Part shown: positions 1-64,000 of the stretch, piece after piece
How positions within the stretch are numbered: position 1 is the stretch's first letter
How the letters are laid out: each line of letters begins with the position of its first letter
Source of the DNA: Aeromicrobium ginsengisoli
GTDB taxonomy: Bacteria; Actinomycetota; Actinomycetes; Propionibacteriales; Nocardioidaceae
Assembly: GCF_004134905.2 (NCBI RefSeq)
Contig: NZ_SDPQ02000002.1
Location: 1,054,001-1,118,000, forward strand
Direction: 5' to 3'
DNA length: 64,000 nt
The notes under the pieces: generated by a model
What the model saw: the letters and a program-made list of their open reading frames with translations, nothing else
Database searches by the model: none
Told to the model about the DNA's origin: nothing
Program-made: the position numbers and the translations under genes

Positions 1-695
1 ACTCGTTGCCGGCGGAGCCGGTCCCGTACGAGCGCGAGGCCCAGGTCAAGCGGCTGCGCAACGCCGAGCGGTCGATGGCGATGCTCGGCAAGGTCAACCC
101 GCTCGCCCTCGAGGAGTTCACGGCGCTCGAGGAGCGGCACCAGTTCCTGTCCGAGCAGCTCGACGACCTGCGTAAGACCCGGCAGGACCTGCTCGAGATC
201 GTCGAGGAGGTTGACGCCAAGGTCGAGCAGGTCTTCACCGAGGCCTGGTACGACGTCGAACGCGAGTTCCAGGACGTGTTCTCCCGCCTCTTCCCGGGCG
301 GCGAGGGATCACTGATCCTCACCGACCCGCAGAACATGCTGACGACCGGCATCGACGTCGAGGCCCGCCCCCCGGGCAAGAAGGTCAAGCGGCTGTCGCT
401 GCTGTCCGGTGGCGAGCGGTCGCTGGTCGCGGTCGCGTTCCTCGTCGCGCTGTTCAAGGCCCGGCCGAGCCCGTTCTACATCCTCGACGAGGTCGAGGCG
501 GCGCTCGACGACGCCAACCTCGGCCGGCTGCTCGACCTCTACGAAGAGCTGCGCGCCAACTCCCAGCTCATCGTCATCACGCACCAGAAGCGCACGATGG
601 AGGTCGCCGACGCGCTCTACGGTGTCTCGATGCGCGGCGACGGCGTCTCGGCGGTCATCAGCCAGCGCCTGCGCGAGGAAGAAACCGCCTCTTGA
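1..695 (+). CDS. smc: Chromosome partition protein SMC, C-terminal part (5' truncated)
   Basis: This is the C-terminal ATPase half of the SMC condensin subunit, which compacts and segregates the chromosome with ScpA/ScpB. The reading frame is open to the left window edge, so the N-terminal Walker A domain, hinge and most of the coiled coil are missing. Visible are the end of the coiled coil (charged, Leu-rich), the ABC signature LSGGERS about 100 residues before the end, the Walker B stretch [13 protein letters not shown] and the switch histidine in VITHQ. The stop codon overlaps the TTG start of the next gene by 4 bases, suggesting translational coupling. The downstream order smc-(thioesterase)-ftsY-amtB-glnK-glnD-ffh is the usual actinobacterial arrangement. 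Confidence 0.96.
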
Positions 696-1123
696 GCCAG
701 CCGCGGCTGCGTACGGACTTCGGGGTCCTGCGCACGATCACGACGCGGTGGGCCGACGAGGACGTCTACGGCCACGTCAACAACGTCGTCTACTACTCGT
801 TCTTCGACACCGCGGTCAACGGCTTCCTGATCGATGCGACCGGCACCGACATCCGCAGGCTCGACGCGGTCGGGCTCGTTGCGGAGACGCAGTGCGAGTT
901 CCTGCGCGAGCTGGGCTTCCCCGGCGACGTGCAGGCGGGCCTCGCGGTGACCAAGCTCGGCACGTCGAGCATCGTCTATCGCATCGGCCTGTTCCAGGGC
1001 GACACCGACGAGCCCGCGGCGATCGGCCGATTCGTCCACGTCTACGTCGACGCCACGACCCGCCAGGTCACGCCGATCCCCGAGTCGATCCGCGCCGCGG
1101 TCTCACCGCTCGTCATCCCCTGA
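692..1123 (+). CDS. 4-hydroxybenzoyl-CoA thioesterase-like hotdog protein
   Basis: A 143-residue single-domain hotdog protein of the acyl-CoA thioesterase (YbgC/FadM-like) family, expected to hydrolyse a cytosolic acyl-CoA thioester. The family hallmark is near the N-terminus: [13 protein letters not shown], in which the Asp and the GHVNN stretch correspond to the catalytic loop of 4HBT enzymes, followed by Tyr and Phe residues on the central helix. The start is a TTG that overlaps the smc stop codon (TTGA), so it is probably co-translated with smc. The substrate cannot be read from sequence. Three palindromes directly after the stop may end its transcript. Confidence 0.85.
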
Positions 1124-1132
1124 CCCCACGGG

Positions 1133-1208
1133 CGGTGGATTTTCCACCGAAAGGTCGCAGCGGTGGGTTCTCCACCTTCTGGCCCCTCATACGGTGGAAG
1201 ATCCACCG
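1133..1208. repeat. Three tandem palindromes, CGGTGGA-N3-TCCACCG type
   Basis: Three short palindromes follow one another at 1133-1149, about 1161-1177 and 1192-1208, with start-to-start distances of 28 and 31 bases. The first and third are near-identical 17-mers with arms CGGTGGA/TCCACCG; the second is a degenerate copy with arms GGTGG/CCACC. They fill most of the gap between the thioesterase stop and ftsY. They could act as a stacked terminator, a REP-like element or repeated operator sites for a dimeric regulator. The sequence alone does not decide. Confidence 0.7.
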
Positions 1209-1249
1209 CCGAGGCGGGGCGGAGCGAGTGCATGCGGCGTCGTTCTGCA

Positions 1250-1255
1250 TAGGAT
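1250..1255 (+). promoter_or_regulatory. Predicted -10 element (TAGGAT) for leaderless ftsY mRNA
   Basis: TAGGAT lies 6 bases before the GTG start of ftsY and there is no Shine-Dalgarno-like sequence in between. This geometry places the transcription start at or next to the start codon, as in leaderless actinobacterial mRNAs. No clear -35 was recognised. Confidence 0.55.
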
Positions 1256-1261
1256 CAGGGC

Positions 1262-2395
1262 GTGACCACGCCCGTGCTGCTCCTGATCATTCTCGCCGTC
1301 GTCGTCGTGCTCGGTGCCGGCATCGCGCTCATCGTCGGCCGCGGCCGCAAGGAGCTGCCGCCGCCGTCTGAGCTCGACCGCGTCACCGAGGAGGTCATCG
1401 AGCACCCGGAGCATCCCGAGCCGCACCTTGAGGACGAGGAGCCGGTTGCCCCGGTCAGCACGATCGAGCGCCCCGAGGCGCCGCAAGGCCGTCTGGTACG
1501 CCTGCGCGCTCGGCTTGCCCGCTCGCAGGGCTCGCTCGGCAAGGGACTGCTGGCCGTGCTCAGCCGCTCGACGCTCGACGACGACGCGTGGGAGGAGCTC
1601 GAGGACACGCTGCTGGCCGCCGACGTCGGCGTCACCGCGACCGACGAGCTCGTCGCCAACCTCAAGACCCGCGTACGTGTCGAGGGCATCAACGACCCGG
1701 CCGCCGCGAAGGCTGCGCTGCGTGAGGAGCTCGTCGGGCTGATCAACCCGTCGTTCGACCGTACGCTCGTCGACACCGGCGCGGACGGCAAACCTGGCGT
1801 CGTGCTGGTCGTCGGCGTCAACGGCACCGGCAAGACCACGACCGTCGGCCGGCTCGCCCGCGTGCTGGTTGCCGAGGACAAGACCGTCGTGCTGGGCGCC
1901 GCCGACACGTTCCGCGCCGCGGCCGCAGACCAGCTGCAGACCTGGGGCGAACGCGTCGGCGTACCCACCGTGCGTGGTCCTGAGGGCGGCGACCCTGCGA
2001 GCGTCGGTTTCGAAGCCGTGCAGCGCGGCATCGCCGACGGGCTCGACGTCGTGCTGGTCGACACCGCCGGCCGTCTGCACACCAAGTCGGGGCTCATGGA
2101 CGAGCTCGGCAAGGTCAAGCGCGTGATCGAGAAGCAGGCCCCCGTCACCGAGGTGCTGCTCGTCATCGACGCCACCACGGGTCAGAACGGACTGACCCAG
2201 GCGCGTGTGTTCGGCGAGGTCGTCGACGTCACCGGCATCGTGCTGACCAAGCTCGACGGCACCGCCAAGGGTGGCATCGTGATCGCGGTGCAGCGCGAGC
2301 TCGGCGTGCCGGTCAAGTTCGTCGGGCTCGGCGAGGGAGCGGACGACCTGGCGCCGTTCGACGCCGAGGAGTTCGTCGACGCGCTGTTGTCGTAG
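1262..2395 (+). CDS. ftsY: Signal recognition particle receptor FtsY
   Basis: SRP receptor GTPase (377 aa) that docks ribosome-nascent chain-SRP complexes at the membrane together with Ffh, encoded about 4.3 kb downstream. An N-terminal hydrophobic helix (about residues 5-25) followed by an acidic linker to about residue 75 serves as membrane anchor, as is usual in actinobacteria. The NG domain follows: G1 loop GVNGTGKTTT at 185-194, DTFRAAA at 215-221, DTAGR at 267-271 and TKLDGTAKGG in the last quarter. The GTG start at 1262 is supported by the -10-like TAGGAT just upstream and by the membrane segment beginning immediately. Confidence 0.97.
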   Translation: MTTPVLLLIILAVVVVLGAGIALIVGRGRKELPPPSELDRVTEEVIEHPEHPEPHLEDEEPVAPVSTIERPEAPQGRLVRLRARLARSQGSLGKGLLAVLSRSTLDDDAWEELEDTLLAADVGVTATDELVANLKTRVRVEGINDPAAAKAALREELVGLINPSFDRTLVDTGADGKPGVVLVVGVNGTGKTTTVGRLARVLVAEDKTVVLGAADTFRAAAADQLQTWGERVGVPTVRGPEGGDPASVGFEAVQRGIADGLDVVLVDTAGRLHTKSGLMDELGKVKRVIEKQAPVTEVLLVIDATTGQNGLTQARVFGEVVDVTGIVLTKLDGTAKGGIVIAVQRELGVPVKFVGLGEGADDLAPFDAEEFVDALLS

Positions 2396-2436
2396 CCGAC
2401 AGATTTCACAGTGCCCCGATCCGGGCCCCACGCTGG

Positions 2437-2454
2437 GCGTAACACGCTGTTTAC
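2437..2454 (+). promoter_or_regulatory. Candidate nitrogen-regulator (GlnR-like) site upstream of amtB
   Basis: An imperfect inverted repeat, GTAAC-N6-TTTAC with a GCG flank, lies about 126 bases before the amtB start. It contains AC, nine bases, AC, the core described for mycobacterial GlnR sites. Sixteen of its 18 bases recur upstream of the potD-like gene at 42443-42460. GlnR is not encoded in this window, so the regulator is inferred. Confidence 0.5.
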
Positions 2455-2580
2455 ACAGCGACCCCATTCGTGATCCAGATGCAACATTGGTGGGCGCATA
2501 CCGAAATCCCCTGACACCAGTCTGTGTCGCAACAGGTCGTACCTCGCCCTGCAGCAACACACACTTCTTTCGGAGGTTTC

Positions 2581-4184
<1,604 letters not shown>

Positions 4185-4203
4185 GGGCTGACGACCATCA
4201 ACG

Positions 4204-4241
4204 GAGCCGCCGCAACGCCTCAACGGGTGTTGCGGCGGCTC
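4204..4241 (+). terminator. Terminator-like hairpin after glnK
   Basis: A perfect 13-base-pair stem, GAGCCGCCGCAAC pairing with GTTGCGGCGGCTC, with a 12-base loop lies 20 bases after the glnK stop. There is no clear U-run, as is common in high-GC actinobacteria. It separates amtB-glnK from glnD and argues against any glnD start upstream of it. Confidence 0.75.
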
Positions 4242-4282
4242 TGTGCTGTGTGTCCGGCGCCGCCGGTGCACGGCACGCTGCG

Positions 4283-4288
4283 TACGAT
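4283..4288 (+). promoter_or_regulatory. Predicted -10 element (TACGAT) for glnD
   Basis: TACGAT ends 7 bases before the GTG at 4296, consistent with a leaderless transcript beginning at glnD downstream of the glnK terminator hairpin. Confidence 0.5.
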
Positions 4289-4295
4289 CACCACC

Positions 4296-6584
4296 GTGAC
4301 CCACGAGTTCGACAAGGCCGCTCTCGCCCAGCAGCGGAGCGACCGGGCGCTCGAGGCCGATCGCCGGTTGCGCCAGCTGTTCGCCGAGGCGGTGCCGACC
4401 GATGGCAGCGATCCCCGCGAAGGTCCCGGCCTGGCGCTCGTCGCGGTCGGCGGCTACGGCCGCTCCGAGCTCTCCCCGTTCAGCGACCTCGACGTCGTGC
4501 TGCTCCACGACCCATCGGTTGACGAGTCCGTCGTCCGCGAGGTGGCCGAGGCGATCTGGTACCCGCTCTGGAACGACGGCGTCGCGCTCGACCACTCGGT
4601 GCGTGACACCGTGCAGATGCGGGAAGCCGCCGCGACGGATCACCGGGCCGCGATGGGCATGCTCGACGCCCGTACGGTGGCCGGCGACTCGGGCCTTGTC
4701 ATGGCGTTGCGCTCCCAGGTGCTGGCCGACTGGCGACGCGACGCCCGTAAGCGCGTCGAGGAGGTCCGCGAAGCCCGCAACACCCGCATCGAACGTGCCG
4801 GCTGGCTCGCGCACGCAGCCGTGCCCGACCTCAAGGAGTCCGGGGGAGGCCTGCGCGACAGCGTGATCCTGCGGGCACTCGTGGCGACGTGGCTCATCGA
4901 CGTACCGCACGGCGAGTCCGAGTCGTTGCGGTCCGACCTGCTCGACGTACGCGATGCACTCCACCAGACCGTGGGCCGCCGGGTCGAGCGGCTCGACGCC
5001 GACGCCATCCCCGATGTCGCCCGGTTCCTGGGCATGGGTGCCGAGGAGCTCGACCTGCACGCGCGCCAGCTCGGCCGTCGCATCGCCCACCTGGCGTCGC
5101 TGTCGTGGCACAAGATCGACGAGGCGCTCGCGCCGCCGACCAAGCGCAGCATCACGCCGACCGGTCCCGCGGTCACGCCGCTGGCTGAAGGCGTCGGCGT
5201 CCTCGACGGCGAGGTCATCGTCACCGGCAAGGCCGATCCGACGACGGACCCTGAGGTCGCGCTCCGGGCCGCTGCAGCAGCGGCGCGTGCCGGTCTGCCG
5301 CTGAGCCCCGGCTCGGCCGTGCGCCTCGCGGCGTCAATGGGTGAGCTGCCCGACCCGTGGTCACCGTCGTCGTCGCGGCTCATGGTCGACCTGCTGAGCT
5401 CGGGGCAGGGCCTCGTACGCGTGTGGGACGAGCTCGACTTCGCGGGCGTCGTCGACCTGCTGTTGCCCGAGTGGGTCGCGATCCGCCTGCGCGGCTCCTC
5501 GTCGCCCGTCCACCGGTTCACCGTCGACCGGCACAGCCTCGAGACCTGCGTGTACGCCGCGAAGGTCAAGCGTGACGTCGCACGTCCCGACCTGCTGGCC
5601 GTCGCAGCGCTGCTGCACGACATCGGCAAGGGCGCCGAGGGCGATCACTCCGAAGTCGGAGAGCCGATGGCCGTGCAGATCGCCCGCCGCTGGGGCTTCA
5701 GCGAGGACGACGCGGCGGTCGTCGGCAAGCTCGTCCGGTGGCACCTGCTGCTGCCGACGATCGCGACGCGTCGCGACATCGAGGACCCGTCGACCGCGGC
5801 CAACGTCGCGGAGATCGTGGAGACCGAGGACTTCCTCGACCTGCTGGCGGCGCTGACGGCGTCTGACGCGCAGGCCACGAGCCCAGCGGCGTGGTCGCCG
5901 TGGCGGCAGGGTCTGACCGAGGGACTGGTCGAGAAGGTTCGCGGTGTGCTCGACGACTCCGTCACCACGCCGACGGCCGAGGACTACGAGGGTTGGCCGG
6001 CCGACGTGCCCATCCCGGACCACGGGGCCATGGGGCCGAGCGACTTCACCCTCACGGTCGAGCCGCACCAGGGTGGCTCGCTGCTGACGATCGTGACCTC
6101 CGACCGGCAAGGCGTCATGGCCGACCTCGCCGGCGGGCTGGCGCTCGCGGGGCTCGCGATCCGCTCGGCGCGCACCGTCACGCTCGGCGACGCCGCGGTG
6201 TCGCTGTGGGAGGTGTCGCGCGCCGACGTCGACGCGGCGCGGCTCACCGACCGGTTGCGGCCCGCGATGGCCGGCGAGCTCGACCTGTCGGGGCGGCTCG
6301 AGCTGACCTCGATCCCGGACGCCCCCGACGCGCGCGTACGCCTCCTCGACCGGCTGTCGGAGACCGCGACGCTCGTGGAGGTCCGTGTCCAGGACCGCCG
6401 CGGGCTGGTGTGGACCGTGTGCGACCAGATCGCCTCGATGGGACTGTCGATCCGCTCAGCCCACATGTCGACGTACGGCGACGAGGTGCGTGACGTGTTC
6501 TACGTCGTCGACGGTGACGGCCAGCCGCTCGACGACGCCACGGCCACGACCCTGCGCGACGGCCTCGCCACCGCCCTCGCCTGA
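4296..6584 (+). CDS. glnD: PII nucleotidyltransferase / deuridylylating enzyme GlnD
   Basis: Bifunctional enzyme (762 aa) that modifies PII under nitrogen limitation and removes the group when glutamine is high. The nucleotidyltransferase motif GGYGRSE followed by SDLD lies near residues 52-66. An HD phosphohydrolase domain (LLHDIGKG) lies in the middle, and two ACT domains occupy the C-terminal quarter and sense glutamine. The GTG start at 4296 is preferred: it follows a TACGAT -10 element, whereas the longer in-frame start at 4227 would lie inside the glnK terminator hairpin. In corynebacteria the homologue adenylylates rather than uridylylates PII; which reaction occurs here is not visible. 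Confidence 0.94.
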   Translation: MTHEFDKAALAQQRSDRALEADRRLRQLFAEAVPTDGSDPREGPGLALVAVGGYGRSELSPFSDLDVVLLHDPSVDESVVREVAEAIWYPLWNDGVALDHSVRDTVQMREAAATDHRAAMGMLDARTVAGDSGLVMALRSQVLADWRRDARKRVEEVREARNTRIERAGWLAHAAVPDLKESGGGLRDSVILRALVATWLIDVPHGESESLRSDLLDVRDALHQTVGRRVERLDADAIPDVARFLGMGAEELDLHARQLGRRIAHLASLSWHKIDEALAPPTKRSITPTGPAVTPLAEGVGVLDGEVIVTGKADPTTDPEVALRAAAAAARAGLPLSPGSAVRLAASMGELPDPWSPSSSRLMVDLLSSGQGLVRVWDELDFAGVVDLLLPEWVAIRLRGSSSPVHRFTVDRHSLETCVYAAKVKRDVARPDLLAVAALLHDIGKGAEGDHSEVGEPMAVQIARRWGFSEDDAAVVGKLVRWHLLLPTIATRRDIEDPSTAANVAEIVETEDFLDLLAALTASDAQATSPAAWSPWRQGLTEGLVEKVRGVLDDSVTTPTAEDYEGWPADVPIPDHGAMGPSDFTLTVEPHQGGSLLTIVTSDRQGVMADLAGGLALAGLAIRSARTVTLGDAAVSLWEVSRADVDAARLTDRLRPAMAGELDLSGRLELTSIPDAPDARVRLLDRLSETATLVEVRVQDRRGLVWTVCDQIASMGLSIRSAHMSTYGDEVRDVFYVVDGDGQPLDDATATTLRDGLATALA

Positions 6585-6600
6585 CCCGTTCGACCCTGGA

Positions 6601-6615
6601 GTGACGCTAGGTCAC
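6601..6615. other. Inverted repeat GTGAC-N5-GTCAC
   Basis: A perfect 5-base inverted repeat with a 5-base spacer lies 17 bases after the glnD stop and about 35 bases upstream of the predicted ffh -10 element. It could be a weak hairpin or an operator-like site. No regulator is assigned. Confidence 0.35.
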
Positions 6616-6649
6616 CGCCCACGGCACAGAGGGCTCAAGGGGACTCGGT

Positions 6650-6655
6650 TAGAGT
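6650..6655 (+). promoter_or_regulatory. Predicted -10 element (TAGAGT) for ffh
   Basis: TAGAGT lies 43 bases before the ffh ATG, giving a leader of roughly 35-40 bases that contains a GAGGA ribosome-site-like stretch. No convincing -35 was seen. Confidence 0.4.
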
Positions 6656-6698
6656 TGACCGAACCCCCTTTCTTCCATTCGAGGATGACGACCGACGT

Positions 6699-8231
6699 AT
6701 GTTCGACACACTGCAAGATCGCCTGCAGTCAGCGTTCAAGAGCCTGCGCGGCAAGGGTCGGCTCTCCGAAGCGGACATCGACGCCGTTGCGCGTGAGATC
6801 CGCGTCGCGCTGCTGGACGCCGACGTCGCCGTGCCGGTCGTGCGCGACTTCATCGCCAACGTCAAGGAGCGTGCTCGCGGCTCAGAGGTGAGCCAGGCGC
6901 TCAACCCCGCCCAGCAGGTCATCAAGATCGTCAACGACGAGCTCGTCACGATCCTCGGCGGCGAGACCCGGCGCATCCAGTACGCCAAGAACCCGCCGAC
7001 CGTCATCATGCTCGCCGGCCTCCAGGGTGCCGGCAAGACGACCCTCGCCGGCAAGCTCGGCCTCTGGCTCAAGGGCCAGGGCAAGTCGCCGATGCTCGTC
7101 GCCGCCGACCTCCAGCGCCCCAACGCGGTCAACCAGCTGCAGGTCGTCGGCGGACAGGCCGGTGTCACGGTCTTCGCCCCTGAGCCCGGCAACGGCATCG
7201 GCGACCCGGTCAAGGTCGCGACCGACGGCCTGGCCGAGGCCCGCCGCACCCTGCACGACGTCGTGATCGTCGACACCGCCGGCCGCCTCGGCATCGACGC
7301 CGAGCTCATGCAGCAGGCCGCTGACATCCGCGCCGCAGTCGACCCCGACGAGGTGCTGTTCGTCATCGACGCGATGATCGGCCAGGACGCCGTCGTCACC
7401 GCCGAGGCGTTCCTCGAGGGCGTCGACTTCACCGGCGTCGTGCTGACCAAGCTCGACGGCGATGCCCGTGGCGGTGCGGCGCTGTCCGTACGTTCCATCA
7501 CCGGCCGGCCGATCATGTTCGCCTCGACGGGTGAGAAGCTCACCGACTTCGACGCGTTCCACCCCGATCGCATGGCGTCGCGCATCCTCGACATGGGCGA
7601 CATGCTCACGCTGATCGAGCAGGCCGAGAAGGCGCTCGACACCGAGCAGGCCGCCAAGGACGCCGAACGCATGCTCGGCGGCAGGTTCACGATGGACGAC
7701 CTGCTGACCCAGCTCGAGGGCATCGCCAAGCTCGGCTCGATGTCCAAGATCATGGGCATGATCCCCGGCATGGGGCAGTACAAGGACCAGATCAACAACT
7801 TCGACGAGCGCGAGTTCGACCGCATCAAGGCCATCATCAAGTCGATGACGCCGGCCGAGCGGGACAACCCCAAGCTGATCGACGGCTCCCGCCGCACCCG
7901 CATCTCCAAGGGCTCGGGCACGCAGGTCAAGGACGTCAACAACGTCGTCGACCAGTTCTTCGCGATGCGCAAGATGATGCAGCAGATGTCCAAGGGCGGC
8001 GGAATGCCCGGCATGCCCGGCATCCCGGGGATGCCCGGAGTCGGCAAGCGTGCCGGTGCGAAGCAGAAGCCGCAGCAGAAGAAGAAGGGCAAGCGCGTGT
8101 CCGGCAACCCGGCCAAGCGCGCGGCCGAGGCAGCCGGCACGACCAAGCAGGACGGCGCGAGCGCGTTCGGCTTCCCGGCCGGTGGCGCCGACGAGTTCGA
8201 GCTGCCCAAGGAGCTCAAGGACCTGCTCTGA
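6699..8231 (+). CDS. ffh: Signal recognition particle protein Ffh (SRP54)
   Basis: GTPase subunit of the signal recognition particle (510 aa); it binds signal sequences and 4.5S RNA and docks on FtsY. The N domain occupies residues 1-95 and the G domain has GLQGAGKTT at about 107-115, DTAGRLG and TKLDGDARGG. The M domain from about residue 320 includes the RNA-binding stretch SRRTRISKGSG and a Met-rich signal-sequence groove (repeated MPG units near residues 435-450). A Lys-rich tail follows. The 4.5S RNA gene itself was not found in the window. Confidence 0.97.
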   Translation: MFDTLQDRLQSAFKSLRGKGRLSEADIDAVAREIRVALLDADVAVPVVRDFIANVKERARGSEVSQALNPAQQVIKIVNDELVTILGGETRRIQYAKNPPTVIMLAGLQGAGKTTLAGKLGLWLKGQGKSPMLVAADLQRPNAVNQLQVVGGQAGVTVFAPEPGNGIGDPVKVATDGLAEARRTLHDVVIVDTAGRLGIDAELMQQAADIRAAVDPDEVLFVIDAMIGQDAVVTAEAFLEGVDFTGVVLTKLDGDARGGAALSVRSITGRPIMFASTGEKLTDFDAFHPDRMASRILDMGDMLTLIEQAEKALDTEQAAKDAERMLGGRFTMDDLLTQLEGIAKLGSMSKIMGMIPGMGQYKDQINNFDEREFDRIKAIIKSMTPAERDNPKLIDGSRRTRISKGSGTQVKDVNNVVDQFFAMRKMMQQMSKGGGMPGMPGIPGMPGVGKRAGAKQKPQQKKKGKRVSGNPAKRAAEAAGTTKQDGASAFGFPAGGADEFELPKELKDLL

Positions 8232-8268
8232 CTCGTCCCCCCACGTGGCGCGCAAGCGCCGCCGGGCA

Positions 8269-8274
8269 TACGGT
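8269..8274 (+). promoter_or_regulatory. Predicted -10 element (TACGGT) for the gluconate genes
   Basis: TACGGT ends 6 bases before the ATG at 8281, with no ribosome-binding sequence between them, as expected for a leaderless message carrying the gluconokinase and permease genes. Confidence 0.5.
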
Positions 8275-8280
8275 CGAGTC

Positions 8281-8796
8281 ATGGGGGAAGCACCGCTGGT
8301 TGTCGTCATGGGCATCTCCGGTGTCGGCAAGTCAGCGATCGGGCACGAGCTCGCCGACCGGTTCTCGCTGGAATACGCCGACGGCGACGACTTCCACAGC
8401 GAGGCCAACATCGCCAAGATGTCCGCCGGCACGCCGTTGACCGACGAGGACCGCCGGCCGTGGCTGGCCGACATCGGCCGGTGGCTTCACGAGCACGACG
8501 CCACCGGCGGGGTGATCAGCTGCTCCGCCCTCAAGCGCGTCTACCGCGACGTCCTGGTCGGCGCTGCGCCGCGTACGTACTTCCTGCACCTCACGGGTGA
8601 CCACGAGCTCATCCGGTCCCGCATGGAGCACCGCGACCACTTCATGCCGACCTCGCTGTTGGCGTCGCAGGAGCAGACCCTCGAGCCGTTGCAGGACGAC
8701 GAGAACGGCTGGGCCTTCGACATCACCCCGTCACCCGCCGAGATCGTGGACGAGTTCGTGGTCCGCGCCGGCATCTCCCAGGAGGACACCGCATGA
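8281..8796 (+). CDS. gntK: Gluconokinase
   Basis: Small P-loop carbohydrate kinase (171 aa; E. coli GntK is about 175) that phosphorylates gluconate to 6-phosphogluconate for the pentose phosphate or Entner-Doudoroff pathways. Walker A is GISGVGKSA at about 11-19. DGDDFH and the SCSALKRVYRD stretch are typical of the GntK family. The ATG at 8281 is the first Met before the P-loop and is preceded by a TACGGT -10 element. The stop overlaps the permease start (ATGA), so the two form a translationally coupled gluconate-use pair. No GntR regulator is adjacent. Confidence 0.93.
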   Translation: MGEAPLVVVMGISGVGKSAIGHELADRFSLEYADGDDFHSEANIAKMSAGTPLTDEDRRPWLADIGRWLHEHDATGGVISCSALKRVYRDVLVGAAPRTYFLHLTGDHELIRSRMEHRDHFMPTSLLASQEQTLEPLQDDENGWAFDITPSPAEIVDEFVVRAGISQEDTA

Positions 8797-10178
8797 TCGT
8801 CAGTACGCTCATCGCCGCCACCCAGCCCGAGCCGGTCAAGGCCGTCGCCGACACCTGGGTGCTCGTCACCGCGGCACTGGCCGGCATCGCCGTGCTCGTC
8901 GTGCTGATCACGTTCTTCAAGCTCCACCCGTTCCTCGCACTGATCCTCGGCTCGCTCACGGTCGGCGCGATCGCCGGCCGCAACATGCTCGACGTCGTGG
9001 GCAGCTTCAGCACCGGCGTCGGCGACACCGTCAAGGGCGTCGGCATCCTGATCGCCCTCGGCGCGATGTTCGGCAAGCTGCTCGCGGACTCCGGCGGGGC
9101 CGACCAGATCGTCGACACGATCGTCGGGAAGTCGAGCCCGCGGATGCTGCCGTGGTCGATGGCGGCGATCGGCGCGATCATCGGACTGCCGATGTTCTTC
9201 GAGATCGGCCTCGTCCTGCTGATGCCGGTGATCTTCCTCGTCGCCAAGCGTGCGGAGCGGTCGATCATTGCTCTTGGCATCCCGGCGCTCGCAGGTCTGT
9301 CCGCGATGCACGGGTTCGTGCCGCCGCACCCCGGACCGCTGGCGGCGATCGATGCCGTGGACGCCGACCTCGGACGTACGCTCGCCCTCGGCATCCTGGT
9401 CGCGATCCCCACGATCGTCGTCGCCGGGCCGCTGTTCGCGCGGTTCGCCGAGCGTTGGGTGCCGGTGCCGGCCGGTGATCTCTACGACGCGACCACTGAG
9501 AAGCGCGAGAAGCGGCCGAGCTTCGGCATCACGTTGGCGACGGTGCTGCTGCCCGTCGTGCTGATGATGGGCAAGGCGTACTCCGACATCGCGCTCGACG
9601 AGGGCACCGGACTTCGCAAGACGCTCGACTTCATCGGCGAGCCGTTCGTGGCCCTGCTCATCTCGGTCGTCGTGGCGATCTTCACCCTCGGCCGGGCCTC
9701 AGGGATGGACAAGGACGACATCAGCGACGTCCTCAACAAGTCACTGCCGCCCATCGCCGGGATCCTGCTGATCGTCGGCGCAGGTGGCGGGTTCAAGCAG
9801 ACCCTGATCGACACCGGCATCGCCGAGGTCGTCGCCGACTTCGTCAAGGACAGCGGGGTCTCAGTCCTGTTGCTGGCGTGGCTCGTCGCGGTGCTGATCC
9901 GAGTGGCCACCGGCTCGGCGACCGTGGCGACGATCACCGCCGCGGGCATCATGACGCCGGTCGCCGCGGACCTCGGCAGCACCGAGGTCTCGCTGCTGGT
10001 GCTTGCGATCGGTGCCGGGTCGGTGTTCTTCTCGCACGTCAACGACGCCGGGTTCTGGCTGGTCAAGGAGTTCTTCGGGCTCTCGGTCGTCCAGACGATC
10101 AAGAGCTGGTCGATCATGGAGACGGTCCTGTCGGTGACGGGTCTGGTCGTCGTACTGGGATTGGACCTGGTGATCTAG
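8793..10178 (+). CDS. gntP: Gluconate:H+ symporter, GntP family
   Basis: Polytopic permease (461 aa, about 12 hydrophobic segments) of the GntP family, importing gluconate or a related sugar acid. Family features include the FFEIGLVLLMPV segment and MHGFVPPHPGPLAAIDA at about residue 170, plus the C-terminal FSHVNDAGFWLVKEFFG stretch. The start overlaps the gluconokinase stop by 4 bases. The exact substrate is inferred from the adjacent kinase. Confidence 0.92.
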   Translation: MIVSTLIAATQPEPVKAVADTWVLVTAALAGIAVLVVLITFFKLHPFLALILGSLTVGAIAGRNMLDVVGSFSTGVGDTVKGVGILIALGAMFGKLLADSGGADQIVDTIVGKSSPRMLPWSMAAIGAIIGLPMFFEIGLVLLMPVIFLVAKRAERSIIALGIPALAGLSAMHGFVPPHPGPLAAIDAVDADLGRTLALGILVAIPTIVVAGPLFARFAERWVPVPAGDLYDATTEKREKRPSFGITLATVLLPVVLMMGKAYSDIALDEGTGLRKTLDFIGEPFVALLISVVVAIFTLGRASGMDKDDISDVLNKSLPPIAGILLIVGAGGGFKQTLIDTGIAEVVADFVKDSGVSVLLLAWLVAVLIRVATGSATVATITAAGIMTPVAADLGSTEVSLLVLAIGAGSVFFSHVNDAGFWLVKEFFGLSVVQTIKSWSIMETVLSVTGLVVVLGLDLVI

Positions 10179-10264
10179 GCCGGCTTGTGGCGGTTGAGGT
10201 GCGGCGCGAGCTCTGCGAGCGGAGAACATGACATACGTCCTGAGTTTGTGACAGGGCGGCGAGA

Positions 10265-10270
10265 TACGGT
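10265..10270 (+). promoter_or_regulatory. Predicted -10 element (TACGGT) for the ABC exporter pair
   Basis: TACGGT ends 6 bases before the ATG at 10277, the spacing expected for a leaderless transcript of the two exporter genes. Confidence 0.5.
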
Positions 10271-10276
10271 GAAGCA

Positions 10277-12010
10277 ATGCTCATTCCGCTCCTGCGGACG
10301 TATCTTGCGCCCTACAAGCGGCCCATCGCTGTCGTCCTGATCTTCCAGCTGGTCCAGACCCTGGCCAACCTCTGGCTGCCCGGACTCAACGCCGACATCA
10401 TCGACAAGGGCGTCGTCCAGGGCGACACCGGCTACATCGTCCGCACCGGCGGCATGATGCTGATGGTCACGATCATCCAGGTCGTCTGCACGATCGTCGC
10501 GGTCTACTACGGAGCGCGCACGGCGATGGCGCTCGGCCGCGACCTGCGGGCCGGCGTGTTCGGCAAGGTCGAGACGTTCGCGGCGCGCGAGATGGCTCAG
10601 CTCGGCGCGCCCACGCTCATCACCCGCACGACCAACGACGTGCAGCAGGTCCAGCTCATCGTGTTCCTGGCTCTCACGTTGCTCGTGGCCGCGCCGATCA
10701 TGTGCTTCGGCGGCATCTTCATGGCGCTGCGTCAGGACGTCGAGCTGTCCGGGTTGCTGCTGCTCGTCATGCCGGCCCTGATCATCAGCATCGGCCTCGT
10801 GATCCGCCAGATGCGTCCGCTCTTCCGGGTCATGCAGGTCAAGATCGACGGCATCAACGGCATCATGCGCGAGCAGATCATGGGCATCCGGGTCATCCGG
10901 GCGTTCGTCAAGGAGCGCTACGAGACCGAACGGTTCGCCGACGCCAACCGCGAGACGATGGACGTCGCGATCGCCGTCGGCCGCCTGACGTCGATGATGT
11001 TCCCGATCGTCATGCTGATCATGAACGTCTCGGTGGTCCTCGCGACGTGGTTCGGCGGCTATCGCATCGGCAGCGGCGACCTCGAGGTCGGCACCCTGAC
11101 GGCGTTCCAGAACTACCTCGTCCAGATCCTCATGTCGGTCATGATGGCGACGTTCATGCTGATGCTGTGGCCCCGTGCGGAGGTCTCGGCCGAGCGCATC
11201 ACCGAGGTGCTCGACACCGAGCCCAGCGTGCTGGCGCCTGACGACGCCGTGCAGGTCACCCTCGACCGCGGCGAGATCGACATCACGGGGGCGTCGTTCG
11301 CGTTCCCCGGCGCGGAGCAGGACGTCCTGCACGAGATCGACATGGTGGCCCGGCGGGGGGAGACCACCGCGATCATCGGGTCGACCGGCAGCGGCAAGTC
11401 GACGCTGCTCGGCCTGATCCCGCGGCTGTTCGACGCGACGGCCGGCACGATCCGCATCGATGGCCACGACGTACGTGGCCTGCACCCCGAGGACGTATGG
11501 GCGTCGATCGGGCTCGTGCCGCAGCGACCCTTCCTGTTCAGCGGCACTGTGGCGTCCAACCTGCGCTACGGCCGGCCGGACGCCACCGACGAAGAGCTGT
11601 GGGATGCCCTCGACATCGCGCAGGCCCGTGACTTCGTCTCGCGCATGCCTGAGCAGCTCGACGCGCCGATCTCGCAGGGCGGCACCAACGTCTCGGGCGG
11701 CCAGCGCCAGCGGCTCGCGATTGCCCGCGCGATCGTCAAGCGCCCGCCGATCTACCTGTTCGACGACTCGTTCTCGGCGCTCGACTATGCGACGGACGCC
11801 GCTCTGCGGGCGGCCATGCGTACGGCCACCGCGCAGGCGACCGTGGTGATCGTGGCCCAGCGGGTCTCGACGATCCGCAACGCCGACCGCATCGTGGTGC
11901 TCGACGAGGGCCGCGTCGTCGGCACCGGCACGCACACCGACCTGATGCAGGCCTGCGACGTCTACCGCGAGATCGTGCTGTCCCAGCTCACCGAGGAGGA
12001 GGCGGCATGA
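10277..12010 (+). CDS. ABC exporter half-transporter, subunit A (degenerate Walker B)
   Basis: Fused membrane-ATPase half-transporter (577 aa) of the multidrug/lipid exporter class. Six membrane helices occupy about residues 15-290. The ATPase domain has Walker A GSTGSGKST near 367-376, signature NVSGGQRQRL near 470 and Walker B IYLFDDSFSALD near 493. The residue after the Walker B Asp is Asp rather than the catalytic Glu. This is the pattern of the non-hydrolysing site in heterodimeric exporters such as TM287/288 and BmrCD. The partner gene follows within 71 bases, so the two almost certainly form a heterodimer. The cargo is unknown. Confidence 0.93.
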   Translation: MLIPLLRTYLAPYKRPIAVVLIFQLVQTLANLWLPGLNADIIDKGVVQGDTGYIVRTGGMMLMVTIIQVVCTIVAVYYGARTAMALGRDLRAGVFGKVETFAAREMAQLGAPTLITRTTNDVQQVQLIVFLALTLLVAAPIMCFGGIFMALRQDVELSGLLLLVMPALIISIGLVIRQMRPLFRVMQVKIDGINGIMREQIMGIRVIRAFVKERYETERFADANRETMDVAIAVGRLTSMMFPIVMLIMNVSVVLATWFGGYRIGSGDLEVGTLTAFQNYLVQILMSVMMATFMLMLWPRAEVSAERITEVLDTEPSVLAPDDAVQVTLDRGEIDITGASFAFPGAEQDVLHEIDMVARRGETTAIIGSTGSGKSTLLGLIPRLFDATAGTIRIDGHDVRGLHPEDVWASIGLVPQRPFLFSGTVASNLRYGRPDATDEELWDALDIAQARDFVSRMPEQLDAPISQGGTNVSGGQRQRLAIARAIVKRPPIYLFDDSFSALDYATDAALRAAMRTATAQATVVIVAQRVSTIRNADRIVVLDEGRVVGTGTHTDLMQACDVYREIVLSQLTEEEAA

Positions 12011-12035
12011 GCGAGCGAGACGATGAGACAAGGCT
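12007..12035 (+). repeat. Short repeat starting at an ATGA stop (copy 1)
   Basis: The stretch beginning ATGAGCGAGCG overlaps the stop codon of the first exporter gene and continues to a GATGAGACAAGG segment. The same start and a matching GTGAGACAGGG end recur at 20329, again beginning on the ATGA of a gene end. It looks like a mobile or recurrent intergenic element placed at gene junctions. Confidence 0.5.
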
Positions 12036-12080
12036 CGGGCCGTCACCTGCGATTCTTGCCTCTTCCTTGCGGGTGAGGGC

Positions 12081-14030
12081 ATGAGCGGGGGGCCGGGGCG
12101 GGGACCCGCGCTCGCGGGGATGGGGATGCCGCCGGCGCGGGCCAAGGACTTCAAGGGGTCGTTCCGTCGCCTCGTCGATCGGCTGCTGCGCCAGCGCGCC
12201 ATGGTGTGGGGCGTCGTCGGCTTCGGCGTCATCGCCACGTCCATGGCCGTCATCGGCCCGAAGGTGCTGGGCCATGCGACCGACATCGTGTTCACCGGCT
12301 TCCTCAACGGCCAGTTCGCAGACGGCCAGACCAAGGCCGAGGTCGTCGCCCAGCTGCGCAACGCGGGCAACGACAAGCTGGCATCGCTCGTGTCGTCGGT
12401 CGACCTCCAGCCCGGCGCCGGAATCGACTTCCACAGCCTCGGCTGGGTGCTGACCGGCGTGCTCGTCCTGTACGTCCTGGCGTCGCTGCTGCAGTGGTTC
12501 CAGGGCGTGCTCACCACGACGGTTGTGCAGAAGACCGTCGCCGGCTTGCGTGACGACGTCGAGGCCAAGATCAACCGGCTGCCGCTGTCCTACTTCGATC
12601 GCACGGACCGCGGCGAGGTGCTGTCGCGCACGACCAACGACATCGACAACATCGCCCAGTCGTTCCAGCAGACCATGAGCCAGCTGCTGACCTCGATCCT
12701 GATGGTCATCGGCACGCTCGTGATGATGCTCGTCATCTCGCCGTTGCTGTCGCTCGTCGCGCTGCTGACGCTGCCGCTGGCGTTCGTCATCACCAAGGCC
12801 GTCACCAAGCGGTCGCAGCCGGAGTTCATGAAGCAGTGGGCCAGCACGGGTCGCCTCAACGGCCACATCGAGGAGGTCTTCACGGGCCACGAGGTCGTCA
12901 AGGTGTTCGGGCGTCAGCAGGAGGCGCGCGACGAGTTCGACACCCGCAACGAGGCGGTGTTCGCGGCGTCGTTCAAGGCGCAGTTCATCTCGGGCGTCAT
13001 CCAGCCCGTCATGATGTTCGTGTCCAACATCAACTACGTGCTCGTCGCCGTGATCGGCGGCCTGAGGGTCGCGTCCGGCACGTTGAGCATCGGTGACGTC
13101 CAGGCGTTCATCCAGTACTCCCGGCAGTTCACCCAGCCGCTGACGCAGGTCGCCTCGATGATCAACCTGCTGCAGTCCGGCGTGGCTTCGGCCGAGCGGG
13201 TGTTCGCCCTGCTCGACGAGCCCGAGGAGCGGCCCGACGAGGCCGACGCGCCGTTCCCCGATCCCGTACGCGGTCGCGTCGTCTTCGAGGACGTGTCGTT
13301 CTCCTACAGCCCCGACGAGCCGCTGATCGAGCACCTCGACCTCGTCGCCGAGCCGGGCCAGACCGTCGCGATCGTCGGTCCGACGGGGGCCGGCAAGACG
13401 ACGCTGTCCAACCTCGTGCTGCGCTTCTACGACATCCAGGGCGGGCGCATCACGCTCGACGGCGTCGACATCGCGCGCATGGACCGCGGTCCGCTGCGCG
13501 AGAACTTCGGCGTCGTCCTGCAGGACACCTGGCTGTTCAAGGGCACGATCCGCGACAACATCGCCTACGGCGCCCATCGCGCGTCGGAGGAGCAGATCAT
13601 CGCGGCGGCCGAGGCGGCATACGTCGACCACTTCGTGCGCACGCTGCCCGACGGCTACGACACCGTGATCGAGGACGAGGGCACCAACGTCAGCGCCGGC
13701 CAGCGTCAGCTGTTGACGATCGCTCGCGCATTCCTCGCCAATCCCGCGATCCTGGTGCTCGACGAGGCGACCAGCTCGGTCGACACCCGCACCGAGTCGC
13801 TCGTGCAGGGTGCCATGGAGCAGCTGCGCTCCGGGCGCACCTCGTTCGTCATCGCGCACCGGCTGTCGACGATCCGCGACGCCGACCACATCGTGGTGAT
13901 GGAGGACGGCCACATCGTCGAGCAGGGCAACCACGACTCGCTACGGGCCGCCGGGGGAGTGTACGAACGGCTCTACTCCGCCCAGTTCGCCGCTCCAGTG
14001 GGGGAGTCGGCGATCGGCGCCCCTGAGTGA
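12081..14030 (+). CDS. ABC exporter half-transporter, subunit B (catalytic Walker B)
   Basis: Second half-transporter (649 aa) with the same membrane-ATPase architecture and a longer soluble loop (about residues 70-115) between the first two helices. The ATPase domain has Walker A GPTGAGKTT near residue 433, Walker B ILVLDEATSSVD near 556 with the catalytic Glu intact, and signature NVSAGQRQ near 536, in which the usual SGGQ is SAGQ. Its altered signature faces the Asp-containing Walker B of subunit A, so both degenerate elements fall in the same composite ATP site. Start ATG at 12081; the gap to subunit A holds a short repeat. Confidence 0.93.
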   Translation: MSGGPGRGPALAGMGMPPARAKDFKGSFRRLVDRLLRQRAMVWGVVGFGVIATSMAVIGPKVLGHATDIVFTGFLNGQFADGQTKAEVVAQLRNAGNDKLASLVSSVDLQPGAGIDFHSLGWVLTGVLVLYVLASLLQWFQGVLTTTVVQKTVAGLRDDVEAKINRLPLSYFDRTDRGEVLSRTTNDIDNIAQSFQQTMSQLLTSILMVIGTLVMMLVISPLLSLVALLTLPLAFVITKAVTKRSQPEFMKQWASTGRLNGHIEEVFTGHEVVKVFGRQQEARDEFDTRNEAVFAASFKAQFISGVIQPVMMFVSNINYVLVAVIGGLRVASGTLSIGDVQAFIQYSRQFTQPLTQVASMINLLQSGVASAERVFALLDEPEERPDEADAPFPDPVRGRVVFEDVSFSYSPDEPLIEHLDLVAEPGQTVAIVGPTGAGKTTLSNLVLRFYDIQGGRITLDGVDIARMDRGPLRENFGVVLQDTWLFKGTIRDNIAYGAHRASEEQIIAAAEAAYVDHFVRTLPDGYDTVIEDEGTNVSAGQRQLLTIARAFLANPAILVLDEATSSVDTRTESLVQGAMEQLRSGRTSFVIAHRLSTIRDADHIVVMEDGHIVEQGNHDSLRAAGGVYERLYSAQFAAPVGESAIGAPE

Positions 14031-14051
14031 GCAGCCCCTGGACGAAGCGGG

Positions 14052-14408
14052 TCAGTCGGCCAGGAACGCCGCGACCCGGTCCTTGGGCCGCCCGATGATC
14101 GCGCGGTCACCGCGTACGAGCACGGGCCGCTGCATCAGCCGGGGGTGCTCGACCAGCAGGTCGGCGACGGCCTCCGGCGTCGTGTAGTCCTCCGCGTCCA
14201 GGCCCTGCGCCTTGAAGAACGGGTCCTTGCGCACGAGATCCGCCGGCGGGTCCTCGAGCTTGCCCATGAGGTCGATCAGCGCGGCGCGGTCGAGCGGCTG
14301 CTTGAGGTAGTGCACGACCGCCGGCTCGACCCCGGCCCCGGCCGCTTCGTCGAGTGCGTGGCGAGAGGTCGAGCAGGCGGAGTTGTGCAGGATCGTCAGG
14401 TCAGACAT
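14052..14408 (-). CDS. ArsC/Spx-family arsenate reductase-like protein
   Basis: Thioredoxin-fold protein (118 aa) of the ArsC glutaredoxin-coupled family. The N-terminal HNSACSTSR carries the single nucleophilic Cys at residue 12 and the conserved downstream Arg stretch is RPVLVRGDRAIIGRP near residue 94. Family members reduce arsenate to arsenite, but many chromosomal homologues without ars neighbours have unclear roles. No arsenite pump or ArsR regulator is adjacent here. It is transcribed away from the exporter genes on the opposite strand. Confidence 0.85.
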   Translation of the reverse strand: MSDLTILHNSACSTSRHALDEAAGAGVEPAVVHYLKQPLDRAALIDLMGKLEDPPADLVRKDPFFKAQGLDAEDYTTPEAVADLLVEHPRLMQRPVLVRGDRAIIGRPKDRVAAFLAD

Positions 14409-14427
14409 GTCGCGAGCATACGACTCG

Positions 14428-15150
14428 TCAGCGCTTCGACCCTTCGAGCGTTCCGGTGGTGCTCGACCCGGTGGACACGAGGCACGTCACGGCGCGGTTG
14501 GCGGTCCAGGACGACTCCACCGGACGCAGGAAGAGGACGTCGAGCTGGGAGTCGGCGTAGGGCTTGCCGACGAAGGATTCGAACCGGTCGACACAACCAG
14601 CGTTGGCGAGCCGACTGACCTCCGCCTGGCCCGGGAAGTCGCCGGCGGCGAGGTCGAACTCCGCGTATGCCTCATGGAAGTGCGGGGACGTGCAGGGCGT
14701 GACGGTGATCTCCAGGTAGGTCTTCTCGCCCAGGTCGTCCGGCGTGCAGTCGCCCGGCCGCAGATCATTGCTGGAGATCTCGCCGCTGTGCGTCACGACG
14801 CCAGCGGTGTCGCGATCGGCGTCATTCAATGAGTCGACCACGACGAGCAGGACTATCACGCAGATCCAGACGGGGATGATGATGAGCGCGGCTATTGCCA
14901 TGCCCTTGCCGTTCCCGGGGCGTCGCTTGGAGTCGCTGATGACCTGGATCGACAGGATGAGGGAGATGATCCAGGTGACCAGTCCCGGGACCAACGCGAG
15001 CCCCAAGGCCCACCCAGCCTTGGTCTTGGTCGGCGGTGGCATGCTGCGCCACTGGTCCTGCGGCCTGTATGCGGGGTGGGCGGGGAACGCTGGCAGCGGG
15101 GGCTGCTGAGCCGCTGGTGGTGGCGGCGCTGGCGGGTCCTGCTCGGTCAT
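14428..15150 (-). CDS. DUF4190 / septum-formation-domain membrane protein
   Basis: Predicted membrane protein (240 aa) with a Pro-rich cytoplasmic N-terminus (residues 1-40), two hydrophobic segments (about 47-70 and 84-105; DUF4190-like) and a C-terminal extracytoplasmic domain with paired cysteines (RPGDC, TPCTSPHFHEAY, ANAGCVDRF, AVTCLV). These resemble the actinobacterial septum-formation domain. The start at 15150 follows a good ribosome site (GAGGAG on the reverse strand). The longer open frame upstream overlaps the opposite gene and was not used. Role in the cell envelope is inferred from domain type only. Confidence 0.8.
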   Translation of the reverse strand: MTEQDPPAPPPPAAQQPPLPAFPAHPAYRPQDQWRSMPPPTKTKAGWALGLALVPGLVTWIISLILSIQVISDSKRRPGNGKGMAIAALIIIPVWICVIVLLVVVDSLNDADRDTAGVVTHSGEISSNDLRPGDCTPDDLGEKTYLEITVTPCTSPHFHEAYAEFDLAAGDFPGQAEVSRLANAGCVDRFESFVGKPYADSQLDVLFLRPVESSWTANRAVTCLVSTGSSTTGTLEGSKR

Positions 15151-15240
15151 GGAAAGCTCCTCAGGCACGCCGATGTCGCGACAGGCTATCGCGGATCGAA
15201 TCGCCTGTCCGGGGAATGCCTGTCGTGCGACCATGACCGG

Positions 15241-16122
15241 ATGTGGGAGGCGTTTTCGCACAACCTGAACGACCCGGCGGGTGCCGCGGTCCCGTTCTTC
15301 CTGCTGTTCATGGTCATCGAGATGGCCGCGGTGCGCCGAGAGGACCGCGAGGATCGCGAACGTGCCGCCGGCACGCCGCAGGGGATGGGATACCTCAAGG
15401 AGGACACCCGGACGAGCCTGACGATGTTCGTCGGCTCGATCGCGTTCTCGGCGATCTTCCGCACCGCGGCGTTCCTGCTCTACACCGTGATCTACGTGCA
15501 CCTGGCCCCATGGCACCTGTCGGCCGGCAACCCGTGGACGTGGGTCGGCGTGCTGCTCGGCGTCGACCTGCTCTGGTACACCTATCACCGCTTCTCGCAC
15601 CGCGTACGCCTCGGCTGGGCCGGCCACCAGGCGCATCACTCGAGCGTCTACTTCAACTTCTCGACCGCGCTGCGCCAGAAGTGGAACCAGTGGTTCGAGG
15701 TGCTCATCTGGCTGCCGCTGCCGTTGCTGGGCGTGCCGCCGTGGATGATCTACTTCACGTTCTCGATCAACCTGATCTGGCAGTTCCACCTGCACACCGA
15801 GCGGATCGACCGGTTCCCGCGCTGGTGGGAGGCGGTGTTCAACACCCCGTCGCACCACCGCGTGCACCACGGCTCGGACCCGATCTACCTCGACCGCAAC
15901 TACGGCGGCATCCTCATCGTCTGGGACCGCCTGTTCAGGTCGTTCCAGGCGGAACAGCACCGGCCGACGTACGGGTTGACCTATCCGGTCGGCACCTACA
16001 ACGTCTGGACCCTGCAGTACGGCGAGTACGTCAAGATCTGGCACGACGTCAAGCAGTCACCGCGCTGGCGTGACCGGCTGGGGTACGTCTTCGGCCCGCC
16101 GGGCTGGGCGCCACGCAAGTAG
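15241..16122 (+). CDS. Sterol desaturase / fatty acid hydroxylase family protein
   Basis: Integral membrane di-iron enzyme (293 aa) of the ERG3/fatty acid hydroxylase superfamily, which oxidises lipid C-H bonds. The three histidine clusters are clear: HRFSHR near residue 117, HQAHHS near 130 and HRVHHG near 206, set among four to five hydrophobic segments. ATG at 15241 is preceded by GACCAT at leaderless spacing. Earlier in-frame starts overlap the divergent gene. Substrate is unknown; bacterial relatives act on fatty acids, carotenoids or sterol-like lipids. Confidence 0.9.
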   Translation: MWEAFSHNLNDPAGAAVPFFLLFMVIEMAAVRREDREDRERAAGTPQGMGYLKEDTRTSLTMFVGSIAFSAIFRTAAFLLYTVIYVHLAPWHLSAGNPWTWVGVLLGVDLLWYTYHRFSHRVRLGWAGHQAHHSSVYFNFSTALRQKWNQWFEVLIWLPLPLLGVPPWMIYFTFSINLIWQFHLHTERIDRFPRWWEAVFNTPSHHRVHHGSDPIYLDRNYGGILIVWDRLFRSFQAEQHRPTYGLTYPVGTYNVWTLQYGEYVKIWHDVKQSPRWRDRLGYVFGPPGWAPRK

Positions 16123-16143
16123 CCGTCCGTAAGAATGGGATCC

Positions 16144-16914
16144 ATGGATCACGTTCGGTATGACATCGACGAGAACATCTGCACCATCACGATGGACCGC
16201 CCCGAGGTGCGCAACGCCGTGGACGGCCCGATGGCCGCCGAGCTGCGCGAGGCGTTCCAGCAGTTCGAGGAGGACGAGTCCCTCGCGGTCGCGGTGCTGA
16301 CGGGTGCCGGCGGCACGTTCTGCTCCGGCGCCGACCTGTCGGCGGTCGACGACCCGGAGCGCCGCAACGAGCTGGACCCTGAAGGTCTCGGCAGTGGTCC
16401 GATGGGGCCGAGCCGCATGGAGCTGACCAAGCCGGTCATCGCTGCGGTGTCCGGCCATGCGGTCGCCGGTGGCCTGGAGCTGGCGCTGCTGGCCGACCTG
16501 CGCGTCGTCGAGGAGGACGCCGTCTTCGGCGTCTTCTGCCGGCGGTGGGGTGTACCCCTGATCGATGGCGGGACCGTACGCCTGCCGCGCATCGTGGGTC
16601 AGGGCCGCGCGCTCGACATGATCCTCACGGGTCGACCGGTCGGCGCGCACGAAGCGCTGCAGATGGGCCTGGCCAACCGGGTCGTACCGGTCGGCGACTC
16701 GCTCACGGTCGCACACGACCTCGCCGAGCAGATCGCCGCGTTCCCGGCCGAGTGCATGAAGGCCGACCGGGCCTCGGCCTACCGGCAGTGGGACCTCCCG
16801 CTGGATGCCGCACTGCGCTCCGAGGGCGCGAACGGCGTGCCGATCGTGCAGCTCGAAGGTGCGGGCGGAGCCGCGCGCTTCGCCGGTGGCGAGGGCCGGC
16901 ACGGCGAGTTCTGA
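16144..16914 (+). CDS. Enoyl-CoA hydratase/isomerase family protein
   Basis: Crotonase-fold enzyme (256 aa) that likely hydrates or isomerises an enoyl-CoA. The oxyanion-hole segments are visible: GTFCSGADLSAVDD near residues 60-72 and SGHAVAGGLELALLADLRV near 103-121. The catalytic Glu positions of classical hydratases are not evident with certainty, so a variant reaction is possible. The ATG at 16144 gives the natural N-terminus MDHVRYDID; an in-frame ATG lies 9 bases earlier. It stands alone between the hydroxylase and rpsP. Confidence 0.9.
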   Translation: MDHVRYDIDENICTITMDRPEVRNAVDGPMAAELREAFQQFEEDESLAVAVLTGAGGTFCSGADLSAVDDPERRNELDPEGLGSGPMGPSRMELTKPVIAAVSGHAVAGGLELALLADLRVVEEDAVFGVFCRRWGVPLIDGGTVRLPRIVGQGRALDMILTGRPVGAHEALQMGLANRVVPVGDSLTVAHDLAEQIAAFPAECMKADRASAYRQWDLPLDAALRSEGANGVPIVQLEGAGGAARFAGGEGRHGEF

Positions 16915-16943
16915 CCCGCGCGCGCCTGAGGGACGCGGCCGAA

Positions 16944-16973
16944 TTGGAGGCACGGGCGGTGTTCTGGCAGAAT
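16944..16973 (+). promoter_or_regulatory. Predicted promoter of the rpsP operon
   Basis: TTGGAG at 16944-16949 and CAGAAT at 16968-16973 are separated by 18 bases, a plausible housekeeping sigma-factor promoter. It would give a leader of about 125 bases before rpsP, within which a GAGGAG ribosome site lies about 10 bases before the GTG start. Confidence 0.5.
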
Positions 16974-17104
16974 GAGCCCTTGCGTCCGGTACGCGTGGAG
17001 ACCCTCTCATCTTCGTGCCGCCCGGCTCACCGATTTCGTCGGCCGTGTCCCCACGCGGCACCGGCAGGTCACCACATACACACATCTGAGGAGACACCAC
17101 ACTC

Positions 17105-17644
17105 GTGGCAGTCAAGATTCGCCTGAAGCGTATGGGCAAGATCCGTACGCCGTTCTACCGCATCGTCGTCGCCGACTCGCGCACCAAGCGCGACGGACGC
17201 GTCATCGAGGAGATCGGCACCTACAACCCCAAGGCCGACCCGTCGATCATCAAGGTCGACGGCGAGCGCGCCCAGTACTGGCTCGGCGTCGGCGCACAGC
17301 CGACCGAGGCCGTCGCCGCGCTGCTCAAGATCACCGGCGACATCGGTGGCAAGAACACCATGAAGTTCGCCGAGGAGAAGCGCAGCAAGGAAGACATCTT
17401 CCAGGAAGCGCTCAAGGACCTCCACAACGAGCCCAAGGCCGACGCGACGACCAAGAAGGCCGCCGCTGCCAAGAAGGCTGCCGCCAAGGCTGACGAGGCG
17501 CCCGCCGAGGAGCCCAAGGCTGACGAGGCCAAGGCTGAAGAGCCCAAGGCCGAAGAGGCACCTGCCGAGGAGGCCAAGGCTGAAGAGCCCAAGGCCGACG
17601 AGGCACCCGCCGACGCTGCGCCTTCTGACGAGGCCAAGGCCTGA
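17105..17644 (+). CDS. rpsP: 30S ribosomal protein S16 with long acidic Ala/Lys/Glu tail
   Basis: Small-subunit protein S16; the conserved core is residues 1 to about 85 ([19 protein letters not shown], then [14 protein letters not shown]). Unlike the roughly 80-90 residue bacterial norm, it has about 80 extra residues made of repeated [11 protein letters not shown]-like units. Such tails occur in several actinobacterial S16 proteins; their function is unknown. GTG start preceded by GAGGAG. It begins the rpsP-khpA-rimM-trmD cluster with gaps of 1-5 bases between genes. Confidence 0.96.
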
Positions 17645-17646
17645 TC

Positions 17647-17898
17647 GTGGCTGCCCCCATGATCGAGGTCATCGAGCACCTCGTCGCCGGCATCGTCGAC
17701 AGTCCTGACGATGTCGACGTGCGCGCCAAGCAGACGCGCAACGGCGAGCTGTTCGAGGTCCGGGTCAACCCGGACGATCTCGGCAAGGTCATCGGTCGCC
17801 AGGGCCGCACGGCCACCGCCATCCGCAAGGTCGCGGGCGCGATCGCCGGACGTGGCGGCGCGCGCATCGACTTCGTGGACGTCGACCGCCGCAACTGA
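17647..17898 (+). CDS. khpA: KH-domain RNA-binding protein KhpA
   Basis: Single-KH-domain RNA-binding protein (83 aa) of the YlqC/KhpA family, always found between rpsP and rimM in actinobacteria and firmicutes. The RNA-contacting GXXG loop is GRQG at residues 50-53, in VIGRQGRTATAIR. In other bacteria it pairs with KhpB and influences cell division and ribosome-related processes. GTG start 2 bases after the rpsP stop. Confidence 0.93.
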   Translation: MAAPMIEVIEHLVAGIVDSPDDVDVRAKQTRNGELFEVRVNPDDLGKVIGRQGRTATAIRKVAGAIAGRGGARIDFVDVDRRN

Positions 17899-17903
17899 CA
17901 ACC

Positions 17904-18437
17904 ATGCAGGTTGTCATCGGCCGCATCGGCCGGGCCCACGGCATCCGCGGTGAGCTGAACGTCGACATTCGCACCGACGAGCCCGAACGGCGTTTCGCCC
18001 CGGGCTCGTCGGTCGTTTGCGGCGACCGTACGCTCACGATCGCGCGCGCCCGGCACCACAGCGGCCGCCTGGTCGTCTCGTTCGAGGAGATCCTGGACCG
18101 CACGGCCGCCGAGGCCCTGCACGGCCGCATCATCGAGGCCGAGGTCGACCCGCTCGACCTGCCCGAAGACCCCGACGAGTTCTACGACCACCAGCTGGTC
18201 GGGCTCGAGGCGCGCGCGGACGATGAGGTCGTGGGCACCGTGACCGGCATCGTGCACGGCCCCTACCAGGACACCCTGGCCATCGACATCGACGGCCGCG
18301 AGGTGTTCATCCCGTTCGTCACCGAGATCGTGCCGGTCGTCGACGTCACGGGCGGCTTCGTGACGATCAACCAGGTCGCCGGACTGCTGGACCCGGCCGA
18401 GGCCGAGAATGCCGCCTCGGACCTGATGGGCGACTGA
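17904..18437 (+). CDS. rimM: Ribosome maturation factor RimM
   Basis: 16S rRNA processing factor (177 aa) that assists 30S head assembly by binding S19. The N-terminal RimM barrel begins [18 protein letters not shown] and the C-terminal PRC-barrel includes [11 protein letters not shown] and [14 protein letters not shown]. It sits 5 bases after khpA and 1 base before trmD, so the genes are co-transcribed. Confidence 0.95.
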
Positions 18438-18438
18438 C

Positions 18439-19119
18439 GTGCAGATCGACGTCGTCTCCATCTTCCCGGCCTACCTCGACGCCCTGCAGCTGTCACTCGC
18501 GGGCAAGGCGCAGGTCGCCGGCCTGCTGCAGGTGACCACGCACGACCTGCGCGACTTCACGACCGACAAGCACCGCAGCGTCGACGACACGCCCTACGGC
18601 GGAGGAGCCGGCATGGTCATGAAGGCCGAGCCGTGGGGCGAGGCCCTCGACGCGCTGGCCACCGACGCCGCCGTGATCGTCGTGCCGACCCCGTCGGGCG
18701 CACCGTTCACGCAGCGCATGGCCGAGCAGCTCAGCACCGAGGAGCACCTGGTGTTCGCCTGCGGGCGCTACGAAGGCATCGACCAGCGGGTCATCGACCA
18801 CGCCGCCGGCCGGTGGCGGGTCGAGGAGGTCTCGCTCGGCGACTTCGTGCTCAACGGCGGCGAAGTCGCGGCGCTGGCCATGATCGAGGCGATCGTGCGG
18901 CTCATCCCCGGTTTCATGGGCAATCCGGAGTCGCTCGTCGAGGAGTCGCACGGCGACGACGGGCTGCTGGAGTATCCCGTCTACACCAAGCCCGCGAGCT
19001 GGCGCGGCCTCGACGTGCCCGACGTGCTGCTGTCGGGCAACCACGCGGCGATCGCCGCGTGGCGACGCGAGCAGGCCCTCGAGCGTACGCGGGAGCGTCG
19101 GCCCGACCTGCTGGACTGA
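18439..19119 (+). CDS. trmD: tRNA (guanine-37-N1)-methyltransferase TrmD
   Basis: SPOUT-class methyltransferase (226 aa) that methylates G37 of tRNAs to prevent frameshifting, using S-adenosylmethionine. The trefoil-knot motifs are clear: [12 protein letters not shown] near residues 50-61, [13 protein letters not shown] near 110-122 and [11 protein letters not shown] near 133-143. GTG start 1 base after the rimM stop. About 155 bases separate it from rplS. Confidence 0.96.
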
Positions 19120-19275
19120 GGCCACCGGCCGATTTCCTCCGCAGGGTCCGCATGTGGCAACATTGACCCTTGGCGCCGACGGTTCTGCCTCAGGGGAATC
19201 GTGTTCACCGCCGCAACAAACTTTCATTCGTACAGCAATCCGTGGGTGACCTGTGGCACCAGCGAGGAGTAGACC

Positions 19276-19626
19276 ATGACCAACATCGTCGACCAGGTCG
19301 CCAGCGCATCGCTGCGCACCGACCTTCCTGACTTCCGCGCCGGCGACACGCTCGACGTGCACGTCAAGGTCATCGAGGGCAGCCGTTCGCGCGTCCAGGT
19401 GTTCAAGGGCGTCTGCATCAAGGTGCAGGGCTCGGGCATCGGCCGTACGTTCACGGTTCGCAAGGTCAGCTTCGGCGTCGGCGTGGAGCGTACGTTCCCG
19501 CTGCACACCCCGGTCATCGAGAAGATCGAGGTCGCGACCCGCGGCGACGTCCGCCGGGCCAAGCTCTACTACCTCCGCAACCTGCGTGGCAAGGCCGCGA
19601 AGATCAAGGAAAAGCGCGAGATCTGA
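19276..19626 (+). CDS. rplS: 50S ribosomal protein L19
   Basis: Large-subunit protein L19 (116 aa, normal length), located at the 30S-50S interface. Typical segments are [24 protein letters not shown] and [26 protein letters not shown] preceded by GAGGAG. The 156-base gap from trmD includes an AACATT -10-like hexamer around 19158, so it may have its own promoter and a leader of about 100 bases. The signal peptidase gene lepB, often next in mycobacteria, is absent and rnhB follows directly. Confidence 0.96.
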
Positions 19627-19666
19627 TCGCCGGTGAGTTGCCTGCCGCACCGCTGAGGTCGCGGGT

Positions 19667-19672
19667 TAGGCT
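19667..19672 (+). promoter_or_regulatory. Predicted -10 element (TAGGCT) for rnhB
   Basis: TAGGCT ends 6 bases before the GTG start of rnhB with no Shine-Dalgarno sequence between, indicating a leaderless transcript. Confidence 0.5.
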
Positions 19673-19678
19673 CACTGC

Positions 19679-20332
19679 GTGACACGTCTGGCCAAGGGAT
19701 CCACGATCCGGCGTGATGCCGGCATCTACGGTTTCGAACGCGCGCTGGCCCGCCAAGGTCTGCACCCCGTCGCGGGTGTCGACGAGGCGGGCCGCGGTGC
19801 GTGTGCCGGCCCTCTGGTGGCGGCCGCCGTCATCCTCGAGCGGCCCATCAAGGGCCTGGCCGACTCCAAGCTGCTCACCGAGGCACGCCGCGAGGCCTGC
19901 TTCGACCTGATCATGGCGCGTGCCGTCGATGTGTCGGTCGTGGTCATCCCGGCTGCCGAGTGCGACCGCATGGGGCTCCACGTCGCCAACATCGCGGCGC
20001 TGCGCCGAGCCCTGGCCCGGTTGGCCGTGCGACCCGGCTACGTCCTGACCGACGGCTTCCCGGTCGACGGTCTCGGTGCCCCGGGCCTGGCGATGTGGAA
20101 GGGTGACCGCGTCGCCGCGTCGATCGCCGCCGCATCGGTCATCGCCAAGGTCACCCGTGACCGCATGATGGTGCAGATGCACGAGGACTATCCGGCATAC
20201 GATTTCGCCACGCACAAGGGCTACAGCACCCCGCAGCACCAGGCGGCGCTGCAGCTGCACGGTCCGTGCGACGAGCACCGCCGGAGATACGTCAACGTAC
20301 GAGCAGCAATGGAAAGCGCGGTAGAGGCATGA
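19679..20332 (+). CDS. rnhB: Ribonuclease HII
   Basis: RNase HII (217 aa), which nicks RNA-DNA hybrids and removes misincorporated ribonucleotides. The active-site motif [13 protein letters not shown] near residue 33 supplies the first Asp and Glu. Further acidic residues are in DSKLL and TDGFP, and the family stretch [11 protein letters not shown] lies near 152. GTG start supported by the TAGGCT element upstream. The stop codon is embedded in a repeat that starts on its ATGA. Confidence 0.96.
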
Positions 20333-20370
20333 GCGAGCGCCAGCGAGCGAATCGTGAGACAGGGATCATG
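20329..20370 (+). repeat. Short repeat starting at an ATGA stop (copy 2)
   Basis: The stretch begins ATGAGCGAGCG on the rnhB stop codon, repeats the CAGCGAGCG unit and ends in a GTGAGACAGGGATCATG segment. It shares its first 11 bases and its GTGAGACA end with the element at 12007. It fills most of the gap between rnhB and the DUF2469 gene. Confidence 0.5.
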
Positions 20371-20411
20371 CCGGCGGCTTCATGTCGTGGGTACCAAAGG
20401 AAGGCGTCGGC

Positions 20412-20726
20412 ATGAGCTCTGAGGATCTCGAGCGGTACGAGTCCGAGATGGAGCTCGCGCTCTATCGGGAGTACCGCGACGTCGTCACGATCTTCAAGTA
20501 CGTCGTCGAGACCGACCGGCGCTTCTACCTGTGCAACCAGGTCGACGTGAAGGTGCGCTCGGAGACCGGCGACGCCTACTTCGAGGTCTCGATGAACGAC
20601 GCCTGGGTGTGGGACATCTACCGCCCGGCGCGCTTCGCCAAGAACGTCAAGGTGCTGACGTTCAAGGACGTCAACGTCGAGGAGCTGCAGGGCTCGGACT
20701 TCAAGGTGCCCGGCGCCGACGATTGA
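20412..20726 (+). CDS. DUF2469 family protein
   Basis: Small acidic protein (104 aa) of the actinobacterial DUF2469 family, which is nearly always encoded just after rnhB. The conserved beginning SSEDLERYESEMELALYREYRDV and the aromatic DAWVWDIYRPARF segment identify it. Function is unknown. ATG at 20412 was chosen because the family starts at this Met; a GGAAGG ribosome-site-like stretch lies upstream. Its last 26 bases overlap the 3' end of the convergent acetyltransferase gene. Confidence 0.9.
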   Translation: MSSEDLERYESEMELALYREYRDVVTIFKYVVETDRRFYLCNQVDVKVRSETGDAYFEVSMNDAWVWDIYRPARFAKNVKVLTFKDVNVEELQGSDFKVPGADD

Positions 20727-21300
20727 CGTCGAGCGCCATGACGACGCGACTGTCGGTGGGGTGGGCGATCTCGCGGAACCCTGCGGCGCTGAACAGCTGC
20801 ACGGAGCCGTGGAACAGCTCGTTGCTGCTCACCTTTCGCTGCTCGGTGTCGATCGGATAGGCCTCGACGACCCGAGCGCCGTGCTCTGCCGCGTGGTCGA
20901 CAGCAGCAGTCGTGAGTGCCGCGGCGAGCCCTCGCCCGCGGTGCTCCCGGCGTACGACGAAGCACGTGATGGCCCAGACGTCGGCGTCCTCGATCGGCTC
21001 GTCGCTGGCCCTCACGATGCGTGAGCGAGCCAGTGCGGGTTGTGCGGGACGCGGGCCGACCCGCGCCCAGGCGGCAGCGACATCGTCGACGTACGCGATG
21101 AGAGCGGGCGGGATGTCGGCGTCCTTGAGCTCACGCCGGAGCAGCTGACGCTTGGCGTCGCTGCTGCAGGCGTCGAACTCCTTGCGCGTGATCATGAACC
21201 ACTGGCATGAGCAGCTCGCGCCGTCACCGCCACCCGTCAGGGTGTGCTCGACGTCGTTCCATGGGGCATCTGTCGCGGCCTCGATGCGAATCGTGGACAT
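20701..21300 (-). CDS. GNAT-family N-acetyltransferase
   Basis: Predicted acetyltransferase (199 aa). The acetyl-CoA-binding loop is RREHRGRGLAAAL near residues 116-128, followed by a GNAT-like helix. The N-terminal part contains CSCQWFMITRKEFD, typical of a small actinobacterial subfamily with a conserved Trp and Cys. Substrate is unknown. It lies opposite the DUF2469 gene and overlaps its end, marking the edge of an accessory patch. Confidence 0.82.
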   Translation of the reverse strand: MSTIRIEAATDAPWNDVEHTLTGGGDGASCSCQWFMITRKEFDACSSDAKRQLLRRELKDADIPPALIAYVDDVAAAWARVGPRPAQPALARSRIVRASDEPIEDADVWAITCFVVRREHRGRGLAAALTTAAVDHAAEHGARVVEAYPIDTEQRKVSSNELFHGSVQLFSAAGFREIAHPTDSRVVMALDVNRRRRAP

Positions 21301-21330
21301 GCCTCATCGTACGAACGGCAGCCGGCAGCG

Positions 21331-21822
21331 TCAGTGTGCGAACGGCGGCGGTCCGAGGATCGTCATTCCGCCGCTGCGCTGCGCCGAGGCGGCGATGCGG
21401 TCGAAGTCGACCTCGCCGGAGTCGACGTCGTCAGCGATCGGGTCGCTGGCGTCCCAGAAGAACGACTCGATGTTGCCCGGCGTCTGCACGCACAGCAGTC
21501 GCGCGACCGGCGAGGTGACCATGAAGGCGTGGGGGAGCCCGCGGGTGGCGAGCATCATGCCGCCCTCGGCGACTCGCTGCTCCGTGCCGTCGAGGTGCAT
21601 CAGGATCTCACCTTCGAGGACGAAGAATGCCTCGTCGGTGTCGGGGTGGATGTGCAGCGGAGTGACCTTGCCCTGCTCCATGCGGTCCTCGAACATCAGG
21701 AACGCTCCGTTGGACTCCTCGGCTCGCACCTTCCAGGTGACGACGCCGCCACCGGCGAACCAGCGGCGCTCGCCTTCGTCCGCGGCCCTGACGACGGATG
21801 TGGGTGTGGTTGTTGCGCTCAT
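21331..21822 (-). CDS. Cupin-domain protein
   Basis: Single-domain cupin (163 aa). The metal-binding cupin motif 1 is seen in TPLHIHPDTDEAFFVLEG near residues 50-67 and motif 2 around GLPHAFMV near 92-99. The His and Glu ligands are present, so it likely binds a metal and may be a dioxygenase-like enzyme or small-molecule sensor. ATG at 21822 chosen for its GAAGGAGAAGG ribosome site. It is divergent from a TetR gene and shares its promoter region, so that regulator probably controls it. Confidence 0.85.
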   Translation of the reverse strand: MSATTTPTSVVRAADEGERRWFAGGGVVTWKVRAEESNGAFLMFEDRMEQGKVTPLHIHPDTDEAFFVLEGEILMHLDGTEQRVAEGGMMLATRGLPHAFMVTSPVARLLCVQTPGNIESFFWDASDPIADDVDSGEVDFDRIAASAQRSGGMTILGPPPFAH

Positions 21823-21839
21823 GACGCCTTCTCCTTCGT

Positions 21840-21857
21840 TCGTGTCGTGGGACACGA
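21840..21857. promoter_or_regulatory. Candidate TetR operator between cupin and tetR genes
   Basis: A perfect inverted repeat TCGTGTC-N4-GACACGA lies in the 68-base divergent gap, 18 bases from the cupin start. Immediately beyond it, AGTACCAT occurs twice (21857-21864 and 21876-21883); the second copy supplies a TACCAT -10 element 7 bases before the TetR ATG. Confidence 0.5.
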
Positions 21858-21890
21858 GTACCATTACGAGACTGCAGTACCATGTCGGGT

Positions 21891-22496
21891 ATGTCAACAC
21901 CCTATGAAGCCGGCGGCCGCGTCGAGCAGAAGAACCGTACGCGCACTGCCTTGGTGGCGGCCGCGCGCGAGATGGTGGCCCGGGGTTTGGCGCCCAGCGT
22001 GGCGGAGGCGGCTGACGCGGCAGCGATCTCTCGCACCACCGCGTACCGCTACTTCCCCAACCAGCGGATTCTCCTCGCTGCTGCGCATCCCGAGACCGGT
22101 GCGACCTCGATGCTCGGCGACGATCCGCCGTCGGACCCGGCGGCTCGGCTCGATGTCGTCGTCCGGACCTTCACCGGCACGATCCTCGAGACCGAGGCGC
22201 AACAGCGGACGATGCTGCGGCTGTCGCTGGAGGACGATCCTGCTGACCGGGGCGGCCAGCCGTTGCGGCAGGGCAGGGCGATCGCGTGGATCACCGAGGC
22301 GCTCGAGCCCCTGCGCGATCAGCTCTCGGAGGACGAGCTGCATCGGCTGGTGCTCGCGATCCGCAGTGCGACCGGGATCGAGGCCCTCGTCTGGCTCACC
22401 GACATCGGCGGGCTCTCCCGCGAAGCGGCGGTCGAGCTGATGCGGTGGTCAGCGCAGTCGATGCTCCAAGCCGCGCTGAGCGGTCAGTGTCCGTAG
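21891..22496 (+). CDS. TetR-family transcriptional regulator
   Basis: One-component repressor (201 aa) with an N-terminal helix-turn-helix: residues 16-62 include TRTALVAAAREMVARG and the recognition helix ISRTTAYRYFPNQ. The C-terminal ligand domain is not diagnostic. ATG at 21891 was preferred to the one 9 bases earlier because TACCAT lies 7 bases before it. It likely represses itself and the divergent cupin gene through the inverted repeat between them. Its end overlaps the convergent lipoprotein gene by 13 bases. Confidence 0.87.
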   Translation: MSTPYEAGGRVEQKNRTRTALVAAAREMVARGLAPSVAEAADAAAISRTTAYRYFPNQRILLAAAHPETGATSMLGDDPPSDPAARLDVVVRTFTGTILETEAQQRTMLRLSLEDDPADRGGQPLRQGRAIAWITEALEPLRDQLSEDELHRLVLAIRSATGIEALVWLTDIGGLSREAAVELMRWSAQSMLQAALSGQCP

Positions 22497-23110
22497 AGGT
22501 TGACGTGGTACTGGATGGTGACCGAATCGTCGCCGTCCAAGGGTTGGTAGATGCCGCCGACGCCGATGTCGAGATAGCCGAGCACGGTGTTGCCGCCACC
22601 CTCGATGGTCAGATCGGCCGACGGGCCGCTTGAGGGCCGTCCCTCGATCTTCGCGCGCCACTCATCGACAGGTGACGTGCTGAGTCCCAACGACGTGAGA
22701 CCGTCGTGCATCACCGAGTAGGCCGTGTCCAACGGCATGGCCTTGGTGTCGAAGTCCATGCCGGTGGGGCGGGTGGGATCCGCGGGGTCCTCGTGCATGA
22801 TGCGCTCGAAGACCAGGAGATAGATGTCCGTCTCCAGCACCTTGCCCTGCGGCAGCAGGAAGCGGACTCGTCGCGGTTTCCGGGTCTCGTACGCGACGTG
22901 GTCCTTGTCGGCGCGCATGCCGACATCTGCTGCTGACGGCGGCGTGCGCAGGTCCCACACCTCGACGCCCTTCGCGTCCGTTGGTGCCGTTGCTTGAGGT
23001 GCCGTGCTCGGGTCCTTGTCGCCCCCGAAGCTCACGGTGCACGCGGTCGTCAGCAACAGTCCGAGCACTGCCAGCACCGCACACCGCGCACGTCTCGAAG
23101 AGCCCCCCAT
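22484..23110 (-). CDS. Putative lipoprotein of unknown function
   Basis: Predicted secreted lipoprotein (208 aa). The N-terminus has Arg residues, a hydrophobic run and a lipobox-like LLTTAC with Cys at about residue 24, followed by a Ser/Thr/Pro/Ala linker. The rest is a globular domain with no motif I recognise, ending SVTIQYHVNLYGH. The start at 23110 places the signal peptide correctly, and CACACT lies 7 bases upstream on its strand. Homology would need a database search. Confidence 0.7.
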   Translation of the reverse strand: MGGSSRRARCAVLAVLGLLLTTACTVSFGGDKDPSTAPQATAPTDAKGVEVWDLRTPPSAADVGMRADKDHVAYETRKPRRVRFLLPQGKVLETDIYLLVFERIMHEDPADPTRPTGMDFDTKAMPLDTAYSVMHDGLTSLGLSTSPVDEWRAKIEGRPSSGPSADLTIEGGGNTVLGYLDIGVGGIYQPLDGDDSVTIQYHVNLYGH

Positions 23111-23254
23111 GGGACACAGTGTGCCCGAACGCACGGATGCCACCTGACCGACGTACGTGCCGCGGATGTCCACAGCCCTCGTCGGTCCGCCGGCCGGTCC
23201 ACAGCCGAGCCGCGGCGCGTGGTGCCAGGGCACCCCGCCGCCGAGGCTGGCTGG

Positions 23255-23617
23255 ATGACGTACGCGCGCAACAAGGCCCTCGGCAGCTACGGCGAGCGGA
23301 TCGCCGCCGAACATCTCGAGGCACTCGGCATGGTGGTGCTGGCCCGCAACTGGACGTGCCGGTTCGGCGAGATCGACATCGTCGCCCGCGATGGCTCGAC
23401 ACTGGTGATCTGCGAGGTCAAGACCCGCACCAGCAACCACCACGGTGGGCCGTTCGAGGCGATCACGGGTCACAAGGCGACGCGGCTGCGCCGGCTCGCG
23501 ATGCACTGGCTCGAGGTGCACGACGTCGAGCCGCCGAGCCTGCGCATCGACATCGTCTCGGTCGTCGTGCCGCCCCGTGGCGCTCCGGTCGTCGACCGCA
23601 TCGCCGGAGTGGCCTGA
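23255..23617 (+). CDS. UPF0102 family endonuclease-like protein YraN
   Basis: Small protein (120 aa) of the YraN/UPF0102 family with a restriction-endonuclease-like fold. Conserved segments are LGSYGERIAAEHL near residues 9-21, GEIDIVARDG near 38-47 and ICEVKTRTS near 52-60, which contribute the D-ExK-type acidic residues. Its role is unproven but it is regularly encoded beside comM and dprA. ATG at 23255; the stop overlaps the comM start (TGATG). Confidence 0.92.
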   Translation: MTYARNKALGSYGERIAAEHLEALGMVVLARNWTCRFGEIDIVARDGSTLVICEVKTRTSNHHGGPFEAITGHKATRLRRLAMHWLEVHDVEPPSLRIDIVSVVVPPRGAPVVDRIAGVA

Positions 23618-25197
23618 TGGCCGCTGCGACGCACTCGGTGACACTCGACGGACTGTCGGGACGACCCATCGAGGTCGAGGTCGACATCTCCGGCGGATTG
23701 CCTGCGACCGTTCTCGTGGGGCTGGCCGACACGATGGTCAACGAGGCCCGCGACCGATGCCGTTCCGCAGTCTCCAACTCCGGCACGACGTGGCCTGACC
23801 AGCGCGTCACGATCAACCTCGCCCCATCGACGCTGCCCAAGACGGGTTCGCACTACGACCTGGCGATCGCCCTCGCGGTGTTCGCCGCCAAGTCAGTGGT
23901 TCCCGCCGAGCGGCTGGCCGGTGCGGTGTTCCTCGGCGAGCTCGCGCTCGACGGCAGGCTGCGTGCCATACGCGGAGTCCTGCCGGCGACGCTGGCTGCG
24001 CTCGAGGCCGGCTTCGACCGGGTCTTCGTGCCCGAGGTCAATGTGCCCGAGGCAGAGCTCGTGCACGGCATCTCGGTGATCGGGGTCCGCTCGTTGCGGC
24101 AGACCGTTGCGCTGCTGACCGGCGGTGAGGAGCCCGACGATCCGCCGGTGCCGGCGCTCGACGAGATTCCCGGCATGTCCTGGACCTCGGCCGATCGGCT
24201 GTCGCATCTCGACCTTGCCGACATCGCCGGTCAGGAGGACTCCCGGACGGCGCTCGTGGTCGCCGCCGCGGGCGGACACCACCTGCTCATGACCGGGCCG
24301 CCGGGCATCGGCAAGACGATGCTCGCCCAACGCCTGCCCGGGCTGCTGCCTGACCTGACGCACGAGCAGTCCCTCGCGGTGAGTGCGGTGCACTCGGTTG
24401 CCGGGGTCCTGCCCAGCGACGCCCCACTGCTCAGACGCCCGCCGTTCCTCGATCCGCACCACACGGCCAGTGCGGTGTCGATCGTCGGCGGTGGCAGCAA
24501 GGCGATCCGTCCCGGTGCCCTGTCGCTGGCCCATCACGGCGTGCTCTTCCTCGACGAGGCGCCCGAGTTCGCCAGCAACGTGCTCGAGGCCTTGCGCCAG
24601 CCTCTCGAGAGCGGCCATGTCGTGGTCTCCCGCGCGGCCCAGACGGCTGCCTATCCAGCCCGTTTCCAGCTGATCCTCGCCGCCAATCCCTGCCCCTGCG
24701 GGCTGAGCTCGGCGGTCAGCGACCAGTGCCGGTGCACACCGCTGATGCGGCGCCGCTACTCCGACCGCCTGTCGGGCCCGATCAGGGATCGCATCGACAT
24801 CCACCGCTCGTTGTCGGCGCTGTCGCGCCCAGAGCTGGCCAACGCGCTGGGCGGTGGCCGGTCGACCGCCGAGCTGGCCAGCGCCGTCGCCGAGGCGCGC
24901 GAGCGTCAGGCGCACCGGCTGCGCGAGACGTCGTGGCGGCTCAACAGCGAGGTGCCCGGGGTCGAGCTGCGCAAGCACTTCCCGGTCAGCGACCAGGGCC
25001 GGGTGCTCGTCGACCAGCAGCTGCGCACCAACAAGCTCAACGCACGATCTGCCGACCGCATCCTGCGGCTGTCCTGGAGCGTTGCGGACCTGCACGGCCA
25101 CGCCGTCCCCACCGCCGATGACGTCGACACAGCGCTCTCCCTGCGGCGCGGCACGCCCCTCGGCAGTGCCCTTCGCGACCTGGTGCAGGCCTCGTGA
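23617..25197 (+). CDS. comM: YifB/ComM family Mg-chelatase-like AAA+ ATPase
   Basis: AAA+ ATPase (526 aa) of the ComM/YifB family. In Vibrio the homologue is a hexameric branch-migration helicase used in natural transformation. The N-terminal Lon-like S5 domain includes LPKTGSHYDLAIALAV near residue 71. The ATPase core has Walker A GPPGIGKT near 226 and Walker B with LFLDEAPEF near 310. A cysteine-containing ANPCPCG lies near 352, and a C-terminal Mg-chelatase domain follows. It overlaps yraN by one base and dprA (GTGA) by four, forming a yraN-comM-dprA operon. Confidence 0.94.
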   Translation: MAAATHSVTLDGLSGRPIEVEVDISGGLPATVLVGLADTMVNEARDRCRSAVSNSGTTWPDQRVTINLAPSTLPKTGSHYDLAIALAVFAAKSVVPAERLAGAVFLGELALDGRLRAIRGVLPATLAALEAGFDRVFVPEVNVPEAELVHGISVIGVRSLRQTVALLTGGEEPDDPPVPALDEIPGMSWTSADRLSHLDLADIAGQEDSRTALVVAAAGGHHLLMTGPPGIGKTMLAQRLPGLLPDLTHEQSLAVSAVHSVAGVLPSDAPLLRRPPFLDPHHTASAVSIVGGGSKAIRPGALSLAHHGVLFLDEAPEFASNVLEALRQPLESGHVVVSRAAQTAAYPARFQLILAANPCPCGLSSAVSDQCRCTPLMRRRYSDRLSGPIRDRIDIHRSLSALSRPELANALGGGRSTAELASAVAEARERQAHRLRETSWRLNSEVPGVELRKHFPVSDQGRVLVDQQLRTNKLNARSADRILRLSWSVADLHGHAVPTADDVDTALSLRRGTPLGSALRDLVQAS

Positions 25198-26333
25198 CGC
25201 GGCAGGACCGGCTCGGCCTGAGCCTCGTGGTCGAGCCGGGCGACGTGCGCCTGCGCAACCTGCTCCTGACGTTCGAGCCGGCCGAGATCCTCGCCGCGAT
25301 CCTGGGCCGTCATCGGCTGGTCGACACGCGGATCCCTGAGGCGTGGATCGAACGCGGTCGCGACCTCGACCGCACCGCCGAGGTCGCGGCTGCGCGGGCC
25401 AAGGCCGCCGGCCTGCGCTGGGTCACCCCGGGCGACAAGGAATGGCCGACAGCCCTGTCCGACCTCGACCACGTCGAGCCGGTGCAGGGCGTGACCGGTG
25501 CACCAGTGGGTCTCTGGTTGCGCGGTGTCGGGCATCTCGGGGAGATGTGTGAGCAAAGCGTCGCGATCGTCGGCGCCCGCGAGTGCACGACCTACGGCGC
25601 CGAGTGCGCCTCGGACCTGGCCGCGGACTGCGCGGACGCCGGCTGGACCGTGATCAGTGGCGCGGCCTACGGCATCGACGGATGCGCGCATCGCGGGGCG
25701 TTCCTCATGAACGCGCTCACGGCCGGTGTGCTGGCCTGCGGTGCCGACCTCGACTACCCCAAGTCCCATGCGGCGCTCATCGCCCGGATCGCGGAGGGTG
25801 GAGTTGTCGTCAGCGAGCAGGCGCCGGGGGAGAAGCCCCTCAAGAACCGCTTCCTGTCGCGCAACCGGTTGATCGCCGCCATGACGCAAGGGACAGTCGT
25901 GATCGAGGCGCGCGAGCGCAGCGGCTCGCTCAACACCCTCAACTGGGCCGATCAGCTCGGACGCACCACGATGGCCCTCCCGGGCCCCGTGACCTCGGGG
26001 CAGTCTGCCGGGGTGCACGCTGCGATCCGGGCCGGCAAGGCCGTGGTCGTGACGACCGGTCGCGAGATCGTGGCGGAGATGTCCGGTCTCGGAGCTTCCA
26101 CCGAGGAGCAGCCGTCGCTGCCCCTCACGGAGTTCGACCGCCTCCCACCCGCGGCGAGGTCGACCCTCGACGGACTGGAGTGGTCGACGCCCCGCGCGGT
26201 GGCCGAGATCGCAGCCTCGGTGCGACTCAGCACGCGCGAGGTGCGGGCGGCGCTCGACCTGCTCGAGCGCCGCGACCTCGTGATCCGGGCCGGAGCCGAG
26301 TGGATGCTGGCCCGGCGCGCCGACGTGGGCTGA
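25194..26333 (+). CDS. dprA: DNA-processing protein DprA
   Basis: DprA/Smf (379 aa) binds incoming single-stranded DNA and loads RecA during transformation. The Rossmann-like domain has VAIVGARECTTYG near residue 124, VISGAAYGIDGCAHRGA near 154 and PLKNRFLSRNRLIAAM near 217. A winged-helix DprA C-terminal domain ends the protein (REVRAALDLLERRDLVIR). GTG start overlaps the comM stop. Competence pili are not encoded in the window, so transformation itself is not shown. Confidence 0.94.
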   Translation: MTRQDRLGLSLVVEPGDVRLRNLLLTFEPAEILAAILGRHRLVDTRIPEAWIERGRDLDRTAEVAAARAKAAGLRWVTPGDKEWPTALSDLDHVEPVQGVTGAPVGLWLRGVGHLGEMCEQSVAIVGARECTTYGAECASDLAADCADAGWTVISGAAYGIDGCAHRGAFLMNALTAGVLACGADLDYPKSHAALIARIAEGGVVVSEQAPGEKPLKNRFLSRNRLIAAMTQGTVVIEARERSGSLNTLNWADQLGRTTMALPGPVTSGQSAGVHAAIRAGKAVVVTTGREIVAEMSGLGASTEEQPSLPLTEFDRLPPAARSTLDGLEWSTPRAVAEIAASVRLSTREVRAALDLLERRDLVIRAGAEWMLARRADVG

Positions 26334-26360
26334 ACAGCCGCACGACGGACACTGGACTCG

Positions 26361-27290
26361 ATGACGGAGTCAGAGGGACCGGGCGAGGCCTGGTCGGCGG
26401 TCCTGGCCGCCTATGAGCAGCACCTGCGGGCCGAGCGTGACCTCTCGGCCCACTCGGTGCGTGCCTACCTCACCGACCTCGAGAGCCTGGCGCTGCACGC
26501 CGAGCGACTCGGGGTCCACGATCCCCGGGAGCTGTCGATCCGCACGCTGCGCAGCTGGCTCGCCAACCTCCAGACGCTCGGCCGCGCCCGCACGACGATC
26601 GCCCGCCGGGCGACCTCCGCGCGGGTGTTCACGCTCTGGCTGGCCCGGACCGGCCGGGCACCTGCCGACGCCGGCGCGCTCCTCGCGAGTCCCAAGGCGC
26701 ACCGCGAGCTGCCGGTGGCGCTCAGCGAGGTCGAGGTGCGTGGGCTGCTCGATACGACGGCCGCCTCACTGGTTGACGACGGACCGCGTGGACTGCGCGA
26801 CCTCGCGATCCTCGAGGTGCTGTACGCCACGGGCATCCGTGTCGGTGAGCTGGTCGGGCTCGACATCGACGATCTCGACCGAAGACGCCGGGTCGTCCGC
26901 GTTTTCGGCAAGGGCCGCAAGGAGCGATCGGTGCCCTACGGCTTGCCCGCGTCCGAGGCGATCGAGCTGTGGCTCGATCGCGGTCGTCCCAGCATCGCCA
27001 ACGACTCCAGCGGTGCGGCTGTGTTCCTCGGCGTGCGCGGCAGCCGCATCGACCAGCGCGCGGTGCGCCGGATCGTGCACGAGCGCCTTGCGGCCGTCGA
27101 CGGTGCACCTGACCTCGGACCCCACGGCCTCCGGCACACCGCGGCGACCCACCTGCTCGAGGGTGGAGCGGACCTGCGGAGCGTGCAGGAGATCCTCGGC
27201 CATGCCTCGCTCGGCACGACGCAGATCTACACCCACGTCAGCAACGAACGCCTCCGTGCGGCCTACAAGCTCGCCCACCCGAGGGCTTAG
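26361..27290 (+). CDS. xerC: Tyrosine recombinase XerC
   Basis: Site-specific recombinase (309 aa) expected to resolve chromosome dimers at dif with XerD. The N-terminal SAM-like DNA-binding domain is residues 10-95. The catalytic domain shows the first Arg in GIRVGELVGL, the HGLRHTAATH motif near 255-264, the LGHASLGTTQ stretch and the nucleophile Tyr in QIYTHVS near residue 290. GACACT lies 7 bases before the ATG. Its stop interlocks with the stop of the convergent M23 gene. Confidence 0.93.
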   Translation: MTESEGPGEAWSAVLAAYEQHLRAERDLSAHSVRAYLTDLESLALHAERLGVHDPRELSIRTLRSWLANLQTLGRARTTIARRATSARVFTLWLARTGRAPADAGALLASPKAHRELPVALSEVEVRGLLDTTAASLVDDGPRGLRDLAILEVLYATGIRVGELVGLDIDDLDRRRRVVRVFGKGRKERSVPYGLPASEAIELWLDRGRPSIANDSSGAAVFLGVRGSRIDQRAVRRIVHERLAAVDGAPDLGPHGLRHTAATHLLEGGADLRSVQEILGHASLGTTQIYTHVSNERLRAAYKLAHPRA

Positions 27291-28177
27291 AGGAAGTCTT
27301 GGGGGTTGACGGGCTTGCCTGACTTCAGGGCCATGAAGTGCAGGTGGCAGCCCGTCGACAGCCCGGTGTTGCCGGAACGGCCGATGACCTGGCCGGCCGT
27401 GACGCGGTCGCCGACCGACACCGACTGCGCGCTGAGGTGGCTGTAGGACGTCTTGAATTCTGGCTGGTGGCGGATGACGACCTGCTTGCCGTATGCCTTG
27501 CTGTGCGAGTGGCCGACCACGGTGCCGGCCGCCGCGGCGTGGACCGGGGTGCCGCACGGGACGCCGAAGTCGGTGCCATCGTGCAGCTTGCGCTCACCGG
27601 TGATCGGGTGGACCCGCATCCCGAACGGTGACGTGATCGGGCCGCCGAGCGGGCGCTGCAGACGGTGACCGCCGACACCGGCCGGTGGGGCCGGAGGCTT
27701 CCCCGCGGGGTCGATGAGCCGGAACCGGCCACCGCCGAGCAGCTCGAGCGGGTCGAGGTAGTCGTCGCCGACGAGCCGGCCGAGGTGCAGGCACGCTCCC
27801 GCGCAGTGACTCGGTGAGCCGAGCAGGGTGCCGATCACCTGGCCTGCGCGCACGGCGTCACCGACCCTGACCCGCGCCTTGACGGGCTGGTAGGTCGACC
27901 GCTCCCGGCCGTGATCGATGGTCACGACCGCGATCCCGCCGACCTGTCCGGCGAACACCACCCGCCCGGCGGCGACTGCGCGGACGGCATCACCGGCCGT
28001 CGCGGCCAGGTCGACTCCGCGGTGGCCTCGGCCGTAGTCGGTGGCCGGAGGGTCGAAGCGCTCGCCGATCGCGTGGTCCTCGAGCGGCCACGTCCACGGA
28101 TCGGGGGTGCCCGCCTGCACCGGGGGTGGCATGACGAGCAGCAGCAGGAGTGGGGCGACGGCTATTCGACGGAGCAT
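27287..28177 (-). CDS. Secreted protein with tandem M23 (LytM) domains
   Basis: Predicted exported cell-wall-associated protein (296 aa) with an N-terminal hydrophobic signal (MLRRIAVAPLLLLLVM). Two LytM-like domains follow. The C-terminal one keeps the zinc motifs HDGTDFG and HLHF of active peptidoglycan endopeptidases. The N-terminal one has HRGVDLA, but its second motif reads HLGR, lacking the HxH pair, so it is probably degenerate. It may cleave cell-wall peptides or activate an amidase. An alternative start 75 bases upstream is in frame but would bury the signal peptide. Confidence 0.88.
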   Translation of the reverse strand: MLRRIAVAPLLLLLVMPPPVQAGTPDPWTWPLEDHAIGERFDPPATDYGRGHRGVDLAATAGDAVRAVAAGRVVFAGQVGGIAVVTIDHGRERSTYQPVKARVRVGDAVRAGQVIGTLLGSPSHCAGACLHLGRLVGDDYLDPLELLGGGRFRLIDPAGKPPAPPAGVGGHRLQRPLGGPITSPFGMRVHPITGERKLHDGTDFGVPCGTPVHAAAAGTVVGHSHSKAYGKQVVIRHQPEFKTSYSHLSAQSVSVGDRVTAGQVIGRSGNTGLSTGCHLHFMALKSGKPVNPQDFL

Positions 28178-28478
28178 CTGTCCAGCCAAGTCCGACGGCG
28201 GACGCGGCGCACCGGCCGGCGTATGGTCTGGGGACAACCGCCATCGAGTCAAGGTTTGTGGATTTCCTCCCGAGTGGTCCGGTGCCCTAGACTGATGGCA
28301 ACCACTTTTTCGGAAGTGGAATTCGCGCGCCTGTTTCCGTATGACGCGAGAGCTGAATACGGACGCGGTCCTGGTCTCCCGGCAGGGAGTGGGCCGTACG
28401 CGACAGGCGCCAGGTCACCGTCAACCGGCGGTGAGACAAACCAGGAACGGCACACGTGTGCCACAAGGAGATACGACC
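28178..28478 (+). other. Intergenic region with rpsB promoter and leader
   Basis: This 301-base gap separates the divergent M23 and rpsB genes and holds no protein gene I can support. TAGACT at 28288-28293 is a plausible -10 element for rpsB. Just after the expected start lies a short hairpin (CCACTT at 28302-28307 pairing with AAGTGG at 28314-28319). The remaining leader of about 160 bases leads to an AAGGAG ribosome site. A long leader is common for rpsB and may carry S2 autoregulation, but no known motif was recognised. Confidence 0.45.
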
Positions 28479-29591
28479 ATGGCCGTCGTCACCATGCGCC
28501 AGCTGCTCGAGAGCGGCGTTCACTTCGGGCACCAGACCCGTCGCTGGAACCCCAAGATGAAGCGATTCATCTTCACCGAGCGCAACGGCATCTACATCAT
28601 CGACCTGCAGCAGTCGCTCGCCTACATCGATGCTGGCTACGAGTTCGTCAAGAACACCGTCGCCCGCGGCGGCACGATCCTGTTCGTCGGCACCAAGCGC
28701 CAGGCACAGGAGCCGATCGAGGAGCAGGCCAAGCGCGTCGGCATGCCGTTCGTCAACCAGCGTTGGCTCGGCGGCATGCTCACCAACTTCCAGACGATGC
28801 ACCAGCGCCTTCAGCGTATGAAGGAGCTCGAGGAGATCGACTTCGACGACGTCGCGGGATCCAACCGCACGAAGAAGGAGCTCCTCGGCATGAGCCGCGA
28901 GTACGCGAAGCTCTCGCGCACTCTCGGCGGAATCCGCGACATGGGCCGCACGCCGTCCGCCGTCTGGATCGTCGACACCAAGAAGGAGCACCTCGCGGTC
29001 GACGAGGCCAAGAAGCTCGGCATCCCGATCATCGCGATCCTCGACACCAACTGCGACCCCGATGACGTCGACTTCCCGATCCCGGGCAACGACGACGCCA
29101 TCCGCTCGGTCGGCCTGCTGACCCGTGTCATCGCCGACGCCGTTGCCGAGGGCCTCATCGCCCGCGGTGGCAGCAAGACCGGCGAAGAGGAGCCCGGAGC
29201 CGAGCTCGGCGCCGAGGAGCCCCTGGCCGACTGGGAGCGCGAGCTCCTGGAGCAGAAGGACGCCGCCCAGACCGGCGCTGTCTCGCCGGTCAAGGCCGAC
29301 GCTGCTGCTGACGAGACCGCCGTGACCGTCGAGGACGCCGCTGCCGAGACCGAGGCGCCCGTCGTCGAGGCCACCGAGGCCGTTGCCGACGAGGCCCCGG
29401 CCGAGAAGGCGCCCGCCAAGAAGGCCCCGGCTGCCAAGAAGGCTGCTGCGACCGACGAGGCTCCCGCCAAGAAGGCCGCCGCCAAGAAGGCCCCGGCTGC
29501 CAAGAAGGCTGCTGCGACCGACGAGGCCCCGGCCAAGAAGGCGCCCGCCAAGAAGGCTGCCGAGAAGGTCGACGCCGACGCCGCCGAGTGA
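28479..29591 (+). CDS. rpsB: 30S ribosomal protein S2 with long Lys/Ala-rich tail
   Basis: Small-subunit protein S2; the core (residues 1 to about 235) has [24 protein letters not shown] and [12 protein letters not shown], as in all bacterial S2. It extends to 370 residues by an acidic stretch followed by a basic tail of KKAPAKKA-like repeats resembling histone H1 tails. The tail DNA contains an exact 47-base direct repeat. The ATG is set by AAGGAG upstream and by the family start. rpsB-tsf are adjacent as usual. Confidence 0.96.
29415..29527 (+). repeat. 47-base exact direct repeat within the rpsB tail
   Basis: Two identical 47-base copies at 29415-29461 and 29481-29527, with a period of 66 bases, encode the repeated [16 protein letters not shown] unit of the S2 tail. 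Identity at synonymous positions indicates a recent in-frame duplication or gene-conversion event rather than old protein-level repetition. Confidence 0.85.
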
Positions 29592-29631
29592 TCTCGGCAC
29601 ACACGACTACCTGAGAAGCGAGAAGAGAAAC

Positions 29632-30453
29632 ATGGCTATCACCGCCACAGAGGTCAAGAAGCTCCGCGACGCCACCGGCGCCGGCATGATGGACGCCAAG
29701 AAGGCGCTCACGGAGGCTGACGGCGACTTCGACAAGGCGATCGAGGTGCTCCGCATCTCGGGAGCCGCCAAGGCTGCCAAGCGTGGCGCCGAGCGTGAGG
29801 CTTCGGCCGGTCTCGTCGCCAACTACGGCAACGCGATCGTCGAGCTCAACTCCGAGACCGACTTCGTCGCCAAGAACGACCAGTTCATCGCGCTGGCCGA
29901 GGAGCTCGCGGTCCTGGCCGACAAGGTCAAGCCCGCCGACGCTGCTGCGTTCGCGACCGAGACGCTCGAGAGCGGCAAGACCGTCGCCGAGGCCGTCGCG
30001 GATCTCGCGGTCGTCATCGGCGAGAAGATCGAGCTCGGCCGCGTTGCCAGCTTCGAGGGCAACGTCGCGACCTACATGCACCGTCGTGCCAGCGACCTGC
30101 CGCACGCCGTCGGCGTGCTGGTGGAGTTCGAGGGCGACGAGGCCGGTCACGACGTGGCTCGCGGTGTCGCGATGCAGATCGCCGCGATGCGTCCTCGCTA
30201 CCTCACGCGTGACGAGGTCCCCGCGGACGTCGTCGCCAAGGAGCGCGAGATCGCCGAGGCGACGGCTCGCGAAGAGGGCAAGCCCGAGCAGGCCATCGCC
30301 AAGATCACCGAGGGACGCCTCAACGGGTTCTTCAAGGACACGGTGCTGCTCGACCAGGCATCGGTCCAGGACAGCAAGAAGACCGTCAAGGCTCTCCTCG
30401 ATGAGGCCGGCGTGACGCTCAAGCGTTTCGCGCACATCGAGATCGGCGCCTGA
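29632..30453 (+). CDS. tsf: Elongation factor Ts
   Basis: Nucleotide exchange factor for EF-Tu (273 aa, the usual longer form). The N-terminal UBA-like domain includes [16 protein letters not shown], the EF-Tu-contact signature TDFVAKN is near residue 80, and a C-terminal dimerisation core with a C-terminal module follows. ATG at 29632 has a GAAGAGA ribosome-site-like stretch. It lies 40 bases after rpsB. Confidence 0.97.
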
Positions 30454-30506
30454 CCCTTCGAACGAATTCAGCACCAGCTCGCACGACCAACATCGGAGGC
30501 CGGAAC

Positions 30507-31262
30507 GTGGACACTGACACCGCTCAGGAAGTCGACGCTCCGGCCTCTGGTCATGGGCTCAAGCGTGTGCTGCTGAAGCTGTCCGGCGAGGTGTTCGGCG
30601 GCGGCAAGATCGGCATCGACCCCGACGTCGTCAACGGCATCGCCAAGCAGGTCGCCGAGGCCGTGGCCGAGGGCGTCGAGGTTGCGATCGTTGTCGGCGG
30701 CGGCAACTTCTTCCGCGGCGCCGAGCTCAGCCAGCGCGGCATGGACCGTTCGCGCGCCGACTACATCGGCATGCTCGGCACCGTCATGAACTGCCTCGCG
30801 CTGCAGGACTTCTGCGAGAAGCAGGGCATCGAGACCCGTGTGCAGTCGGCCATCACGATGGGGCAGGTCGCCGAGCCCTACATCCCGCGTCGCGCGATCC
30901 GGCACCTCGAGAAGGGGCGCGTCGTGATCTTCGGCGCCGGGGCGGGTATGCCCTACTTCTCGACCGACACGGTCTCGGCGCAGCGTGCGCTGGAGATCGG
31001 CGCCGACGCCGTGCTGATGTCCAAGAGCGGCGTGGACGGCGTCTACTCCGCCGACCCGCGCACCGACCCGACCGCCCGCAAGTTCGACGAGATCACGTTC
31101 GACGACGCGTTGCGACTGGGCCTCAAGGTCGTCGATGCGGCAGCATTCGCGTTGTGCATGGAGAACAGGCTCCCCATGATCGTGTTCGGCATGGAGGGTG
31201 AGGGCAACATCGCCCGCGTCCTCCGTGGTGAGAAGATCGGAACGCTGGTCCACGCCGCCTAG
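30507..31262 (+). CDS. pyrH: Uridylate kinase
   Basis: Hexameric bacterial UMP kinase (251 aa) of the amino-acid kinase fold, making UDP from UMP and ATP. Motifs: [11 protein letters not shown] near residue 22, [12 protein letters not shown] near 64, [13 protein letters not shown] near 143 and [12 protein letters not shown] near 173. The GTG start follows a GGAGG-containing stretch. It has about 15 extra N-terminal residues compared with E. coli, as in other actinobacteria. It is part of rpsB-tsf-pyrH-frr-cdsA. Confidence 0.96.
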
Positions 31263-31296
31263 GCGTACGGACCGACCAGAACCGGATGGAGACATC

Positions 31297-31854
31297 GTGA
31301 TTGACCAGACCCTGCGTGACGCCGACAGCAAGATGGCGCGCGCCGTCGAGCACACCCGCGAGGAGTTCGCGGCGATCCGCACCGGCCGCGCCCACCCGGC
31401 GATGTTCGCCCAGATCACGGCCGACTACTACGGCCAGCAGACCCCGCTCAACCAGCTCGCGGGCTTCCAGGTCCCCGAGCCGCGCACCGTCATCATCCAG
31501 CCCTACGACGCCGGCGCCAAGCCTGCGATCGAGAAGGCCATCCGCGAGTCCGACCTCGGCGTCAACCCGAGCGACGACGGCAAGGTGCTGCGCGTGACGC
31601 TGCCCGAGCTGACCGAGGACCGCCGCAAGGAGTACATCAAGCTCGCCAAGACCAAGGCCGAAGAAGGCCGGGTCTCCGTCCGCAACCTGCGTCGCGCGGC
31701 CAAGCAGGCGCTCGACAAGGCCGAGAAGGACTCCGAGATCAGCAAGGACGAGAACGTCGGCGCCGAGAAGCGCCTCGACGGACTGACCAAGAAGTACGTC
31801 GACACCGTCGACGAGCTGCTCAAGAACAAAGAGGCAGAGCTCCTTGACATCTGA
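31297..31854 (+). CDS. frr: Ribosome recycling factor
   Basis: RRF (185 aa, normal length) splits the post-termination ribosome together with EF-G. Conserved stretches include FAAIRTGRAHPAMF, GSD-equivalent NPSDDGKVLRVTLPELTEDRRKE and VRNLRRAAKQ. The GTG start at 31297 follows GGATGGAGA. Its last 11 bases overlap the cdsA start. Confidence 0.96.
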   Translation: MIDQTLRDADSKMARAVEHTREEFAAIRTGRAHPAMFAQITADYYGQQTPLNQLAGFQVPEPRTVIIQPYDAGAKPAIEKAIRESDLGVNPSDDGKVLRVTLPELTEDRRKEYIKLAKTKAEEGRVSVRNLRRAAKQALDKAEKDSEISKDENVGAEKRLDGLTKKYVDTVDELLKNKEAELLDI

Positions 31855-32719
31855 GTCTCCTGCCGAGACCCCGGAGTCGGCGGAGACACCAGCCGCGGCG
31901 GAGAAGACGAGCCGCGCGGGCCGCAACCTGCCCGCGTCGATCGCGGTCGGTGTCGGCCTGATCGGACTCGTCATCGCGACGCTGTTCATCCAGAAGGAAG
32001 CGTTCATCCCGGTCGTGGTGATCGCGCTCGGCATCGGCGTGCTGGAGCTGACCCGGGCCTTCTCGACGGCGCGCATCAAGATTCCCGTCGCGCCAGTCCT
32101 GACCGGCGGCACCATCATGCTCGTCGGCAGCTACTGGGGCGGCATGGAGACCGCGTCGGTCGCCCTCGCCCTGACGATCATCGGCACGCTGGTCTGGCGG
32201 CTGTCCGACGGCGCAGAGGGCTTCGTACGCGACAGCAGCGCGGGCGTCTTCGTGCTGGGCTACCTCTACCTCATGGGCTCGTTCGTCGTGCTGATGCTGA
32301 CCGAGGACGACGGGCCTTGGCGCATCATCGCGTTCATCGTCGCGACGATCGCCTCCGACATCGGCGGCTACGTCGCCGGCGTGCTGTTCGGCAAGCACCC
32401 GATGGCGCCCACGATCAGCCCCAAGAAGTCCTGGGAGGGCTTCACCGGCTCCCTGATCTTCGGCATCGCCGCAGGCATGGTGACGATCACCTACGCGCTC
32501 GACGGCGACTGGTGGGTCGGCATCATCCTCGGCATCGCCGGCGTCGTGTTCGCGACGCTCGGCGACCTGTCCGAGTCGCTCATCAAGCGTGACCTCGGCA
32601 TCAAGGACATGGGCGACCTGCTGCCCGGGCACGGTGGCCTGATGGATCGCCTCGACTCGCTGATCGCCGTGGCGCCGGTCGCCTGGTTGATCCTGCACAC
32701 GCTCGTCCCGGTCACCTGA
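31844..32719 (+). CDS. cdsA: Phosphatidate cytidylyltransferase (CDP-diacylglycerol synthase)
   Basis: Integral membrane enzyme (291 aa) that makes CDP-diacylglycerol from phosphatidic acid and CTP for phospholipid synthesis. Eight or so hydrophobic segments follow a Glu/Ala-rich cytoplasmic N-terminus. The family signature appears near the end as SLIKRDLGIKDMGDLLPGHG with the DRLDS continuation. The TTG start at 31844 overlaps frr and suggests coupling. Only 19 bases separate it from the next gene. Confidence 0.94.
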   Translation: MTSESPAETPESAETPAAAEKTSRAGRNLPASIAVGVGLIGLVIATLFIQKEAFIPVVVIALGIGVLELTRAFSTARIKIPVAPVLTGGTIMLVGSYWGGMETASVALALTIIGTLVWRLSDGAEGFVRDSSAGVFVLGYLYLMGSFVVLMLTEDDGPWRIIAFIVATIASDIGGYVAGVLFGKHPMAPTISPKKSWEGFTGSLIFGIAAGMVTITYALDGDWWVGIILGIAGVVFATLGDLSESLIKRDLGIKDMGDLLPGHGGLMDRLDSLIAVAPVAWLILHTLVPVT

Positions 32720-32738
32720 TCATGTCGGCGGTCAGCCG

Positions 32739-35192
32739 ATGACGGCGCTGCGGGACTACTCCGCTGCCGTCACCCAGCCCACGCTGACCGGCGACCCGGC
32801 GCGCTACGACGAGGTCGTCGGCCCCGACGGCTCACTGCGTGCGGGCTGGAAGCTGCTCGCCGAGACCGCCGTGGCGCTGACCGATGCGGACCTGCGCCGC
32901 GTCGGCCGCGACATCGAGCGGTTCCTGGCCAACGACGGGGTGACCTACACCCCGCCGGAGGACCAGCCGGGACCGTGGCGGCTCGACCCCATCCCGCTCA
33001 TCATCGACGCGGCCGAGTGGGCACAGCTGGAGATCGGGCTGGCACAGCGTACGGAGCTGCTCAACGCGATCCTGGTCGACCTCTACGGCCCGCAACGCCT
33101 GCTCTCGTCGGGTGTGCTGCCACCCGCAGTCGTGTTCGGCCACGAGGGCTTCCTTCGCGTCGCCGCCCGGGCATCCGCGGCTGACCCGCAGCCGCTGCTC
33201 CTCGCCGCGGCCGACCTCGGCCGCAACGCGGCGGGGGAGTGGCAGGTGATCGCCGACCGGGCTCAGGCGCCGTCGGGCATCGGTTTCGCGATGGAGAACC
33301 GCAGGGTCATCTCGCGGGTCATGCCGGAGATGTACCGCCAGGCCGGGTTGCACCGCATGGCACCGTTCTTCCAGGCGCTGAGGTCGACGTTGATCGACTC
33401 GGCCCCGGGCAGCAGCCCCAACCCCCGCGTCGTCGTGCTGTCGCCCGGCACGCACTCGGAGACCGCGTACGACCAGGCGTTCGTCGCGTCGAGCCTCGGG
33501 TTCCCGCTCGTCGAGGGCAGCGACCTCGTGATGCGCAACGGCGCGGTGTGGATGCGGGTGTTCGGCCGGCTCGAGCGGGTCGACGTGATCATGCGCCGTG
33601 TCGACGCCGCATGGAGCGACGCGCTCGAGCTGCGCAAGAACTCGCAGCTCGGCGTCGCCGGGCTCTCCGAGGCGGTGCGCCGCGGCACCGTGCGGGTCGT
33701 CAACGGACTGGGGTCCGGGGTGCTGGAGAACCCGGGTCTGCTGCCGTTCCTGTCGGCCATGTGCGAGACGTTGCTCGACGAGCCGCTGCGCCTGCCGTCG
33801 GTGCAGACCTACTGGACCGGCGATCCGCGCTCCCAGGCATACGTGCTGGACAACCTCGACGATCTCGTCGTGCGGTCGATCGACCAGCCCACCGAGCTGG
33901 TCCGGCCCCGCGACGAGCTGCGGGCAGCGATCCTCGCCGAGCCGCACCGCTACGTGGGGCAGGAGCCGCTCGCGCTCTCGCAGTCACCGACGCTCGACGC
34001 GCGTGGCGTGCGCCCCCAGGTGCTCACGCTGCGGACGTTCACGCTGCGCTACGGCTCGACCTACCGGCCGCTGATCGGTGGTCTCGCCAACGTCTTCGAG
34101 TCGGGTCGGCCGGCGTCGAGCAAGGACGTCTGGGTGCTCAAGGACAAGCCGGAGGACCCCGACCAGGGCCTGACGGACGTGTTGCCGCTGACGAACGTAC
34201 GCGCACCCGCCGCGATGGTGCCGCGCGTGCTCGAGGACATGTTCTGGTTCGGCCGCTACGCCGAGCGGGCCGAGGACATGCTGCGCCTCGTCCTGACCGC
34301 GCACGCGAGCGCCGAGGACTTCCGGTCGCGCCCGCAGTCTGCCGGCGGCGCGAGTCTCGCGGTGCTGATGGGGGCGATCGCCCGCCTCAGCGGATCGCCG
34401 TTCGGGCCGGACCAGCTCGACGAGGACTTCCGGTCGTTGCTGCTCGATGCGCACCGGCCCGGCTCGGTCGGCCAGTCGATCAGCGCGCTGCGCGACGCCG
34501 CCCAGAGCGTCCGAGATCAGCTCTCGCCCGACACGTGGCAGGCGTTCAGCTCGACCGACAGCGCTGCCGCCGCGCTGCGGAGCTATCACTACAGCCATCA
34601 GGTCGCCGAGAGCGCCGGCCGCATGTTGACCGGCATCCTGTCGCTGCAGGGCGTCACGGCCAACATGATCCGCGATCCCGGCTGGCGGATGATCGGCACG
34701 GGCCGGGCGGTCGAACGCGGTCTGCAGCTGTGCCACCTGCTGCGCTCGACCACGACCGTGCGTCGCGGCATCGACGTCGACCGTGACCTCAACATCGCCG
34801 TGCTGTCCGCGGCCGAGAGCGCCGTCACCCATCGCAGGCGCTATCGCGGATACGTACGCCTGTCCGGTGTCCTCGAGCTGTTGCTGGCCGATCCGGACAA
34901 CCCGCGATCGCTCGCGTTCGGCATCGCCGAGCTGCGGGAGCACCTGGCCGCGATGCCCGGGTCGACCGGGTCGACGCGTCCCGAGCGGCTGCTCGACGAC
35001 CTCGCGGACGAGCTCGACCGCGCCGACATCGCCGCACTGACGGCGATCGCAGGGGAGAACCGGCCCAACCTCGAGCGGTTCCTCGACGGCTACGTCGCCC
35101 AGCTGACCCGCTTCGCGGACGCCGTCGCCGAGCTGCACTTCGCGGCCGGTCCGGCGCCGCGGTCCTTCGGCTTCGCGACGGTGACGGAATGA
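32739..35192 (+). CDS. Circularly permuted ATP-grasp protein fused to an alpha-E domain
   Basis: Two-domain protein (817 aa). Residues 1 to about 490 match the circularly permuted type 2 ATP-grasp family (DUF404/DUF407), with segments DLYGPQRLLSSGVLPP, GFAMENRRVISRVMPEMY and RNGAVWMRVFGRLERVDVIMRR, and residues SVQTYWTGD and SKDVWVLKDK. ATP-grasp enzymes ligate a carboxylate to an amine. From about residue 495 the alpha-E domain (DUF403) begins with MFWFGRYAERAEDMLRL. In many genomes these are separate genes. The next gene overlaps it by 4 bases. Comparative work predicted that such operons make or attach short peptides; the product here is unknown. Confidence 0.9.
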   Translation: MTALRDYSAAVTQPTLTGDPARYDEVVGPDGSLRAGWKLLAETAVALTDADLRRVGRDIERFLANDGVTYTPPEDQPGPWRLDPIPLIIDAAEWAQLEIGLAQRTELLNAILVDLYGPQRLLSSGVLPPAVVFGHEGFLRVAARASAADPQPLLLAAADLGRNAAGEWQVIADRAQAPSGIGFAMENRRVISRVMPEMYRQAGLHRMAPFFQALRSTLIDSAPGSSPNPRVVVLSPGTHSETAYDQAFVASSLGFPLVEGSDLVMRNGAVWMRVFGRLERVDVIMRRVDAAWSDALELRKNSQLGVAGLSEAVRRGTVRVVNGLGSGVLENPGLLPFLSAMCETLLDEPLRLPSVQTYWTGDPRSQAYVLDNLDDLVVRSIDQPTELVRPRDELRAAILAEPHRYVGQEPLALSQSPTLDARGVRPQVLTLRTFTLRYGSTYRPLIGGLANVFESGRPASSKDVWVLKDKPEDPDQGLTDVLPLTNVRAPAAMVPRVLEDMFWFGRYAERAEDMLRLVLTAHASAEDFRSRPQSAGGASLAVLMGAIARLSGSPFGPDQLDEDFRSLLLDAHRPGSVGQSISALRDAAQSVRDQLSPDTWQAFSSTDSAAAALRSYHYSHQVAESAGRMLTGILSLQGVTANMIRDPGWRMIGTGRAVERGLQLCHLLRSTTTVRRGIDVDRDLNIAVLSAAESAVTHRRRYRGYVRLSGVLELLLADPDNPRSLAFGIAELREHLAAMPGSTGSTRPERLLDDLADELDRADIAALTAIAGENRPNLERFLDGYVAQLTRFADAVAELHFAAGPAPRSFGFATVTE

Positions 35193-36082
35193 CGACCTAT
35201 GCGGTGAGCCACCGCACGACGTACTCGTACGACGAGGACGTCAGCGACAGCCTCGGGATCGCCTACCTCGTGCCGCGCGAGCTGCCGTGGCAGCGCGTCG
35301 TCTCGCACGACCTGGTGCTCGATCCGGCGACCGACGACGCGTCCACCGACCTCGACTACTACGGCAACTCGGCGACCTACTTCCAGGTGACCACGCCGCA
35401 CCGGGTGCTCGACATCCTCGCGACGAGCCAGGTCGAGGTCGACACCCCGTCCTACGACCCCGAGGCGCTCGCGGTGCCCTGGGAGTCGGCGCAGCCGATG
35501 CAGCGTGACGACGTCGCCGACGCGTGGCAGGCACAGGACTTCGCGCTCACCTCGTCGCTCGCCGACCAGACCGCCGAGGCGCAGGCGTACGCAGCGCAGT
35601 CGCTGACTCCCGGCCGGCCCGTCGGCGAGGCCGTGACCGACCTGATGCACCGCATCCACGCCGACTTCACGTACGACAAGACCGCGACGACGGTCACCTC
35701 GACGGTCGACGACATCTTCGACAAGCGGGCCGGCGTCTGCCAGGACTTCGCCCACCTCACGCTCGCCTGCCTGCGGACGCACGGCCTCGCGGTGCGCTAC
35801 GTCAGCGGCTACCTCGCGACCACGCCACCGCCGGGCAAGGAGCGCGTCGTCGGGGCCGATGCGACGCACGCCTGGGCTGCGGTCTGGATCCCCGACGGTG
35901 GATGGCTCGCGCTCGACCCGACGAACGACCACTGGGTCGACGACCGCTACATCACCGTCGCGTGGGGCCGCGACTACGCCGACGTACCTCCCGTCAAGGG
36001 CGTGATCTTCACCGAGGCGAAGAAGTCGACCCTCAAGGTCGAGGTCGACGTCGCGCCGACGAGCGAGTCGCCGCAACCCTGA
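35189..36082 (+). CDS. Transglutaminase-like cysteine protease-fold protein
   Basis: Cytosolic transglutaminase-like protein (297 aa) with no signal peptide. The bacterial transglutaminase N-terminal domain starts YAVSHRTTYSYDEDVSDS. The catalytic triad segments are GVCQDFAHLTLACLR (Cys near residue 181), DATHAWAAVWIP (His near 227) and LALDPTNDH (Asp). Such proteins act as peptidases or amidotransferases and nearly always accompany the permuted ATP-grasp/alpha-E genes. The start overlaps the ATP-grasp stop (ATGA), implying coupled translation. Confidence 0.92.
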   Translation: MTTYAVSHRTTYSYDEDVSDSLGIAYLVPRELPWQRVVSHDLVLDPATDDASTDLDYYGNSATYFQVTTPHRVLDILATSQVEVDTPSYDPEALAVPWESAQPMQRDDVADAWQAQDFALTSSLADQTAEAQAYAAQSLTPGRPVGEAVTDLMHRIHADFTYDKTATTVTSTVDDIFDKRAGVCQDFAHLTLACLRTHGLAVRYVSGYLATTPPPGKERVVGADATHAWAAVWIPDGGWLALDPTNDHWVDDRYITVAWGRDYADVPPVKGVIFTEAKKSTLKVEVDVAPTSESPQP

Positions 36083-36094
36083 CAGGATTGGTCT

Positions 36095-37078
36095 GTGAAA
36101 GCCTTCTCCTGCCGTGTCTGCGGCAACGCGCTCTACTTCGGCAACTCGAGCTGCGTCCAGTGCGGCACCCGCCTGGGGTTCTCCCGCGACGAGAAGGCGA
36201 TCGTGCCGGTCGACACGCACGGCCAGTACGTCGACGCATCCGGGCGGGTGTGGCACGTGTGCGCCAACTCCGGGCTCTCCGGCTGCACCTGGCTGGCGGA
36301 AGCTCCCGGTGGCCGCTGCTTCAGCTGTGAGCTCACCCGCACACGGCCGTCCGATGACGACGTCAAGGGCTTGTCGGAGTATCCGATCGCCGAGAGCGCC
36401 AAGCGTCGCCTGATCGTCGAGCTCGACGACCTCGGCTTCCCGATCCCCACGCGGCGGGACGACCCCGACACGGGGCTGGCGTTCGACCTGCTCTCGAGCG
36501 TCAACGAGAAGGTGACGATCGGCCACGCCGACGGCATCATCACGCTCGACCTCGCCGAGAGCAACGATGTCCACCGGGAGCAGCTGCGGGTGTCGATGGA
36601 CGAGCCCTATCGCACGATGCTGGGGCACTTCCGGCACGAGATCGGGCACTTCTACTGGCAGCAGCTGGTCGCCGGCGACCTGCTCGAGGCGTTCCGCGAG
36701 CTGTTCGGCGACGAGCGCGCGAGCTACGCCGACGCGGTCGGGCGGCACTACAGTCAGGGTGCGCCGGCCGGCTGGCAGGACCGGTTCATCAGCCAGTACG
36801 CCACGATGCACCCATGGGAGGACTTCGCCGAGACGTTCGCGCACTACCTGCACATCTGCGACACCGTCGAGACGGCCTCGGCGTACGGGCTGGCCACCGT
36901 CGCATCGCCCCAGCACTTCTCGTCGTTCCGGGAACTCGTCACCGGCGTGTGGGTGCCGCTGAGCATCGCGCTCAACCAGATCAACCGCAGCATGGGCAAG
37001 GACCCGCTCTATCCGTTCGTCATCCCGCCGCCCGTGCTCGACAAGCTGGACTTCGTCGCGCGGCTCTCTCGGACGTAG
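36095..37078 (+). CDS. Zinc-ribbon putative metallopeptidase
   Basis: Protein (327 aa) with two N-terminal Cys pairs forming a zinc ribbon (CRVCGN, CVQCGTR) and a further Cys group (HVC, SGC, RCFSC). A metallopeptidase domain follows, with [11 protein letters not shown] near residue 182. The third-ligand region [17 protein letters not shown] lies near 235-251. This matches the zinc-binding putative peptidase family often found next to alpha-E/transglutaminase genes. The GTG start is preceded by CAGGAT with 6 bases between, so it may also have its own leaderless promoter. It probably processes the product of the preceding two genes. Confidence 0.87.
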
Positions 37079-37106
37079 TCGACGATTCGGGGAAGTCAGG
37101 GCACGA

Positions 37107-38252
37107 ATGAGAGAATGGAGCGTGTCCTCCGTCAACCCGAATCCACTGCCGCTCGTCTTCGAGCAGAAGCGTGGCCGCGTGAAACCACCGCGGCATCTGG
37201 CCGACCTGACGGCCGACGAGCGTACGGCTGTCGCTGAGGCGCTGGGCGAACCCGCGTTCCGGGTCAAGCAGGTCGCCAACCACTACTACGCGCGTCTCGA
37301 GCGCGACCCCGCCAACATGACCGACCTGCCGGCAGCGAGCCGCGACCGGATCGTCGCCGAGCTCCTGCCGACGCTGCTCAACCCCGTGCGCACCATGGAG
37401 GCCGACAAGGGCGCCACGGTCAAGTCGCTCTGGAAGCTGTTCGACGGAGCGCTCGTCGAGTCGGTGCTGATGCGCTACACCGACCGCGCCACGATCTGCG
37501 TCTCGAGCCAGGCCGGCTGCGGCATGGCGTGCCCGTTCTGCGCGACCGGACAGGGCGGCCTGGAGCGCAACATGAGCTGTGCCGAGATCGTCGACCAGGT
37601 CCAGGACGCCGCAGGCAAGATGACCCGCGGCGAGATCGCCGGCGGGCCCGGTCGGCTCTCCAACGTCGTGTTCATGGGCATGGGTGAGCCGATGGCCAAC
37701 TACAAGGCCGTGATCGGCGCCGTACGCCGCATGGTGGCGCCCGCGCCCGACGGCCTCGGCATGTCGGCGCGCAACATCACGGTCAGCACCGTCGGCCTCG
37801 TGCCGCGCATGAAGCAGCTCGCCGACGAGGGCATCCCCGTGACCTTGGCACTGTCGCTGCACGCACCCGACGACGAGCTGCGCAACGAGCTCGTCCCGAT
37901 CAACACGCGCTGGTCCGTGCACGAGGCGGTCGAAGCGGCTTGGGAGTACGCCCAGAAGACCAAGCGTCGTGTCTCGATCGAGTACGCCATGATCAAGGAC
38001 ATCAACGACCAGGCCTGGCGCGCCGACCTGCTGGGCGACGTCCTGCAGTCGTACGGCGACTGGGGCTGGGTGCACGTCAACCTGATCCCGCTCAACCCGA
38101 CGCCGGGGTCCATGTGGACCGCCTCACGACCCGAGGACGAGCGCGAGTTCGTCCGTCGGCTGATCGCCAAGGGCATCCCGACGACGGTCCGCGACACCCG
38201 CGGCAGCGACATCGACGGCGCCTGCGGCCAGCTCGCCGCCGTCGAAGGCTGA
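37107..38252 (+). CDS. rlmN: 23S rRNA (adenine-2503-C2)-methyltransferase RlmN
   Basis: Radical SAM enzyme (381 aa) that methylates C2 of A2503 in 23S rRNA and A37 of some tRNAs. The iron-sulfur motif [11 protein letters not shown] near residues 137-147 has the CxxxCxxC spacing. Other features are [11 protein letters not shown] near 190 and the catalytic Cys near the C-terminus in DIDGACGQL. The ATG at 37107 is one option; a GTG at 37122 follows GAGAAT closely and could be a leaderless start. It returns the map to the conserved backbone after the three-gene cassette. Confidence 0.95.
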
Positions 38253-38259
38253 GACCGAC

Positions 38260-38763
38260 GTGGGCGCGGGCGCTCTGCCGGCGCTTGCTCCTCCGCTGAA
38301 GCTCTATCGTGGGGTTCTGGTGAGCTCGATCATCGGGGCAGTGGTGCTTCTCGTGATGGCCGGAGTTTTCATCTGGGCATCTGTGATCGAGAACGAGCCC
38401 TGGGGCCTCCTGTTCGCCGTGTTTCCACTTGTGATGGCGGTGGTGTTCGGGGTTCAGGCGCGAGCTCGACTGGAGATCTGGCCCGATCGCTTTGTCGTCC
38501 GCATGATTGGGACCCGCGCGTATCGGTTTGACGAATGCTCGGAGTTTGAGGCCAAGACGTTGCCTGGTCTTCCCAACGGTGGACGTGTCGTCAGGTTCGT
38601 GCACGCGCCTGAAGGGGAAATCAAGTCGAAGAAGTTCACGCGAGTGTTCGGCTACAACATGTCCATCCCGAAATTCCGCGGTGGCGCCAAGGCCTTGGCG
38701 CGCGATCTCAACCAGTACCGCGAGAGGTGGCTCGCCAGCGAAGGCACCCAGGCGGGACGCTAG
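38260..38763 (+). CDS. Membrane protein with PH-like domain, unknown function
   Basis: Small predicted membrane protein (167 aa). Two hydrophobic helices span about residues 19-41 and 48-66, followed by a beta-rich region (LEIWPDRFVVRMIGTRAYRFDECSEF) resembling a bacterial pleckstrin-homology-like domain. Its codons use A and T at third positions more often than neighbouring genes (for example GTT, TTT, GAA), which hints at recent acquisition. GTG start 8 bases after rlmN. It shares a CTAG stop with the convergent phosphoesterase gene. Confidence 0.65.
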   Translation: MGAGALPALAPPLKLYRGVLVSSIIGAVVLLVMAGVFIWASVIENEPWGLLFAVFPLVMAVVFGVQARARLEIWPDRFVVRMIGTRAYRFDECSEFEAKTLPGLPNGGRVVRFVHAPEGEIKSKKFTRVFGYNMSIPKFRGGAKALARDLNQYRERWLASEGTQAGR

Positions 38764-40496
38764 ACCAGCGCGGGCTTCGGGGTCAGCAGCTCGACGTTGC
38801 GATCCGTCGGCGTGCCTTCCTGTCCCGAGGTGCGCTGCTGGGGATCGTTCATCGCCAGCTCGCGGGCCAGGCCGGCCAGCGCCACGGGGTTGTTGAGCAC
38901 GCCGCCGTATGCCGCCGGTCCCGCATGGTCGACCATCGTGGTGAAGATCGACAGCGTGCCGTCGTGGTTGTCGACGAGCTCGATGAGCCGGGACTGCTGC
39001 GGGAAGTCGATGTGCGACGCGGTGTTGATCTCCCAGAAGCCGCCGCTGCCGTCCGGGCGGGTGCGGGCCCAGATCTGGTTCTCGTGCGTGTGGCCGTTGA
39101 CCCACGCGACGACGTTGGGGTTGGCGAGCAGCAGCGCGACGACCTCGGGGCCGAGCACGCGATCCTGGAGGTCGAGGCCGGTGGCGATCAGTCCGTTGTC
39201 CATCGTGTCGGAGGTGTGGTGGCTGAAGACCATGACGTACTTGTTCTTCGACATCGCGAGGAGCGTCGTGAGCCAGGTCATCTGCTTGGCGTCGATCGAG
39301 CCGGTGTCGTAGCCGTTGGGGTTGACGGTGTCCATGACGATGCAGCGCACGTCGCCCTTGTCGAACGCGTAGTAGGCGGTGTTGTCCTTCTGGTTCTGGG
39401 CCGTGAAGCCGTGCCCCTTGGGCGTGCCCGTCGTCTTGAAGTGCTCGTCTACGACCTGCCCGCGGGTGACCTGGCGCCGGTTGAGATCGGGTGAGACGAG
39501 CCGGACCGGAAGGTCGAGGTTCAGGGCGTTGACGAGCGCGCTGGCGTCGGCGCCCATGATGCTCTTGAGCAGGTCCGCCTGGGAGACGCCCGGGGTCACG
39601 GTCGTCACCTTGAGGGCGCCGGTGGAGATCAGGCTCAACGGCAATGTGTGGGGGAAGTTGCCCTGCACCAGGCCGTCGTGGTTGCCGAAGGCGGCGTACC
39701 ACGGCATCTTGAGGCCCTCGGACGTGAACGGCTTGCGGGCAGCGTCGAGCAGGCCCGGCACCTGGGGGAAGCCGAACACGGACTTGTAGATGTCGGGGGC
39801 CTTGCCGCTCGGTGGCGTGTCGGGGTGCCAGTAGTGCGTGTCGTAGTTGATGGCGGTGTTGTCGGACACGCCCTCGTACTTGGTCTTGGTGCCCGAGTCG
39901 GGGACGATCTGCTTGCCACCGTCCATGATGTCGATGTTCCAGCGGAACTCGTTGAGCTGGCAGTTGTCGGAGTTGTCGCCGGTCTGGATCGCGAACGCGA
40001 GCGGGGTGCCGCTGACCGGCGCCGCGTCCTTGACGGTGTTGATCGCCCGGACCATGGCCTCGGCGACCTGGAGCGTGAGCATCTCGTGCGCCCGGTAGCT
40101 CGAGCTGAGCAGGCCGATGACGGGGTCGCTCGGCGCGTACTTGTCCTCGAACCGGTCGACGTACTCCAGCCGCATGGGCGACTGCGCGTCGACGAGGTGC
40201 ACGTCGGTCATGTGCGCGAACGCGAGGATCGGGGTGCGGGTGGTCGTACGTGCGTCGTTCGCGGTGCCGCCCAGCTCGGTGCGCAGCGTGTGCGGCTCGC
40301 CCGTCTGCACGATGACCGGGGCGTAACCACCGGCGCCCGGCGCTCCGCGCACGAGCCGCGTCGCGAGGGTCGTGTGCTCCGGGGAGAGCTGACCGGTGAC
40401 GGCCCAGGCCGCGGTGGAGAACGACAGGTCGGTCAGTGCCGCCGCTCCTCCGATGACAACGCTGGACTGGATGAGCGTGCGACGAGACAGAGCCAT
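38760..40496 (-). CDS. Tat-exported metallophosphoesterase (TIGR03767 type)
   Basis: Predicted secreted phosphoesterase (578 aa). The N-terminus has a twin-arginine motif (SRRTLIQ) before a hydrophobic run ending ATAAWA-like. The calcineurin-type metal motifs are visible in order: MTDVHLVDAQ near residue 95, QTGDNSDNC near 172, FGNHDG near 271, FSHHTSD near 403 and NGHTHENQ near 444. It fits the actinobacterial family defined by PPA1498. A likely substrate is an extracellular phosphate ester. Its stop shares the palindromic CTAG with the convergent gene. Confidence 0.88.
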   Translation of the reverse strand: MALSRRTLIQSSVVIGGAAALTDLSFSTAAWAVTGQLSPEHTTLATRLVRGAPGAGGYAPVIVQTGEPHTLRTELGGTANDARTTTRTPILAFAHMTDVHLVDAQSPMRLEYVDRFEDKYAPSDPVIGLLSSSYRAHEMLTLQVAEAMVRAINTVKDAAPVSGTPLAFAIQTGDNSDNCQLNEFRWNIDIMDGGKQIVPDSGTKTKYEGVSDNTAINYDTHYWHPDTPPSGKAPDIYKSVFGFPQVPGLLDAARKPFTSEGLKMPWYAAFGNHDGLVQGNFPHTLPLSLISTGALKVTTVTPGVSQADLLKSIMGADASALVNALNLDLPVRLVSPDLNRRQVTRGQVVDEHFKTTGTPKGHGFTAQNQKDNTAYYAFDKGDVRCIVMDTVNPNGYDTGSIDAKQMTWLTTLLAMSKNKYVMVFSHHTSDTMDNGLIATGLDLQDRVLGPEVVALLLANPNVVAWVNGHTHENQIWARTRPDGSGGFWEINTASHIDFPQQSRLIELVDNHDGTLSIFTTMVDHAGPAAYGGVLNNPVALAGLARELAMNDPQQRTSGQEGTPTDRNVELLTPKPALV

Positions 40497-40614
40497 GCAC
40501 CAACAACGAGCCGGCTCCTGTGACGTTACTCACAGGTCATATAGCCGAGGTGCGGGCACGTCGAGCCGACTTCGATCAGGGCCGATAGCGTGGCCGGGAC
40601 CCCGAAGGAGACCC

Positions 40615-41334
40615 ATGCTCGGTGTGACCACGGACGGACCTGTCACGGTCCTCGAACTCCAGCGCGAGGACCGGCGCAACGCGCTCAACCTCGAGCTCTG
40701 CCGCGCGATCCACGCAGCCGTCGACGACGCGGTCGCCGGGGGAGCGCGGGTTATCGTCGTCACCGGCCAGGGCACGGCGTTCTGCTCAGGCGCCGACCTC
40801 GGCGGCGTGTACGGGGACGAGTTTCTCGACGCGCTCTACGGCATGCTGCACCACCTGGCCAAGCTCCCGGTGCCCCTCATCGCCGCCGTCAACGGCGCCG
40901 CGATCGGTGCGGGCACGCAGCTGGCCATCGCGTGCGACCTCAGGGTCGCTGACGAGAAGGCCGCGTTCGGCGTCCCGACCGCCCGCAACGGGCTCGCCGT
41001 CGACGCATGGACCATCCGTACGCTGTCGGACATCGCCGGGGCGGGTCCGGCGCGGCGACTGATGCTCGCCGCCGAGACGTTCGACCGCGACACGGCCCTC
41101 GGCATGGGACTGGCCGACCGGCCCGGCACGCTCGACGACGCGATCGCCTGGGCGCACGAGATCGCCGAGTTCGCACCTCTGACGCTGGCGCACAACAAGC
41201 TGATCCTCAACGGCTCGCCTGACGATGACGCCGCGATCGACGCGAGCTTCGACGCGGTCTGGGCCAGCGCCGACGTACGCGAAGGCGCGGCGGCGCGAGC
41301 CGAGAAGCGTACGCCGAAGTTCGAGGGGCGCTGA
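40615..41334 (+). CDS. Enoyl-CoA hydratase/isomerase family protein
   Basis: Crotonase-superfamily protein (239 aa). Oxyanion-hole segments are TAFCSGADLGGVYGDEF near residues 55-70 and NGAAIGAGTQLAIACDLRV near 91-109. ATG at 40615 follows a GAAGGAG ribosome site by 4 bases. The TGATG junction with the next gene shows translational coupling to a small AMP-binding-like protein, suggesting the two act on the same acyl substrate. It is distinct from the hydratase at 16144. Confidence 0.88.
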   Translation: MLGVTTDGPVTVLELQREDRRNALNLELCRAIHAAVDDAVAGGARVIVVTGQGTAFCSGADLGGVYGDEFLDALYGMLHHLAKLPVPLIAAVNGAAIGAGTQLAIACDLRVADEKAAFGVPTARNGLAVDAWTIRTLSDIAGAGPARRLMLAAETFDRDTALGMGLADRPGTLDDAIAWAHEIAEFAPLTLAHNKLILNGSPDDDAAIDASFDAVWASADVREGAAARAEKRTPKFEGR

Positions 41335-41783
41335 TGGCCAGCCTGATATACCGGGTGCTCGACGAGCACGTGATCCACGGCCTCGCCGACAACCTCGCGA
41401 TCGAGGACGAGCGCGGCACGATGTCGTACGCCGAGCTGCTCCACGAGTCGGCGTCGGTCGCCGGCGCGTTCACCAACATCGGCATCGTGGCCGGCACGGG
41501 CGTGCAGCTCGACGTCCCCCAGGGTCGTGAGCTCGTGGTCGCCGTACTGGCTCTGGCGCGTCTCGGCGCGGTGCCCCATGGCGACGCCGAGCTCAGGCTC
41601 GTCGGCGTTCCGCCCGTGCTGCACACGCCGGACACCGAGGTGACGTGGGACCTGCTGATCCACGCCGGCCGCATGGATCCGGCGCAGGCTCCGGCGACCG
41701 ACCCCAAAGGCTACGAGGCGTTGATGCGCGAGGCGTACCCCGACATCTTCCAGGCCCTGGAAGCCGGCGAGACGGTCACCTGA
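41334..41783 (+). CDS. Stand-alone fragment resembling the N-terminus of an AMP-binding acyl-CoA synthetase
   Basis: Protein (149 aa) whose first 95 residues look like the start of an adenylate-forming (ANL) enzyme: MSYAELLHESASVAGAF and VQLDVPQGRELVVAVLALARLGAVPH. The ATP-binding P-loop-like motif (usually TSGTTG) and the adenylation core are absent; the rest is a short alpha-helical tail. The ATG overlaps the hydratase stop. It may be a decayed synthetase or a repurposed small domain like other actinobacterial short AMP-binding proteins such as TIGR03089. The intact coupling argues for a kept gene. Confidence 0.7.
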   Translation: MASLIYRVLDEHVIHGLADNLAIEDERGTMSYAELLHESASVAGAFTNIGIVAGTGVQLDVPQGRELVVAVLALARLGAVPHGDAELRLVGVPPVLHTPDTEVTWDLLIHAGRMDPAQAPATDPKGYEALMREAYPDIFQALEAGETVT

Positions 41784-41791
41784 TGTGGTCC

Positions 41792-41880
41792 CGATACGAT
41801 CCCTCGTTCCTCGGGATCACTCGATCAGCGAGTACTCGCTGGTCGAGTAGCTGACCGAGCCCTGCGAGGGAGGCGTATCG
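41792..41880. repeat. Complex palindromic intergenic repeat
   Basis: The element is bounded by inverted CGATACG and CGTATCG. It contains a 28-base near-palindrome at 41820-41847 whose centre, 41826-41841, is the perfect 16-mer CAGCGAGTACTCGCTG. Further arms (CCCTCG and CGAGGG) flank this. It lies between convergent genes, so it may end both transcripts. Its form resembles REP-like elements scattered in actinobacterial genomes, often seen near TCGATACG ends. Confidence 0.65.
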
Positions 41881-41895
41881 AGACCTCGCGAGCCC

Positions 41896-42372
41896 TTACC
41901 GCACACCCCAGGCGTAGGTCTGCTTCTCGAGGCGCAGGTAGACGAACGTCTCGGTCGTGACGACCCGGTCGAGGGCACTGATCTGCTCCGACACCACCTC
42001 GAGCAGCTCGTCGTCGCTCTCGGCGACGATCTCGGCGAGGATGTCGAACCGGCCGGTCGTGATGACGACGTAGTCGAGCTTCTCCATGGCGGCGAGCTCC
42101 GCCGCGACCTCACGCACGTTGCCGGTGACCTTGACGCCGATCATCGCCTGACGGGCGAAGCCCATCTGCATCGGATCGGTCACCGCGACGACCTGCATGA
42201 CACCGCTCTCGATGAGCTTCTGCACGCGGTGGCGCACCGCGGCCTCGGACAGCCCCACCTGCTTGGCGATCGCCGAGTAGGAGAGCCGGCCGTCGTCCTG
42301 CAGGAGCTCGATGATCTGCTTGGCGGTGTTGTCGAGGTTCTGTCCTCGGCCCTCCGGTCTGCGCTCGCTCAT
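41896..42372 (-). CDS. Lrp/AsnC-family transcriptional regulator
   Basis: Feast/famine regulator (158 aa). The N-terminal winged helix includes DNTAKQIIELLQDDGRLSYSAIA and the recognition helix LSEAAVRHRVQKLIESG. The C-terminal RAM domain (FDILAEIVAESDDELLEVV) binds an amino acid or amine. The start at 42372 was preferred because CACAAT lies 7 bases before it on its strand; starts 9 and 21 bases upstream are in frame. It is divergent from the polyamine transporter and probably controls it. Confidence 0.88.
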   Translation of the reverse strand: MSERRPEGRGQNLDNTAKQIIELLQDDGRLSYSAIAKQVGLSEAAVRHRVQKLIESGVMQVVAVTDPMQMGFARQAMIGVKVTGNVREVAAELAAMEKLDYVVITTGRFDILAEIVAESDDELLEVVSEQISALDRVVTTETFVYLRLEKQTYAWGVR

Positions 42373-42420
42373 GTCGGTCATTGTGCCGTACACGACGGAT
42401 TCCGTCGCCCCCTATCCGGC

Positions 42421-42460
42421 GGAAAGAATGACGCTTTCCTGAGCGAAACACGATGTTTAC
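42421..42460. promoter_or_regulatory. Paired inverted repeats upstream of potD-like gene
   Basis: Two inverted repeats lie side by side: GGAAAG-N7-CTTTCC at 42421-42439, and GAAAC-N5-GTTTA centred near 42452 within an 18-base stretch (42443-42460) that matches the site upstream of amtB at 16 of 18 positions. The two centres are about 22 bases apart, two helical turns. The first may bind the divergent Lrp-like protein, the second a GlnR-like nitrogen regulator. Confidence 0.5.
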
Positions 42461-42530
42461 GCCGGAATCCCTTGTCGTGGGCCCATTATCTTGCGAGTAT
42501 TCGTGGTCAGGGCTATTGCGAGGGTGGGAT

Positions 42531-43694
42531 ATGGCTGAACTGGAACGACGAACTCTGCTCAAAGGCTCGGTCGGTGTCGCGGCGCTCGGCGCGAGCGCCG
42601 CGGCGCTCAAGTGGGGCTTCAACACCCCCGACCGCAAGCAGAACCCCGCGGACTGCCAGGCCAAGGACGTCTCGGCGACCGACAAGCGGCTGATCTTCTC
42701 GAACTGGCCCGAATACATCGACGAGGACGACAAGAAGTACGTATCGACGTTGACCCAGTTCGAGAAGGACACCGGGATCAAGGTCGACTACACCGCCGAC
42801 GTCAACGACAACAACGAGTTCTTCGCGAAAGTGGCCAACCAGCTCGGCTCGTGCAGCTCGTCGAAGCGCGACTTGTTCGCGCTGACGGACTGGATGGCGG
42901 CGAAGATGATCCAGGTCGGCTGGATCCAGAAGCTCGACGCCTCGAAGGTGCCCAACCTTCACGCCAACATCATCGACTCGCTGAAGTCGCCGGGCTGGGA
43001 CAAGAAGCGTGAGTACTCCGCACCGTGGCAGAGCGGCCTGACCGGCATCGCCTACAACAAGAAGAAGGTCGGCGAGGTCAAGTCGTTCAGCGAGCTGCTG
43101 ACCCGCAAGGACCTCAAAGGCCGCGTCACGCTGCTGACCGAGATGCGCGACACGATGGGATTCATGCTCCTGCTCGAGGGAGCCGATCCGTCGAACTTCA
43201 CCGACGCCCAGTGGCAGAAGGCGATGGAGCGGCTCAAGAAGGCCGACGGCGACGGCCAGTTCCGGGCGTTCACCGGCAATGACTACGTCCAGGACCTGGC
43301 GTCCGGCAACGTGCTGGCGGCCGAGGCGTGGTCGGGTGACATTGCGAACGCCGGCGACGACAACCTCGTGTGGATCCCGCCGGAGGAGGGGATCATGATC
43401 TGGGCCGACAACATGCTGATCCCCAACCTCGCGACCCACAAGGACAACGCCGAGGAGTGGATCAACTACTACTACGAGCCCGAGGTCGGCGCGAAGCTCG
43501 CCAACTACAACAGCTACATCTGCCCGGTGAAGGGGGCTCAAGAGGCGATGGAGAAGGTCAATCCCGAGAACGTCCACAACGAGCTGATCTTCCCCACGGA
43601 GAAGACGCTGTCCCAGACCCACGGCTTCATGGCACTCGACGAGGCCAAGTCGCGCACCTACGAAGGGGATTTTTCCAGTGTCACAGCTTCATGA
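42531..43694 (+). CDS. Polyamine ABC transporter substrate-binding protein (PotD-like)
   Basis: Extracytoplasmic solute-binding protein (387 aa) of the spermidine/putrescine family. It opens ERRTLLKGSVGVAALGASAAAL, a twin-arginine-like signal without a clear lipobox. Family segments are RLIFSNWPEYID near residue 52 and a Trp/Asp-rich ligand pocket (SNWPEYI, ALTDWMAAKMI, WSGDIANAGDD, WADNMLIP). ATG at 42531 chosen for the signal peptide. Its end overlaps the ATPase gene start by 17 bases. It is the first gene of a potDABC-like operon. Confidence 0.9.
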   Translation: MAELERRTLLKGSVGVAALGASAAALKWGFNTPDRKQNPADCQAKDVSATDKRLIFSNWPEYIDEDDKKYVSTLTQFEKDTGIKVDYTADVNDNNEFFAKVANQLGSCSSSKRDLFALTDWMAAKMIQVGWIQKLDASKVPNLHANIIDSLKSPGWDKKREYSAPWQSGLTGIAYNKKKVGEVKSFSELLTRKDLKGRVTLLTEMRDTMGFMLLLEGADPSNFTDAQWQKAMERLKKADGDGQFRAFTGNDYVQDLASGNVLAAEAWSGDIANAGDDNLVWIPPEEGIMIWADNMLIPNLATHKDNAEEWINYYYEPEVGAKLANYNSYICPVKGAQEAMEKVNPENVHNELIFPTEKTLSQTHGFMALDEAKSRTYEGDFSSVTAS

Positions 43695-44835
43695 GTCAAC
43701 GACCACGGACCGACCCGCCAGCGGATCGCGTGACCTGCGGCTGAGCGGACTGACCAAGGAGTACGCCGCGTTCACCGCGGTGAAGTCACTCGACCTGGTC
43801 ATGCCGCAGGGGTCGTTCTTCGCTCTGCTGGGTCCCTCCGGCTGCGGCAAGACCACCACGCTTCGCATGGTGGCCGGCCTCGAGACCCCGACCTCGGGCG
43901 CGATCCACCTCGGCGACACCGAGATCACGTACGCGAAGCCCTACAAGCGGCCGGTCAACACGGTGTTCCAGAACTATGCGCTCTTCCCGCACCTCAACAT
44001 CTCCAAGAACGTGGCCTTCGGCCTGGAGCGTCGCGGTGTGAAGAACGTCGGCCAGCAGGTCGCCGACATGCTGGAGCTCGTCGAGCTGACTTCGCAGGCG
44101 CACAAGAAGCCGGCCCAGATGTCGGGCGGCCAGCAGCAACGCGTCGCCCTCGCCCGTGCCCTGATCAACCAGCCCGAGGTGCTGCTCCTCGACGAGCCGC
44201 TCGGCGCGCTCGACCTCAAGCTGCGCCGCGGCATGCAGCTCGAGCTCAAGCGCATCCAGACCGAGGTCGGCCTGACGTTCGTCCACGTGACGCACGACCA
44301 GGAGGAGGCCATGACGATGGCCGACACCATCGCGGTCATGAACCAGGGCGTCATCGAGCAGATGGGCGCACCCAACGACCTCTACGAGAACCCCAAGACC
44401 ACGTTCGTCGCCAACTTCCTTGGCCAGTCCAACCTCATCGAGGCCGAGATCCAGGGTCGCGAGGGTGGCCAGGTCAAGGTACGCGTGCAGGGCGCACTCG
44501 CGTCGATCCCGACCGAGCGGGCGCACTCCGAGTCCGGCAAGGGCTGGCTCGGCATCCGGCCCGAGAAGGTGCTCATCGCCGAGGCCGGACACCCCATCGA
44601 CGCTCCCGGTGATGTCATCACCGGCGGCTTCATCACGGACGTCAGCTTCGTCGGCGTGAGCACCCAGTACATGGTCAAGATGCCGTGGGGCCAGGAGCTC
44701 ATGGTGTTCGAGCAGAACACCGGCGCCCGCCGCATGCTGCCGGTCGGCACCAAGGTCGATGTGTCCTGGCGCCCTGAGTACGCCTTCCTGCTCGACGCCA
44801 GCCAGGACGCCAAAGCCGGCATCGAGGAGGACTGA
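43678..44835 (+). CDS. potA: Polyamine ABC transporter ATP-binding protein (PotA-like)
   Basis: ATPase of a spermidine/putrescine importer (385 aa). Walker A is GPSGCGKTT near residue 52, signature [15 protein letters not shown] near 147 and Walker [16 protein letters not shown] near 172. A C-terminal TOBE domain (from about residue 290) ends the protein. The GTG start lies within the end of the binding-protein gene and has a GAAGGGG stretch upstream. The following permease starts 2 bases after its stop. Confidence 0.94.
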
Positions 44836-44837
44836 CG

Positions 44838-45770
44838 ATGACCTCGACCGCCGGCATCGCTCCGGCCAACCCGCACGACTCAGCCGCGCCGGCGCCACGT
44901 GGCCGCAAGCTCACGGGCTACTGGTTGATCCTGCCCGCCGCACTGTGGCTCGGGGTCTTCTTCGTCATCCCGTTCTACTCGCTGGTCTCCTCGAGCCTGT
45001 TCGACCCCAACGGATCGGTCCTGACCGGCTACAACATGACGTGGCACTTCGCCAACTACGTCGACGCGATCAACGACTACAAGGGCCAGCTGTGGAGGTC
45101 GATCTGGTATGCGGGCCTCGCGACCCTCGCCTGCCTCGTCATCGGCTATGTCCTGGCCTACGCGATCGCGTTCAAGGCCGGCCGCTGGAAGAACCTGATG
45201 CTGGTGCTGGTCATCGCCCCGTTCTTCACGTCGTTCCTGCTCCGGACCCTGTCGTGGAAGCTGATCCTCGCTGACGACGGCTGGGTCGTGGGATTCGCCC
45301 AGACGATCCACCTGACCAACCTGCTCAACTTCATCGGCCTGACCGGCACAGACGACCGGTTGCTGGCGACACCGTTCGCCGTGATCGCCGGTCTGACCTA
45401 CAACTTCCTGCCGTTCATGGTGCTGCCGCTCTACGCGAGCCTGGAGAAGATCGACGTACGCCTGATCGAGGCGTCCAGCGACCTGTACGCCTCGCCGATG
45501 CGCGGCTTCTTCAAGGTCACGTTCCCGCTGTCGCTGCCCGGCGTCGTCGCCGGCACGTTGCTGACGTTCATCCCGGCGGCCGGTGACTACATCAACGCCA
45601 CGCTGCTCGGCAACACCAACACCAAGATGGTGGGCAACGTCATCCAGAGCCTGTTCACGACGCAGGGTGACTACGCCGCGGCTGGCGCGCTGTCGGTCAC
45701 GCTCATGGCGATCATTGTCGGGCTCGTCCTGATCTATGTCCGCACCTCGGGAACGGAGGACCTCGTATGA
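44838..45770 (+). CDS. potB: Polyamine ABC transporter permease (PotB-like)
   Basis: Inner-membrane permease (310 aa) with about six membrane segments after a short cytoplasmic N-terminus. The ATPase-contact EAA loop is present as LIEASSDLYASPMRGFFKV near residue 211. Two bases separate it from the ATPase gene and its stop overlaps the next permease by four bases (ATGA), as expected for a PotB/PotC pair. Confidence 0.93.
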   Translation: MTSTAGIAPANPHDSAAPAPRGRKLTGYWLILPAALWLGVFFVIPFYSLVSSSLFDPNGSVLTGYNMTWHFANYVDAINDYKGQLWRSIWYAGLATLACLVIGYVLAYAIAFKAGRWKNLMLVLVIAPFFTSFLLRTLSWKLILADDGWVVGFAQTIHLTNLLNFIGLTGTDDRLLATPFAVIAGLTYNFLPFMVLPLYASLEKIDVRLIEASSDLYASPMRGFFKVTFPLSLPGVVAGTLLTFIPAAGDYINATLLGNTNTKMVGNVIQSLFTTQGDYAAAGALSVTLMAIIVGLVLIYVRTSGTEDLV

Positions 45771-46591
45771 GCACCCTCGCACGCCTGAGGCGCTGGATCG
45801 GCAAGCACCTCGTGCTCGGACTCGGGCTGCTGGTGCTGGTCTACACGTTCGTGCCGATCGCTGTCGTCGTGCTGATGAGCTTCAACAACAACAGCAAGTC
45901 CAAGAACGTCTACAAGTTCCAGGACTTCACCTGGAACAACTGGCTGCACCCGTTCAAGCCCGGTGGGATGAAGGACTCGGTCATCCTCAGCATCGAGATC
46001 GCGCTTCTGGCCACGTTGGTCGCCACGATCCTCGGCACGCTGGCCGCGTTCGCCCTGTCCCGCCACAAGTTCGTCGGGCGCAAGGCGGCGAACCTCATCA
46101 TCTTCCTGCCGATGGCGTCACCCGAGATCGTGATGGGCTCGTCGCTGTTGGCACTCTTCGTGTCGCGCGGATTCGGTGGGCAGCTCGGCTTCATCACGAT
46201 CCTCATCGCGCACGTCATGTTCTGCCTGTCGTTCGTCATCGTCACGGTCAAGGCGCGCCTGAGCGGGCTCGACGACAATCTCGAGCAGGCCGCGATGGAC
46301 CTGTATGCCAACGAGGTGCAGACGTTCTGGCGGGTGACGTTCCCGCTGGTCCTGCCGGGCATCATCGGTGCGGCATTGCTGAGCTTCTCGTTGTCGTTCG
46401 ACGACTTCATCGTCACGAACCTCAACGCGGGCCAGGAAGTGACCTTCCCGATGTTCGTCTACGGCGCCAACCAGCGCGGCGTGCCGATGCAGGTCAACGT
46501 GATCGGCACGGCGATGTTCGTCATCGCGATCGCGATCGTCCTGGGCAACGAGATCTTCCGCCGTCGCCAGGAAAAGGCGTTGGCTGCCTGA
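45767..46591 (+). CDS. potC: Polyamine ABC transporter permease (PotC-like)
   Basis: Second permease (274 aa) of the polyamine importer, with about six membrane segments. The EAA loop is LEQAAMDLYANEVQTFWRV near residue 171, and the GAALLSFSLSFDDFIVTN segment is typical of PotC. The gene closes the potDABC-like operon; a large inverted-repeat element begins 7 bases after its stop. Confidence 0.93.
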   Translation: MSTLARLRRWIGKHLVLGLGLLVLVYTFVPIAVVVLMSFNNNSKSKNVYKFQDFTWNNWLHPFKPGGMKDSVILSIEIALLATLVATILGTLAAFALSRHKFVGRKAANLIIFLPMASPEIVMGSSLLALFVSRGFGGQLGFITILIAHVMFCLSFVIVTVKARLSGLDDNLEQAAMDLYANEVQTFWRVTFPLVLPGIIGAALLSFSLSFDDFIVTNLNAGQEVTFPMFVYGANQRGVPMQVNVIGTAMFVIAIAIVLGNEIFRRRQEKALAA

Positions 46592-46597
46592 CCGGGG

Positions 46598-46724
46598 CGG
46601 CGGTTTACCAAGAGGCCACGGCAAACTTCGCCTCGTCGCGGACGCTGCACGGCAAACAGCCACTCCTCAAGGTGCGTACGCCCTGAGGAGTGGCGGTCTG
46701 CCCTGACCTCTTGGTAAACCGCCG
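46598..46724. repeat. Nested inverted-repeat element between convergent genes
   Basis: Perfect 18-base outer arms (46598-46615 and 46707-46724, beginning CGGCGGTTTACC) enclose inner arms of 19 bases with two mismatches (46651-46669 and 46684-46702, containing CCACTCCTCA). The whole 127-base unit can fold into an extended stem. It ends 4 bases before the aminotransferase stop, so it fills the gap between the two convergent operons. It may be a bidirectional terminator or a small non-autonomous element; no transposase or target duplication is evident. Confidence 0.75.
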
Positions 46725-46727
46725 AGG

Positions 46728-48110
46728 TCAGAGGTGACCCTGTGCCTCCGTCAACACCGATCGCAGGATCGACTCCATCTCGTCGAAGTGGCTCTGCTCG
46801 GCGATGATCGGCGGCGAGAGCTGGATGACCGGGTCGCCACGGTCGTCGGCGCGGCAGTAGAGACCGTTCTCGAACAGCGCCTTCGAGAGGAACCCGCGCA
46901 GCAGCCGCTCGGACTCGTCGTCGTCGAACGTCTCCTTGGTCGCCTTGTCCTTGACCAGCTCGATGCCGTAGAAGAAGCCGTCACCGCGTACGTCGCCGAC
47001 GATGTCGAGGTCCAGCAGCTTCTCGAGGGTGGCCCGGAACGCGCCTTCGTTGTTGCGGACGTTCTCGTTGAGCTTCTCGCGCTCGAAGATGTCGAGGTTG
47101 GCCATCGCGACGGCCGTCGACACGGGGTGCCCGCCGAACGTGTAGCCGTGGGCGAAGCTGTTGTCGCCCTGCAGGAACGGCTCCATGACCCGGTCGGTCG
47201 CGATCATCGCGCCGAGGGGGGAGTAGCCGGACGTCAGGCCCTTGGCGCACGTGATCATGTCGGGCACGTAGTCGTACCGCGTGGCGCCGAACATCTCGCC
47301 GAGCCGGCCGAACGCGCAGATGACCTCGTCAGACACGAGCAGGACGTCGTGGCGGTCGCAGATCTCGCGTACGCGCTGGAAGTAGCCGGGCGGGGGCGGG
47401 AAGCAGCCGCCCGCGTTCTGCACGGGCTCGAGGAACACCGCGGCGACCGTGTCGGGACCCTCGGCGAGGATCGCGTGCTCGATCTGGTCGGCCGCCCAGA
47501 TGCTGAAGTCGTCGAGGTTGTCACCGTGCTCGGGGGCGCGGTAGAAGTTCGTGTTGGGCACGTGCACTGTCGACGGCACGAGCGGCTCGAACATCTGCTT
47601 GAGCGCCGGGATGCCGGTGATCGAGAGCGCGCCGTGCGGGGTGCCGTGATAGGCGATCTGGCGGCTGATGACCTTGGTCTTGAGCGGCTTGCCGGTCAGC
47701 TTGAAGTACTGCTTGGCAGCCTTCCATGCGGTCTCGACGGCCTCGCCGCCGCCCGTCGTGAAGAACACCCGGTTGAGGTCGCCCGGGGCGTACGACGCGA
47801 TGCGCTCGGCGAGCTCGATCGCGTTGGGGTGCGCGAACGTCCAGATGGGGAAGAACGAGAGCTCGGCGGCCTGCTTCGCGGCGGCCTCGGCCAGCTCCTG
47901 GCGACCGTGGCCGGCCTGGACGACGAACAGCCCGGCGAGCCCGTCGAGGTACTTGCGCCCCTTGGCGTCCCACACGTACATGCCGTCGCCCTTGGTGATG
48001 ATGGGGATGTCGTGGGCATCGTCGTAGCTCCCGTGGCGGGAGAAGTGCATCCACAGGTGGCGCTTGCCGGCCTTCTGCAGTCGGGTGTAGTCCTCGTCGG
48101 AGTAGCTCAT
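46728..48110 (-). CDS. Class III aminotransferase, probably polyamine (putrescine)-pyruvate type
   Basis: PLP-dependent omega-aminotransferase (460 aa) expected to move the terminal amine of putrescine or a similar diamine to pyruvate. The fold-type I features are FFTTGGGEAVETAWKAA near residue 112, the cofactor Asp in VSDEVICAFGR near 257 and the Schiff-base Lys in TCAKGLTSGYSPLGA near 287. The start at 48110 gives MSYSDEDYTRLQ, the usual N-terminus; GATCAT lies 6 bases upstream on its strand. Beside potDABC and an aminobutyraldehyde-type dehydrogenase, a role in putrescine breakdown is likely. Confidence 0.88.
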   Translation of the reverse strand: MSYSDEDYTRLQKAGKRHLWMHFSRHGSYDDAHDIPIITKGDGMYVWDAKGRKYLDGLAGLFVVQAGHGRQELAEAAAKQAAELSFFPIWTFAHPNAIELAERIASYAPGDLNRVFFTTGGGEAVETAWKAAKQYFKLTGKPLKTKVISRQIAYHGTPHGALSITGIPALKQMFEPLVPSTVHVPNTNFYRAPEHGDNLDDFSIWAADQIEHAILAEGPDTVAAVFLEPVQNAGGCFPPPPGYFQRVREICDRHDVLLVSDEVICAFGRLGEMFGATRYDYVPDMITCAKGLTSGYSPLGAMIATDRVMEPFLQGDNSFAHGYTFGGHPVSTAVAMANLDIFEREKLNENVRNNEGAFRATLEKLLDLDIVGDVRGDGFFYGIELVKDKATKETFDDDESERLLRGFLSKALFENGLYCRADDRGDPVIQLSPPIIAEQSHFDEMESILRSVLTEAQGHL

Positions 48111-48213
48111 GCAGCCATGATCGCAAGACACCGGACACAAAGACAAGGGAATTCGTCGTGTGATCTGCCCTTTAGTTCGGATTCCGTTGCCTCAGGCGGG
48201 AGATTGGGGTTGG

Positions 48214-49659
48214 ATGGAGCCCATGGACCGAGCGATCACCAACGTCATCAACGGAGCACTCGTCCCGGCGGTGAGCGGCGCGACGTACGACGTCATCGAT
48301 CCGTCGACCGGTCAGGTGTACGCCTCGGCGCCGCTGTCCGGCGCGGAGGACGTCGATCGCGCGTTCGGGGCCGCGGCGACGGCGTTCGAGACGTGGCGCG
48401 ACACCACACCGTACGAGCGGTCGAAGCTGCTCAACCAGTTCGCTCGCGCGATCGAGGACCGGGCCCACGAGATCGTCGACGTCGAGTCGCGTGACACCGG
48501 CAAGCCCAAGGCGCTGACGCTGAGCGAGGAGATCCTCGGCCAGGCACTCGACGCCATGACGTTCTACGCCGGCGCGGCACGGGTGCTCGAGGGCAAGTCG
48601 GCGGGGGAGTACCTGCGCGGCCACACCTCGATGATCCGGCGTGAGCCGATCGGGGTCGTGGCGCAGGTGACGCCATGGAACTACCCGTTCGTCATGGCGA
48701 TCTGGAAGATCGCTCCTGCCCTGGCCGCCGGCAACACGATCGTGCTCAAGCCCAGCGACACGACGCCGGCCTCGACGACGCTGCTGGCCGAGATCGCGCA
48801 GGAGTTCTTCCCGCCGGGCGTCTTCAACGTCGTATGCGGTGACCGTGACACCGGCCGGGCGCTGGTGACCCACCCGACGCCCCAGATGGTCGCGATCACC
48901 GGATCCGTGCGCGCCGGGATGGAGGTGGCCGCTGCGGCAGCCGCCGACCTCAAGAAGCCCCACCTCGAGCTCGGCGGCAAGGCGCCCGTCGTGGTGTTCG
49001 ACGACGCCGACCTCGCTGCTGCTGCCGAGGGCATTGCCGGCGCCGGCTACTTCAACGCCGGCCAGGACTGCACCGCGGCGACGCGCGTGCTGGTCCACCC
49101 GCGGGTGGCAGCCGACTTCACCGCTGCCCTGACGGAGGCCGCTCGTGCGACCAAGGTCGGCATGCCGGACGACGACGTCGATCTGGGGCCGGTCAACAAC
49201 GCCAACCAGCTCGCCCACGTCAAGGAGTTCATCGACTCCCTTCCCGACCACGCGCGGCTGGAGACCGGCGGATCGCGGATGACGGCGCTCGGCGACGGCT
49301 ACTTCTTCGAGCCGACCGTGCTCTCCGGGCTGCTGCAGGACGACCACGCCAGCCAGGACGAGATCTTCGGCCCGGTCATCACCGTCCAGCAGTTCAGCGA
49401 CGAGGACGAGGCGGTGCGCTGGGCCAACGGCGTGGACTACGGCCTGTCGTCGTCGGTGTGGACCAAGGACCACGGCCGGGCGATGCGCATGGCCCGGCGC
49501 CTCGACTTCGGCTGCGTCTGGATCAACACGCACATCCCGATCGTCGCCGAGATGCCACACGGCGGCTTCAAGCACTCCGGCTACGGCAAGGACCTGTCGA
49601 TGTACGGCCTCGAGGACTACACCCGCATCAAGCACGTGATGACCAACCTGGACGCCTAG
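48214..49659 (+). CDS. Aldehyde dehydrogenase, probably gamma-aminobutyraldehyde type
   Basis: NAD(P)-dependent aldehyde dehydrogenase (481 aa). The cofactor segment [22 protein letters not shown] is near residue 155. The catalytic Glu is in [12 protein letters not shown] near 252 and the nucleophilic Cys in GQDCTAATR near 285. The closing [16 protein letters not shown] stretch resembles aminobutyraldehyde dehydrogenases. It would oxidise 4-aminobutanal from the neighbouring aminotransferase to GABA. Start ATG at 48214 follows GGGAG at about 11 bases; ATG 48223 is an alternative. It is divergent from the aminotransferase over a gap of about 100 bases. Confidence 0.88.
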
Positions 49660-49674
49660 GGCCGGGGACGGACG

Positions 49675-51006
49675 ATGGTGGAGCACCACGACGTGATCGT
49701 GGTCGGGGCCGGCGTGGCGGGGCTGACGGCCGCCCGGCTCCTCGCGCGTGAGGGCCAACGGGTGGTCGTGCTCGAGGCGCGCGACCGGGTCGGCGGCCGC
49801 GTGTGGACCGACCGAAGCGACGGAGGCACCACGGATCTCGGCGCCTCGTGGATCCACGGGACGACCGGCAGCCCGGTCGCCGCGGCCGCGGAGGCATTCG
49901 GGATGCGGATGCGCGAGTTCACGGTGGGCGGCTACCAGCCCGACGGCCGGCCGATCGCCTATTACGGCCCGGACGGCGAGCGCTTGTCGGACGTCGCGGC
50001 TCAGCGATTCGTCGACGACATCCACACCGTCGACGCCCTGCTGCCTGACGTCATCGCGACCTCCGAGGCGGACGCGTCATACGCAGGCGTCACCGAGAGC
50101 GTCCTCGCGTCCCTCGGGTGGGACGAGGCTCGGGCGGAGCGGGTGCGCGAATATCTCCGGCACCGCTCGGAGGAGCAGTACGGGGTGGCGAGCCGGGACC
50201 TGGCGGCGCACGGTCTCGACGACGACGTGATCGATGGCGACGAGGTGGTGTTCCCCGACGGGTACGACCGACTGCCCGAACGTCTCGCGGCAGGGCTCGA
50301 CATTCGCCTCGGACACGTCGTTTCGCACGTGCGCTGGGGTTCTGACGGTGTGGTCGTCACCGGCGGTGGGGGCGAGATGTCGGCCCGGTCCGTCATCCTC
50401 ACGGTGCCGGTCGGGGTCCTGCGCAGCGCCGATCTCGTCATCGAGCCTCCGCTGCCCGAGCCGGTGGCCGGCGCTCTGAGCCGGCTCGAGATGAACGCGT
50501 TCGAGAAGGTCTTCCTGCGCTTCCGGACCCGGTTCTGGGACGAGGACGTCTACGTCGTACGTCAGCAGGGTCCGGAAGGTGCGTGGTGGCACTCCTGGTA
50601 CGACCTCACCTCGCTGGACGGCACTCCGACGCTGCTGACGTTCGCCGCCGGCCCTGCGGCCGCCGCCACGCGTGGGTGGGAGAAGTCGAGGATCGCGGAG
50701 TCGGTGCTCGCGCAGCTGCGGCGGCTGTACGGCGACCGGGTGGAGGAGCCGGTCGAGGTCCACACCACCGACTGGCAGGGTGATCCGTTCGCGCGCGGCT
50801 CCTATGCGTACATGACAGTGGGCTCGACGACCGCTGACCACGATGATCTGGCCACCCCGGTCGGCGGGGTCCTGCACATCGCGGGCGAGGCGACATGGAC
50901 CGACGACCCGGCGACCGTGACTGCAGCCATGGCGTCGGGCCGCCGGGCCGCTGTCAACGTCCTGCAGCGCGACATCCCGATCGAGCAGGTGTGGGAGACG
51001 TCCTGA
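49675..51006 (+). CDS. FAD-dependent amine oxidase
   Basis: Flavin amine oxidase (443 aa) of the monoamine/polyamine oxidase family. The N-terminal dinucleotide-binding motif VVGAGVAGLTAARLL is near residue 9, followed by ARDRVGGRVWTD and LGASWIHG. The C-terminal FAD segment LHIAGEATWTDDPATVTAAMASG is near 400. It lies 15 bases after the aldehyde dehydrogenase and is likely co-transcribed, offering a second, oxygen-dependent route from polyamines to aminoaldehydes. No secretion signal is seen, so it is probably cytosolic. Confidence 0.9.
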   Translation: MVEHHDVIVVGAGVAGLTAARLLAREGQRVVVLEARDRVGGRVWTDRSDGGTTDLGASWIHGTTGSPVAAAAEAFGMRMREFTVGGYQPDGRPIAYYGPDGERLSDVAAQRFVDDIHTVDALLPDVIATSEADASYAGVTESVLASLGWDEARAERVREYLRHRSEEQYGVASRDLAAHGLDDDVIDGDEVVFPDGYDRLPERLAAGLDIRLGHVVSHVRWGSDGVVVTGGGGEMSARSVILTVPVGVLRSADLVIEPPLPEPVAGALSRLEMNAFEKVFLRFRTRFWDEDVYVVRQQGPEGAWWHSWYDLTSLDGTPTLLTFAAGPAAAATRGWEKSRIAESVLAQLRRLYGDRVEEPVEVHTTDWQGDPFARGSYAYMTVGSTTADHDDLATPVGGVLHIAGEATWTDDPATVTAAMASGRRAAVNVLQRDIPIEQVWETS

Positions 51007-51067
51007 GCGGACCGCACAGCCTGACCGGGCTGGACTATCCTGACCGCGTCCAGCCGAAGGAGAACGT

Positions 51068-51439
51068 ATGCCCAAGCGCGAGATCGTCCCCGAGCCGATC
51101 GTGACGGTGATCGACGACTACGACGGCAAGGAGCTGCACCCCGATACGCCTCCCGAGCGCTATCGGATCAATGGTCGGACGTACGAGCTCTACCTGTCCG
51201 ACGAGTCCAAGAAGGCCGTCGACGACTTCCTGCGCAACCTCCTGGACGGTGCCGAGGAGGTCCGTGACACGTACGCGCCGCGCAGCAGTCGTGGGCGCGG
51301 CGGGTCTGGCGTCGCGATCATGGAGGGCTACACGATCCACGACCTCCGGGAATGGGCACGAGCGAACGGCCATCAGGTCAGCGACAACCGCCGAGCACCC
51401 TCCAAGGTGATCGAGGCGTTCAACGCCGCGCACTCCTGA
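51068..51439 (+). CDS. Lsr2-like nucleoid protein with altered AT-hook motif
   Basis: Small protein (123 aa) with Lsr2 architecture: an N-terminal dimerisation region (VTVIDDYDGKE, then RYRINGRTYELYLSDESKKAV) and a C-terminal DNA-binding module (DLREWARANGHQVS). In mycobacterial Lsr2 this module is followed by the minor-groove hook RGR; here the aligned residues 107-109 are NRR. A linker RGRGG is present near 75-79. ATG preceded by AAGGAG, with TATCCT as a likely -10 element upstream. It may silence AT-rich acquired DNA or act on different targets; binding is untested. Confidence 0.85.
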   Translation: MPKREIVPEPIVTVIDDYDGKELHPDTPPERYRINGRTYELYLSDESKKAVDDFLRNLLDGAEEVRDTYAPRSSRGRGGSGVAIMEGYTIHDLREWARANGHQVSDNRRAPSKVIEAFNAAHS

Positions 51440-51462
51440 CGTCGCGTGGCGCCAGGAAGAGC

Positions 51463-52293
51463 TCAACCCGACTTGACGGCCTGCAGCGTGTAGGAGTGAG
51501 GGAGCCGCCAGGGGCGATCGGACAATTGGAACTCACCGTTGCCCAGATCGTCCATCTGCCCTTCCATCGGCACCCAAGGCACGCTGTCGTGCTCGACCAG
51601 GCCGGTGATCTGCAGGCCCTCGTCGAGAAGCGCCGTGACGATTTCGCCGAGGCCGTGGTTCCACTCGTGGGTCACGGTGTGCTGGAACTCGACATCACTC
51701 TCGACGTAGGTGCCGGGCTCGTCCCAGACGGAAGGCTCGGCGCGCTCGAAGTAGGGATGATCGATGACGATCAGGCCGTCAGGTCGCGGATCGGCCAACG
51801 ACCACAACACGGGATGACCCTCGCGGATGAAGAGGCGCCCGCCGGGAGCCAGCAGGCCGGCCACCACGCCGGCCCAGCGTCGGATGTCGGGCAGCCAGCC
51901 GAGGGCGCCGATGCCGGTGAACACCAGGTCGTACGTGTGCGCGGGCAACACGTCGGGTGCGGAGTACAGATCGGCCTCGACGAAGTCGGTCGGGTCGCCC
52001 AGCTCCGCGGCGAGGCGTCGAGCCTCGGCGAGTGAGGCCGCGCTGAAGTCGAGCCCCGTCATCCGGGCGCCCAGCCGGCTCAGTGAGATCGTGTCGGTGC
52101 CGATGTGGCACTGCAGGTGCACGCCTCGCAGCCCGGCCACCGACCCGAGCAGCGGCAGGTCGAAGCGAATGACGTTCGAAATGAATTCAGGGTCCGAGCG
52201 GAACTTGTCGACGGCGTAGTCGGGCGAGGCGACGTGAGCCGGAGCCCGTTCGTCCCAGGCGGCGCGGTTGACCTCGCGGTAGTCGTCGAGCAT
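51463..52293 (-). CDS. SAM-dependent methyltransferase
   Basis: Class I methyltransferase (276 aa). The SAM-binding region includes VHLQCHIGTDTISLSRLGA near residues 58-76 and the motif II-like ARMTGLDFSAASLAEAR. APGGRLFIREGHPVLWSL near 150 is post-motif typical of this family. Substrate unknown. The start at 52293 is well supported: on its strand TAGATT ends 7 bases before the ATG. Starts 21 bases upstream would lie within that promoter. Confidence 0.85.
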   Translation of the reverse strand: MLDDYREVNRAAWDERAPAHVASPDYAVDKFRSDPEFISNVIRFDLPLLGSVAGLRGVHLQCHIGTDTISLSRLGARMTGLDFSAASLAEARRLAAELGDPTDFVEADLYSAPDVLPAHTYDLVFTGIGALGWLPDIRRWAGVVAGLLAPGGRLFIREGHPVLWSLADPRPDGLIVIDHPYFERAEPSVWDEPGTYVESDVEFQHTVTHEWNHGLGEIVTALLDEGLQITGLVEHDSVPWVPMEGQMDDLGNGEFQLSDRPWRLPHSYTLQAVKSG

Positions 52294-52349
52294 GTGCCTG
52301 AATCTACCGGCCATCGAGGTGAGAGCAGGCCGTCCGTCCCACCTACGCG

Positions 52350-53006
52350 CTACAGCAGGCCGGCGTCGTGCATCGCGATGGCGACCTGGACCCGGTTGGT
52401 CGCATCGAGCTTGGTGAAGATGTGCGAGATGTGCGCCTTGACCGTCGCGACGCTCATGTGGAGATCGGCGGCGATCTCGGCGTTCGACGAGCCACCGCCC
52501 ACGGCGATCGCCACCTCACGCTCGCGATCGGTGAGGCAGGCGACCCGCGACAGTGCCGCGGCATCGTCGCGCTGGCCCGGCGCAGCGTCGGTCACCTGAC
52601 GGATGAGCTGCTGGGTGATCGTCGGCGACAGCATGGGTTCGCCGTCGACGACCTTGCCGATCGCCGCGACGATCTCGGCCGGCGGCGTGTCCTTGAGCAG
52701 GAAGCCGTTGGCACCCGCAGCCAGCGCCCGTACGACGTACTCGTCGGCGTCGAACGTCGTCAGCACGATGACCTTCGGTGGATCCGGCAGCTCGAGCACG
52801 GCTGCGGTCGCCGCGATGCCGTCGAGCACCGGCATCCGGATGTCCATCAGCACGACGTCGATGCCACCCGACCGCACGGTGTCGACGGCCTCCTGGCCGT
52901 TGGCGGCCTCCCCGACGACGCTGATGGTGTCGGAGCCGCCGAGGATCAGGGCGAGCCCGGCGCGGACCAGCGGATCGTCATCTGCCAGCAGCACCCGGGT
53001 GGTCAT
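52350..53006 (-). CDS. NarL/LuxR-type response regulator
   Basis: DNA-binding response regulator (218 aa) of the NarL family. The receiver domain has the acidic pocket LLADDDP near residues 7-12, the phosphoacceptor Asp55 in VVLMDIRMP and Lys in FLLKDTPP near 105. The LuxR helix-turn-helix near the C-terminus reads LTDREREVAIAVGGG and AADLHMSVATVKAHI. The start overlaps the kinase stop (ATGA), so the pair is translationally coupled. Targets probably include the divergent ABC transporter. Confidence 0.92.
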   Translation of the reverse strand: MTTRVLLADDDPLVRAGLALILGGSDTISVVGEAANGQEAVDTVRSGGIDVVLMDIRMPVLDGIAATAAVLELPDPPKVIVLTTFDADEYVVRALAAGANGFLLKDTPPAEIVAAIGKVVDGEPMLSPTITQQLIRQVTDAAPGQRDDAAALSRVACLTDREREVAIAVGGGSSNAEIAADLHMSVATVKAHISHIFTKLDATNRVQVAIAMHDAGLL

Positions 53007-54160
53007 GCGGGCCACGGTAGCCATGCCTCGACGACGAACTCACGCCCCGGGGTGATCCGGTGCGAGAGCTTCCCGCCGACCAGAGCCGTACGCTCGGCCA
53101 GCCCGATCAGGCCGAGCCCCGACTCGGGCACCGCGACGCGGCTGGAGCCGACCTCGAGCGGGTTGGTCACGACGATCGTCAGCCCAGCCCACGGGCTGCC
53201 GGTCACGGACACCGTGACGAGCGTGTTGGGCGCGTGCTTGCGGGCATTCGTGAGGCTCTCCTGCACGACGCGGTAGAGCGTACGTCCGAGGGTCTCGGGT
53301 ATGCCGTCGAGCGCGACGAGCTCCTCGGTCTCGATCCGCATGCCGGTCGCGCGTGCCTCGTCGAGTAGCGCCGGCAGGTCGACCGCCGACGGTTGCGGGC
53401 GCTCGGGGCTGGCATCTCCGGCGTCGTCGCGCAGGATGCCGAGCACGTCACGCAGCTCCACGAGTGCCTGGTGCGAGCTCTCCTGGATCACCGCAGCGGT
53501 GGCGCGCATCTCCTCAGCCGTGAGGTCCTCGCGGTACGTCAGCGCACCGGCGTGCATCGTGACGAGCGAGATGCGGTGCGCCAGCACGTCGTGCATCTCG
53601 CGCGCGATGCGGCCACGCTCGGCCGTACGTGCCTGGGCGACGCGTGCTGCCTGCTCTGACTCGGCAGTGCGGGCGCGTTCACGCAGGGTCGTCAGCAGCT
53701 CCCGGCGTGACCCGATGTACATGCCCCAGCCGACGGAGACGCCGATGATCGCGATGATGAACGGGATCGTGAACGCCAGGACGTCCTCGCTGACCGGGTT
53801 GTTGTTCTCGGCGACCAGGCTCGCCACGATCGCCAGGACCCCGAGCGGGATGACCTCGCGCCACCGCCGGCGGGTCGACAGCGAGACGAGGGCGAGCGTG
53901 CCCGGCCCGGCGGACGACCACGACACGAACGAGGCGGCGTTGGTGAACACGGCGACGGCGACGGGGAACCGACGACGCCACTGGAGTGCGACAAGTCCCA
54001 CGAGGCCGAGTCCGAGATCGCTCCAGAACCACAGCCGGTTGTGGTCCCATTGCCAGTAGGCGATCTCGAACCACGCCACTCCAGAGATCGTCAGCACGAG
54101 TGCGTAGCGCCAGGCGTGGTTCCACCACCGAAGAGGCGGTTGGTAGTCGGCGGCCGGCAT
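53003..54160 (-). CDS. Sensor histidine kinase, HisKA_3 (NarX-like) type
   Basis: Membrane histidine kinase (385 aa) with about four to five membrane segments in the first 160 residues. A dimerisation-phosphoacceptor region follows, with His in GRIAREMHDVLAHRIS near residue 187, and an ATPase domain with RVVQESLTNARKHAP near 295 and GLGLIGLAERTALVGG near 350. Short extracellular loops suggest sensing within the membrane, as in envelope-stress systems linked to ABC transporters. TAGCCT lies 6 bases before the start on its strand. Confidence 0.9.
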   Translation of the reverse strand: MPAADYQPPLRWWNHAWRYALVLTISGVAWFEIAYWQWDHNRLWFWSDLGLGLVGLVALQWRRRFPVAVAVFTNAASFVSWSSAGPGTLALVSLSTRRRWREVIPLGVLAIVASLVAENNNPVSEDVLAFTIPFIIAIIGVSVGWGMYIGSRRELLTTLRERARTAESEQAARVAQARTAERGRIAREMHDVLAHRISLVTMHAGALTYREDLTAEEMRATAAVIQESSHQALVELRDVLGILRDDAGDASPERPQPSAVDLPALLDEARATGMRIETEELVALDGIPETLGRTLYRVVQESLTNARKHAPNTLVTVSVTGSPWAGLTIVVTNPLEVGSSRVAVPESGLGLIGLAERTALVGGKLSHRITPGREFVVEAWLPWPA

Positions 54161-54230
54161 CCTCCAAGGCTAGGGGTCGCGCGCGTGAGCCACGACCGCC
54201 CATCGGCTCGTCCATCTCATACTTTCGGCT

Positions 54231-54247
54231 AGCGATCAATGGTCGCT
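54231..54247. promoter_or_regulatory. Inverted repeat in kinase / ABC transporter divergent promoter
   Basis: AGCGA-N7-TCGCT lies 43 bases before the ABC ATPase start and 71 bases from the kinase start. It fits an operator for the NarL-type regulator of the adjacent system or for another dimeric protein. The assignment is positional only. Confidence 0.35.
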
Positions 54248-54289
54248 CGACCGATGTTTGTGCACCTTCCCGCGGGCAGACTGGGTGTC

Positions 54290-55204
54290 ATGATCACAGT
54301 TGAAGGACTCACGAAGACGTACGGCGGCTTCAAAGCCGTCGACAATGTCTCGTTCGAGTGCCGACCGGGAGCCGTCACCGGCTTCCTCGGCCCGAACGGT
54401 GCCGGCAAGTCGACCACGATGCGCATCATGGCCGGGCTCACGCCCGCGTCCGCTGGTGAAGCACGGGTCGGCGGCGTCCTGTACCAAGACATCCCGAACC
54501 CAGGCACCCAGATCGGCGTCCTGCTGGACGCCTCCGCGCAGCACGCCGGCCGCACCGGCCGCGAGATCCTGACGCTCAGCGCTCTGACGATGGGCCTGCC
54601 GATGTCGCGCGTCGACGAGATGCTCAAGCTCGTCAGCCTCACGGCGGAAGAGTCGACGCGACGGGTGCGCAACTACTCGCTCGGCATGCGCCAGCGTCTC
54701 GGTATCGCCAATGCGCTGCTGGGCGACCCGAAGATCCTGATCCTGGACGAGCCGGCCAACGGCCTCGACCCGGCAGGCATCCACTGGATGCGCAGCCTGT
54801 TGCGCGAGTACGCCAACCGTGGCGGCACCGTGCTGCTGTCGTCGCACCTGCTGCATGAGATCGAGGTCATCGCCGACGAGATCATCGTCATCGGCAACGG
54901 CCGCATCGTGGCCCAGGGCACCAAGGCAGAGCTTCTGCAGACCGCCGGCACCTTCGTGAAGGCCGGCGACACCTCGGCGCTCGCCAACGCGCTCACCTCC
55001 GCGGGCATCACTGCCTCGCCGTCCGGCGACGGCGGGCTCCGTACGGAGGCCACCCCCGAGCAGGTCGGCAAGGCTGCCGCGTCAGCGGGAGTTGCCCTGA
55101 TCGAGCTGCGACCCGCCGAGGGCGCCGGACTCGAGGAGATGTTCCTCGAGCTGACCTCCGACACGCAACGCGAAGAGATCACTCCCGAAGGAGCGCAGTC
55201 ATGA
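54290..55204 (+). CDS. ABC transporter ATP-binding protein (antibiotic-type, DrrA/BcrA-like)
   Basis: ATPase (304 aa) of a two-gene export-type ABC transporter. Walker A is GPNGAGKST near residue 34, signature YSLGMRQRLGIA near 126 and Walker B ILILDEPANGLDPAG near 146, with a C-terminal extension of about 80 residues. The start at 54290 is favoured by CAGACT 7 bases upstream; an in-frame ATG 51 bases earlier is less likely. The stop overlaps the permease gene by four bases. The adjacent two-component system probably regulates it. Confidence 0.9.
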   Translation: MITVEGLTKTYGGFKAVDNVSFECRPGAVTGFLGPNGAGKSTTMRIMAGLTPASAGEARVGGVLYQDIPNPGTQIGVLLDASAQHAGRTGREILTLSALTMGLPMSRVDEMLKLVSLTAEESTRRVRNYSLGMRQRLGIANALLGDPKILILDEPANGLDPAGIHWMRSLLREYANRGGTVLLSSHLLHEIEVIADEIIVIGNGRIVAQGTKAELLQTAGTFVKAGDTSALANALTSAGITASPSGDGGLRTEATPEQVGKAAASAGVALIELRPAEGAGLEEMFLELTSDTQREEITPEGAQS

Positions 55205-55986
55205 GCACCGCAGTCGCCACGATCGACACGACCAGGCCCGCCATTCCGCTGAGCCGCCTCGTCAAGGTCGAGCTCCGCAAGATGTTCGACACCCGCTCGG
55301 GATTCTGGCTGATGATGAGCATCGGGATCGTTGCGACGATCGCGACCATCGCCTGCATCATCTTCGTGCCCAACGACAACCTCGAGTACTCGGTGTTCGG
55401 CACGGCCATCGGCGTGCCGTTCGCCATCCTGCTCCCGGTCGTCGCGATCTTGTCGGTGACAGGCGAGTGGAGTCAGAGGACGGGTCTCATCACGTTCACG
55501 CTGCTGCCGCATCGCGGACAGGTCATCCTCGCCAAGGCCATCGCGGCAATCATCGTGGCGGTCGTCTCGATGATCTTCTCGTTCGCGGTCGGCGCGCTCG
55601 GCAACGTCGTCGGCTCAGCGCTCAACGGTGTCGACACCAGGTGGGACGTGTCGGTCGCCGACATGCTCTACATCATCCTGGCCAACATTCTCGGCCTGAT
55701 GGTCGGCTTCATGCTCGGCGTCCTGATCCGCAACTCTGCCGGGGCGATCGTCGCCTACTTCGTGTACTCCTTCGTCATCCCCGGCATCTTCGGGTTCCTG
55801 GCGGCGACCCAGGACTGGTTCGAGAAGATCCAGCCGTGGATCGACTTCAACGACGCGCAGACCCCGCTGTTCGACGGTGGTCCGAGCGGTGAGCAGTGGG
55901 CCCAGATCGGCACCTCCAGCCTGATCTGGTTCATCATCCCGCTGTCGCTCGGCGTCATGGCGGTCCTCAAGTCCGAGGTCAAGTAA
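55201..55986 (+). CDS. ABC transporter permease (ABC-2 type)
   Basis: Membrane subunit (261 aa) with about six hydrophobic helices, starting after a cytosolic leader (LSRLVKVELRKMFDTRSGFWLMMS) typical of ABC-2 permeases. It overlaps the ATPase gene (ATGA), so the two make one transporter, probably for a peptide antibiotic, lipid or similar envelope-active compound. A terminator-like hairpin follows about 70 bases after the stop. Confidence 0.88.
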   Translation: MSTAVATIDTTRPAIPLSRLVKVELRKMFDTRSGFWLMMSIGIVATIATIACIIFVPNDNLEYSVFGTAIGVPFAILLPVVAILSVTGEWSQRTGLITFTLLPHRGQVILAKAIAAIIVAVVSMIFSFAVGALGNVVGSALNGVDTRWDVSVADMLYIILANILGLMVGFMLGVLIRNSAGAIVAYFVYSFVIPGIFGFLAATQDWFEKIQPWIDFNDAQTPLFDGGPSGEQWAQIGTSSLIWFIIPLSLGVMAVLKSEVK

Positions 55987-56056
55987 CCGAACTCCCGGAG
56001 CGGAGGGGGCGCGGCGACAGGACATCCCTCGTCTGCCGCCGCTCCGGGGCTCACCC

Positions 56057-56092
56057 AGGATGGCGACTTCCTTTCGAGGAGGTCGCCATCCT
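56057..56092 (+). terminator. Terminator-like hairpin between ABC permease and dxr
   Basis: An 11-base-pair perfect stem, AGGATGGCGAC with GTCGCCATCCT, encloses a 14-base loop that can pair further (TCC with GGA). It lies 70 bases after the permease stop and 48 bases before dxr, closing the accessory segment. Confidence 0.7.
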
Positions 56093-56139
56093 GCATGTCC
56101 GGACTAGGGCATGGGCAACGCATCGGGGACAATGGTCGG

Positions 56140-57342
56140 ATGCGCAAGCGTGTCGCCGTTCTCGGCTCAACGGGATCCATCGGGACCCAGGCCCTCGAGG
56201 TCATCGCGGCCAACCCCGAACGGTTCGAGGTCGTCGCGCTGGCCGCCGGCGGGGGCAGCCCGCGACTGCTCGCCGAGCAGGCGATCGCGTTCAACGTGCC
56301 CCTCGTCGCCGTCGCCAAGGCGAGCACCGCCGAGGACGTCCAGCTCGCGCTCTACGCCGAGGCGCAGCGCAACGGCTACGCCCAGGGCGACCACCGGGTG
56401 CCGCGCCTCATCGCCGGACCCGACGCGGCGGTCGACGTCGCCCGCATCGAGTGCGACGTCGTGCTCAACGGGATGACTGGTGCCGTCGGCCTGCTTCCGA
56501 CGCTGGCCGCGCTCGAAGCCGGTACGACCTTGGCGCTCGCCAACAAGGAGTCGCTGATCATCGGCGGCGAGCTCGTGATCGGCGCGGCCAAGCCCGGCCA
56601 GCTCGTCCCGGTCGACTCCGAGCACTCAGCTCTCGCCCAGGCGATGCGAGGGGAGCGGCGTGACGAGGTCCGCAGGCTCATCGTCACCGCGAGCGGCGGC
56701 CCGTTCCGCGGGCGTACGCGCGCCGAGCTTGCCGATGTCACACCCGCCGAGGCGATGGCGCACCCGACGTGGGACATGGGTCCGGTCATCACGATCAACT
56801 CCGCGACCTTGGTCAACAAGGGGCTCGAGGTCATCGAGGCCAATCTGCTGTTCGACATCGACTTCGACCGCATCGACGTCGTCGTGCACCCGCCGTCGAT
56901 CGTCCACTCGATGGTCGAGTTCATCGACGGCGCCACGATGGTGCAGGCGTCGCCGCCCGACATGAAGCTGCCGATCGCGCTCGGCCTGGCCTGGCCCGAT
57001 CGCGTGCCCGACGCTGCCGCAGGCTGCGACTGGACGCAGCCGGCGACGTGGGAGTTCTTCCCGCTCGACGACGAGGCGTTCCCGGCCGTCAGCCTGGCGC
57101 GCAAGGCCGGCACCTTCGGGCGTACGGGCCCGGCAGTGTTCAACGCCGCCAACGAGGTGTGCGTCGACGCCTTTGTCGGCGGCGACTTGGACTTCCTCGG
57201 CATAGTGGACACGGTGGGCAGCGTCCTCGACGAGCATCTCGGCGATCCGGCCGTCGCCCGCCAGGATCTGACCCTCGACGGCGTGCTCGACGCCGATGCA
57301 TGGGCCCGCACCCGGGCCGCGGAGCTGGTGGAGAAACGATGA
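56140..57342 (+). CDS. dxr: 1-deoxy-D-xylulose 5-phosphate reductoisomerase
   Basis: Second enzyme of the MEP isoprenoid pathway (400 aa), making 2-C-methyl-D-erythritol 4-phosphate with NADPH. Motifs: [14 protein letters not shown] near residue 9, [13 protein letters not shown] near 133, DSEHSAL near 158 and ASGGPFRG near 182 with the metal ligands. The ATG at 56140 is set by GACAAT 6 bases upstream and by the family N-terminus [12 protein letters not shown]; an in-frame start 45 bases earlier adds unrelated residues. It overlaps rseP (ATGA). Confidence 0.96.
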
Positions 57343-58637
57343 ACGCACTGATCTACACCCTCGGTGTCGTCGGATTCATCATCGGCGTCGCGGTCTCGAT
57401 AGGCCTGCACGAGCTCGGCCACATGTACCCGGCCAAGAAGTTCGGCATCAAGGTCACCCAGTTCTTCGTGGGCTTCGGCAACACCGTGTGGTCGGTCAAG
57501 CGCGGCGAGACCGAGTACGGCATCAAGTCGATCCCGCTCGGCGGCTACGTCAAGCTCGTCGGCATGCTGCCGCCGGCCAAGGACGCCGACCCGCACGAGG
57601 TGCGCACGACCAACACGGGCCTGTTCACGCAGCTGATCTCGGACGCCCGCAACGCCGAGTACGAACATGTCGACGACAAGGACCTCGACCGGTTGTTCTA
57701 TCGCAAGCCGTGGTGGCAGAAGCTGATCGTCATGGCCGGTGGCCCGATGGTCAACGTCCTCATCGCGATCGTGCTGTTCACGATCGTGTTCATGGGGTTC
57801 GGAGCGCTCAAGCCGTCGACCACGGTCAACACGGTCTCCGACTGCGCCATCAGCGACGCCGAGGCGGGGCGCACGTGCACGTCGAAGGACCCGATCACGC
57901 CGGCCAAGAAGGCCGGGCTGCTCCCGGGCGACCAGATCACCTCGTTCAACGGGCACCGGGTCACGTCGTGGGACGGGCTCACCAAGCTCATCCGCGCCAA
58001 CGGCTCGCGCGAGGCCGCCATCGGCTTCGAGCGCGACGGCAAGGCCCGCGAGGTCAGCGTCGCCACCTCGGTGCTGGCACGCGCCGACGTCGACGACCCG
58101 ACCAAGACCGTCAACGTCGGCTTCCTGGGCGTCGCACCCACCGAGACGTACGTCCGACAGGGCCCTGGCTACGTCGTGTCGACCATGGGCACGTACGTCA
58201 AGGGCACCGCCGAGGCGATTGTCCACCTGCCGCAGCGCATGGTCGACGTGACCAAGGCCGCGTTCGGCGGCAAGCGCGACGCCGACGGCCCGATCAGCGT
58301 CGTCGGGGCGAGCCGGGTCGCCGGTGAGATGGTCACGGTCGACGACCCGACGTGGGGTGAGCGGGTCCAGCGCGTGCTCGTGCTGCTCGCCGGGCTCAAC
58401 CTGTTCCTCGCGCTGTTCAACTTCATCCCGCTGCTGCCGCTCGACGGCGGCCACATCGCCGGTGCGCTCTACGAGGCCGTACGTCGCGGAATCGCCCGCC
58501 TGCGTGGCCAGCCCGACCCCGGATACGTCGACGTGGCCAAGATGTTGCCGGTCGCCTACGCCGTGGGTGCCCTCCTTATGCTGATGAGTGTGATCCTGAT
58601 CTACGCCGACATCGTCAACCCCGTGAAACTGAGCTGA
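57339..58637 (+). CDS. rseP: Site-2 zinc metalloprotease RseP/Rip1
   Basis: Intramembrane protease (432 aa) that cleaves anti-sigma factors and other membrane substrates in regulated proteolysis. HELGH at residues 24-28 in the first helix and LDGGH near residue 367 supply the zinc ligands and catalytic Glu; a single PDZ domain lies near 150-230. In mycobacteria the Rip1 gene is also between dxr and ispG. The ATG overlaps the dxr stop; ispG follows after 4 bases. Confidence 0.95.
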
Positions 58638-58641
58638 AGAC

Positions 58642-59787
58642 ATGACTGATCTCGGACTCCCCGCGATGCCGCCTCCGGTGCTGGCACCACGACGCAAGAC
58701 GCGCAAGATCAAGGTCGGCACGGTCGACGTCGGAGGCGACGCGCCCATCTCGGTGCAGTCGATGACCACGACGCTGACCTCCGACGTCAACACGACGCTG
58801 CAGCAGATCGCCGAGCTCACCGCCGCGGGCTGCGACATCGTCCGCGTGGCCTGCCCGAGCCAGGACGACGCCGACGCGTTGCCCGAGATCGCCAAGCACT
58901 CCAACATCCCGGTCATCGCCGACATCCACTTCCAGCCCAAGTACGTCTTTGCGGCGATCGACGCCGGCTGTGCCGCCGTACGCGTCAACCCCGGCAACAT
59001 CCGCAAGTTCGACGACCAGGTCGGCGCGATCGCCCGCGCGGCCAAGGACGCCGGTGTCTCGATCCGCATCGGCGTCAACGCCGGCTCGCTCGACAAGCGC
59101 ATCTACGACAAGTACGGCAAGGCCACGGCCGAGGCGCTCGTCGAGTCGGCCGTCTGGGAGGCGTCGCTGTTCGAGGAGCACGACTTCCACGACTTCAAGA
59201 TCTCGGTCAAGCACAACGACCCCGTCGTGATGGTGCAGGCCTACGAGCAGCTGTCGCAGCGCGGCGACTGGCCGCTGCACCTCGGCGTCACCGAGGCCGG
59301 ACCGGCGTTCCAGGGCACGATCAAGAGCGCCACCGCGTTCGGCGCGCTCCTGAGCCAGGGCATCGGCGACACGATCCGCGTCTCGCTATCGGCGCCGCCG
59401 GTCGAGGAGGTCAAGGTCGGCCTGCAGATCCTGCAGTCGCTCAACCTGCGCGAGCGCAAGCTCGAGATCGTCTCGTGCCCGTCGTGCGGTCGCGCCCAGG
59501 TCGACGTCTACACGCTCGCCGAAGAGGTCACCGCCGGCCTCGAGGGCATGGAGGTGCCGCTGCGCGTCGCCGTCATGGGCTGCGTCGTCAACGGACCGGG
59601 GGAGGCCCGCGAAGCCGACCTCGGTGTCGCGTCCGGCAACGGCAAGGGCCAGATCTTCGTCAAGGGCGAGGTCATCAAGACCGTGCCGGAGTCCAAGATC
59701 GTCGAGACGTTGATCGAGGAAGCCATGCGCATCGCCGAGGGCATGGAGCCGGTCGAGGGCGGCTCGCCCGCCGTCACCGTCAGTTGA
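58642..59787 (+). CDS. ispG: 4-hydroxy-3-methylbut-2-enyl diphosphate synthase (flavodoxin)
   Basis: Iron-sulfur enzyme of the MEP pathway (381 aa), converting MEcPP to HMBPP. The TIM-barrel part begins [15 protein letters not shown] near residue 34. The cluster ligands are in [10 protein letters not shown] near 276 and the C-terminal signature [16 protein letters not shown] near 312. It shares an operon with dxr and rseP, so two MEP pathway enzymes are made together. Confidence 0.96.
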
Positions 59788-59852
59788 TCGGTGTGCCGCG
59801 GGCGTCCGCGCCGGGTCCGTCGTAGGCTGGTGGCACCACCCAGGGAGGCGCT

Positions 59853-60698
59853 GTGCTCAAGACGACGACGACGCACGTCCGTGCGCTGACGACGTCCGAC
59901 CTCCCTGAGCTGAACGCCCTGCTCGACCGCGATCCCTTGGTCAACCTGTTCATCCGCAACCGCGTCGACGCCACCAAGCTGCAGACGCGCTGGTTGGGCG
60001 GGCAGGTCTGGGGCTACTTCGAGGACGGCGCTCTCGTGTCGGCGTGCCACGCCGGCGCCAACGTCGTACCCGCCCAGGCGACACCGGCGGCCGTCGAGGC
60101 GTTCGCCGAGCAGGCGGTCTCCGACAACGTACGTCCGTCGTCGATCGTGGGGCCGCGTGACGCCGTGCTGCCGATGTGGAAGCTGCTCGAGCCGCACTGG
60201 GGTCCCGCCCGCTCGCCACGCCTCGACCAGCCGTTCATGGTGCTCGAGCACGACAGCCACCTGCGCCCTGACCCGCGTGTACGCCCGGTGGTGCTCGACG
60301 AGTTCGACACGGTCTATCCCGCCTGCGTCGCGATGTTCACCGAAGAGGTCGGCGTCGACCCCGAGATCGGCAACCGCAGCGGCTATCGCGCCCGCGTCGC
60401 CCAGCTGATCTCGCAGGGCTGGGCGTTCGCGATCATCGAGGACGGTGACGTGCTGTTCAAGGCCGAGGTCGGCGCCGCGACTCCGTACGCCTGCCAGATC
60501 CAGGGCGTCTACGTCAGGCCGGACCAGCGGGGCCAGGGCATCGCCGCGCCCGCGCTGGCTGCGGTCGTGCAGCAGGCGCGCGCGACGGTCGCACCGATCG
60601 TCACGCTCTACGTCAACGACCACAACACCGCGGCCCGCCGGGCGTACGAACGGGTCGGCTTCGAGCAGACTGCGACGTTCGCGTCGATCCTTCTCTGA
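59853..60698 (+). CDS. GNAT acetyltransferase with DUF4081 domain
   Basis: Protein (281 aa) with an N-terminal DUF4081 region (residues 1-135) and a C-terminal GNAT domain. The acetyl-CoA loop is VRPDQRGQGIAAPAL near 216-230, with NDHNTAARRAYERVGFE near 251 as the last conserved block. Homologues such as mycobacterial Rv2867c lie just after the ispG gene and have no settled substrate. GTG start preceded by GGGAGG; TAGGCT about 25 bases upstream may be its -10 element. Confidence 0.9.
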   Translation: MLKTTTTHVRALTTSDLPELNALLDRDPLVNLFIRNRVDATKLQTRWLGGQVWGYFEDGALVSACHAGANVVPAQATPAAVEAFAEQAVSDNVRPSSIVGPRDAVLPMWKLLEPHWGPARSPRLDQPFMVLEHDSHLRPDPRVRPVVLDEFDTVYPACVAMFTEEVGVDPEIGNRSGYRARVAQLISQGWAFAIIEDGDVLFKAEVGAATPYACQIQGVYVRPDQRGQGIAAPALAAVVQQARATVAPIVTLYVNDHNTAARRAYERVGFEQTATFASILL

Positions 60699-60710
60699 CA
60701 TGCTCATGGC

Positions 60711-61073
60711 ATGAGTCGTGACATCAAGGTCCTGGCCGGCATCTTCGCGGTGTCCGGCGTGCTGCACTTCGTGACCCCTCGCACGTACGAGGCGATCGTG
60801 CCGAAGGCGCTGCCGCGCAAGCGCGAGCTCGTCCAGGTGTCCGGCGCGGCGGAGCTCGCCCTGGCCGGGATGCTGCTGCATCCCCGCGGCCGGCGACTCG
60901 GTGGCCTGGGTTCGGCCGCGCTGCTCGTGGCGGTGTTCCCGGCCAACGTGCAGATGTCGGTCGACGCAGCTCGTGACTCGCGCAAGCCGTGGTGGTTCAC
61001 GCTCGGCACCGTGCTGCGCCTCCCGCTGCAGCTGCCGATGATCCGCATCGCGATGAAGGCCGCCCGAAGCTGA
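60711..61073 (+). CDS. Small DoxX-like membrane protein
   Basis: Small membrane protein (120 aa) with three to four hydrophobic segments. The pattern FAVSGVLHFVTPRTYEAIVPKALP and SGAAELALAGMLL followed by FPANVQMSVD is typical of the DoxX-like family. Its function is unknown; relatives are linked to redox or membrane processes. It lies 12 bases after the acetyltransferase gene and is probably co-transcribed with it. Confidence 0.75.
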   Translation: MSRDIKVLAGIFAVSGVLHFVTPRTYEAIVPKALPRKRELVQVSGAAELALAGMLLHPRGRRLGGLGSAALLVAVFPANVQMSVDAARDSRKPWWFTLGTVLRLPLQLPMIRIAMKAARS

Positions 61074-61089
61074 CGTGACACCGACCGCA

Positions 61090-61095
61090 TAAGGT
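61090..61095 (+). promoter_or_regulatory. Predicted -10 element (TAAGGT) for proS
   Basis: TAAGGT ends 6 bases before the proS ATG with no ribosome site in between, indicating a leaderless transcript. Confidence 0.5.
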
Positions 61096-61101
61096 CGTCC
61101 C

Positions 61102-62847
61102 ATGCGTATGTCCCGGCTCTTCCTGCGTACTCTCCGCGACGATCCGGCCGACGCCGAGGTGCCCAGCCACAAGCTTCTGGTGCGCGCCGGCTACGTCCGT
61201 CGTGTGGCACCCGGCATCTACTCGTGGCTGCCGCTCGGCCTCAAGGTGCTCGCCAAGGTCGAGAAGATCATCCGCGAGGAGATGGAGTCGATCGGCTCCC
61301 AGGAGGTGCGCTTCCCGGCGCTGCTGCCCCGCGAGCCCTACGAGGCCTCCGGACGATGGACCGACTACGGTCCCAACGTGTTCCGGCTCAAGGACCGCAA
61401 GGGCAACGACATGATGCTCGGCCCCACGCACGAGGAGTTCTTCACGCTGCTGGTCAAGGACCTCTACTCGTCCTACAAGGACCTGCCGCTGAGCCTCTAC
61501 CAGATCCAGACGAAGTACCGCGACGAGGCGCGTCCCCGTGCGGGCATCCTGCGCGGCCGCGAGTTCATCATGAAGGACTCCTACTCGTTCGACATCGACG
61601 ACGCCGGCCTCGCCGAGTCCTACCAGGCCCACCGCGAGGCGTACGTCCGCATCTTCGACCGGCTCGGCTTCGAGTACGTCATCGTGCACGCGCAGTCCGG
61701 TGCGATGGGTGGCTCGGCCAGCGAGGAGTTCCTTGCGGTCTCCGAGACGGGCGAGGACACGTTCGTACGCTCGCCCGGTGGTTACGCCGCCAACGTCGAG
61801 GCCGTCACGACCGTCGTGCCCGACGCCATCCCGTACGACGACGCGCCTGCCGCGCATGCGGAGCAGACCCCCGGCACGCCCACGATCGACACGCTCGTGG
61901 CGCACCTCAACGAGGCATTCCCGCGAGACGACCGCCCGTGGACCGCGGCCGACACGCTCAAGAACGTACTGGTGATCCTGCGGCAGCCCGACGGCACCCG
62001 CGAGCCGCTGGCGATCGGCCTGCCCGGAGACCGCGAGGTCGACGCCAAGCGCCTCGAGGCGGTTGTCTCGCCGGCCGAGGTCGAGCCGTTCGAGGACAAG
62101 GACTTCGCCGCCAACCCCGCGCTGGTCAAGGGCTACATCGGACCTGCTGCGCTGGGCACCGAGAGCGCGTCCGGCATCCGCTATCTCGTCGACCCCCGTG
62201 TCGTCGAGGGCACCCGCTGGGTCACCGGCGCCAACGTCGAGGGCTCGCACGTCATCGACCTCGTGGCCGGCCGCGACTTCACCGCCGACGGCACGATCGA
62301 GGCCGCGGAGGTCCGCCCCGGCGACCCGGCTCCTGACGGTTCGGGCCCCCTCGAGCTGGCCCGCGGCATCGAGATGGGCCACATCTTCCAGCTCGGCCGC
62401 CTCTACGCCGACGCGCTCGACCTCAAGGTGCTCGACGAGAACGGCAAGCTCGTCACGGTGACGATGGGTTCGTACGGCGTCGGGGTGTCCCGCGCAGTCG
62501 CAGCGGTCGCGGAGTACGCCCACGACGACCTCGGCCTCATCTGGCCCAAGGAGCTCTCGCCGTATGACGTGCACCTGATCGTGGCCGGCAAGGACGAGGC
62601 CGTGGTGGCTGGCGCGGAGCAGGTCTACCAGGACCTGATCGGCGAGGGCATCGACGTGCTCTACGACGACCGCCTCGGCAAGGTCTCGCCGGGCGTGAAG
62701 TTCAAGGACGCCGAGCTGATCGGCGTGCCCACGATCGTCGTGGTCGGCAAGGGCTTCGTCGACGGCGTCGTCGAGGTCAAGGACCGGGCGACCGGGGAAC
62801 GTACCGACGTCCCGCTCGCCGACCTCATCGCCCACCTCCGCGGCTAG
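61102..62847 (+). CDS. proS: Prolyl-tRNA synthetase (bacterial type)
   Basis: Class II synthetase (581 aa) that charges tRNA-Pro. Motif regions: [19 protein letters not shown] near residue 17, [11 protein letters not shown] near 107, motif 2 [17 protein letters not shown] near 136 and the catalytic-end motif [16 protein letters not shown] near 455. A YbaK-like editing insertion occupies about residues 225-390. Start ATG at 61102 fits the TAAGGT element. Its position before rimP is conserved. Confidence 0.96.
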
Positions 62848-62851
62848 GTCA

Positions 62852-62916
62852 CCGAGATTTGGATCGAGCTGCACCACGAAGTGACCTGGCGTGGTGCACC
62901 AGCATCCACATCTCGG
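62852..62916. repeat. Nested inverted repeat after proS
   Basis: Outer arms CCGAGATTTGGAT (62852-62864) and ATCCACATCTCGG (62904-62916) pair with one mismatch. Inner arms GCACCACG and CGTGGTGC pair perfectly. The 65-base unit ends four bases before the stop of the convergent DUF4439 gene, so it can act as a terminator for both strands. Confidence 0.6.
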
Positions 62917-62919
62917 CGG

Positions 62920-63321
62920 CTAGGGGAGGCCGGGGAACGCGTCGGGGCGGCCGCCCCACGTGAGCTCGGCGAGCGCCGCACGGCGCAGCCCCCTCGTCGC
63001 ATACGTCCGTAGGTCGCCGGTGCTGTCACCGGCGAGCCTCAGGCAAACCGCAGCGATGTCGCGCTCGAGCTGCCGGGCGGCGGCGAGCGCCCTGGCCTTG
63101 TTGCGCACCCGCACCACGTCGTACGACAGCGCGGGCGGCACCGGCTCGACCCTGAGCTGGTGCAGGCGCGCCAGCAGGCCGTCCCGCACGGTGCCGTGAT
63201 CGTCGTAAGACGTGCGGGCCCGCTCGGCCAGCGCGCCGAACCGGGCGCCGATGACGGGGTAGAGCCACACGGCCTCGTGCTCGAGCGCGAGCCAGTCCTG
63301 CAGGGTCTCGGTCGACGTCAT
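62920..63321 (-). CDS. DUF4439 ferritin-like protein
   Basis: Small helical protein (133 aa) of the DUF4439 ferritin-like family. Four amphipathic helices are predicted; Glu and His residues in ALEHEAVWLYPVIGARF near residue 12 and Arg-rich helices later could bind metal, but a full di-iron set is not evident. It is encoded next to a Tat-signal protein with a 4-base overlap, and mycobacteria keep a similar pair beside the nusA-rimP locus. Function unknown. Confidence 0.78.
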   Translation of the reverse strand: MTSTETLQDWLALEHEAVWLYPVIGARFGALAERARTSYDDHGTVRDGLLARLHQLRVEPVPPALSYDVVRVRNKARALAAARQLERDIAAVCLRLAGDSTGDLRTYATRGLRRAALAELTWGGRPDAFPGLP

Positions 63322-63806
63322 CGCAGCTCACCGACCCCGCGTGCGCACTGGGCCAGGCCTGCGGACATCGACGCCAGGACGCGGGCGAGCGCGGGGGAGG
63401 CCGCCTTGACCGAGTCGGCCGCTCGGGCCTTCGACGCTGCCGAGTAGGCGGCGACCAACGCATCGACGGCCTTGGCGCGGTTCGCCGGCGGCGCCGCGAT
63501 GTCCGGGACGACCGCTGGGACGCCGACGGCCTTGGCATGCGCGGTGCTGATCGCGACGAACGGGCTGAGCCCGAGCTTGGCGTGCTTGACCGCTAATGCC
63601 TCCACCTGCGCGAGCAGCGTGTTCTGGTCGGCGGCGACCCGGGCGATGAGTCGATCGTCGGCGGGATCGGGCTCCTTGTGCGGCTCGATGCCCACGTTGC
63701 GGGCGAGGTCGTCGAGGCGATGGCCCAGGGCCGCACCGCCGAGACCGGCCGCGACTACCACGGTGGCTGCGCCGGTTGCCAGGAGCGCGCGTCGGCTGAT
63801 CACCAC
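63318..63806 (-). CDS. Tat-signal or anchored helical protein of unknown function
   Basis: Protein (162 aa) starting MVISRRALLATGAATVVVAAG, a twin-arginine-like signal followed by an Ala-rich hydrophobic run. The remainder is an Ala-rich helical domain without recognisable motifs. It overlaps the DUF4439 gene (ATGA), so the two are coupled and may work together outside the membrane. Homologues are reported as conserved hypothetical proteins next to rimP. Confidence 0.7.
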   Translation of the reverse strand: MVISRRALLATGAATVVVAAGLGGAALGHRLDDLARNVGIEPHKEPDPADDRLIARVAADQNTLLAQVEALAVKHAKLGLSPFVAISTAHAKAVGVPAVVPDIAAPPANRAKAVDALVAAYSAASKARAADSVKAASPALARVLASMSAGLAQCARGVGELR

Positions 63807-63853
63807 GGCAGGCTAGCCGACTCGTCGCGTTCACCGGAGGGCCGCTGGTTGGG

Positions 63854-63859
63854 TAGGGT
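63854..63859 (+). promoter_or_regulatory. Predicted -10 element (TAGGGT) for rimP-nusA operon
   Basis: TAGGGT lies 64 bases before rimP, giving a leader with a GGAGGA ribosome site. It is in the divergent gap with the Tat-signal gene. No -35 was assigned. Confidence 0.4.
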
Positions 63860-63923
63860 GGACCCGACACTGATGCCGGTGCCGACGACAGCCGAATCAC
63901 AAGTGAACACTGGAGGACGAGCC

Positions 63924-64000
63924 ATGGACGAACGACTCGCGTCTCTCGTGGATGACTGTGTGTCGGCGCTCGGGTTCGACCTCGAGGCGATCGAGCTCAC
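63924..64000 (+). CDS. rimP: Ribosome maturation factor RimP (3' truncated)
   Basis: Only the first 25 codons are in the window. They encode an N-terminal helix (ERLASLVDDCVSALGFDLEAIEL) that matches the start of RimP, the 30S assembly factor, which precedes nusA in most bacteria. The ATG is preceded by GGAGGA at 7 bases. The conserved proS-to-rimP order supports the call. Confidence 0.85.
   Translation, partial: MDERLASLVDDCVSALGFDLEAIEL

Follow-up and report, generated by a model that had tools for sequence, protein, structure and literature searches.

The open reading frames of the window, the 64,000-nucleotide stretch of Aeromicrobium ginsengisoli DNA analysed here, were checked and revealed three genes in tight succession between cdsA and rlmN, with the same coordinates, 4-base overlap and 12-base gap as given in the initial annotation. 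The genes and the sites within them are located as follows.

31844..32719, + strand: cdsA, upstream neighbour, with a 19-base gap before the fused gene
32739..35192, + strand: fused putative pseudo-ATP-grasp/alpha-E protein (P0001), 817 aa (Pfam, AF2 model, 3N6X fold match)
32994..34094, + strand: circularly permuted ATP-grasp domain of P0001, residues 86-452, nucleotide/Mg site degenerate (PF14403, motif comparison)
33252..33260, + strand: codons of A172-D173-R174, where catalytic relatives have E-D-N, the Mg-binding ExN (motif match to GspS E330/N332)
33873..33908, + strand: R379 at the position of the ATP lysine (GspS K533), and the stretch in which the Gly-rich ATP loop is deleted
34215..35141, + strand: Alpha-E domain of P0001, residues 493-801, signature residues retained (PF04168, E 7e-62)
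35189..36082, + strand: transglutaminase-like enzyme (TG), 297 aa, overlapping the fused gene by 4 bases (Pfam)
36095..37078, + strand: zinc-ribbon and Peptidase_Mx metallopeptidase (MX), 327 aa, GTG start, 12 bases after TG (Pfam)
36635..36649, + strand: HEIGH zinc-binding motif of the peptidase
37107..38252, + strand: rlmN, downstream neighbour

Pfam searches of all three proteins confirmed the domain identities proposed earlier. P0001 carries CP_ATPgrasp_2 (PF14403, E 4e-125) and Alpha-E (PF04168) on a single chain, scoring 418 and 210 bits against curated cut-offs of 32 and 20.8; the 297-aa protein has Bact_transglu_N and Transglut_core, and the 327-aa protein Zn_ribbon_DZR_6 and Peptidase_Mx (E 2e-98). 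A search of NCBIfam found no equivalog. No transmembrane or signal-like segment was seen in any of the three proteins, supporting the suggestion of a cytosolic system. The closest named relative is from Aeromicrobium sp. Root344 (97% identity). Among 80 named relatives TG adjoins the fused gene in 79, and the peptidase is present in 63 when counted inside the stretch retrieved around each locus; the trio is thus co-conserved. Members of these families occur widely among bacteria, M. tuberculosis included, and have no known product.

In ATP-grasp enzymes of the glutathionylspermidine/glutathione synthetase type, Mg and ATP are held by an ExN motif, a lysine, a Gly-rich loop and an NSSxGGG motif. 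The matching motifs of E. coli GspS, checked for position, are VYEYN (E330/N332) and KPIAGRCGSN (K533), and the roles of its D318, E330, N332 and K533 are established. Profile alignment of the split ATP-grasp family with E. coli GspS gave no meaningful alignment, and residue roles were therefore transferred from GspS by local motif and general fold match. The split paralogue encoded elsewhere in the same genome carries VLEDN, LVLKPVDGSGGKGIVIGP and NSSRGGGSKDTW, and its counterparts in P0001 are VIADR and LVVRSIDQPT; the loop deleted from P0001 reads DGSGGKGIVIGP in the split copy. Measured against a competent ATP-grasp enzyme, P0001 has Ala for E163, Arg for N165 and Arg for K370, a deleted loop and no NSSxGGG motif. 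Comparison of fused with split rows (duplicates counted) found E163, N165, K370, the Gly loop, D430, R451 and N462-G468 lost from the fused forms, with N165 replaced by Arg in 91% and K370 mostly by Arg, while D150, P169-S170-G171, R277-R278, D280, Q408, R432, K470-D471 and W473, among others, were kept.

The overall fold has survived these changes. The AF2 model of P0001 (pLDDT 82) matched PDB 3N6X with Z 40.2 and an rmsd of 3.4 over 427 residues, and glutathione synthetases with Z ~23-25. The initial annotation had described a fusion of two ligase domains acting as an ATP-dependent ligase, and had made this depend on the presence of the ATP-binding residues. The fusion is real; the ligase role is not supported, since the Mg/ATP site is largely absent. 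Nor was alpha-E borne out as the second ligase domain, as it is not known to be one. From its motifs, the permuted ATP-grasp domain of P0001 is most likely catalytically dead, and P0001 a putative pseudoenzyme.

Loss of the site was found to be a property of a whole clade. ExN is absent from 130 fused homologues (22 family, 21 class, 80 named and 7 plasmid sequences, some loci being counted twice), which come from Actinomycetota, alpha-, beta- and gammaproteobacteria and one acidobacterium, and four more degenerate fused sequences were obtained from another actinobacterial class. Every split paralogue, and PDB 3N6X as well, has ExN, the ATP lysine, the Gly loop and NSSxGGG, all of them lost from the fused clade. 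A tree computed without the motif columns placed the degenerate fused proteins of Actinomycetota, Proteobacteria and Acidobacteria in one clade with an SH-aLRT of 100. The degenerate ATP-grasp domain is under purifying selection, with dN/dS of 0.04-0.21, below that of TG and MX in 7/7 comparisons. Decay in a single strain, or a pseudogene, is ruled out by the clade-wide loss together with this low dN/dS.

The sole fused protein bearing ExN, L104 (genome G158), keeps all ATP-site motifs and is nested among the split enzymes; therefore fusion alone is not the cause of the loss. L104 is an independent ATP-grasp/alpha-E fusion and a natural catalytic counterpart of the degenerate one. The tree also contained a third type of circularly permuted ATP-grasp protein, mostly of 845-940 aa, with an intact ATP site, no detectable alpha-E and a clade of its own (L052, L057, L071-L075, L079-L081, L083-L085, L087, L089, L092, L096, L097, L099 and L101).

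The other active or signature sites of the cassette are intact. The alpha-E signature common to fused and split forms comprises W503, R506, Y507, E509, R510, R516, R592, G638, G655, E659, R660 and P722-R723-S724; a fold search with this part of the P0001 model gave uninformative matches, at the level of a helical bundle only (Z < 10). TG has the Cys-His-Asp triad of a transglutaminase-like cysteine enzyme, C184 and H227 being present in 100% and D243 in 99% of 133 distinct relatives. In MX, the ribbon cysteines, HExxH (181-185) and E242/E246 are invariant in 92 relatives, in keeping with Peptidase_Mx, and its model (pLDDT 87) has a zincin-like fold with a weak best match of Z 8.8 over 171 residues. 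Peptidase_Mx was found in 28/37 family genomes with PF14403 and in 0/44 without it. The zinc peptidase stands alone between cdsA and rlmN, the fused gene being absent, in L214 (G064) and L215 (G057); because it persists there, the peptidase may also function without the fused protein.

The split paralogue lies on another contig of the same genome (C3, about 637.5-640.9 kb), where a 532-aa ATP-grasp protein with an intact ATP site is followed by alpha-E and transglutaminase genes. Among 81 actinobacterial genomes of the family, the fused form was present in 23 and the split form in 30, and all 23 fused carriers had the split form. The class sample, also actinobacterial, added 22 fused genomes, part of their fused loci being assigned by score and frame length, and each had the split form too. 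As expected of an obligate partner, every genome with the fused form in the two surveys also had the split form (45/45), although the hypergeometric P values ignore shared ancestry. Both forms are also present in G365, a genome of another class. Occurrence of the fused form only in genomes with an intact split form makes a non-catalytic partner role most likely. In a Nocardioides genome (G237; L211, L212) the fused gene is frameshifted and lacks TG and MX, and the split gene is truncated and lacks alpha-E and TG, a case of the two loci decaying together; one Aeromicrobium genome (G074) is without the fused form, the split form and the peptidase.

The two forms are linked in one operon elsewhere. 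On an Enterobacter roggenkampii plasmid (L203) the gene row is split ATP-grasp with ExN, alpha-E, TG-DUF2126, fused protein without ExN, and TG; the plasmid is of type IncFII, with IS26 close by. In Caballeronia (L209) an active-type pair, a degenerate fusion and TG stand in one row, the split copy being cut, without a readable ExN. In another actinobacterial class (L223-L225), split ATP-grasp and alpha-E are directly followed by a still more eroded fused copy and then by TG; the fused copies also lack the C-terminal ATP-grasp half, and in L224 a peptidase lies upstream of this row.

The cassette was found between cdsA and rlmN in every Aeromicrobium locus with readable flanks, and its GC and GC3 match those of its neighbours. 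On this synteny and composition we reject horizontal insertion between cdsA and rlmN, and the earlier suggestion of a transferable module is not supported; over long time scales, other genera and plasmids do carry the module at different places. In many Aeromicrobium a gene for TG-DUF2126, a putative amidoligase of ~1,098 aa, separates cdsA from the fused gene (window 32719-32739 compared with L043 and L125-L131), and 52/80 named loci have it next to or near the fused gene. The window genome and the two relatives nearest to it have no such gene, which leaves a 19-base gap. No DUF2126 was found elsewhere in the window genome, and a DUF2126 partner supplied from another locus is thereby ruled out. 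Given the position shared across the genus and the TG-DUF2126 gene of the relatives, we therefore conclude that the cassette is a resident locus and not a recent insertion, from which one upstream gene was probably lost cleanly.

On this evidence we propose, with moderate confidence, that P0001 is a pseudoenzyme combining a dead ATP-grasp domain with an intact alpha-E domain, and that it serves the split ATP-grasp/alpha-E/TG operon as an obligate non-catalytic partner. It would supply the active split enzyme with alpha-E and a peptide-synthetase-like, ATP-less domain, and could act as its scaffold, activator or substrate-presenting subunit. The two would be physical partners. The split enzyme on C3 would carry out ATP-dependent amide ligation, and in many relatives, though not in the window genome, the upstream TG-DUF2126 amidoligase might add a second ligation. 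The transglutaminase might make, transfer or break (iso)amide bonds, the cytosolic zinc peptidase could trim or remove the product, and the substrate may be a peptide or a protein. More tentatively, and with somewhat less than even confidence, the pseudo-ATP-grasp–alpha-E clade may be an ancient one of several phyla that forms a heteromer with the active enzyme, the two constituting a catalytic/non-catalytic amidoligase pair that builds or attaches a peptide, with DUF2126, TG and peptidase in the same pathway.

Retention of the fold and conservation of D159, Q408, R432 and K462 might suggest that P0001 is an ordinary ATP-dependent peptide ligase with non-canonical ATP/Mg residues; however, the Glu and Asn of ExN, the ATP lysine, the Gly-rich loop, D430 and NSSxGGG are jointly lost, and L223-L225 lack the entire C-terminal half, so that we regard this as very improbable. 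A changed activity at the old site is possible because some family-wide residues persist near it (D159, R286-R287, D289, Q408, R432 and K462-D463). If so, the site would have a new catalytic role or bind another small ligand, and P0001 would itself be an enzyme or sensor, an idea that draws on replacements specific to the clade and conserved within it: N to R174 (91%), R to Q176 (95%) and S to G182 (100%), and likewise N to S240, A to T242, E to D245 and H to Q246. However, no new catalytic-looking constellation is apparent, and strict dependence on the split enzyme better matches a partner role; we consider this alternative unlikely, if the least improbable of those weighed here.

The degenerate domain might also be a mere structural remnant, with alpha-E as the working part, a second copy that has no partners but the neighbouring TG and peptidase. 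The intact alpha-E signature, and the lineage in which a half-eroded ATP-grasp accompanies a retained alpha-E, are consistent with this. Yet the domain has evolved about as slowly as alpha-E, and 68 residues nearly invariant in active enzymes are kept in it, which makes a remnant rather unlikely, a little more so than a new role for the site.

With P0001 as a putative non-catalytic partner, one ATP-grasp copy is apparently dead and tied to the other, and this points to the protein worth assaying for ligase activity. The pairing of a dead with an active copy predicts a heteromeric complex and allows a clean epistasis test over two loci. A further gain is a correction to the automatic label "circularly permuted type 2 ATP-grasp protein", which covers live and dead members alike.

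Among known proteins, PDB 3N6X, a Methylobacillus circularly permuted ATP-grasp protein described as "putative glutathionylspermidine synthase", has the same fold as P0001 (32% identity, Z 40.2) but retains the motifs (ExN, Lys, Gly-loop and NSSQGGG) that are lost in P0001. Rv2566-Rv2569c and Rv2409c-Rv2411c of M. tuberculosis presumably represent the same arrangement of fused and split forms at two loci, and genomes grouping with Tsukamurella in the tree also have the fused and split pattern. The C3 split operon, with its intact ATP site, repeats the order of ATP-grasp, alpha-E and TG seen in the operons of ATP-grasp, alpha-E, transglutaminase and Anbu on a Klebsiella plasmid (L210), in Y. 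bercovieri and in P. putida (PP_2685-2688). In the window cassette a zinc peptidase takes the place of Anbu, and the ATP-grasp is degenerate. No Anbu-like gene was found in the window cassette or the C3 split locus. The only two proteasome-family genes of the genome lie side by side on contig C1 and were read as prcBA, and an Anbu partner is thus rejected. Phosphate release from ATP has been shown for the split-type ATP-grasp of the Y. bercovieri operon, while pull-down showed no specific complex among the proteins of that operon (PMC6376114), which weighs against a physical partnership here. In P. putida, related split operons that include Anbu respond to nitrogen limitation with an increase (PMC8050072, PMC5666114), and by analogy only the present system may be linked to nitrogen limitation.

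A literature search outside Iyer et al. 2009 found no prior report of an inactive ATP-grasp of this kind. Circularly permuted ATP-grasp (COG2308), alpha-E (COG2307), transglutaminase and DUF2126 make up predicted amidoligase systems (Iyer et al. 2009, as quoted in PMC5666114 and PMC6376114), and the kinship to them proposed in the initial annotation is supported. As far as these quotations describe them, those systems have the same domain families, and relatives of the fused locus combine TG-DUF2126, fused ATP-grasp/alpha-E and TG; the window genome differs from them in that it has no DUF2126 and in that its fused ATP-grasp is a degenerate one, linked to an active copy at another locus.
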